Shown here in pieces: positions 1-33,006 of a DNA stretch of 33,006 nucleotides. The DNA is taken from the NCBI GenBank assembly GCA_030596605.1, contig JAUVJI010000036.1, forward strand, positions 1-33,006, written 5' to 3'. The notes below the pieces were generated by a model. It was not told where the DNA came from and ran no database searches. It was given only the letters and a program-made list of their open reading frames with translations. A program made the position numbers and the translations under genes. Within the stretch, counting starts at the first letter, position 1; each line of letters begins with the position of its first letter. This stretch comes from Bacteroidales bacterium. Its GTDB lineage: Bacteria; Bacteroidota; Bacteroidia; Bacteroidales; JAADJA01.

Positions 1-13
1 CAGAGGGGGACAG
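1..13. repeat. Partial GC-rich palindromic repeat unit at window edge
   Basis: The first 13 bases (CAGAGGGGGACAG) are the reverse complement of one end of the palindromic unit found complete at 6126-6155, 6261-6290, 9602-9631 and 9737-9766. It lies 1 nt beyond the stop codon of the oxidoreductase gene, so the repeat family also sits at gene 3' ends. The rest of the unit is outside the window, so its completeness cannot be judged. Confidence 0.6.
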
Positions 14-14
14 T

Positions 15-2156
15 TTACTTCATTAATACCCTCCTCCGCTCCCTGATACTTTGCAACACCTTAAGTGTAGCCAGGGTACTCAGGTAACTTTCATTAAATG
101 GTACCGGGCAGGGTTGGTCGCCAGTGATACTTTTGAAAAATTGTTTTATTTCGTCTTTATGGCCTTTATCATGGCCCTTGAATTTGATGCGTTTTTTATG
201 ATTACCGAAGATGGTCAGGCTTTTAAAGTCGTCTATTTGTGCTACGGTACCACCACAGAACACCTCAATATGCTCTTTGGGTAACTTTTTACTTCCATTG
301 GAGAAATAGCTGATGGAAGCTACACTTCCGTTTTTAAATTCCAGGTTGATGACCAAGGTATTATCTTGTCTCTGGGTATCATCCATGGAAACTGCTGATA
401 CCGCAGTAATCTCAGCACCTGCCAGGTACATGGCAAGGTCAATAAAGTGACAGGCCTCGCCGATGATCCTGCCTCCACCAATTTCAGGGTCGTTTACCCA
501 GTGACTGGCAGGGAGCTGTCCGGCATTGATGCGCATGTTGATGCTTTTAGGTTGTTCATCACTGAAAAGGGATTTTATCTTCTGAACAGCAGGAGCAAAA
601 CGCCTGTTGAAACCTACCATTAGGTGACCGGCCTCGCCCTTTTCAACTGCTTTTTCGTAGGTGGTTTTGATCTGCTCCAACTCTTCCTCACTCATGGCAA
701 GGGGTTTCTCCACAAATACATGCTTTTTGTTTTCAATGGCTTTTATCACATATTCGGCATGTTTGTTATGACGGGTGAGAACAAATACGGTGTTGACCTT
801 TTCGTTTTGCAGTACTTCTTCAGCCGACTCCCCACATAAGGAAAAGCCATATTTATCAGCCACATACCGGGCTGTATTTCCTTTTGCCGTGGCAATACCC
901 ACAAAGTTGCATTTTCTTTTCATTTGGGGTAACAAGGTGCCCTGTGCAAAGGAGCCCGCACCGATCAGGCCCACATTCACCTCTTTTTCAGGAACAGCAT
1001 TGTTATTCAGCACAACAGACTTTTTGAGTTCCTTCTCTATATCGTATTGAATTAAAATGCCTGTGAAAGGCTCTGTTTTATTATGGATCAGGTCGTAGGC
1101 TTTTTCTGCTTCTTCCAGTTTAAATGTATGGGTGATCAGACCGGAAACGTCCAGCTTATCTGAAGCCAGCAAATCAATAAAGCTTTGCATGTTGCGGTTT
1201 TCCGTCCAGCGTACATAGCCAATGGGGTAGTCCCTTCCTTTTTCTTCGTAATCAGCATCATAACGACCCGGACCGTAGGAAGATGACATGATCAGCTCCA
1301 GTTCTTTTTTGTAATAATTGGTTCTATCAAAGCCGGTAGGAACTGCACCTACAATGATCACCTTTGCTTTTTTTCGTGCGACTTCCCCGGCAAAGTTCAC
1401 CGGATCGAGGGAAGAGGTGCCTGCTGTTATGATCACCGCATCTGCTTCATGGCCTCCCGTATGCTGTTGGATCAGTTGTTCAATACCTTTGGTATTTCGG
1501 TTATAAACCTTAGTGATGCCTGCTTTTTTTGCTGCTTCCACCTGCGCATCTGAAATATCTATACCAATGGGGTACATACCCGATGATTCCAGTATTTTAT
1601 AAGTGAGCTGGCCTAATAAGCCCATGCCAATGATCACACAATTCTCCCCGAAACGGAGCTTGGCCTGGCGTATGCCTTGTATAGCAATAGCAGCGATGGT
1701 GGTAAAGGCTGCCTGTTGCAGTTCTGTTTCTTCGGTAAGCTTTACACACAATAGCTCCGAGACTGCAACTACATCTGCATGGGAAGCGGTAGCACCACCA
1801 CAAGCTACTTTATCGCCTACCTTAAATTTGGTAATGTCTTCACCAATAGCAATTACCTCTCCGGCTGTGCTGTAACCCAAAGCTGAAGGCGCTTCCAGTT
1901 TGTTCATCACCAGTTTATAGGTAGGCAACAGGCCGTTGGTTTTGATCATCTCCATGAGCTGTTTCACTTCCTTCTGACGGCTTCGGGCTTTGGCTATATA
2001 GCCTTTACGGGCATCGGAAACGGTTTTGCCTTCGGTGCCCGCACTTATGACGGAATATAGATTTCGTACCATCACCTGGCCTTTTTCGAGGGCTGGGAAT
2101 GGTACTTCCAATAGCTCCATCTTTCCGGATTTTAATTGTTGGGTGAGTTGTTTCAT
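15..2156 (-). CDS. Bi-domain oxidoreductase: zinc-type dehydrogenase fused to Gfo/Idh/MocA dehydrogenase
   Basis: This 713-residue protein joins two NAD(P)-dependent dehydrogenases. Residues ~1-370 look like a medium-chain, threonine-dehydrogenase-type enzyme, with a Rossmann motif GMGLLG at ~177-182 and a GD..AC segment at ~114-119 near the substrate/zinc region. Residues ~393-713 are a Gfo/Idh/MocA domain with the nucleotide loop GAGSFA at 399-404 and the family EKP motif at 483-485. NCBI names this architecture 'bi-domain-containing oxidoreductase', and it is common in bacterial polysaccharide loci. A role in nucleotide-sugar or glycan oxidation/epimerisation is likely, but the substrate is unknown. 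The gene is the last in transcription order and is separated from the CapK-like gene by 387 bp, so it may have its own promoter. Both domains look intact. Confidence 0.9.
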   Translation of the reverse strand: MKQLTQQLKSGKMELLEVPFPALEKGQVMVRNLYSVISAGTEGKTVSDARKGYIAKARSRQKEVKQLMEMIKTNGLLPTYKLVMNKLEAPSALGYSTAGEVIAIGEDITKFKVGDKVACGGATASHADVVAVSELLCVKLTEETELQQAAFTTIAAIAIQGIRQAKLRFGENCVIIGMGLLGQLTYKILESSGMYPIGIDISDAQVEAAKKAGITKVYNRNTKGIEQLIQQHTGGHEADAVIITAGTSSLDPVNFAGEVARKKAKVIIVGAVPTGFDRTNYYKKELELIMSSSYGPGRYDADYEEKGRDYPIGYVRWTENRNMQSFIDLLASDKLDVSGLITHTFKLEEAEKAYDLIHNKTEPFTGILIQYDIEKELKKSVVLNNNAVPEKEVNVGLIGAGSFAQGTLLPQMKRKCNFVGIATAKGNTARYVADKYGFSLCGESAEEVLQNEKVNTVFVLTRHNKHAEYVIKAIENKKHVFVEKPLAMSEEELEQIKTTYEKAVEKGEAGHLMVGFNRRFAPAVQKIKSLFSDEQPKSINMRINAGQLPASHWVNDPEIGGGRIIGEACHFIDLAMYLAGAEITAVSAVSMDDTQRQDNTLVINLEFKNGSVASISYFSNGSKKLPKEHIEVFCGGTVAQIDDFKSLTIFGNHKKRIKFKGHDKGHKDEIKQFFKSITGDQPCPVPFNESYLSTLATLKVLQSIRERRRVLMK

Positions 2157-2543
2157 TTTTCTGGTTACTTGTTACTACCTGTCCGAATCTGCCTTTTGGC
2201 AGAGGCGGGGTCGCTGGTGACTGGTTGGTGGTGAGGTGTTTTTGTCCGTTTCTTGTTCGCCAGGGAATGAATTCCCCGGCTTCAGGTTCATTCTATCCCT
2301 TGCGTCTTCGCTGCTTTCAGAAGCTACGGCTGCACGGTGCCGGGATGTTAGAATTTAATGTAAAATTTCGATTAAGTAATATGAAATGAGAAATAGAACT
2401 GATATGACAGGTTAAAACCACTTCGATATTTAATTGTCAGTTTGTCCATCCACCCATGCATCCATACGGATTTCCTGCAGTCGTTTTGCAGTTAAATTTG
2501 TATAAGTTGTATTTTTTTAGAGGATGTTTAAGGTTTATACAAA
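2157..2543. other. 387-bp intergenic region with hairpins, no gene seen
   Basis: No credible coding sequence is visible on either strand. The left part is GC-richer and holds small inverted repeats: TCTGCC/GGCAGA around TTTT at 2188-2203, and GGGAAT/ATTCCC at 2263-2276. The right part (from ~2350) is AT-rich. It lies upstream of the oxidoreductase and downstream of the CapK-like gene, so it could hold a terminator for one and a promoter for the other. I could not find a clear Bacteroidota -7 box (TAnnTTTG) on the minus strand here. Confidence 0.5.
2188..2203. repeat. Small perfect hairpin (6-bp stem, TTTT loop)
   Basis: TCTGCC-TTTT-GGCAGA forms a perfect 6-bp stem. It lies 32 bp upstream of the oxidoreductase start in a GC-rich stretch that resembles the dispersed repeat sequence at 9790-9820 (GCCCGCC...GGCAGGCGGG). 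There is no U-tract on the minus strand after the stem, so a classic terminator is not supported. It is best read as a fragment of a dispersed palindromic repeat. Confidence 0.4.
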
Positions 2544-3962
2544 TTATAGTATTTCTTTTAAATCCAATTCCTGAATTAAAAAACGGTGTTTTCCTCTTTC
2601 GGTACGAGGTAACTGATCTACATATCTGATGGAAAAATCAACTAATTCTTTAAATTTTAATTTAAAGCTATTATTAATCTTTTCTTCATCTTTTAAGGTG
2701 TACTCATTTGATTTGATAACCCTGAGCTCAACTTTTCCTTTTTCTTTTTGATAAAATTGGTATTGCACAACATGGTCAAAAAGATCTGAATGCATATTTA
2801 AAGCTGTTAAAGAAATCGTAGAATCTAATTTGGTAACAATCATTTCCTGATGCCACCGGCCTTTAACATTTTTTATTAATTGATAATTCCGCCCACACTT
2901 ACATTTACCCTCAACCCATTCTGCAAAATCACCGGTTTTATACCTGATAATCGGAAAACCTTTCATTTCAAAACTTGTTCCGACAATTTCACCTTGAACA
3001 CCCGGTTTTGTGATCACATTCCCTTCTTCATCGATCAATTCAGTATAACCATATTCGAAAAACACATGATAATCCGTATTCACTTCACATTCACCTGCCA
3101 GAGTCGCATATTCACTATGTCCGTACCAGGAGTAAATTTTAGTTTTAAAAGCACTTTCAATAAGCTCTCGCTGACCTTCAAAAAATTGTTCTGAGCTGCA
3201 AAAAATTCCTTTCAGTGTTGGAAATTCAATATTATTCTGTTTTACATATTTGGCAAAAACAGAAATAGCTGAAGGATATGTATGAATAAATTTTGGCTTG
3301 AACTTATGAAGTTTTTCCACATATATTCTAAAATTATTTTCATAAAGATCATAAGTGGAAAGGAATAATCTGTTTTTAACAGGCTCGTACCTGAACAATG
3401 TATTATTACCTTTTTCATCTACAACGGAACCCCTGATCACAGCTATTTTATCGCCTGTTTTGTATCCAATTCTTTTCCATTGATCTGTCATAAAGACAAA
3501 TTCCCTCGATCGTTCATTTCCTTTCACATAGTAAAGTTCAATGGGGATACCGGTTGTTCCTCCTGTCGTTACATATAAAAAGTTCTTTTCTTGTATCGAA
3601 CGATTTTTAATCTCTTGTTTATTCTTTCTTAAATCGATTTTATCAATTAACGGTATCGTATATAGTTGCGCTAATTCGTTAAAATTAGAAGGATCAAATT
3701 CTACTGAATCAAATTGATTTTTATAAAATAAGGTATTCTCATAGGCATTTATCAATGTTTCTTTAAGCTTTTGTATAACGAAGCCGTTTTTCCTTTCTTC
3801 GTCCCAGTTAGAAGAATCCTGAAGTAATTTGTTATAATATTCATATGTTTTACCATAACGTATTGAAAGGGGTAAAGCCCGATAGGTATACCCTATTACA
3901 TTTCTTAGACCAAGCGGTAACGACTTATAAATACCTAATTTATTATATAATTTATCTTCCAC
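2544..3962 (-). CDS. PaaK/CapK-like adenylate-forming ligase
   Basis: This 472-residue protein belongs to the phenylacetate-CoA-ligase-like branch of the ANL superfamily. It has the phosphate-binding loop TTGGTTG at residues 132-138, an aromatic-rich core with YGHSEYA in the middle, RYKTGDFAEW towards the C-terminal hinge, a CKCGR segment typical of this branch, and a GRWHQE turn. Such proteins (CapK types) occur in capsule and O-antigen loci and probably activate a carboxylic acid as an acyl-adenylate; the substrate is unknown. The start is GTG at 3962, 11 nt inside the end of the upstream CapA gene, which suggests translational coupling. No ATG lies near the N-terminus. Confidence 0.85.
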   Translation of the reverse strand: MEDKLYNKLGIYKSLPLGLRNVIGYTYRALPLSIRYGKTYEYYNKLLQDSSNWDEERKNGFVIQKLKETLINAYENTLFYKNQFDSVEFDPSNFNELAQLYTIPLIDKIDLRKNKQEIKNRSIQEKNFLYVTTGGTTGIPIELYYVKGNERSREFVFMTDQWKRIGYKTGDKIAVIRGSVVDEKGNNTLFRYEPVKNRLFLSTYDLYENNFRIYVEKLHKFKPKFIHTYPSAISVFAKYVKQNNIEFPTLKGIFCSSEQFFEGQRELIESAFKTKIYSWYGHSEYATLAGECEVNTDYHVFFEYGYTELIDEEGNVITKPGVQGEIVGTSFEMKGFPIIRYKTGDFAEWVEGKCKCGRNYQLIKNVKGRWHQEMIVTKLDSTISLTALNMHSDLFDHVVQYQFYQKEKGKVELRVIKSNEYTLKDEEKINNSFKLKFKELVDFSIRYVDQLPRTERGKHRFLIQELDLKEIL

Positions 3963-5016
3963 TTTGAAGCTTCAATAATGGTTTTAAGTCATTATAATAT
4001 CTAAACAAATTCATAACATATAACATCCTGATTTTTATTCTATTCAGCTTATGGCCTCTCCTGGATTGCTTTATTAATCTATTGTCCCGGAAATCGGTTA
4101 ATTGATCCTTTTTAATAAAAACATCATCCAGTGCATTAGTTAATTTATCGGTGTAAGCTTTATATTTAAGGTTTACTTCCGGCTGGTAATTTTTATTTAT
4201 AAAACACGGAAGAAGGGAATAATCTACGTTTGAATCCGAAATTGTTACATTTAAAATTCCGGTTATTCGATTTCTTTTCAAACAATCATCGAATACAAAA
4301 TTTCCAAGGCTTGGTGCAAACACACAATTATTATACTTTATTATCCCATTTAAAGTATGTGAGTGGTGACCATAAATGACTGAGATCTTGTTATTGGAGT
4401 CAATTAAATCTTTGGTTAAATTAATTTGCCACGACATTGGATTTGATGTGTATTCATGCCCCCAGTGAAGAGAAAGAATTATTTTATCACAGCTTCCGCT
4501 GATCAAAGCCAGCTCTTTGTGTATGCGTGTAGTTAGCACACTGTATTCCTCCGGGCTGATTGTTTCTTCTATGTAATATCCGATAAAACCAATGGAAAGT
4601 CCATTTATATTAATGATAACATTTTCTTCTTCAGGGAATCTATAATTGTCCAGGATGGTTTTAATCCCTGCTTCATTTAAAGCTGATTTCATTTCATTAA
4701 AAGCCTGCAAACCATGATCCATAGTATGGTTATTCGCAAGGTTAACCACATGTATGTTGTTTTCTTTAAGGACACTGACAAAATCAACAGGAGCCCGCAT
4801 TATTTCAGAAAAGGGAATTAGTTTATCGCTAGTGTCAGAGAGGACACATTCCAGGTTGCATACATTAATATCGCCATCATTTAAATGATCTGATACATAG
4901 GAAAAAGGATTAATCCTCTTTTTTTGAATCTTTCCCGAAACACCTCTTTTATAATTCTCAAGCATAGCTCCAAGATTGACATCACCCATAAGGTATATCC
5001 GTACTAAATCACTCAT
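3952..5016 (-). CDS. CapA-family metallophosphatase-like capsule protein
   Basis: This 354-residue protein matches the CapA/PgsA group of calcineurin-like proteins, first known from poly-gamma-glutamate capsule synthesis. Visible motifs are GDVNLG at 11-16, NLECVLSD at 54-61, the hallmark NLANNHTMDHG at 92-102, LHWGHEY at 183-189 and YGHHSH at 215-220, which together supply the Asp/Asn/His metal ligands. No signal peptide or membrane segment is evident, so it may act in the cytoplasm. Its stop overlaps the next gene by 11 nt, and its ATG shares bases with the GT4 stop (TAATG), placing it in a tight GT4-CapA-ligase unit. A role in adding an amide-linked or acyl substituent is plausible but inferred. 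Confidence 0.88.
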   Translation of the reverse strand: MSDLVRIYLMGDVNLGAMLENYKRGVSGKIQKKRINPFSYVSDHLNDGDINVCNLECVLSDTSDKLIPFSEIMRAPVDFVSVLKENNIHVVNLANNHTMDHGLQAFNEMKSALNEAGIKTILDNYRFPEEENVIININGLSIGFIGYYIEETISPEEYSVLTTRIHKELALISGSCDKIILSLHWGHEYTSNPMSWQINLTKDLIDSNNKISVIYGHHSHTLNGIIKYNNCVFAPSLGNFVFDDCLKRNRITGILNVTISDSNVDYSLLPCFINKNYQPEVNLKYKAYTDKLTNALDDVFIKKDQLTDFRDNRLIKQSRRGHKLNRIKIRMLYVMNLFRYYNDLKPLLKLQSGR

Positions 5017-6113
5017 TATCCGGCTAATACTTTGCTAAAAACCTTTTTTAGATTTCCTATCATTATTTCTTCTGTAAAAAACTTTTCATACAGTTTGCGG
5101 CTTTCCCGACCCATCAAATTCCTTTTGCGAGGATTGCTAATGAAGTACTTAATTTTATCTGCCAATTGTCTTGAATTATTTGATTCTACTATAAATCCAT
5201 TTTCACCATCAATGACTGATTCTGTTATGGCTCCCTGATCTGTTGAAATAATCGGTAAACCGGCTGCCATAGCTTCAACCAATACCAATGGATGGCCTTC
5301 GGGTGCCCGGGGAGGAAAAACAAATATATCGGCATTGGCAAATTGCTGTAACTTCTCATCACCATATAAAGGCCCCAGAAAATGAATCTGTAATTTGTTC
5401 TTCCTCTTTTGTTCCAGACAATATTCTTTGGTCTTATCATCTATCCATTGGCCAACTACATTTACTTCATAATCAGATTTCTCAACAGATAAAAGTGGAA
5501 GTGCGTTTATCAGGTCAATAATTCCTTTAGCAGGTTGTAAGTTAGACAGGTATAAGATAGTTGTAGTTTTATTTTCTAAAGTTGTTTTTTTCGGAAAATT
5601 GAAGTCTGCACCGTTGGGGACTACATGTATATTGTTCTGTGAATAGTGAACAGTGAATAGCCTTTTAAGTTTCTGCCCAAGCACGATTATACCATCTGAC
5701 TTCTTCAATGTTCTTGCAGTATAATTCCTGACCCAGGAAGCGCTGCTGTTTTGCCAATTGAGAAAATTGCTTCCGTGTAACATGAGGAGTATTTTATCCG
5801 CTCTTTTAGCAGCTATCCGAATAAAAAACGAGTCTTTAATAAAGCCAATAGTTTCCTGGCTGATGGGGATGAGTATCAGTTGATAATGTTTTGTTTTTAA
5901 TTGCCGTTTTAGTTTTCGATATAAAGCCAGGTTCTTTGTAATACTGTTCAGTCGTGTTTTACCTAGTGTTGTTAGTGTACGGTGGATATTTACATTGAAA
6001 AAGTCCACTTCCCATTCCTCTCCCCAGTCTGCTTTTTGCAGGCTTTCGAACCACACCGCCGTTCCCATATAGGGAGGGGGTTGTTTACCGAGTATGAGGA
6101 TTTTTATGGGCAT
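5016..6113 (-). CDS. Glycosyltransferase family 4 (GT-B)
   Basis: This 365-residue retaining glycosyltransferase has a Rossmann-like N-terminus (KILILGKQPPP), a donor-domain start at ILYLSNLQPAKG (~186-197), and the GT4 EX7E motif at Glu272/Glu280 within PEGHPLVLVEAMAAG. It probably transfers a sugar from a nucleotide donor to the growing lipid-linked glycan at the inner face of the membrane. The ATG at 6113 lies about 12 nt from a palindromic repeat unit that is duplicated, in the same position, before the GT4 gene starting at 9588. The stop overlaps the CapA start (TAATG). Donor and acceptor cannot be told from sequence. Confidence 0.9.
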   Translation of the reverse strand: MPIKILILGKQPPPYMGTAVWFESLQKADWGEEWEVDFFNVNIHRTLTTLGKTRLNSITKNLALYRKLKRQLKTKHYQLILIPISQETIGFIKDSFFIRIAAKRADKILLMLHGSNFLNWQNSSASWVRNYTARTLKKSDGIIVLGQKLKRLFTVHYSQNNIHVVPNGADFNFPKKTTLENKTTTILYLSNLQPAKGIIDLINALPLLSVEKSDYEVNVVGQWIDDKTKEYCLEQKRKNKLQIHFLGPLYGDEKLQQFANADIFVFPPRAPEGHPLVLVEAMAAGLPIISTDQGAITESVIDGENGFIVESNNSRQLADKIKYFISNPRKRNLMGRESRKLYEKFFTEEIMIGNLKKVFSKVLAG

Positions 6114-6300
6114 TTTATTTTTTATTGTCCCCCTCTGGAGGGGGTAGGGGGAGGAATTTATTTAGTACGTATCAAAATAGCTTAATTGTTAAATTGTTTC
6201 TTCTTTTACTCCACCCCCGTCACTACGTGCCACCCCCGCCAGCGGGGGATATGGCTTCGATGTCCCCCTCTGGAGGGGGTAGGGGGAGGAATATAAATGA
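6114..6300. repeat. ~187-bp palindromic repeat module, copy A
   Basis: This module is about 95% identical to 9589-9775. It contains two copies of a 30-nt unit (6126-6155 and 6261-6290), each with the stem CCCCCTC-TG-GAGGGGG followed by TAGGGGGAGGA, and between them a second perfect hairpin CCCCCGC-CA-GCGGGGG (6233-6248). The spacer holds TTTAGTACGTATCAAAATAG. The unit is GC-rich in an AT-rich locus. On the minus strand the module is the immediate upstream region of the GT4 start at 6113, so it would lie in the 5' untranslated region or promoter if transcription starts beyond it. Confidence 0.9.
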
Positions 6301-6506
6301 TCTTTTATTTGCCGCGCTACCCCTTTCCTCCGCCTCCACTTTGTTACGGACGGACAGACCTAAAGGGGAGCTGCCGCACAGTTTAGACCTAAGTTGTACT
6401 TTTTGTGTAAACCTATTTTAGGACAAGACACCCCTCCGGCCTTCCTCCTTCGTTAACACTCCGGCGGACAGGTCGGCCACCTCCCCAAGGGGAGGACATT
6501 TCTCTT
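6301..6506. other. Intergenic GC-rich repeat debris, no gene seen
   Basis: This stretch between repeat module A and the Wzy-like gene has no supported coding sequence. It is a patchwork of GC-rich short repeats and contains a perfect hairpin at 6480-6495 (CCTCCCC-AA-GGGGAGG) starting about 11 nt past the Wzy-like stop. A related motif occurs at ~9893-9907. The hairpin could stop transcription or stabilise the 3' end of the Wzy message, but no U-tract follows on the minus strand. Confidence 0.5.
6480..6495 (-). repeat. Perfect 7-bp-stem hairpin 3' of the Wzy-like gene
   Basis: CCTCCCC-AA-GGGGAGG is an exact inverted repeat about 11 nt downstream of the Wzy-like stop codon on the minus strand. 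Its position suits a transcript end or an mRNA-stabilising stem. Its sequence matches the CTCCCC/GGGGAG family of dispersed intergenic repeats elsewhere in the window, and no run of T follows on the minus strand. I therefore call it a repeat and not an intrinsic terminator. Confidence 0.45.
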
Positions 6507-7754
6507 TTAATCATACTTATACTTCAACAACATCCGCTTAGGCAAAGCGAGGTAGGCAAAGAGGGTTACGTAAATATTCATAAATCCTACGTAGATTGTA
6601 GGGACCGTTGTTACGGAATACAGAAAGAGTGAAGCTAGCAAAGCAATACTCACAAACTTATCTGCTTTATTGAGGTATTTGATACACCGGATGATCCTGC
6701 TTAGAAATATCAGCCAAGTGATAAAACCTATAATACCCGTGAAAAATAACATGCGTAAATAATCATTGTGCACATTGATACCAATCATAAAATTAGAGGA
6801 ACCCATACCCCAGGGATAACCAAATAATTTAGCAATAAAAATAGAATTAGAATAATAATACCATAAATATTGCCAGCGCGACATTCTACCGTGAAATGCC
6901 TGTGATTGTTCCCGCTGTCCTTCCACTACTTCCACTTCTTTTTCCATACGCGGGTTGATCACTTCTTCGTAAAAAGCACCACCATAAAGCAGTATAACGA
7001 CAACTAAAATGATAAAATAAAGCACAATCTGGATGACCCGTCGCTTAATGTCGTGAAACAGAAACAGGCCTACCACCACAAAAAATACGGCAATAGAGGC
7101 CATGTGTTTGATCTCCCACATGCCCATAAAGACAATACCGAAATAGATGATAATATAAACCGGTTTGATCTTCATGAACATAGGTGCTTTTCCCCGCTGA
7201 AAGTAAAAATAAATAACAATAATTACACTGAATAACAAATAAGAAGCATAACTCACCACATCGGCAAACAAGCCATGCAAACGAGCTCCGCTTCCGCCTG
7301 CCCCTGTAAAAACCTCATAAAATAAATTGAACAAAGGGAAAATACTTGCATAAAGCATGGTGGTTAATATACCGATAAAATCGGTGCGTGACTGAATGAA
7401 TATGCGGAGAAAATAATAGATATAGACAAAATAAGTCAGTTTAAGGAATATGTTAAAAAATTTGAAAAGATTTAGTGACCCCGGAAGTGTCATTGCGGCT
7501 GAAGCCAGAATAAGAAGAGCCAGTATACCGAATGTCTTATCAATTTCTGTTTTCTGATACCGGTACCGGGAAATAGCCATGAGGGCAAAAAACGGGGTGC
7601 CCACACCTATCCAATATAAAGGAGACAACAAAGGAGATGTTTCTTTGAGGAAATAGAGGGTTTCGGCAAAGGGACGGAGCAGGAGAACCCATATAAACCA
7701 CTGCAAGCGCCAAGACTTCGATTTTAACCATAATTTCCAGTATCTGAATTTCAT
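6507..7754 (-). CDS. O-antigen ligase/polymerase-like (Wzy_C) membrane protein
   Basis: This 415-residue protein is rich in hydrophobic segments (about ten can be picked out, e.g. ~20-36, 45-62, 73-90, 100-120, 165-186, 198-215, 220-234, 241-258, 333-352, 370-390). A large loop at ~260-325 ends in the motif VHNDYLRMLFFTG (His329), typical of the WaaL/Wzy O-antigen ligase domain. These inner-membrane enzymes polymerise lipid-linked repeat units or ligate glycan to lipid A or another acceptor on the periplasmic side; sequence alone does not decide which. It is the only such gene in the window. It stands alone between a repeat-flanked GIY-YIG unit upstream and repeat-rich DNA downstream, so it may be transcribed separately. 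Confidence 0.85.
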   Translation of the reverse strand: MKFRYWKLWLKSKSWRLQWFIWVLLLRPFAETLYFLKETSPLLSPLYWIGVGTPFFALMAISRYRYQKTEIDKTFGILALLILASAAMTLPGSLNLFKFFNIFLKLTYFVYIYYFLRIFIQSRTDFIGILTTMLYASIFPLFNLFYEVFTGAGGSGARLHGLFADVVSYASYLLFSVIIVIYFYFQRGKAPMFMKIKPVYIIIYFGIVFMGMWEIKHMASIAVFFVVVGLFLFHDIKRRVIQIVLYFIILVVVILLYGGAFYEEVINPRMEKEVEVVEGQREQSQAFHGRMSRWQYLWYYYSNSIFIAKLFGYPWGMGSSNFMIGINVHNDYLRMLFFTGIIGFITWLIFLSRIIRCIKYLNKADKFVSIALLASLFLYSVTTVPTIYVGFMNIYVTLFAYLALPKRMLLKYKYD

Positions 7755-7915
7755 GTGTTTTTTATTTCATGCAGAGGTGTGGGTTGGTTTCCGCAGAGTT
7801 TTTTGTTTCTCGCAAAGACGCAGAGGCGCAAAGGTGTGGGGTGTATTTGAAACAGCCCCTTCAACCTCACGTTCAACTCTTAGGTGCCTTTGCAAAGGCT
7901 TGTGGGTCGGTGCAC

Positions 7916-7969
7916 CGTGAGAGTCGTGGAATTAAAAGGGAATTCCCTAAGCTGTCCCCGACTCTCACG
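7916..7969. repeat. Inverted repeat CGTGAGAGTCG/CGACTCTCACG
   Basis: A perfect 11-bp inverted repeat (7916-7926 and 7959-7969) encloses 32 nt, which themselves contain the palindrome GGGAATTCCC. The right arm is part of the direct repeat that recurs at 8338-8412, where the core is written GGACTCTCGCG. The left arm is therefore an inverted partial copy of the same dispersed element. The structure resembles a REP-like hairpin unit. Confidence 0.6.
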
Positions 7970-8010
7970 TCGCTGCGCTCCTCAGAGATAAACGATTATT
8001 TTATTTTTTA
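7943..8010. repeat. Direct repeat, left copy, flanking the GIY-YIG gene
   Basis: This shares the order TTCC(C)TAAG.TGTCCC.GACTCTC.CGTC...TCCTCAGAGATAAACG followed by a T-rich tail with the right copy at 8338-8412. The two differ by scattered substitutions and by about 17-20 nt extra in the right copy. The GIY-YIG gene 8022-8324 occupies the space between them. The copies are in the same orientation, as expected for an element bounded by direct repeats or inserted into a repeat. Confidence 0.7.
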
Positions 8011-8021
8011 TGATTTAATAA

Positions 8022-8324
8022 TTATTCCCCATCAGGGATCTCATCATAAAGATCTTTCCAGGTGGGATTGAACTTATTTATTAATGCTATTTTCTTTGCT
8101 CGTTTCCAAGATTTAATTTGTTGTTCCCTGGCAATAGCTTCTTCGATTATAATAAATCCTTCGTAATAAACGTGTTTGTCAACATTGTAGTGGGCAGTAA
8201 ATGAATTCGGATATTCTTTGTATTTGTGTTGATAAATACGTGTTTTTAAAGCAGAGGTAGAACCCACATACAGCGTTGTGTTTTTTTTGGTTGTTGTTAT
8301 GTATGCATATCCTCCCCGTACCAT
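8022..8324 (-). CDS. Single-domain GIY-YIG nuclease-like protein
   Basis: This 100-residue protein matches the small GIY-YIG (UPF0213-like) family. It has YAYI at ~6-9 in place of GIY, LYVGST at ~18-23 for YIG, the conserved Arg in the ALKTRIYQHK helix, NSFTAHYNVDKHVYYE, and the catalytic Glu in AIAREQQIKSWKR; it ends in the usual NPTWKDLYDE. The family cuts DNA, but for these solitary proteins the role is unknown. The gene is not part of the sugar pathway. It stands between two direct repeats (7943-8010 and 8338-8412) and has a second relative at 26381-26665, also repeat-bounded. Start ATG at 8324. Confidence 0.88.
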   Translation of the reverse strand: MVRGGYAYITTTKKNTTLYVGSTSALKTRIYQHKYKEYPNSFTAHYNVDKHVYYEGFIIIEEAIAREQQIKSWKRAKKIALINKFNPTWKDLYDEIPDGE

Positions 8325-8337
8325 ATTGATTTAAATT

Positions 8338-8412
8338 TTCCTAAGTTGTCCCGGACTCTCGCGTCAGCTTACGCACAGGTCTACCCGATTTCCTCAGAGA
8401 TAAACGTTTTGT
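8338..8412. repeat. Direct repeat, right copy, flanking the GIY-YIG gene
   Basis: This is the partner of 7943-8010. It carries CTAAGTTGTCCCGGACTCTC and ends in TCCTCAGAGATAAACG, with an insertion of ~17-20 nt relative to the left copy. It sits immediately upstream of the GIY-YIG start codon on the minus strand and just past the stop of the GT4 gene 8446-9588. It may carry the promoter of the GIY-YIG gene. Confidence 0.7.
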
Positions 8413-8445
8413 TTTATTTGTTGGTTTTGTTTTGTCACAGTTGTC

Positions 8446-9588
8446 TTATTTGCGCACATAATTCACCGCCTGTTCAAAACCGGAAACAAAGAGATCCATA
8501 CTGGCCTCTTCCCCAATCGTTTTTCTTGCTTTTTTGGACATGTCCACCAGTTTTTCCGGCTGGTTTAATAAGCCGGTCATTGCATTTTTCAATCCTTTAA
8601 CTGAATTATCACAGAAACAGCCATTGATCCCATCACGGATATATTCCACTTCGGGTGAATGGAATGGTCCTTCCGGGCCTTGTTTGCAGGTCATTATGGG
8701 GCAGCCCATGCTCATGGCATGTACTACTGATAAGCCTACATAACCGGGTATCACCATCAGATCGGAGGCAAAGAGGTAGCTGGAAGAAAGTAAAAGATCA
8801 TGAATAGAACCGTAATAAAAAATGTGTTTGTGCTCTTTTGTATAAGCCTTAACCCTTTCCTCTTCCGGGCCACTGCCAATGATATGCAGACCCAAATCAG
8901 ATTTACTTTCAAGGGATGTAAATGCTTCCAGCAAGAAGTCAAGCCGTTTGGCCGATACCAATCTCCCAATAAAAACAATGTTTTGCTTATGCTGAAAGCC
9001 CAACTTTATTCTGACACCGGCTTTTCCTTTTGCCTGAAGCTCGTTGTAAATGCTGTTTAATTCGTTCGTATCCAAGGTGTTATTTGCCAGGAATAGTTTT
9101 TCCGGTTTGTTCACATGCTGTGCCAACAAATCCATTCTTTTCTGTGAGTACAGTATCACTGCATCCGCTCTGTTGTACACCCACAATTGTATTTTACTCT
9201 GCCTGCTGCCGAATGGCTTCAGCATCTCTTTTGACTTTACACCATGTGTCCACACTACGAGTTTGTATCTGAAGAACAATTTAAAAAAGAGCAGGCACCA
9301 GAAGGTGACATAGCTCAATGAGAACTCCGTAATGACGATACCAGGTTTGTATTTCCTTAAGGCAGGGCAAATTCGTTGCAGCATGGCAGTGGGGGACTTA
9401 CCAAAATACATGCGTGGAATTACTTCATTTGGAAAATCCAGTTTCTGTTGCTCCTGTAAGGAAGCTCCTTTTCTTGCCCTGCTGTGGCATACTACTATTC
9501 CCAGTTCTTCATTTAATTTCTTAAACATCGGTACCCTGTAATGGGGTATCAGGCGCTGGAATAAGAGTATGTTGGTCTTTTTTTGCAT
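8446..9588 (-). CDS. Glycosyltransferase family 4-like (GT-B), variant EX7E
   Basis: This 380-residue GT-B protein has the donor domain marked by IVFIGRLVSAKRLDFLLEAF and the late motif GLSVVHAMSMGCPIMT. At the place of the GT4 EX7E motif the two glutamates appear as Gly and His (PGYVGLSVVHAM), a variant also seen in a branch of family-4-like enzymes, so it is not necessarily dead. The N-terminus (NILLFQRLIPHYRVPMFKKL) is typical of transferases acting on lipid-linked glycans. The ATG at 9588 lies next to palindromic module copy B. No other gene is close enough to be coupled, so it seems to be a single-gene unit. Substrate unknown. Confidence 0.85.
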   Translation of the reverse strand: MQKKTNILLFQRLIPHYRVPMFKKLNEELGIVVCHSRARKGASLQEQQKLDFPNEVIPRMYFGKSPTAMLQRICPALRKYKPGIVITEFSLSYVTFWCLLFFKLFFRYKLVVWTHGVKSKEMLKPFGSRQSKIQLWVYNRADAVILYSQKRMDLLAQHVNKPEKLFLANNTLDTNELNSIYNELQAKGKAGVRIKLGFQHKQNIVFIGRLVSAKRLDFLLEAFTSLESKSDLGLHIIGSGPEEERVKAYTKEHKHIFYYGSIHDLLLSSSYLFASDLMVIPGYVGLSVVHAMSMGCPIMTCKQGPEGPFHSPEVEYIRDGINGCFCDNSVKGLKNAMTGLLNQPEKLVDMSKKARKTIGEEASMDLFVSGFEQAVNYVRK

Positions 9589-9775
9589 TTTATTTTTTTA
9601 CTGTCCCCCTCTGGAGGGGGTAGGGGGAGGAATTTATTTAGTACGTATCAAAATAGGTAAACTATTAAATTGTTTCTTCTTTTACTCCACCCCCGTCACT
9701 ACGTGCCACCCCCGCCAGCGGGGGATATGGCTCCGATGTCCCCCTCTGGAGGGGGTAGGGGGAGGAGTATAAATG
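9589..9775. repeat. ~187-bp palindromic repeat module, copy B
   Basis: This is a near-identical copy of 6114-6300 in the same orientation, with units at 9602-9631 and 9737-9766 and the inner hairpin CCCCCGC-CA-GCGGGGG at 9709-9724. Differences are few, for example a changed tract around 9657-9665. Like copy A it abuts the start codon of a GT4 gene, with only an A-rich leader of about 13 nt between the unit and the ATG on the minus strand. The two GT4 proteins are not close relatives, so the duplicated part is the upstream DNA and not the gene. Confidence 0.9.
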
Positions 9776-9983
9776 ATCGTTTAATTCCCTGCCCGCCGAA
9801 CAGGTTCTTTGGCAGGCGGGAGAGGCACCACCGATAAGCCCGTGTGTTAGCGTGCCGTAGGAATCTCTTACTTTCCTTCCCACACCCCTCGTTCCCCGAA
9901 GGGGAGGATCCCTACCCTCAGTATATGATCACTCCCGACCCGCCAGGAACAAACCTGCCTTCACTCCGTTCCGTTAGCTTCGA
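9776..9983. other. GC-rich intergenic repeat debris, no gene seen
   Basis: No gene is supported. The region contains CCCGCC...GGCGGG arms at 9792-9797 and 9815-9820, a TTCCCCGAAGGGGAGG hairpin near 9893-9907, and a stretch (~9955-9995) that reaches into the last codons of the next GT4 gene. Its base composition is clearly more GC-rich than the flanking genes, in keeping with dispersed repeat elements accumulated at a cassette joint. Confidence 0.5.
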
Positions 9984-11165
9984 CTACCTTGCGGGACACT
10001 TTACAATCTCCTCATACCTCTCATGAAATTCTTTACATATTTTATTCCATTTGAATTTTTCAACTATTTTCTTTCCATTTTTAGCAAGTTTTTTTCGTAT
10101 ATCACGATTAAGAATCAAGAATTCTACTTTTTCACGAATATCTCTTATGTCGTATGGATTAATACATAAAGCACTTTCATTTTCTTTAATAAAGCCAAAT
10201 ACACCTGTATTCTTTGATAATATAATTGGCAACCCTGCTGCCATTGCTTCAAAATAAACTCTCCCAAATGTATCGCTTGAGCTTGGTAAGATAAAAATGT
10301 CGTGTTCTTTTAGTATTGCGGGTATTGTGTTATGAGGAAGTTCACCACGAAAAACGATATTATCATTTACTTTTAGGGCTTTAATTAAATTCATTAATTT
10401 CTTCTTCTCAGGACCTTCACCAACAATTGTAAGACTTAATTGATATTTTTCTACCAAGGGAGCAATGGCTTCTATTAAATTGTTAATCATTTTGCGCTGA
10501 ATAAGCTGACCTATTGTTATTAATTTAACCTTGTTTTCTTCCTCTTTTATGTCTTTTCTTACAAAGAATTTATCACTTAATCCATGAGGAATTAAATAAG
10601 AAGTTAGATTGTTACTTTTTAACAGTTTATACATTGGCCCACTAGGTGTTGTAACAGTATTAGCATGAGTAATTATTTTTTTAGCGATAGGATTTGACCA
10701 TTTTTTAAAAAAATATTTTTGTTCGCTACGGATAGTCAATATATATGGAATTTTATACTTTTTGTATGAATAATAAGCTAATAATCCATCGGGAAAGATA
10801 AATTGTGCGTGAATCACCTGAATATTCTCCTGGATTATAATTTCTTTTAATTTCCTCCGGTTAAATAAGAAAATTGAAGTGCTTAACAGAGCATGCAGGT
10901 TTACAAATCGTGAAATTGAAAAGTATGGGAAAATATTTACTTCAAAGGTTTTATAATTATACCGTTTTAATCTGCTGATTTTATTTCTTTCCCTCCATCT
11001 TTTTGATAACAAACCGCGGAATAAAGAAAACGATGATGGCCTAATAAAATAAACTTTATCTTCTTTATATGATTTTATATAATGTTCGTAGAAAGTGAAA
11101 ATAATATCATTTTCCTGATAGATATCCGGAACTGGCAATACAGATGCTATAGAAAGAATATTCAT
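9984..11165 (-). CDS. Glycosyltransferase family 4 (GT-B)
   Basis: The protein is about 393 residues from the preferred ATG at 11165 (MNILSIASVLPVP); a GTG 15 nt upstream at 11180 would add five residues but gives a less typical start. It has a classic GT4 plan: acceptor domain with VIHAQFIFPDGLLAYY, donor domain from KLITIGQLIQRK, GEGPEKKKL, and DTFGRVYFEAMAAGLP, where Asp replaces the first Glu of EX7E. It probably adds one sugar of the repeat unit. The last five residues (KCPAR) and the stop are encoded by GC-rich repeat-like DNA, so the native 3' end may have been replaced by a repeat insertion, with little loss since the final helix is present. Confidence 0.88.
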   Translation of the reverse strand: MNILSIASVLPVPDIYQENDIIFTFYEHYIKSYKEDKVYFIRPSSFSLFRGLLSKRWRERNKISRLKRYNYKTFEVNIFPYFSISRFVNLHALLSTSIFLFNRRKLKEIIIQENIQVIHAQFIFPDGLLAYYSYKKYKIPYILTIRSEQKYFFKKWSNPIAKKIITHANTVTTPSGPMYKLLKSNNLTSYLIPHGLSDKFFVRKDIKEEENKVKLITIGQLIQRKMINNLIEAIAPLVEKYQLSLTIVGEGPEKKKLMNLIKALKVNDNIVFRGELPHNTIPAILKEHDIFILPSSSDTFGRVYFEAMAAGLPIILSKNTGVFGFIKENESALCINPYDIRDIREKVEFLILNRDIRKKLAKNGKKIVEKFKWNKICKEFHERYEEIVKCPAR

Positions 11166-11204
11166 GCTAATAGAGGACACAGCCGCATTCTGTATAACTT
11201 GTTC

Positions 11205-12182
11205 TTAAAAGTTAATTAGAGGCTGTAAAATTTTCAATAATATAATAAGGGAAGTTATGTGTTGTACCAAAATCCTGAATGGAAGAAAAAACGATAAAAT
11301 CTTGTGCTTAAATAACATTTTTCTTGCTGTTATGATTTTCTTGAATGCCAAAAACAAAACAGAAGAATATTTTAACGGATTTTTGTAGAAATATTTCCAA
11401 ACCCTTTCCATTCCAATTGTTGCTGATTTGTAAGAAATAGCACTTCTATAACGATAAGCTTCTTTAAAGTGTAATAGTTCAAGATACACGTCTAGCCGTG
11501 CATGAATAGAAGTTTGTTCACTAATTGTATTTTTACTTGAAAGGTCATGATATCTAACCAATAATAATGGTTTATCAATGAAATAAAGATCACCAAAGAG
11601 CAAAGCTTTATGATATAATAAAGTGTCTTCAGAATATTTAAAAGTCACATTAAATCCCTCGCTTTTAAAAAGTACCTCTTTGCTTATCACTACACTTGGT
11701 GTTGCTGAACTTATACCATTGAGTGTTTTTAAAAATGGGGCTTCCAATAAACCCGGAATACCTCTTGCATATTTCTCTTTTTTAACCTGGCCTGAGTATT
11801 CGGTATCCAGTATATCTGCTTTAGAGTATATCAATGCCAGATTTTCATGTTTTGAAATTATTTTTCTTACTTCGGACAACTTGTTTTCATACCAAACATC
11901 ATCAGCATCCAGAAAAGCAATCCACTTACCATTTGCGTGCTTTAACCCTAAATTCCGACTTGCGCTAACTCCTTTATTAGCCCCACCAGGATGTTGATAG
12001 GTACGGATTTTACTACTAATTTTTCCCCATTTATGTGCTATTTCTAAACTTTTATCTTGTGAGCCATCATCAATAATGAGCAATTCCCAATCATCAAACG
12101 TTTGATGCAATACGCTTTGTATTGCTTCTTCAAGATATGAAGCAGTATTATAAACCGGAATAATGACAGAAAATAGGGGCAT
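11205..12182 (-). CDS. Glycosyltransferase family 2 (GT-A)
   Basis: The protein is about 325 residues from ATG 12182 (MPLFSVIIPVYN). The open frame runs on to a TTG at 12197, but that start would overlap the upstream gene and add five untypical residues. GT2 features are the nucleotide-binding strand VIIPVYN, the early acid LLIIDDGS, and the DXD-type metal site FLDADDVWY. A basic, hydrophobic C-terminal tail (~280-325) suggests membrane association. It follows another GT2 with 11 nt between them. It probably transfers a sugar in the inverting mode; the specific sugar is unknown. Confidence 0.9.
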   Translation of the reverse strand: MPLFSVIIPVYNTASYLEEAIQSVLHQTFDDWELLIIDDGSQDKSLEIAHKWGKISSKIRTYQHPGGANKGVSASRNLGLKHANGKWIAFLDADDVWYENKLSEVRKIISKHENLALIYSKADILDTEYSGQVKKEKYARGIPGLLEAPFLKTLNGISSATPSVVISKEVLFKSEGFNVTFKYSEDTLLYHKALLFGDLYFIDKPLLLVRYHDLSSKNTISEQTSIHARLDVYLELLHFKEAYRYRSAISYKSATIGMERVWKYFYKNPLKYSSVLFLAFKKIITARKMLFKHKILSFFLPFRILVQHITSLIILLKILQPLINF

Positions 12183-12193
12183 GGGTAATCTGG

Positions 12194-13135
12194 TCAATCG
12201 GTAATAATTAAATCTTTATTTAATTTGATTTTTAAAAGTAATTTATTGGCTTTCAAAAATGTTATTTTAAAATGTTTAATGTCAAACAATATTATTTTTA
12301 CTGCATGGTGGTAAAAGTTACACCAGAGTTTGTTTTGAAGATATAATATATAAAGTCTTTGAAGTGTCACCGCTTCAGCTTTGTGCAAAGAAGGCCAGTA
12401 TGATTTATCAATGTGCCGTTCAAGCACTTTATATGTTGTCAATCTGCTTTTCATACGGTTTATATAATCTTTGTTTGTGTAATGCCCCTGCTTATTGATG
12501 CGATAAGCGGCTGTTACCTGGTCGATGTAACTAACTTTAGTTTTTACTGATAACAGGGAAAATAAAAAAGTATCCCCATTAAATACTTTTATTAAACCTT
12601 TTAATATATCATCTGACAAATATGATCTTTTGAATACAACTGTTTGCGTCGGAGGTGTAAAGCCTCCAATAATATTTTGCGCCTCCAGATCCCTTTTATG
12701 TTTTTCAGGTACAGAACTTTCTTTAAGCAACTCACCTTTTTCATCAACAACGGACCTATCGGTAAAACACATGGAAAATTCAGGATGCGCCTCCAGTAAA
12801 TCAACCTGTTTTTGCAACTTCAAAGGATCAATCCAATAGTCGTCCCCTTCCAAAATGGCAATATATTTCCCCTTGCAGGCTTTATATGTTCTCACAACAT
12901 TGGGCATGGGACCCACATTTGAAGAAGAAGTAACTAATTTTATTTTTTCAGGATATTTAGTCTGATAAGATTGAATTATTTCACGCGTTTTGTCGGTGGA
13001 GCAATCTTCGCCAATAACGATCTCAAAAGGGAAATCTGTTTTTTGCATTAAGACGCTATCCAACGCCTGCCTGATAAACGTTTCGTGGTTATACGTGATA
13101 AAAGCTACCGAGACTTTGACTGGTTGATCGTTCAC
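12194..13135 (-). CDS. Glycosyltransferase family 2 (EGDDYW type)
   Basis: This 313-residue GT2 has VAFITYNHE at the N-terminus, IVIGEDCSTD in place of the usual IDDGS, and the metal site ILEGDDYWIDP, followed by KLQKQVDLLEAHPEF. This EDCS/EGDDYW branch also includes the gene at 29055-30014, a clear paralog. The start is GTG at 13135 and overlaps the stop of the GNAT gene as GTGA, implying coupled translation. No nearby ATG offers a better start. The C-terminus is basic and hydrophobic (ITFLKANKLLLKIKLNKDL), fitting a membrane-linked enzyme. Confidence 0.9.
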   Translation of the reverse strand: MNDQPVKVSVAFITYNHETFIRQALDSVLMQKTDFPFEIVIGEDCSTDKTREIIQSYQTKYPEKIKLVTSSSNVGPMPNVVRTYKACKGKYIAILEGDDYWIDPLKLQKQVDLLEAHPEFSMCFTDRSVVDEKGELLKESSVPEKHKRDLEAQNIIGGFTPPTQTVVFKRSYLSDDILKGLIKVFNGDTFLFSLLSVKTKVSYIDQVTAAYRINKQGHYTNKDYINRMKSRLTTYKVLERHIDKSYWPSLHKAEAVTLQRLYILYLQNKLWCNFYHHAVKIILFDIKHFKITFLKANKLLLKIKLNKDLIITD

Positions 13136-13599
13136 AACTCCAACATCATTTTTTCTTCACTTACAGAATAGAATCCCATTTTTTCATAGATTCTGATAGC
13201 CGCTGTATTTACGGGTTTTACAAATAAATACACCTGTTTCAAAGATATATTCTTCCTGGTAAACTTTATCAGTTCATTTGTTGCCTGATATCCGACTCCT
13301 TTACCCCAGTAGCTTTTTTCACCGATAAAAATGTGAAATTCAGCATCATTCTTTGTCATATTGGTTAACTGGACATTTCCTATGTACTCATCACCATCTT
13401 CAAGGCAAATAGCAAATCGTTTACTTGCGGTGTCTTGCAATACCTTTTTAATCCATGCAGTTTCAATTTCAGAAGTTACCGCGATATCCGGCCGGTTACC
13501 TGTATATTTCCACACTTCCGGGTCGTTTCGCCATTTATAAGAGATCAACGCATCTTCTACTCTTAACGGGCGTAGGTATATGTTAATCAAATCTTTCAA
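13132..13599 (-). CDS. GNAT acetyltransferase (RimJ/RimL-like), probable amino-sugar N-acetyltransferase
   Basis: This 155-residue GNAT protein has YLRPLRVEDA at the N-terminus, the acetyl-CoA-binding turn GKGVGYQATNELI (motif A), and a C-terminal NTAAIRIYEKMGF typical of the family. In glycan loci such proteins acetylate an amino group on a nucleotide sugar (as WecD- and FdhC-type enzymes do). The adjacent DegT-like gene and the VioA-like gene at 16074 make a 4-amino sugar a natural substrate, by inference. No ATG exists: the frame begins with TTG at 13599 directly after an in-frame TAA, or TTG at 13590. It overlaps the DegT-like gene by 17 nt. Confidence 0.85.
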   Translation of the reverse strand: MKDLINIYLRPLRVEDALISYKWRNDPEVWKYTGNRPDIAVTSEIETAWIKKVLQDTASKRFAICLEDGDEYIGNVQLTNMTKNDAEFHIFIGEKSYWGKGVGYQATNELIKFTRKNISLKQVYLFVKPVNTAAIRIYEKMGFYSVSEEKMMLEL

Positions 13600-14533
13600 T
13601 TAATTCAATAATTTTAAACATGTCCGGATTTCCGTATCGCTGATCAATGGGCAAGGGTATTAAATTTTGTGCCAGTTTGTTTTCCCATTGTTCGCGCTTT
13701 GTCCAGTCGAGTATATTAGACCAGTAAGTTGCCACATATATTTTGTTTTGGATTAAATATTCACGCAGTCCCGGTTTTGATGAATAAAAAGGATATACCA
13801 TTGGCACTGCTCCGGGATGGAGATTGATATCAATTTCATTATGCTTCATTAATTGTGAGTGTAATAATTCAAAATTCTTTCTTCGCTTTGCGGCAATAGT
13901 TTTATAATCAATTGAAGAAAGTAGTTTATTAGTCAATGCCGACATTCTTTTTATGGGTTGGTCAATCAGGCTGCTGTCGTTATCCAGAAAATCCTGATAA
14001 CCCTCTTCAGGGCCAAATTCTATTCTTTTCAATAAATGACTGAACCGATCTACTGATCTGTCTGTTTCCAGTTTGTCTTTCAATTCTATGGTTGTAGCTA
14101 AATATCCTCCATCAGGCAGGCCAAAAAATTTGCGAGGCGAATAAAATGTATCAATGCCTTTTAAAGGCCTGTCGAAAAAAGCCTGGGCATTATCAATAAT
14201 AAGATTTAAATTTTTACCAGCCAGCCTTTCAACAGTTTGTCCTTTCAAGCCGAAGTAATTGGTATATAATAAGGCCTCATCCTTGTGCATTTCAAAATCA
14301 ATGATCGGTTCAAACTGTTGATCAATATGATAAAACGAATAATTTATATCCAGCTTTTTGAATGGTTCAAGTATAACATCACAGGTATAATAAGGAATAT
14401 ATACTTTTGAATATTTTCCTATTCGCAAAATATACTCCAGGCAATTACGGCCTGTATTCAATCTGATCAGGTTAGGATGATACTCCTTACCAGGAGAGGT
14501 TTCCAATTCAAAGTAGCCACCAGTGGGTTTCAT
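13583..14533 (-). CDS. Divergent DegT/DnrJ/EryC1-like PLP-dependent protein
   Basis: This 316-residue protein is shorter than usual aminotransferases of the DegT group (~370) but keeps key sites: RLNTGRNCLEY for the phosphate-binding area, the PLP-nitrogen Asp in LIIDNAQAF (Asp114), and the Schiff-base Lys in YSPRKFFGLPDGG (Lys135). It is thus likely a working PLP enzyme, though far from the two standard paralogs in this window (16074 and 21503). It overlaps the WbqC gene upstream (ATGA) and the GNAT gene downstream, so these three products may act in one step, such as making and acetylating an amino sugar or attaching an amino acid. Function unproven. Confidence 0.75.
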   Translation of the reverse strand: MKPTGGYFELETSPGKEYHPNLIRLNTGRNCLEYILRIGKYSKVYIPYYTCDVILEPFKKLDINYSFYHIDQQFEPIIDFEMHKDEALLYTNYFGLKGQTVERLAGKNLNLIIDNAQAFFDRPLKGIDTFYSPRKFFGLPDGGYLATTIELKDKLETDRSVDRFSHLLKRIEFGPEEGYQDFLDNDSSLIDQPIKRMSALTNKLLSSIDYKTIAAKRRKNFELLHSQLMKHNEIDINLHPGAVPMVYPFYSSKPGLREYLIQNKIYVATYWSNILDWTKREQWENKLAQNLIPLPIDQRYGNPDMFKIIELIERFD

Positions 14534-15237
14534 AATAAATCATAATTATTCAGCATTTTACTAATCTCTTCCGGGCTGTTAAACATCATGACATCAATGA
14601 TCGATAAACCGGGTTCAAAAATTTCTCTTTTCTGATCGTAGGGTAGTAATTTAAAATCCAGAAAATTAATTTGAATATTATTCTTGACATATTTTTGCTG
14701 GTCAAAAAAATCTAGCCCACCAATCGGATTAATATAATGTTCGGCCTTCAATGCTCTGCAAATATTCAATGCCCACTCGTCAGCTGCATTCGGAGTAACA
14801 ATATTTAGATTCATTTTTGAAAATACATCATAATTAAATTCCATGCTAAGGTAATCACAGGTCAACTTCAGGACTTTAATGTTTAAATCAGAAATAGTTT
14901 GAAATTCAAATCCTTTTAACTCATTTATCAGGTCCACTACCTGCTTAAAATAGGGAGCCCTTTTTTTATAATGTGCTAACTGCGCCACGAGCTTTGCAAT
15001 CCAATCTTCGGTGTCATTTATGATCACTTGATTAATCGGTGTATTCCGACTATGTTTTTTCAACGGTACCCTGATATACTGAACACCTTCAATAGGTTTA
15101 AGAATCCGGTTGCGTTCAATCCATCCATGCCTGATGAATTGAGGCGTATCAAATAAAATAAATTTATCGGTTTGTTTAATCAAAGAGAAATACCCCAGGT
15201 AAGGAAAGAAATAGGGTTGCATGATGGTACACTTCAT
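14530..15237 (-). CDS. WbqC-family protein
   Basis: This 235-residue member of the WbqC family carries the family N-terminus MQPYFFPYLGYFSLI, then FIRHGWIERNRI and VPLKKHSRN, and the C-terminal half with the segment INPIGGLDFF. The family is common in O-antigen and capsule loci but its reaction is not established. Here it lies 9 nt after a methyltransferase gene and overlaps a PLP-dependent gene by four bases, suggesting a shared modification step. A second WbqC gene lies at 30828-31547, next to sulfotransferases, so the two probably serve different substituents. Confidence 0.88.
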   Translation of the reverse strand: MKCTIMQPYFFPYLGYFSLIKQTDKFILFDTPQFIRHGWIERNRILKPIEGVQYIRVPLKKHSRNTPINQVIINDTEDWIAKLVAQLAHYKKRAPYFKQVVDLINELKGFEFQTISDLNIKVLKLTCDYLSMEFNYDVFSKMNLNIVTPNAADEWALNICRALKAEHYINPIGGLDFFDQQKYVKNNIQINFLDFKLLPYDQKREIFEPGLSIIDVMMFNSPEEISKMLNNYDLL

Positions 15238-15246
15238 AAGCTAAAA

Positions 15247-16026
15247 TTAAAAATCAACGAATTCACCAGAATCTTGCGTATAATCATATTTTTTTCTAAT
15301 AGCAATGGTATTTGTTTCATTGTAATAAACTACTTCATCAAAAAATAAGGGGTACAAAAGCTTATCATTTAAAACTTCACTTCTAAGTTTTCTTGGGATA
15401 AATTTTGAAAACTTATTGATTAATTTAATTGTGATATTTTTAATTTTTGTGCGAAACTTTAACTTTCTTTTTATTAAAGGTGGTATGATTAATTCATAAT
15501 TAGGATAATTTTTCAGGATAAATCTCAGAACTTTATTTATTGACCGAAACCGAACATCGTCAAATGCTATTATACCATTAACGGATAATAATTTGTCTAA
15601 AAAGAAAAAATCTAACAATACTTGATCGAATGTATGATTCCCGTCAATGAATCCTAAATCAAATTTTCGGTTCTGCTTATATAAATTTGGCAAAGCAATT
15701 TCCGATTTTTCCTCAATCAAAGTGTAAAAATCAAATCCTGCCTTATGCAAATTATTAATACCTATGCCATGCCAATTTTTGGTTTGAAAAGGATCAATTA
15801 TAGTATGGTGTTGATTTGGTTTGGTTGAAAGCGCATCACAAATGTATAATGATGAAATACCGAATGCACAACCAATTTCAATAGATGTATTTATTGGATT
15901 GTTTTTTATTAAATAAGTTAGGAACTCTCCTTCATGGTTTGGAATACTTGAATAAAGATCGTATTCAACACCGTTTTTATCAGAAACGATTTTTGTTTCT
16001 AAAATTTCTTTTAATGTTTTATTCAT
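15247..16026 (-). CDS. Class I SAM-dependent methyltransferase
   Basis: This 259-residue protein has SAM motif I IEIGCAFGISSL (~49-60), an acidic residue after strand 2 in IIDPFQ (~77-81), and LGFIDGNHTFDQVLLDF (~124-140) followed by GIIAFDDV (~151-158). The IDGNHT..V..D pattern places it near the Methyltransf_24 group, which includes glycan and cephalosporin O-methyltransferases. A role in O-methylation of a sugar or substituent of the polysaccharide is likely. The basic C-terminal part (~190-230) is AT-rich and may aid membrane or glycan contact. It has small gaps to its neighbours (47 nt upstream, 9 nt downstream). Confidence 0.8.
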   Translation of the reverse strand: MNKTLKEILETKIVSDKNGVEYDLYSSIPNHEGEFLTYLIKNNPINTSIEIGCAFGISSLYICDALSTKPNQHHTIIDPFQTKNWHGIGINNLHKAGFDFYTLIEEKSEIALPNLYKQNRKFDLGFIDGNHTFDQVLLDFFFLDKLLSVNGIIAFDDVRFRSINKVLRFILKNYPNYELIIPPLIKRKLKFRTKIKNITIKLINKFSKFIPRKLRSEVLNDKLLYPLFFDEVVYYNETNTIAIRKKYDYTQDSGEFVDF

Positions 16027-16073
16027 TTACTAATTATTTCTAGAAACTAAACTTTAAAAACTATTTTTTTCGA

Positions 16074-17186
16074 TTAACTCCAACTTTTTATTAGTTCACA
16101 GATTAAGTTTACTTCTTCTATTTCCAGTTCTGTATAAATTGGCAGGCAAATTACCTGTCGGGACTTAGTCAGTGCCACTTTCACATTCTCCTGAACGGAT
16201 GAAGCTAACTCATTATAAGGTGGAAACTCACTGATCAATGGATAGAAGTATCTTCTGCCATATATGTTTTTCTCCTGTAATTTCATATACAATGCATTAC
16301 GGCTTATCGAAAAGTTTTCATTTATAAAAACCGGGAAGTAGGCATAATTTTGCGCTACGCCATTCATGTTTTTCATCAGGTTAATTCCTTCTACATCACC
16401 GAGGAGTTTCCTGTATAGTTCTGAAATTTGTTTTCGCTTTTCAGTTTGTTCCTTAAACGACTTTAATTGTAACAAACCAAAAGCCGCCTGCAGTTCGTTC
16501 ATTTTAGCATTTATACCGGGGCCAACAACGATTGTCTCATCTTCAAAACCAAAATTCTTTAAATAATCGATTTGCTTTTTTGTCTCAGAATCATGACAAA
16601 CAATAGCCCCTCCTTCGATGGTGTTGAATGATTTGGTGGCGTGAAAACTTAATACAGAAAGATCCCCGAAATTTAAAATTGATTTGCCATCTTTTTCCAC
16701 TCCAAATGCATGTGCAGCATCATAGATCACTTTAAGGTCATGCTTATCAGCAATCGCCTGAATCTTTTCCACATCACACGGATTTCCGTACACATGTACC
16801 GGCATGATGGCGGTTGTTTGCGGGGTGATGGCTTGTTCAATTTTATCCGGATCCAAGTTACAGTAATTTGCCTCTATATCGGTAAATACCGGTTTGATGC
16901 CATTCCACCACAGGGCATGAGCAGTAGCTACAAAACTATAGGGAGTAGTAATTACTTCTCCTTTTATATCCAATGCCCGTAATGCGATCATTAGCGCAAG
17001 CGTACCGTTCGAGAACAAGGAAACATAGGGTACACCCAAAAAATTGGCTAAATCCTTTTCAAAGTGGGTATGAAAAGGCCCATTATTGGTAAGCCATTTG
17101 CTTTCCCAGATTTGTTCCAGTGATTTATTAAATTCTTCGAGGGAAGGCATATCCGATTGTGTAACAAATATTTTTTTCTTATCCAT
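16074..17186 (-). CDS. DegT/DnrJ/EryC1 aminotransferase, VioA-like (dTDP-4-keto-sugar 4-aminotransferase candidate)
   Basis: This 370-residue PLP enzyme has SNGTLAL (phosphate contact, ~59-65), VIYDAAHAFG with Asp156, and FHATKSFNTIEGG with the Schiff-base Lys185. The HATK.FNT.EGG signature is that of sugar 4-aminotransferases such as VioA, which make 4-amino-4,6-dideoxyglucose from dTDP-4-keto-6-deoxyglucose using glutamate. The assignment to VioA is from motif memory, not a search. It overlaps the upstream GT4 gene by 8 nt. The GNAT at 13132 could acetylate its product. RmlA/RmlB, which would make the substrate, are not in the window. Confidence 0.85.
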   Translation of the reverse strand: MDKKKIFVTQSDMPSLEEFNKSLEQIWESKWLTNNGPFHTHFEKDLANFLGVPYVSLFSNGTLALMIALRALDIKGEVITTPYSFVATAHALWWNGIKPVFTDIEANYCNLDPDKIEQAITPQTTAIMPVHVYGNPCDVEKIQAIADKHDLKVIYDAAHAFGVEKDGKSILNFGDLSVLSFHATKSFNTIEGGAIVCHDSETKKQIDYLKNFGFEDETIVVGPGINAKMNELQAAFGLLQLKSFKEQTEKRKQISELYRKLLGDVEGINLMKNMNGVAQNYAYFPVFINENFSISRNALYMKLQEKNIYGRRYFYPLISEFPPYNELASSVQENVKVALTKSRQVICLPIYTELEIEEVNLICELIKSWS

Positions 17187-18366
17187 AAAACCTGCTTATT
17201 TTGGCTTTAAAAGCTTCTGATCCGAATTTTTTAAGAACACTCTCCCTAATTTTAACCGGCTCAAATACAACTTCCTGATTATACACAGACAAGAGTGATT
17301 TGGCTAAGCCCTCTGCATCACCGATGGCGCATTTTATGCCATTCACTCCCGGCACATACATTTCGTCAAAACCTCCGCTGTTTGTCGAAACAACTGGTTT
17401 TCCACACATCATGGCTTCCCCGGTAACAACACCAAAGGTTTCTGCAATGCTTGTATTTAATAATATATCACAGTTTTTAAAATAAGCAGGAATCTCATCT
17501 CTTGATATATATGAATAAACCTTACAATGATCCCTATAAACTGAAGTTTCCACATAATCTTTAAGATATGTTTCACCCTCCTTACCCGTACCTATAATTT
17601 GAAAACAATAATTCTTACTTTTTATGAATTCTGAAAATAACATGATCGTTTTTACCAGGGTATTGTAGTCTTTATGATGCGCAAAACGACCTACGAAAAG
17701 AATTTTAAAAACATTCTTTTTATCGACTTTTTCTGCTGGAACATAGAGCTTTTCATCAATATAGTTTCCAACTACATGAATGTCCTCAACCAAATTTCTA
17801 TAACGTAATATCCTTTTCTGATACTCGCTTACAAGCAGAATATTATTAGCACTTTTAAGTGCGGTAATAAAATCATTTTGAATGTAATCGGGCTGATCGA
17901 ATAGCAAGTAATTGTGTTCAGTGATTATATAAGGGATACTCCATTTTTTATAAATCGAATGGGCCATTATGCCTCCGATGAAGGTGTCGTGTGCATGGAT
18001 CAGATCGGGTTTCCAGTTTGAAAGAATATAACTCTCAAAATAATCCAGGTAAGCTTTTATACTTAAGCTATAATTTGCGTTTTTATACTTATTTAATCCT
18101 TGTGTATAAGAAAAACTATAAACCCTTGGTGGGGCAAGAAAATAATCATCCTTTTTTTGTGTCCTTACTTTTTTAAGGAGAGTAAAACGGACTGTGTTTT
18201 TTATCTTTTTTACTCTGGATATGTCTGTGTTTAAATGCCCTGTAAAAATGCGTACATCAAACTCATCTTCAAACAAGGCAGCCTGCTCACGAAAAAATGT
18301 ACCTAAACCCGGATTTTCATTATTTGGGTACCAGGATGGGATGATGAGGATTTTTTTCTTTTTCAT
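17179..18366 (-). CDS. Glycosyltransferase family 4 (GT-B)
   Basis: This 395-residue intact GT4 opens with KKKKILIIPSWYPN, has DLIHAHDTFIGG at ~121-132, the donor-domain start KILFVGRFAHHKD (~221-233), GTGKEG (~259-264), and EX7E as Glu309/Glu317 in AETFGVVTGEAM. It adds one residue to the repeat unit by a retaining mechanism. Its N-terminal ~40 residues are the closest match in the window to the GT4 stump at 26687-26815 (shared WYPN, TFF..QA.LFE and the following D.R), so it is the best guide to what that broken gene encoded. It overlaps the VioA-like gene by 8 nt. Confidence 0.92.
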   Translation of the reverse strand: MKKKKILIIPSWYPNNENPGLGTFFREQAALFEDEFDVRIFTGHLNTDISRVKKIKNTVRFTLLKKVRTQKKDDYFLAPPRVYSFSYTQGLNKYKNANYSLSIKAYLDYFESYILSNWKPDLIHAHDTFIGGIMAHSIYKKWSIPYIITEHNYLLFDQPDYIQNDFITALKSANNILLVSEYQKRILRYRNLVEDIHVVGNYIDEKLYVPAEKVDKKNVFKILFVGRFAHHKDYNTLVKTIMLFSEFIKSKNYCFQIIGTGKEGETYLKDYVETSVYRDHCKVYSYISRDEIPAYFKNCDILLNTSIAETFGVVTGEAMMCGKPVVSTNSGGFDEMYVPGVNGIKCAIGDAEGLAKSLLSVYNQEVVFEPVKIRESVLKKFGSEAFKAKISRFYG

Positions 18367-18373
18367 TGAAAAG

Positions 18374-19282
18374 TTACAAAAAAGCTTTTTTTTGTTTTAA
18401 AGATATTTTTCTGGAACCGCTCACTTCTTTCAAAGAAAGAAGTAATTTAAACTGAACAGCAGTGTTAATATATAATAATTTCATATTTAAATTCAATAAT
18501 GCTTTCACGGCTTCCCCAAATAATTGAACCGAAACTCGTCGAAACACTTTCCATAATTTTCTTTCATATCTGGTTTTTAAAACAACTAAATATTCGACAT
18601 ATCTCCTGTAAACAATTTCTTTAATAGAAAACTCTTCTGATCTTACAATTTCACCTTGATGATGAGCAAAATGATTTAAACTTATCCCAAATTTAATATT
18701 GTTTAACTTACATCTCTTAATATAATCCTCATCTTCGCCACGGTAGAAAAATAACGGATCAAATCCTCCGACAATTTCAATACATTTTCTAGTCATCAAC
18801 CAAAAAGCAGCATGAACAGCTTCAATTTCATATATCGGTTTTTTTATGTTGCCTATTATCAGATCAGAAATAATTTCCCTATTCAAACTCACAATGAAGT
18901 TTTTGTCCACTTCCATTTCACCTGATAAGTGTACCGGGCTTAATACATCGAACTCAGGATTTTTTAATTGCAAATTAACCAGGCCATTTATTGTATTTGG
19001 CTTTATTTGTGCATCCTGGTTCATTAATACAATATATTCAGCATCGTTTTCTAATGCTTTTTTTATGCCAATATTATTGGCCTGCCCAAACCCAATGTTT
19101 GTATCGCTGATGATTAATTCAACTTCTGGATAATCGCTTTTGATCTTTTCAATAGTTCCATCGTTAGATGCATTATCAATAGCGATTGTGTGTACCGGTA
19201 TTACGCTTCCTCTTAAGCTACCAAAACATTTATCTATCCAGTTAATACCATTATATGTCACAACAATTATGTAAATTACCAT
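18374..19282 (-). CDS. Glycosyltransferase family 2 (rhamnosyltransferase-like)
   Basis: This 302-residue GT2 has IYIIVVTYNG, AIDNASNDGT, the family segment NIGFGQANNIGI, the metal-site region LMNQDAQI, and FFYRGEDEDYIKRCK near residue 200. The NIGFG.ANN and EDEDY patterns are those of WbbL-like rhamnosyl- and related deoxyhexose transferases, so a 6-deoxyhexose donor is plausible given the nearby deoxysugar genes. The gene lies 7 nt before the GT4 and 24 nt after a GT2, continuing the operon. Sugar identity is inferred. Confidence 0.88.
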   Translation of the reverse strand: MVIYIIVVTYNGINWIDKCFGSLRGSVIPVHTIAIDNASNDGTIEKIKSDYPEVELIISDTNIGFGQANNIGIKKALENDAEYIVLMNQDAQIKPNTINGLVNLQLKNPEFDVLSPVHLSGEMEVDKNFIVSLNREIISDLIIGNIKKPIYEIEAVHAAFWLMTRKCIEIVGGFDPLFFYRGEDEDYIKRCKLNNIKFGISLNHFAHHQGEIVRSEEFSIKEIVYRRYVEYLVVLKTRYERKLWKVFRRVSVQLFGEAVKALLNLNMKLLYINTAVQFKLLLSLKEVSGSRKISLKQKKAFL

Positions 19283-19306
19283 GAAACTAAATTAAAATTC
19301 CATTAA

Positions 19307-20251
19307 TTATTTGAACATATTTACCATTTTATTCATATAATGATAAATGAAATATTTTAAATCCAATCTTAAAAAAACATTTAATAAAAATGGACTATCA
19401 TATTTTTGATAATACAATTTAGAAAAACTTCTGAGATTGGAATCTCGCTTCCGATAACTACTTAATAAAGCATTCAAAAGAATTGGCTGGACAATGATTT
19501 TTGCCTGATCTACATGTTTTATTAAGATTTTGAAATAATTTTCATGAAATAAGATCTTTTTATGTAAATTATTATTATGTAATCTGTATTCAGCCAGAGG
19601 TTTATTAATGAAACTAATCTTAAACTCCTTGGCCATTCTCAACCATAAATCATAATCTTCAAAATCAAGGTCTTCGTCATAAACACCAATTCTATCAAAT
19701 ACTTCTTTTTTAATAAGAATGCTCATTGCTGGGATGAAATTACCCCTAATTAAATCATTAAATATATAACCTGAAGGGTACTTTTCAAATTTTCTATATC
19801 TTTCGATGAACATATTTTCTTTTCTTTTTCCTTCCTCATCAATAATATAAGCATTCGTATATACCATAGCTACTTGTTCATCCGATTTTTCGAGTAATTC
19901 AACCTGTTTGTAAATTTTCTCTGGTAACATTACATCATCACAAGATATTCCTTGAAAATATTTTCCAGTAGAATACCGTAAAGCCACATTTAGTGTTTTG
20001 CAAATACCCGCATTTTCTTTATGGGCAATAAATTGGCAATTGACATTATTCTTTTCAATCCACGCTTCAATTTTTTGTACGGATCTATCCTGCGAGCAAT
20101 CATCCATGATAATTAACTGGATGTTGGAATAGGTTTGGTCTTTAATACTTTCGAGTGTTTCTTCCAGAAACCGTTCATGTTTATAACTAACAGCCACAAT
20201 TGACACTAATGGTAATCCTTTTGAATCTAATCCCCTAAAATCAGTACTCAT
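19307..20251 (-). CDS. Glycosyltransferase family 2, tandem duplicate copy
   Basis: This 314-residue GT2 has [30 protein letters not shown], and ISCDDVMLPEKI as the DXD-like site. Residues ~3-85 match the upstream neighbour (20533-21522) at roughly 85% identity, while the rest is much more divergent, e.g. a different acceptor part from ~130 on. The ATG at 20251 lies in sequence homologous to the end of the aminotransferase gene preceding the other copy. Compared with copy one, an ATA has become ATG, giving a start one codon before the shared TDFRGLD. The gene seems intact and probably adds a different sugar from its sister. Confidence 0.9.
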   Translation of the reverse strand: MSTDFRGLDSKGLPLVSIVAVSYKHERFLEETLESIKDQTYSNIQLIIMDDCSQDRSVQKIEAWIEKNNVNCQFIAHKENAGICKTLNVALRYSTGKYFQGISCDDVMLPEKIYKQVELLEKSDEQVAMVYTNAYIIDEEGKRKENMFIERYRKFEKYPSGYIFNDLIRGNFIPAMSILIKKEVFDRIGVYDEDLDFEDYDLWLRMAKEFKISFINKPLAEYRLHNNNLHKKILFHENYFKILIKHVDQAKIIVQPILLNALLSSYRKRDSNLRSFSKLYYQKYDSPFLLNVFLRLDLKYFIYHYMNKMVNMFK

Positions 20252-20532
20252 TGATGGTTTTTATTATTTACATGTTTAATTTCAAGACAATGCATGTCTT
20301 AATTTCGATAAAACACTGTTCGTTAAGATATGTTCTCTATATTTATTTATAAACCTCTGTAGATTTAATTTATCCGCACAAAGCTAAGTATTTAATATCT
20401 GGTTTTCATCCCCGCTTAATATATCTCTACGGCAACTATTTAGTAGGGGATGATTTCTGAATTTGTACAAAGTAGTATCTTCTAAAGCTTTTAATGATAC
20501 GATTAGTTTTAATTAATAATCGTGACAATCTT
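20252..20532. other. 281-bp AT-rich gap between duplicated GT2 genes
   Basis: No gene is seen. The first ~10 nt (minus strand CATCAAT before the ATG) are left over from the 3' end of the upstream aminotransferase gene carried along in the duplication. A small hairpin AAGACA-ATGCA-TGTCTT lies at 20284-20300. On the minus strand TAGCTTTG at 20379-20386 fits the Bacteroidota -7 consensus TAnnTTTG, but I see no well-placed -33 TTG, so a promoter is only possible. The gap is unusual in an otherwise overlapping gene run. Confidence 0.45.
20379..20386 (-). promoter_or_regulatory. Possible Bacteroidota -7 box (TAGCTTTG)
   Basis: Read on the minus strand this is TAGCTTTG, which fits the TAnnTTTG element of the Bacteroidota primary sigma factor. 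It lies about 128 nt upstream of the GT2 start at 20251, in one of the few gaps of the run. No convincing TTG element is found at the usual distance, and an 8-nt degenerate motif is expected by chance in AT-rich DNA, so the support is weak. Confidence 0.2.
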
Positions 20533-21522
20533 TTATAATTGTTCAGGATCAAAAACACCTAATGCCTTACTAATTTTAACTCCCTTATGATATGAAAAAC
20601 TTAAAGATGCTAACAAATAATGAAAACACACAAACATCGAAAACTTGTTTTTTATTATTCTTTTAAACCAATACTGACGATTTCTTAGCACATATAATCC
20701 TTTTATAAATCTTTTATAACCTTGATCGATTATATCTTTTGATATTGAATTATTATCAAATTGCTTTTCAAGAAGTTTATATGCTGTAAAATAGAACCAA
20801 CTTGATTTATGGCCTACCCTTGACAAAGATGTCTGTAATTCTCTATATTTAAATGCATTTATATTAAAGTATTTAATTTTGTATTTTCTTAGTATTCTAA
20901 GCCATAGATCCGTATCTTCAGCCATAAGTTCCTCATCATACAAGCCAATTTTTTCAAATATAATTTTTCTTATCAGAACTGAACCAGTAGATATATTTCC
21001 AAAAAAATGTTCACCAAAAAAATCCTCAAATTCTACATATTTTTTCTTAAATCTGCTCTGTCCCTTTCTGGGAAAAGGAGTAATGGTATTTCCATATTCA
21101 TCAATACACATCCCATTTGAAAATAACATCATAACATCTTCATCAGATTGCTCAAATTCAGCAACCTGATTTTTTATTTTGTCTTTCAATAAAATATCAT
21201 CACAAGCAATGCCCTGGTAATACTCACCATTACAATATTCAAGGGCTTCGTTCAGGGTTTTGCAAATGCCCACATTTTCTTTATGAGCAATGAATTTACA
21301 GTTTACTTTATTCTTTTCAATCCATTCTTCAATTTTCTCCACCGAACGATCTTGCGAACAGTCGTCCATGATGATCAACTGGATGTTGGTGTAGGTCTGG
21401 GCTTTGATGCTGTCGAGGGTTTCTTCCAAAAACTTTTCGTGATTATAGCTGACAGCCACGATAGAAACCAACGGTAACCCCTTTGGATCCAGTCCTCTGA
21501 AATCAGTATTTATTGATGACAT
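20533..21522 (-). CDS. Glycosyltransferase family 2, parental copy of the duplicate
   Basis: This 329-residue GT2 has [30 protein letters not shown] and [12 protein letters not shown] for nucleotide and metal binding. The unusual N-terminal run TDFRGLD.KGLPL before the GT core is shared only with the neighbour at 19307-20251. The ATG at 21522 lies 20 nt inside the end of the DegT aminotransferase gene, so its first codons overlap coding DNA; this copy keeps the native junction and is likely the original. The C-terminal ~200 residues differ from the sister gene, pointing to distinct acceptors. Confidence 0.9.
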
Positions 21523-22603
21523 TGGAAATGTATTTTATTTCTTCGTTTGTTAAAACTGGATTTACCGGTAAGCTTAACACTTCCCGGTGTATTTGTTCCG
21601 TTATAGGATAAGACCGGTCGTTCCATTCGCTGTAGCCCTTTTGCTTATGGGGCGGTACCGGGTAATGTATCATGGTTTCAATTCCTTTTTCACTTAAAAA
21701 TTGCTGTAGCCCATCTCTCTTTTTTGTCCTGACTACAAATTGGTGAAAAACGTGGTCCTGTTCTTCTGAGAAGAAAGGAAGATCAAGCTTTTCATTTTTG
21801 ATTTCACTTAAATATCGTTCAGCAATTACTTTTCGCTTTTTATTTTCTATATCTAGGTATTTAAGTTTAACACTGAGTATGATTGCCTGCATTTCATCCA
21901 GCCTGCTGTTAAAACCTTTGTATTGATAATCATATTTTTTTTCAGAGCCATAATTGCGCAATGCCCTGATTACCCTCGCCAATTCATCATTATTGGTAGT
22001 TATGGCGCCTCCATCCCCAAGTGCACCCAGGTTTTTGCCCGGGTAAAACGAAAATGCTGCTGCATGCCCCAAATTTCCAGCCTTTACGCCTTTTTGATCT
22101 TCAGCACCGTGTGCCTGTGCAGCATCTTCAATTACTAACAAATTATGCTCTTTGGCAATCTTATTTATACTAGCCATGTCTGCTAACTGTCCATACAAAT
22201 GAACAGGTAAAATTGCCTTAGTTTTTTGGGAAATATGCTTTTCAATTAAATCAACATCAAGGTTAAATGACTTTTCATTTGGTTCAACAAGTATAGGTAC
22301 AAGCTTATTGGCGGTGATGCTCAAAATAGTGGCAATATATGTATTTACAGGTACAATTATCTCGTCACCGGGTTTCAGTTTGTTTAATTCTTGATATGCC
22401 CTGAAAATGAGTATTAAAGCGTCCAGTCCGCTGGCAACGCCAATACAGTGTTTCGTGCCACAATAATCTGAAAATGCTTTTTCAAATTGATTCACCTGCT
22501 TTCCAAGGATATACCAACCCGAACGGATGACAGAATTGACTGCTTCTGTTAATTCAGCCTCATATTGCCGGTTGATTTTCTGAAGATCGAGGAACTTAAT
22601 CAT
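21503..22603 (-). CDS. DegT/DnrJ/EryC1 aminotransferase, FdtB/QdtB-like (3-aminotransferase)
   Basis: This 366-residue PLP enzyme has GVASGLDAL (~55-63), [11 protein letters not shown] with Asp160, and [16 protein letters not shown] with Lys190 as Schiff-base residue. The [14 protein letters not shown] signature fits sugar 3-aminotransferases such as FdtB/QdtB, which aminate the dTDP-3-keto-6-deoxyhexose made by an FdtA/QdtA isomerase. The genes for such cupins and for an LbH acetyltransferase sit immediately upstream and overlap, so the pathway assignment is well backed by context. The product would be dTDP-Fuc3N or dTDP-Qui3N; which one depends on the isomerase. It overlaps its neighbours by 8 and 20 nt. 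Confidence 0.9.
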
Positions 22604-23123
22604 TCAAATCGTGTTTCTTTCCGTTAGTATCTTTATAATTAAAATCAAGTACCAATCCACCTTTTGTAACATATCCTTTGTGTACAGCAGGGTTACCATA
22701 CCAGACTTCATAAGGAGGTATATCTTTTGTAACTAAACTACTTGCACCTATCATTGCATTTTCGCCAATAGTAATATTGGGTAGAATGGTAGCATTAGCT
22801 CCAATGGATACATTCTTCTTAATTGTTGTATGTAGAAATTTCTCAGGATACTGCTTTGACCTAGGATATAAATCGTTGGTAAACGTAACATTGGGCCCTA
22901 TAAAAACATCGTCTTCAATCCTGATACCATCCCACAATTGCACACCCGGTTTGATGGTTACCCTGTTCCCAACTAGTACATCATTTTCAATAAACACATT
23001 GAAGTTGATGTTGCAATCTTCACCAATTACAGCATTTTCCAGAATTACACAGTATTGCCAGATCTTTGTGTTCTTTCCAATATTCTTAGTTTGAACTTCC
23101 GAGCATGGGTGAATTTCAGGCAT
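22596..23123 (-). CDS. LbH (hexapeptide) sugar N-acetyltransferase, FdtC/QdtC-like
   Basis: This 175-residue protein is a left-handed beta-helix made of hexapeptide repeats, e.g. [44 protein letters not shown], ending in [13 protein letters not shown]. The order matches FdtC/QdtC-type 3-N-acetyltransferases and related WbpD-type enzymes. Placed between the FdtA-like cupins and the FdtB-like aminotransferase with 8-nt overlaps, it most likely uses acetyl-CoA to make dTDP-Fuc3NAc or dTDP-Qui3NAc. Length and repeats are normal and the gene looks intact. Exact sugar is inferred. Confidence 0.88.
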
Positions 23124-23535
23124 TATTCTTTAATTTTTTGAATTGTTTGAAATCTCGTATATAATCGCTTTCATCATAATGATGAGATGCGAGGACAAGG
23201 CAAATGCTTCCGGAAGAAAAATTGTGTAGTTCACGCCAAATTCCCGGAACTATAAGTAAACCATAGTAGGGTCTGTTTAGGCTGATTATTTTTTGTGATT
23301 GCCCATCATCAAGATGTACATCGAAACTGCCACTGGCTGCTACAATGAGTTGTTGAAGTTCTATATGGGCATGCCCACCACGTTCGGCACCACCCGGAAT
23401 GTCGTACAAATAATACACCCTGTTTATTTCAAATGGTATATCAATTGTGCCGCTGACAGGTGTGATATTTCCTGCCCTATTTGATATTTTCGGGAGATTA
23501 ATAAGTTGACAATCTGTAATTTTCGAATCTTTCAT
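23116..23535 (-). CDS. FdtA/QdtA-type dTDP-4-keto-6-deoxyglucose 3,4-ketoisomerase (cupin)
   Basis: This 139-residue small cupin has the family pattern RVYYLYDIPGG (~39-49), ERGGHAHIELQQLIVAASGS with the paired His55 and His57, LNRPYYGLLIVPGIWRELHNFS, and VLASHHYDESDYIRDF at the end. The HAH motif is the active-site signature of FdtA and QdtA, which isomerise dTDP-4-keto-6-deoxyglucose to the 3-keto sugar. FdtA and QdtA differ in the C4 stereochemistry they give, and I cannot tell which this is. It follows a second cupin gene with the TAATG overlap and overlaps the FdtC-like gene by 8 nt. This copy keeps both histidines and is the likely active isomerase. Confidence 0.88.
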   Translation of the reverse strand: MKDSKITDCQLINLPKISNRAGNITPVSGTIDIPFEINRVYYLYDIPGGAERGGHAHIELQQLIVAASGSFDVHLDDGQSQKIISLNRPYYGLLIVPGIWRELHNFSSGSICLVLASHHYDESDYIRDFKQFKKLKNNA

Positions 23536-23933
23536 TAAATCAGTTTTTTAAATTCTTCATAATTCCAGATATAATCATTTTCATTGTAATGTTCCGAACT
23601 AAGCACAAGGGCTAAGGCATTGGTAGAAAAATTATCCAAAGAACGCCAGATCAAATGGGGGACATATAATCCATAGTAAGAACGGTTCAGGGAAAATTTT
23701 TGTTCCCTTTTTCCATCATGTAAGGTTATATCAAAACTCCCAGAAAGGGCAATAACGAATTCTTTGTTTTTTTTATAGGCGTGGCTTCCCCTGAATTCAC
23801 CACCCGGGACATCATAAATCCAATGTGTTCTTTTTACTTTAAAAGGTACGAGTCCTTCGGATTCGATGAAGGTTAAATTGCCTCTTTCCTCCAAAAATTG
23901 TGGTAAATCGATTATGGTGCAGTGTTCAATCAT
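23535..23933 (-). CDS. FdtA/QdtA-family cupin paralog with altered HAH motif (HAY)
   Basis: This 132-residue paralog of the next gene shares the WIYDVPGG strand, RG.HA, LNRSYYGLYVPHLIWRSLDNFS and LSSEHYNENDYIWNY. At the position of the second histidine it has Tyr53 (RGSHAYKK), and the segment after IWR is SLDN in place of ELHN. Since the paired His residues are the known active-site signature, this protein may have changed chemistry, bind the partner cupin, or be inactive. It is intact, keeps the hydrophobic core, and is coupled to its paralog by TAATG, so it is under selection for some role. It overlaps the sulfotransferase by 8 nt. Confidence 0.85.
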   Translation of the reverse strand: MIEHCTIIDLPQFLEERGNLTFIESEGLVPFKVKRTHWIYDVPGGEFRGSHAYKKNKEFVIALSGSFDITLHDGKREQKFSLNRSYYGLYVPHLIWRSLDNFSTNALALVLSSEHYNENDYIWNYEEFKKLI

Positions 23934-24843
23934 ACTTTTTTAACCAGGTAGATAAATCTTTATCAATTACTTCATTCAGTTTTAATACTTCATTTTTAAA
24001 TTCTTTCTTCAACTTTTTAAGCACAGAACGTGGCATTTTTTCCTCTCTATAAATTAAAGACCTGAATTTTTTCTTTACTATTTTAGGAACTAATTTGTTG
24101 ATCCTAATTGCCTTTACCGGCTTCATTAATTGAGTTTGTATATAAATTTTTTTAGAGGGATTGAATTTATCATTAATCGTCTCAGGGACAAAACGATCAA
24201 TTCCAAGAAAATCACAAATTTCATTTAAGACTAATTGTGTGTTGCTTTTTAAATCATCATAGAGAAGAATCTTCACATTATTAAAATTATCGAGATAATG
24301 TTTTACCTGTTCAAAATAGCGGGTATTGTGTATGTAAAATAAATCCGGTAATAAAGTAAAGTCTTTTTTTCTGTTATCTTCCTTTTTAACACTTTTTTTA
24401 AGGGAAAGATTTTCTGGATCCAAACCATAATTTTTTACAAATTTATAGTGCGACCAAATTTTATCTATGGGTTCGCGGAGGATGATAACAATTTTTAATT
24501 CTCGGGTCTTATTTTTGTAAAAATATTTAATATTCTCAACCGTGTCTATGTAATAAATTAAATAGGAGGGCGAAACTTCTCCTAGCAATTCTTTGTAATT
24601 TTTACATTTAAAAAAAGAAGTGTATTCATCTATATTCTTGGGCATTATAGGTTTATATCTTAATATAGCTCTTTCATGCTCATGTCTGTATGTATGCCAA
24701 AAATTTAATTCCTTTTCAAATGGCATGCAAATATTTTCATGTTCAGCAAGATAGAAGTGTAAGGATGAGGTACCACTTTTCGCTGCTCCAACGATCAGAA
24801 AATCGGGCAGGTTATAAGACTTGTTATCAATGACGCATTCCAC
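23926..24843 (-). CDS. Sulfotransferase (PAPS-dependent, glycan type)
   Basis: This 305-residue protein has the 5'-phosphosulfate loop FLIVGAAKSGTSSLHFYL (Gly19, Lys22-Thr25) and the 3'-phosphate-binding strand IVIILREPIDKIWSHYKF, as in heparan-sulfate-type sulfotransferases. It would transfer sulfate from PAPS to a sugar hydroxyl or amine. It is one of three sulfotransferase-fold genes in the window, which differ strongly from each other. The start is GTG at 24843; no ATG occurs near the N-terminus. It lies 14 nt after the Wzt gene and overlaps the first cupin gene, tying sulfation to this export unit. PAPS-forming genes are not present here. Confidence 0.87.
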   Translation of the reverse strand: MECVIDNKSYNLPDFLIVGAAKSGTSSLHFYLAEHENICMPFEKELNFWHTYRHEHERAILRYKPIMPKNIDEYTSFFKCKNYKELLGEVSPSYLIYYIDTVENIKYFYKNKTRELKIVIILREPIDKIWSHYKFVKNYGLDPENLSLKKSVKKEDNRKKDFTLLPDLFYIHNTRYFEQVKHYLDNFNNVKILLYDDLKSNTQLVLNEICDFLGIDRFVPETINDKFNPSKKIYIQTQLMKPVKAIRINKLVPKIVKKKFRSLIYREEKMPRSVLKKLKKEFKNEVLKLNEVIDKDLSTWLKKYD

Positions 24844-24857
24844 TTTAATAAATATTT

Positions 24858-26138
24858 TTATATTTTTTCTATCTCAACTGTTGTTTTAATCTTTGGCTTA
24901 ACAATACCCGGCGCACGTTTCATATTGCTACCTCTTCCGGTAAGCGTATTCTGTATTTCAAACGAAATAACTGCCTGAAAATGTGACAGTAAATGTTTTT
25001 GGCTTTCACCAATTACAATATCAATTTTATAATAGCCCGCATTGAGCAAATAAGCCGGAATTTCATAAGCTATATGATAAAGTGCTTTTTCTGAATCTCT
25101 ATTGGTACTTAGGAATGATCCTGCAGTAAAAACGATGATTTCATCACTTGTAAGCACATGGATTGAACAGTCAATGTTTTTGCTTTCCGTGTAATTTTCA
25201 ATTTCTAAAATGATTTTAAAATTGGTATCGGTATCAATATATTCTTTGCCAATGGGCTTAATCTCAATTCTTCTTAAGCGGACAGCATCATTTCCAGGTT
25301 TTTCCTGATCATCATGCCAAACTCTTTCCATACTGGTGATTTCATAATTTTTTCCATATAAATATTGTTTTACCGCATCTTTTTCATTTCCTATAAAATC
25401 AATCGTACCGTTCTTTAATACCATTCCTTTTGTACACAAGGATTTTACAGCTGTCATATTATGACTTACAAATAAAATGGTACGCCCTTTATTTTTAGAA
25501 ACATCCTGCATTTTACCTATTGCTTTTTTTTGGAATTCGGCATCACCCACTGCCAATACTTCGTCCACTACCAGAATCTCCGGTTCAAGATGAGCGGCTA
25601 CTGCAAATCCGAGGCGCACCATCATACCTGATGAATAACGTTTAACTGGTGTGTCAATATATCGTTCTACTCCCGCAAAATCTACAATCTCATCCAGTTT
25701 GCTTCGTATTTCGGCTTTAGTCATCCCCAGGATGGCACCGTTTAAAAAGATATTCTCCCTGCCGGTTAATTCACCGTGAAAGCCGGTACCTACTTCTAAA
25801 AGAGAGCCTATGCGGCCTTTATATTTTATACTACCGGTAGTGGGGCCTGTTACTTTGGAAAGTATTTTTAATAAGGTGCTTTTCCCTGCTCCGTTCTTAC
25901 CAATGATGCCCAGCACTTCCCCAGGCATTATTTCCAGATTGATGTCTTTTAATGCCCATACATAATTGGAGTCACTTTTTTGGTCGCTGATGTTGGATTC
26001 GCCAATTTTAAGATATGGATCTTCCTTTCCCCTTGTTTTATGCCACCATCGGTTGAGGTCGTGGGAGATGGTGCCGGTGCCTATCACGCCGAGGCGGTAC
26101 ATCTTGGAGAGGTTTTCTATTTTTATTATTGGGTTCAT
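24858..26138 (-). CDS. wzt: ABC transporter ATP-binding protein with C-terminal glycan-binding domain (Wzt-type)
   Basis: This 426-residue protein has an ABC ATPase at ~1-250 with Walker A GKNGAGKST (80-88), signature YSSGMMVRLGFA (168-179), Walker B EILVVDE (187-193) and the switch His in LFVSHNM. The C-terminal ~160 residues (~265-426) form a beta-rich Wzt_C-like domain, which in O9a/O8 systems recognises the modified end of the polymer. With a Wzm permease, not seen in this window, it would export an undecaprenyl-linked glycan. The ATPase is nearly the same as in the partial gene at 32261-33006 but the C-terminal domains differ. It is the first gene after the GIY-YIG repeat region, so a promoter probably lies there. 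Confidence 0.92.
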   Translation of the reverse strand: MNPIIKIENLSKMYRLGVIGTGTISHDLNRWWHKTRGKEDPYLKIGESNISDQKSDSNYVWALKDINLEIMPGEVLGIIGKNGAGKSTLLKILSKVTGPTTGSIKYKGRIGSLLEVGTGFHGELTGRENIFLNGAILGMTKAEIRSKLDEIVDFAGVERYIDTPVKRYSSGMMVRLGFAVAAHLEPEILVVDEVLAVGDAEFQKKAIGKMQDVSKNKGRTILFVSHNMTAVKSLCTKGMVLKNGTIDFIGNEKDAVKQYLYGKNYEITSMERVWHDDQEKPGNDAVRLRRIEIKPIGKEYIDTDTNFKIILEIENYTESKNIDCSIHVLTSDEIIVFTAGSFLSTNRDSEKALYHIAYEIPAYLLNAGYYKIDIVIGESQKHLLSHFQAVISFEIQNTLTGRGSNMKRAPGIVKPKIKTTVEIEKI

Positions 26139-26213
26139 GTTTTTGTATTCAAATGCAGATTAGTTGTTCAAGTTTGCCGCGGCTGTCGTGTTTCATAAAC
26201 GAAGCAACGGTGG

Positions 26214-26227
26214 TTGTTCAAGTTTGC
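26214..26227. repeat. Direct repeat TTGTTCAAGTTTGC, left side of GIY-YIG element
   Basis: This 14-mer recurs at 26164-26177 (identical) and at 26683-26696 (13 of 14, A for G at the third base). The last copy is on the far side of the GIY-YIG gene and lies at the end of the broken GT4 frame. The pair therefore brackets the GIY-YIG unit in the same orientation, as target-site or terminal direct repeats would. Confidence 0.65.
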
Positions 26228-26254
26228 TTCGGCCTCCTCCGTCGGCCTCGCAAA
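26223..26254. repeat. Dispersed palindromic element, inverted copy 1
   Basis: Reverse-complemented, it starts TTTGCGAGG and ends GGCCGAAGCAAA. The same ends occur on the plus strand at 26324-26361 with a different interior. The pair is inverted, with 69 nt between them, on the 3' side of the GIY-YIG gene. Confidence 0.65.
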
Positions 26255-26323
26255 GTACGTATTTCATAGGTTTGTTTTGATGTAGATTGATTTTCCCTGC
26301 TAATCATGTTATGGAACACGTGA

Positions 26324-26361
26324 TTTGCGAGGGAGCCTCATTTTCGAGGTGACCGAAGCAA
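26324..26361. repeat. Dispersed palindromic element, inverted copy 2
   Basis: The element runs from TTTGCGAGG to CCGAAGCAA, with an inner CCTC/GAGG stem (AGCCTCATTTTCGAGGTGA). It ends 19 nt short of the GIY-YIG stop codon. Together with 26223-26254 it could form a long stem with imperfect arms. Confidence 0.65.
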
Positions 26362-26380
26362 TCTTGTTCAATGCCAGAGC

Positions 26381-26665
26381 CTATAAGTCGTCATACAGAT
26401 CCCTCCATTCAGAGTTCATCTCTTCAATCAATTTTATCTTTTTTGCCCGGGAACCTGCTTTGATTTGTTTTTCGCGGGCACGGGCTTCTGTAACCGTGTC
26501 AAACTCTTCATACCACACCAGTTTGTCGAGGTTGTATTTTGCACTGAAGGAGTTTTTGTATTTTTTTGTCTTGTGACTCTGTGTGCGGTATTTCAGTTCT
26601 GTTGTCTGTCCTATGTAAATAGTCCCATGTGGTTTGTTAGTTGTCATGTATGTCCAGGCTTTCAT
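26381..26665 (-). CDS. Single-domain GIY-YIG nuclease-like protein
   Basis: This 94-residue relative of the protein at 8022-8324 has WTYMTT and IYIGQT for the GIY and YIG strands, the Arg-bearing segment TELKYRTQSHK, FSAKYNLDKLVWYEE, the catalytic Glu in ARAREKQIKAGSRAKK, and the ending SEWRDLYDDL. It lies between repeats (26214-26227 and 26683-26696) and directly next to a truncated GT4 gene, which suggests that this unit or its repeats caused the break. Its own product is not a sugar enzyme. The two GIY-YIG proteins are clearly homologous but far from identical, so they did not arise by recent copying of each other. Confidence 0.87.
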   Translation of the reverse strand: MKAWTYMTTNKPHGTIYIGQTTELKYRTQSHKTKKYKNSFSAKYNLDKLVWYEEFDTVTEARAREKQIKAGSRAKKIKLIEEMNSEWRDLYDDL

Positions 26666-26682
26666 AGGTATATACGGGTATG

Positions 26683-26696
26683 TTATTCAAGTTTGC
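26683..26696. repeat. Direct repeat TTATTCAAGTTTGC, right side of GIY-YIG element
   Basis: This matches TTGTTCAAGTTTGC at 26214-26227 in 13 of 14 positions. It overlaps the final codons of the GT4 stump (stop at 26687-26689), so it marks the junction between GT4 sequence and the GIY-YIG unit to within a few bases. Confidence 0.65.
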
Positions 26697-26815
26697 CAGA
26701 TAAAATGTCTGGCATCATAATCCTTTTCAAACAGGGTTGCTTGGTCATGAAAAAAAGTATCTAACCAAGAATTTAATTTATTCGGATACCAGAAAGGGAT
26801 GATGATTTTTTTCAT
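26687..26815 (-). pseudogene. Truncated glycosyltransferase family 4 gene (N-terminal stump)
   Basis: Reading the minus strand from ATG at 26815 gives a 42-residue frame beginning MKKIIIPFWYPNKLNS, then TFFHDQATLFEKDYDARHF, and ending IWQT followed by TGA. It aligns with the first ~41 residues of the intact GT4 at 17179-18366 (KKKKILIIPSWYPN, TFFREQAALFEDEFDVRIF). The ATG overlaps the upstream GT2 stop as ATGA, the normal spacing in this operon. Homology stops at ~26700, where the repeat and GIY-YIG unit begin, and no trace of the remaining ~350 codons is found up to wzt. It is a dead remnant, not a small gene. Confidence 0.85.
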
Positions 26816-27891
26816 GAATTGAATTTCAATTTTTCTTTTAAATATCCTTTTTGTATTATGCTTTTCTTAATCCTGTTTGTATTTGCCCTTATCATCCTAA
26901 TGACAGGAGTTTCTTTGTCTACTAAATAAATATGATTTAATAAAGGTAGTTTTTTTTGAAAATAATATTGGATTTTTAAAAGGGTTAATGCATACGTTTT
27001 ATTTATCTCTTGTAACATATGCATATTAAGTATCGCATAATTATCTGCCAGCATATTATGCGAATATGTTAATAGCCAGGCTATTGTTTTTTTATTGTGT
27101 TTTAAAAAGTGCTTTACGATTAAAGGGGATAATTTGTTCTGGTTGATTAATAATGTAACTATCTTATATTGCGCGGTATAAGCAGATATTAATCTGTCGT
27201 ATTCCCCGCTCTTATATTTATAAGATATGCTACCCTTATGCTGGCGGTAAAAAGCATACGGCTTGTTAATAATGCTTGTTTTTATATCATTTTTGATATG
27301 GAGTCTGCTGAAAAATTCAAACTCCTGTGCTCTTGTCAAACTTTCATCCCAAATTTCCTGTGTGTTCTTTAAAAACCGTGCGTCAAGCATAATGCTGCCT
27401 GGGTATAACGCAGTTTGATAGGTAATAACATCCTCATATAATTTATGACTATGGTTCAATTTTGTAATGAAAGTTATATTTTCTAAACTACCAACAAAGA
27501 AAGCCACCTGACTTATAACACTTTTTAGCTCTTTATTTTTATTAAAAGTTTCAATTTTATCAATTAGTAATTCGGGGTGCATCACATCATCCGAATCGAA
27601 CCATTGGATATAATCCCCTTTAGCTAATTCAAAACCATAATTCCTGGCCCCGTTGCCTCCCGGTTTGTGTGTATTTGGTTTGTCCACCAAGATAAATCGG
27701 GGGTCTTTGTCCACATACTTTTGTACTACCTCTTTGGTGTTATCTGCAGAACCGTCATCCACTACAATACATTCCCAAATTTGATAACTTTGTGCTAATA
27801 AAGAATCAAGGGTTTCGCTGATCAAGCCAGCTCGGTTGCGGGTGGGGATGATGATCGAAACTAAGGGTTTATCCATTGACAGATTTCTCAA
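26812..27891 (-). CDS. Glycosyltransferase family 2 (GT-A)
   Basis: This 359-residue GT2 has VSIIIPTRNRAGL, CIVVDDGSADNT, GARNYGFELAKGDYIQWFDSDD (split around Ala-Lys) as nucleotide and DXD regions, and a basic C-terminal tail. The frame opens with ATG at 27891, overlapping the GT4 gene by 23 nt. A second ATG at 27876 (MDKPLVSIIIP) overlaps by only 8 nt, the spacing usual here, and gives a more typical GT2 N-terminus; I slightly favour it. It precedes the broken GT4, so in the ancestor the two were translationally coupled. The sugar is unknown. Confidence 0.9.
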   Translation of the reverse strand: MRNLSMDKPLVSIIIPTRNRAGLISETLDSLLAQSYQIWECIVVDDGSADNTKEVVQKYVDKDPRFILVDKPNTHKPGGNGARNYGFELAKGDYIQWFDSDDVMHPELLIDKIETFNKNKELKSVISQVAFFVGSLENITFITKLNHSHKLYEDVITYQTALYPGSIMLDARFLKNTQEIWDESLTRAQEFEFFSRLHIKNDIKTSIINKPYAFYRQHKGSISYKYKSGEYDRLISAYTAQYKIVTLLINQNKLSPLIVKHFLKHNKKTIAWLLTYSHNMLADNYAILNMHMLQEINKTYALTLLKIQYYFQKKLPLLNHIYLVDKETPVIRMIRANTNRIKKSIIQKGYLKEKLKFNS

Positions 27892-28993
27892 TAATCTCGT
27901 TTAACTTGCTGATATGTTTTTCCATCGAGAAGTTTTCTTTGATGTTTTTTCTTCCGGCTTCACCCATCTGTATAGCTTGATCTGGATTTTCAATAATCCA
28001 TAGCATGTGTTCAGCCATTTTATTAAAATCATGCTCTTCACAAAGCATCCCTGTTTTTTCATGTATAATAATATCGGGAATGCCAGCATGAAAAGTTGAA
28101 ATTACCGGAACTGCAGCTGCGCTGGCTTCCATAATGCCAACCGGTGTCCCTTCCATATCACCATCTCGCGCTTTTATGGAGTGCTGAATAAAAGCCGTTG
28201 CTTTACTCAAATACTTGCGTACCTCAACTGGTGTTAAAATACCGGGAAACTTAACATTATCTTCAATTCCTAAATATTTTGATAAGTTTATGGATGATTC
28301 TAGTAAATGGCCTTCACCACCTAAAGCAAGCTGGGCATTAGGATATTTTTTTAATACATTACTAAATGCAATTAAAGTATAATAAGGAGCCTTTTTATCA
28401 ACAAATCTACCTACACCAAAAAATAATGGTAACTCACTTTTATTTTTCTTTATTTCAAAGAAAGCGTCATTAGGGCCATATGTATTGTATATGAGTTTGT
28501 TCTCTGTTACACCAAGTGTTTTCAACCTCTCCATCATTACCTGCGAAACGCCAATGATATACCTGGCTGTGGAAAACATGTGCCTGTATTTCTGCTTATT
28601 GTGTTCCAAAACATCATGCATAGAAGCGTCATATCCATGAAAATGAACAATTAAGGGTGTTTTTAACTGGTCGCAAACATCATATATCTGTGCTCCTGTT
28701 GTGCCGTATTCGGCAAGCACGCATTGAATTTTGTGTTTCTTGAGGTATCGTTTCAGCGCAAACTGAGGTTTATTTAATCCGGAATGATAGAGTTTATACT
28801 CGATGTTAAAAAGGATCTTATTAAAAAGATGGGCCGGTGGAATAAGCTGTTTTGTATAATCAGATTTATAAGGGATGGAACTTCCGTACAAATAATGAAC
28901 AGTTCCTTTCAGCAGGTTTTTATGGGCCTGAATGAAAGTTTCGGAATAAGCGTTTTTTGAAGGAGAAATAACAGCGATGGCAGCAGTTTTCAT
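27869..28993 (-). CDS. Glycosyltransferase family 4 (WcaL/colanic-acid-type)
   Basis: This 374-residue GT4 has IAVISPSKNAYSETFIQAH at the start, VHFHGYDAS (~116-124) in the acceptor domain, FFGVGRFVDKKAPYY (~191-205), GGEGHLL (~225-231) and EX7E as Glu281/Glu289 in MEGTPVGIMEAS. The HFHGYD and EGTP.GIMEA signatures fit the colanic-acid-type branch of GT4, which often adds galactose or glucose to branched exopolysaccharides. It follows a 61-bp AT-rich gap after the next GT2 and overlaps the GT2 downstream. Intact; substrate inferred only loosely. Confidence 0.9.
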   Translation of the reverse strand: MKTAAIAVISPSKNAYSETFIQAHKNLLKGTVHYLYGSSIPYKSDYTKQLIPPAHLFNKILFNIEYKLYHSGLNKPQFALKRYLKKHKIQCVLAEYGTTGAQIYDVCDQLKTPLIVHFHGYDASMHDVLEHNKQKYRHMFSTARYIIGVSQVMMERLKTLGVTENKLIYNTYGPNDAFFEIKKNKSELPLFFGVGRFVDKKAPYYTLIAFSNVLKKYPNAQLALGGEGHLLESSINLSKYLGIEDNVKFPGILTPVEVRKYLSKATAFIQHSIKARDGDMEGTPVGIMEASAAAVPVISTFHAGIPDIIIHEKTGMLCEEHDFNKMAEHMLWIIENPDQAIQMGEAGRKNIKENFSMEKHISKLNEIIEKSVNG

Positions 28994-29054
28994 ATTATAA
29001 AATAATAAGAAAATTAATAAAATTTAAATAAGTATTAACACGTTTCTCTTTTCA

Positions 29055-30014
29055 CTAGATACTCAGGTTATTAAATTTTTTTACAAACTTCTTAACAAAT
29101 TGGGCCCAAAGACTTGAAGCTAATCGATTAAAGTTAATATGATCTAATAATGCTTTCATACTAATTTCATTTTCATTTAGAAGAGACAGGCTGTGAAAGA
29201 TAATAACGTCATTTATTTGAGGGATGTTAATAATATATTCTTTTTTAAAGTTAGACCACAACAATAGTCTTCCAATGTGAAATCCATGTTCTTTATGATT
29301 TAATGCATTGGTAACTCCATCCTGATGCTTTCTATAAACAGTTGGAGTCGTTTTTGCTTTAACAAACTTTCCGTTTAGAGCTATGTATGCAAATAGAAAC
29401 ATATCTGCGCTCGGTATAAAAATAAACCAGTCTGGGAATTGTTTTAAGTACTTTTTATAAAACAAAAATGAAGAAGTGTGAAAAGGTGAATATTTTGCAA
29501 TAACATCACTTAGATCCATGGTGTCTTGCAATGGATCTCGCCATAATTTTAACTTTTGGCAATTTTCGATTTTTATGTACGTATCCGTATAACTTCCTGC
29601 AATAGACTCGTCTTCTTGCAATAAATCGACCTGTTTCTGTAATTTTAAGGGGTCGATCCAATAATCATCACCTTCACAGAGGGCTATGTATTTTCCTCTG
29701 GCAGCTTTCAGATTTTCAATAAAATTGAACCTGCCGGTCTTATTTCCGTCAATCCATATCTTATTCTCTTCTTTACGAAGAAATAAACGAATTTTATCAG
29801 GAAATTCTTCTGCATACTTCATGCAAATTTCGCGTGAGCCGTCTTTGCTGTCATCTTCACCAATGATGAGTTCAAATGGGAAATTAGTTTTTTGGCTTAA
29901 TATGCTTTCTAAGCATTGGGTTATAAAATGCTTATGGTTATATGTTACCACACATACCGAAACCAAGGGGGTAATTTTATTTATCTGCTTATCAGCGCCT
30001 AAATATTCTTGCAT
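29055..30014 (-). CDS. Glycosyltransferase family 2 (EGDDYW type)
   Basis: This 319-residue paralog of the gene at 12194-13135 shares VTYNH, FELIIGEDDSKDGS, and LCEGDDYWIDPLKLQKQVD. In place of a short loop after the first domain it has a longer insert with KIWIDGNKTGRFN, and the C-terminal half is different. The ATG at 30014 shares bases with the stop of the sulfotransferase gene (TAATG). That two copies of this uncommon GT2 type serve two parts of the locus supports the idea of two repeat-unit assembly sets. Confidence 0.9.
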   Translation of the reverse strand: MQEYLGADKQINKITPLVSVCVVTYNHKHFITQCLESILSQKTNFPFELIIGEDDSKDGSREICMKYAEEFPDKIRLFLRKEENKIWIDGNKTGRFNFIENLKAARGKYIALCEGDDYWIDPLKLQKQVDLLQEDESIAGSYTDTYIKIENCQKLKLWRDPLQDTMDLSDVIAKYSPFHTSSFLFYKKYLKQFPDWFIFIPSADMFLFAYIALNGKFVKAKTTPTVYRKHQDGVTNALNHKEHGFHIGRLLLWSNFKKEYIINIPQINDVIIFHSLSLLNENEISMKALLDHINFNRLASSLWAQFVKKFVKKFNNLSI

Positions 30015-30835
30015 TATTCCTTCAGATAAATAGCTAAACGTTCGTTTTTTAAATTTTTAAATACCGCATCAATAATATGGTGCGGAATATGTTGTTTCCA
30101 TGCATCGTCATTGACTTTTTGCTTGTAAACCGAATTGGGGTCAGTATCATTTCTTTTTTTGCTTTCTTCGATAAATTTCTTTGTTTGTCCATCAAAGCTC
30201 AGATTTGAGAATGTAAAAAGTTCCTTAACTATTAACTCTGTATTTAACAGAAGGTCGTTATAATTGATAACTGTTGTTCTATTTGGGAATTTTTCATTCA
30301 GATCTAAAAAAATATTTACCGCTTCTTTCCATTTGTTATAACCAAAATATTCTTCAACCCTGTTTAAGTTTTTCTTGTCAGCTTGTCTCCATTCCTGGTC
30401 CAGATCCCATTCAGGCTTAAATTCCATTTCTGTATGTATCCATGAATTCATAACCGCCAGGGGATTCCTTATGATAAAGATAAACTTAACCACCTGATTT
30501 TTACTCAATATATTTTCAACTACATGGTGATACCTTATTTGTTTGAAAACAAGTGTTGAATATGGCTCACTTTTGTAAAAATCAGGATAGTTCTGATGGA
30601 TAACCGGATCTCTTAAATTCAGAAAATAGTTATCAGAAATTGCTATTTGTTTGAAAAATTGCTGAATTTCTTCTTTTGTAGAATTTTCATCCAGATAATC
30701 TTTAAAAGCGTATGAAAACAATGGCTGAAATTTAAAATTAACATCTGGGTGGCTGTTAAATATTTGTCCCAGCCAATTCGTACCTGATCGCGGAACCCCA
30801 TGAATTCCTATAATCTTCTCTATTTGCTTATTCAT
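30014..30835 (-). CDS. Sulfotransferase-fold protein
   Basis: This 273-residue protein has the 5'-phosphosulfate loop GIHGVPRSGTNWLGQIF (Arg16-Asn20) and the 3'-phosphate strand FIFIIRNPLAVMNSWI. The PRSGTNWL signature is that of cytosolic- and glycan-type sulfotransferases using PAPS. The rest, rich in Asn and Lys, is only loosely similar to the other two sulfotransferases here. It overlaps the WbqC gene by 8 nt and the GT2 by one base, so it belongs to the first module. The target sugar is unknown. Confidence 0.85.
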   Translation of the reverse strand: MNKQIEKIIGIHGVPRSGTNWLGQIFNSHPDVNFKFQPLFSYAFKDYLDENSTKEEIQQFFKQIAISDNYFLNLRDPVIHQNYPDFYKSEPYSTLVFKQIRYHHVVENILSKNQVVKFIFIIRNPLAVMNSWIHTEMEFKPEWDLDQEWRQADKKNLNRVEEYFGYNKWKEAVNIFLDLNEKFPNRTTVINYNDLLLNTELIVKELFTFSNLSFDGQTKKFIEESKKRNDTDPNSVYKQKVNDDAWKQHIPHHIIDAVFKNLKNERLAIYLKE

Positions 30836-31547
30836 CTAATCTTGTAAATGCAATATCATCTAATAAAGAATTGATTTGTTCAATGGAAAGATTCATTAGA
30901 AGATCGATCATCGAAAGGCCTTCCACAAATTTTTTTTCAGAATTTATCTGACTGTATGCTTTGAATTTTGGTGTAATGGCTAAGCTGTGGATTTTGTTCT
31001 TTTCAAAATCAACATCACTATAAAGTTGTTTGCTTCCATGCGGAAAAATTACTGTATCAGCATTTGCTTTTTTTGCAATTTCAATTAGCTTTTCTACTTT
31101 ACTATTTGTGCGGCAATAATCTATTTCGCTTGAAAAATCGAGTTTCGTATTGATACCTAGATAATTTAGGATTACTTCAATTCCTTTTCTTGCCAGTTTA
31201 TCAATTGTGTTACTTTCCTTTGAATTAAATACTTCTTCAAGTAACGGCAGAATATTACTGTAAAAAGGCGCTTTGCTGTAATTAAATTCAATTGTTTTCA
31301 GCGCGTTCCAATATTTCTTTTCATTGTTTAACACTTCAACGTCCTTGATAATTTTATTTGAAGATGCCTTTTTTAAAGGTATTGTAATAAGTGTTTTTCC
31401 TTTCGCAGACAGGATGTAATTTCTGTTGATCCATCCCCTTTCGATAAAATTTACATCATTATAAAAGATAAATAAGTCAACATATTTAATCATTTGAAAG
31501 TAACCTATATACGGAAAGAAATATGGCTGCATGATGCAAATTTTCAT
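30828..31547 (-). CDS. WbqC-family protein
   Basis: This 239-residue WbqC protein has MQPYFFPYIGYFQMI at the N-terminus, FIERGWINRNYI, IPLKKASSN, and FPHGSKQLY before the C-terminal part with EGLSMIDLLMN. It matches the first WbqC (14530-15237) along its whole length but at moderate identity. The reaction of the family is not known. It lies between two sulfotransferase genes here, while the other lies between a methyltransferase and a PLP enzyme, so context does not point to one common partner enzyme. Confidence 0.88.
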   Translation of the reverse strand: MKICIMQPYFFPYIGYFQMIKYVDLFIFYNDVNFIERGWINRNYILSAKGKTLITIPLKKASSNKIIKDVEVLNNEKKYWNALKTIEFNYSKAPFYSNILPLLEEVFNSKESNTIDKLARKGIEVILNYLGINTKLDFSSEIDYCRTNSKVEKLIEIAKKANADTVIFPHGSKQLYSDVDFEKNKIHSLAITPKFKAYSQINSEKKFVEGLSMIDLLMNLSIEQINSLLDDIAFTRLDE

Positions 31548-31579
31548 TTAAAAACCTATTTATTTTTTAACGATTCAAA

Positions 31580-32236
31580 CTATTTTTCAGTTGCATTCAA
31601 CCAAGGGAAATCTGTCTTATTTGTTTTGACATTTAGAAACTTTGCAAGTTTCTGATATGAACCGCTTTCAGCCACATTCAATTTCAACAACATACCAGGT
31701 TTATGTCTGAAGTACTCTATTATGCTTTTGTTGTGATTTTCATAAAATTCAATAAGTACTTCCTTTTTGTATGGCAATTCCTTTGGTGTAGTGAATAAAA
31801 GCCGGTTGGTATGCCAAGGGCGGGATTTGTATATATAAATCGCATCTAAGAGATCCTCCTTTGTAGGTACTTTAGCCGATTTAGACCAAATTTTAGCATG
31901 GTAATTGACATAAGAGTTATACCACTCTTCAGAATCATTCCTGACAGTTAAAATGAACTTGCTGTTTGGGAAATAGTTATCAAGAATTACATAAGTATAT
32001 GGTAAACTGAATGGCACGTCCTGAAAAGCATTTCCGGCGGTTTTACAAAACTTAATCAATTTCCTAAAATCTCTTTTTGCCCAAGCGTCTATTAAATTTT
32101 CAGCAGGTCTTTGAGGTGCTGTGCTTAAGCCTAATTCACTTAAAGCTTCACCTAATGAAGTTGTTCCCGTTTTGTTAAAACCAATGCAGAAAACTTTTTG
32201 GCCATAAGTACCTTTAACTTTTAGTATTAACTTCAT
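31580..32236 (-). CDS. Sulfotransferase family protein
   Basis: This 218-residue protein has the PAPS 5'-loop FCIGFNKTGTTSLGEALSEL (Lys22-Thr26), the strand SKFILTVRNDSEEWYNSYV with the 3'-phosphate Arg/Ser positions, and a short C-terminal part with MLLKLNVAES. The GFNKTGTTSL signature is that of the P-loop sulfotransferase group often found next to polysaccharide genes. It lies 24 nt after the partial Wzt gene, mirroring the Wzt-sulfotransferase order at 26138-23926. Intact. Confidence 0.85.
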   Translation of the reverse strand: MKLILKVKGTYGQKVFCIGFNKTGTTSLGEALSELGLSTAPQRPAENLIDAWAKRDFRKLIKFCKTAGNAFQDVPFSLPYTYVILDNYFPNSKFILTVRNDSEEWYNSYVNYHAKIWSKSAKVPTKEDLLDAIYIYKSRPWHTNRLLFTTPKELPYKKEVLIEFYENHNKSIIEYFRHKPGMLLKLNVAESGSYQKLAKFLNVKTNKTDFPWLNATEK

Positions 32237-32260
32237 TATATCTTGATAATTTTCAGCTTA

Positions 32261-33006
32261 TTAAAGTTGCAAATGCTCCCATTCAAATTTTGGCTTTAAA
32301 TCACCTATTGATCTACCCATCCAATCACCAATATTTTTCTTTTTCTCTTCAAATTCAATTGAAAGAATATTCTCCTTTTTTACTATTATATTTCTCTTGT
32401 TTTCAACAATTAGTAAATTTAAATACAGTTTTCCCACATTAAAGAAATTCGCGGGGAGGGTAACGTCCAAGGCATTATTACCCAGACTATTAATACTTTG
32501 ATTCATGTCCGTTGAACTAATCGCGAAAAGTGGAAAAAATTCACTATTCAGAAATTGAAAAGTAAAATCAATTCTTTCCACTGTTTGTTTAATTTCGTAA
32601 TTCATCGAAAGGGTTAAAGGTTTATCAATGGAAAATACCTTACTATTCTTTTTTTCCTTTTGTTTCATCTGAATACTCTCCAATTTTAGTATCTCATTTG
32701 AAAAAACATCATTAACTATAGTATTTGCAACAGAATACTGGGATAAGTAATTTGTTACAATATCATTGGGATATCCAGAGCTAATTATATTTCCTTTTTC
32801 TAAAATAATCGCCTTTTTACACAATGATTTAACCGCCGCCATATTATGGCTCACAAACAGAATAGTACGTCCTTCTTTGCTGGAAACATCCTGCATTTTA
32901 CCAATGGCTTTTTTCTGGAATTCTGCATCACCTACGGCCAGTACTTCGTCCACCACGAGGATTTCGGGTTCTAAATGAGCAGCTACTGCAAAACCTAATC
33001 TAACAG
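32261..33006 (-). CDS. wzt: ABC transporter ATP-binding protein (Wzt-type), partial, runs off the window
   Basis: The frame is open to the window edge. The visible ~248 residues begin in VRLGFAVAAHLEPE just after the ABC signature, then Walker B EILVVDEVLAVGD, switch His in LFVSHNM, and a beta-rich C-terminal domain of ~150 residues ending RSIGDLKPKFEW. A GTG at 32956 is internal and not the start. The ATPase part is almost identical in protein to the complete Wzt at 24858-26138, but the DNA differs at many synonymous sites. The C-terminal domain, which would bind the polymer, is unlike the other. The first ~175 residues and the partner permease lie beyond 33006. Confidence 0.9.
   Translation of the reverse strand, partial: VRLGFAVAAHLEPEILVVDEVLAVGDAEFQKKAIGKMQDVSSKEGRTILFVSHNMAAVKSLCKKAIILEKGNIISSGYPNDIVTNYLSQYSVANTIVNDVFSNEILKLESIQMKQKEKKNSKVFSIDKPLTLSMNYEIKQTVERIDFTFQFLNSEFFPLFAISSTDMNQSINSLGNNALDVTLPANFFNVGKLYLNLLIVENKRNIIVKKENILSIEFEEKKKNIGDWMGRSIGDLKPKFEWEHLQL

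Follow-up and report, generated by a model that had tools for sequence, protein, structure and literature searches.

In the current study, we characterized a small gene for a GIY-YIG nuclease that adjoins a broken glycosyltransferase gene in a 33,006-nucleotide stretch of Bacteroidales DNA (hereafter the window). The gene is probably the sole gene of a small mobile unit flanked by REPs, whose nuclease would move both the unit and gene-less REP doublets, and the unit in the window appears to have decayed. A broader reading, towards which we lean only slightly, is that small GIY-YIG nucleases supply the mobilising enzyme so far missing for CGTC-type REPs, which make up one of the two great REP superfamilies. 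They would constitute a second REPtron, with an unrelated nuclease at its core and present in 17 named phyla, whose clades co-evolved with their own palindromes and shed the gene-less doublets that constitute the bulk of the repeats. If true, this would be a REP-moving system independent of RAYTs, and it would provide a role for many genes annotated just as "GIY-YIG nuclease family protein". In the window, the unit may explain how a glycosyltransferase gene within a polysaccharide-type locus came to be broken, by a putative order of events. The features of the locus, together with an intact glycosyltransferase frame used as a yardstick, are:

24858-26138, minus strand: ABC transporter ATPase gene (PF00005), which we take from its setting to be Wzt-like
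26163-26177, minus strand: tail-only REP-B' copy (GCAAACTTGAACAAC) ahead of the ABC ATPase gene, from the repeat search
26213-26260, minus strand: second REP-B' copy (ACGTACTTTGCGAGG..CCGAAGCAAACTTGAACAAC), with a TTTGC/GCAAA stem as beside relatives in L223, L266 and L267
26318-26371, plus strand: REP-B' copy nearest the nuclease gene on its downstream side (ACGTGATTTGCGAGG..CCGAAGCAATCTTGTTCAA), head directed away from the gene
26381-26665, minus strand: GIY-YIG nuclease gene, 94 aa, frame intact, almost domain only (PF01541, E 2.7e-13)
26682-26696, minus strand: tail-only REP-B' copy (GCAAACTTGAATAAC) fused to the GT4 stump, which is the break, from the repeat search
26687-26815, minus strand: GT4 N-terminal stump of 42 codons, from its own frame and its likeness to the intact 395-aa frame
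26812-27891, minus strand: GT2 glycosyltransferase gene, with an ATGA overlap with the GT4 stump
17179-18366, minus strand: intact 395-aa glycosyltransferase frame whose N-terminus matches the stump, the yardstick for the GT4 loss

The minus-strand order is GT2, the 42-codon GT4 start, the 94-aa GIY-YIG gene and the ABC ATPase gene. A sequence-only reading of the window had described a GT4 start coupled by ATGA to the GT2 gene and broken at the end of a repeat beside the GIY-YIG gene, and both observations held. Residues 2-38 of the stump are 57% identical to the N-terminus of the 395-aa frame (E 5e-13, in one pairwise comparison), and a search of the same genome with the stump gave 55% identity over residues 2-39 (E 1.3e-9); Pfam returned no family match for the 42-residue stump alone. 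The GT4 homology ends at residue 38-39, and the final stump codons, TGG CAA ACT TGA, continue into the repeat, the codons past the homology being GCAAACTTGAA. Judged by the 395-aa relative, about 350 GT4 codons would have been lost. Comparison of window DNA 25900-27900 with its own genome and 98 relatives gave only partial matches in the relatives, none spanning the junction, and no intact sister allele of the GT4 locus was found among the 98 relatives. In the same comparison, the stump protein had two matches apart from itself: the GT4 of the window and, among the relatives, one gene in another family. The earlier suggestion that the event altered a surface antigen found no support; a further GT4 frame is intact within the same locus.

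The repeat was also said to occur once on each side of the GIY-YIG gene. It is present on both sides, in three direct copies (26163, 26213 and 26682) rather than two: GCAAACTTGAACAAC, read on the minus strand, matches perfectly at 26163-26177 and 26213-26227 and with one mismatch at 26682-26696, with no further copy in the window when up to two mismatches were allowed. A longer palindromic unit, ACGTACTTTGCGAGGCC..GGCCGAAGCAAACTTGAACAAC, has the middle copy as its tail, and the facing unit at 26318-26371 sits between this copy and the GIY-YIG gene; an inverted arm at 26346-26371 pairs with 26214-26239 (81% over 26 nt). The 242 nt between the nuclease and ABC genes had a DNA fold z of -4.96, which 0 of 200 shuffles equalled; an 11-base core by itself is weak, with three matches at up to one mismatch in the window and at least three in 10 of 100 shuffles. 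The upstream and outermost REP-B' copies are tails only, both starting at the same REP base, a weak hint of a preferred breakpoint. The CGTC head and 8-9 bp stem of CGTC REPs are lacking in these repeats, which have the heads ACGTAC and ACGTGA and a 5-bp stem, TTTGC/GCAAA or TTTGC/GCAAT, and which are tied to REP-B solely via their apparent likeness to L223, L266 and L267. Relatives in three other families (G068, G091 and G066) adjoin REPs with the stem TTTGC/GCAAA, not ATTGC/GCAAT, a change on both stem sides that is common to them and the window. In G091 the relative's gene lies between genes that we take to be cysD and cysN, and in G066 a second GIY-YIG gene has entered the first. In L267 (1399-2060), a tRNA-type GIY-YIG gene is apparently inserted in a REP-B'-type GIY-YIG gene. 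The window's own genome contains nine exact REP-B cores, and CGAAGCAAACT four times, once within a recognised REP; cores being so few, the window unit may be dead.

The 94-aa nuclease consists largely of its PF01541 domain (residues 3-77), and a separate DNA-binding domain such as that of I-TevI is absent from it. No tyrosine transposase was found by Pfam in the window unit, where the GIY-YIG domain was the only one detected. In alignment A1 the columns of R28, H32, E65 and N84 are invariant, and R28, E65 and N84 are the Arg, Glu and Asn of GIY-YIG homing endonucleases, whose catalytic residues were assigned after the consulted part of PMC2988022. The nearest solved sequences are the UPF0213 proteins 1zg2 and 1ywl (E 1.6e-7 and 1.6e-4). 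A PHROG homing-endonuclease match was obtained for the first GIY-YIG gene of the window (E 4.5e-7) and none for the second. The existence of this second gene contradicts the earlier description of the first as solitary, as do the 1 to 17 PF01541 matches per genome in 17 genomes of the genus (its own included), among which are UvrC-like and other long proteins. The second unit comprises:

8022-8324, minus strand: second GIY-YIG gene (PF01541), 53% identical to the first over residues 4-94
7901-8016, no strand assigned: downstream repeat and palindrome of the second gene (GACTCTCACG arms), unrelated in sequence to REP-B', fold z -4.81
8336-8428, no strand assigned: upstream direct copy of the second gene's repeat, from repeat comparison

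A REP-B label had been given to the second gene from one-mismatch matches; it is unsafe because the flanking repeat is another sequence. A CGCAAAGACGCAGAGGCGCAAAGG-type sequence lies near the second unit, at 7810-7845.

Flanking repeats are common around such genes in the genus. Our survey parsed 73 places, mostly short genes, of which we kept the 62 whose flanks both exceeded 150 bp and dropped 11. In 41 of the 62, a direct repeat between the flanks reached z above 4 relative to 30 base-shuffled copies, tandem gene copies included. By eye, the repeats differ with the kind of nuclease: REP-B (CGTCATTGCGAG..GAAGCAATC) surrounds relatives of the window's genes, REP-C (GTCATCCTGAG..) surrounds other nucleases, and tRNA or tmRNA pieces are a third kind.

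The ends of the unit could be read where one genome holds several copies. Two copies in G261 lie 4.2 kb from each other and are 88% alike across an alignment of 557 columns; the likeness starts at CGTCATTGCGAGG and stops in CCTCGCA(A)TGACGG, and the sequences beyond are unrelated. Further copy pairs, some with other repeat sequences, are bounded in or at repeats in G214, G299, G215 and G217. Terminal inverted repeats, a trait of insertion sequences, are present at the ends of the G261, G299 and G215 copies; no target-site duplication was evident by eye in those of G261. The same genome contains 223 exact REP-B cores. Among the first 100 of these, neighbours within 400 bp comprised 30 heads-out, 2 same-way and 0 heads-in pairs, and 28 of the 30 heads-out pairs were spaced by 139-238 bp, so that the paired units of CGTC REPs recur in REP-B within that part of the 223. 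When 20 stretches selected as heads-out pairs were compared with the unit, all 20 matched its ends and none matched its gene. From their sequence, these doublets look like gene-less derivatives of the unit.

To look beyond the order, ten proteins of the genus were used in one scan of a collection holding one genome per species, and the best 80 loci were kept. These loci were chosen by likeness to a protein with REP-like flanks, and the REP-A clade is therefore over-represented among them. When no motif was preset, the 8-mers over-represented close to the gene spelled GTCATTCCCGCGAAAGCGGGAATCCAG, and GTCATTCC occurred near 57 of the 80 genes, compared with 13 of 80 for distant sequence of nearly three times the length. 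Four CGTC-headed REP cores were then searched with up to one mismatch, near being within 300 bp of the gene and far beyond 600 bp. A core lay near the gene in 67 of the 80 loci and on both sides in 45. Core density was 3.97 per kb near (183 matches in 46,061 bp) and 0.195 per kb far (25 in 128,367 bp); in intergenic DNA only, as defined by a crude gene model, it was 6.7 vs. 0.60 per kb (124 in 18,443 bp and 7 in 11,737 bp). In a 30-locus set a core was near in 25 of 31 rows, one row being a spurious second row. Of the best 80 loci, 10 have no phylum and the others fall into 18 named phyla, and at least one locus with a core was found in 17 of the 18, many of the genomes being metagenome bins, where contigs can be misplaced. 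The 13 loci without a nearby core were 10 of the 34 in Pseudomonadota, 2 of the 8 in Bacteroidota and the sole Melainabacteria locus.

A hairpin test without a fixed stem, which demanded a GTCA[TC] head, a perfect stem of at least 7 bp, a short loop and a CC tail, gave 123 hairpins near and 8 far, a 43-fold enrichment. REP-A has these traits of CGTC REPs around many of the 80 loci, with at least one hairpin within 300 bp in 56 and on both sides in 38. The near hairpins have 18 stem starts, one of which accounts for 79 of the 123. GTCA heads numbered 152 near and 11 far, and six other heads 0-5 near and 0-3 far. The nearest cores pointed heads-out (+,-) in 32 of the 80 loci and heads-in (-,+) in 6; they were otherwise arranged or one-sided in 29 and absent in 13.

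CGTC REPs occur in several phyla, and in 2013 neither a dedicated transposase nor a transposase gene flanked by CGTC units had been reported for them, according to the sections of PMC3733652 drawn on here. As far as those sections go, this superfamily and REP-A share the GTCA[TC] head, a stem starting AT or AC and a CC tail, and the present REPs also resemble it in their heads-out pairs and their occurrence in several phyla. Unlike the CGTC REPs described there, those studied here enclose a GIY-YIG gene; compared with the families in the same sections, REP-B has a shorter stem and a longer loop, and the REP-B' of the window lacks the CGTC head. The units also resemble RAYT/TnpA-REP with its GTAG REPs (REPtron, REPIN; in part after PMC3733652), in that one small gene for a DNA-cutting enzyme lies inside its own REPs and that gene-less doublets occur elsewhere in the genome. 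In contrast to RAYT/TnpA-REP, the enzyme is a GIY-YIG protein (PF01541) and not a tyrosine transposase, and the REPs are CGTC-headed. Within the largely open-access journal literature searched, and mostly among the papers listed, nothing linked GIY-YIG to REPs in bacteria. GIY-YIG and RAYT stand in separate rows of a gene table, with no link made, in the consulted part of PMC9465073, and a word search found GIY absent from a 2025 survey of REPs (PMC12306157) and from PMC6006769. PMC10928387 was dropped as a candidate link, "rayt" being an author name in the portion concerned. A 95-aa nuclease beside CGTC REPs, with clades that match the repeat and units that end at repeats, makes the question of a dedicated enzyme directly testable.

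Correspondence between nuclease and repeat was examined in a tree of 83 rows with a labelled repeat (label score of 2 or more; two spellings are pooled in A and likewise in B). On this tree the label changes seven times, as against a shuffled mean of 25.4, and 0 of 200 shuffles were as low. The clustering is carried by A and B; REP-C, with 4 changes on 5 rows against a shuffled mean of 4.9, does not clearly contribute, and REP-D has no part in it. In a tree of 31 A and B rows picked to mix hosts, one label change suffices (support 94/87, from few columns and a bootstrap that had not settled). Here A rows named as Bacteroidota, Pseudomonadota and Chloroflexota group with two A rows of the window's order (L233 and L243), separate from the order's B rows and one KSB1 B row. 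The second gene of the window, with its unsafe label, is a row in both trees. A gene flanked by its own REP family with an enzyme clade matching the REP class, a trait of RAYTs and REPtrons, is seen for A and B and not clearly for C and D. Across the order, 32 of 295 genomes (its own included) have at least five REP-B cores; an A1 match at E 1e-12 was found in 26 of these 32 and in 74 of the 263 others (Fisher 7.5e-9, uncorrected for kinship). Among 20 genera mixed for a strong match (E 1e-30), 12 were for the association, 2 against and 6 tied (p 0.0065). Counts of REP-A over the same 295 genomes were low in the order, at 13 or fewer.

Comparison shows that, in the better kept relatives, the gene stands inside an inverted pair of CGTC-headed REPs, each single or doubled, whose heads point outward and which form the unit ends, and that the two well-sampled nuclease clades each have a REP family of their own. 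Most probably the nuclease recognises its cognate REP and cuts there, and cutting would move the whole unit, or a gene-less REP doublet in trans, to new and mostly intergenic places. The association of REP and nuclease could also be seen if REPs were simply places where the gene settles. REP doublets would then be moved by something else, and the GIY-YIG gene would be a free-standing homing gene that uses them as safe, repeated landing sites, with the REPs as target and not cargo; we consider this unlikely, with several observations on its side. Free-standing GIY-YIG homing genes occupy intergenic regions of T4, and the T4 Seg enzymes, in the part of PMC2988022 consulted, likewise have a small intergenic gene and the conserved Arg, Glu and Asn. 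By comparison with Seg, the present proteins of 94-100 aa are almost catalytic domain only, are enclosed by paired palindromes and occur in several copies per chromosome. In many loci the gene sits inside a heads-out pair, as homing into doublets would have it, and other GIY-YIG clades of the genus lie just behind tRNA genes, as expected for site-specific homing. Six REP-B-rich genomes (G015, G025, G082, G153, G256 and G277) have no detected A1 partner, two of them with more than 100 cores (109 in G082 and 101 in G277). The change of REP family with nuclease clade argues against homing into REPs, as does the full arm on each side of the gene in G261.

Presence and absence of a unit could be compared at one site in Azospirillum. 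In A. lipoferum 4B (L279), sufB and sufC are separated by a GIY-YIG gene that has a REP doublet on either side. In A. ramasamyi, A. oryzae, strain B510 and A. thermophilum, the sufB-sufC gap is 55-129 bp and has no gene inside, and an unannotated stretch of A. brasilense aligns like these empty relatives. The next-ranked 11 Azospirillum records (H48-H58), five of which were fetched, showed 69-71% query cover in two pieces, approximately the share of the two genes. No hairpin with a 7-bp stem was found in the gap of A. ramasamyi, A. oryzae or A. thermophilum, three of the four annotated empty relatives, and that of B510 has a palindrome of another sequence; since the gap evolves fast, the exact junction is blurred. 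A REPtron-like system is favoured over homing by the empty sites that have no REP and by the full repeats to either side of the gene, whereas the B510 palindrome and the partner-less REP-rich genomes leave room for homing into REP doublets. Two other candidate empty sites were dropped: G298 and G115 for the G214 unit, where the flanks failed to align across the site, and Sinorhizobium K101 for the unit of S. meliloti Ak57, K101 also having a GIY-YIG gene there. In a Shinella plasmid (L295), the sufB-sufC gap that is occupied in A. lipoferum likewise contains a GIY-YIG gene, with another CGTC repeat, which represents either an independent arrival or a shared favourite site. In Sinorhizobium L284 and L294, the gene lies between hflX and mazG and is flanked by the palindromic repeat CTCATCCCTGTGCTCGTCACAGGGAT...

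These distributions also bear on a reading in which selection, not mobility, keeps REP hairpins as terminators or insulators beside a small host repair nuclease gene. The downstream palindromes could terminate transcription, and the nearest solved relatives are hypothetical UPF0213 proteins. Such a role is hard to reconcile with several unit copies at different places per genome that end at repeats, with a patchy distribution (A1 matches at E 1e-12 in 100 of 295 genomes; absence from the Azospirillum relatives) or with enrichment of the GTCA head and not of a hairpin alone. This reading is disfavoured and, in our view, very improbable.

Under the mobile-unit reading, the unit in the window is a decayed one: two REP-B' copies are present downstream of the gene and, upstream, just one REP tail, fused to GT4 codon 39. 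In the simplest order of events, the unit was already in or behind GT4 when a deletion running from within GT4 into the stem of the upstream REP would have taken away the REP head together with about 350 codons, presumably through breakage and repair at that REP. The sequence-only reading had made the GIY-YIG unit the cause of the break, by insertion with deletion. A causal part for the unit agrees with the coincidence of the break with the unit's repeat and with the apparent mobility of such units elsewhere; insertion with deletion is possible, the remaining upstream tail fitting it as well as it fits a later deletion with one end inside the REP. For the window alone, it is also conceivable, if doubtful, that the GT4 loss is unrelated to the unit, the polysaccharide locus having been shuffled and the junction having come to lie beside the unit by chance or by REP-tail recombination. 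Polysaccharide loci recombine often, and the window contains three direct tail copies. Relatives of the unit stand beside polysaccharide-type genes, presumably a wzm-like gene after the relative in G068 and a UpxY-like gene in G066, so the unit may travel with such genes. Shuffling of the locus does not readily explain why GT4 homology stops at the repeat within one or two codons, and recombination between two tails alone would not place GT4 sequence next to a tail.

Another feature of the genus is a second, tRNA-linked kind of GIY-YIG gene. A tRNA or tmRNA gene is present in 37 of the 60 genus loci L076-L135; 46 of the 47 GIY-YIG genes in the tRNA/tmRNA loci share the strand of the RNA, and 24 of the 47 lie 29-54 bp past its 3′ end. 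Kinship among these nucleases tracks tRNA identity, with 12 changes for 10 identities, where shuffles averaged 24.2 and none of 200 was as low. In L106, L111, L103 and L124, a partial tRNA copy was seen by eye downstream of the gene, with part of an arm swapped for a short palindrome, e.g., TCCCGACAATCCTTGTCGGGA. Tandem arrays of GIY-YIG units were observed in L113, L118, L134, L104, L265 and L251, some consisting of a full copy followed by a copy cut in mid-gene.
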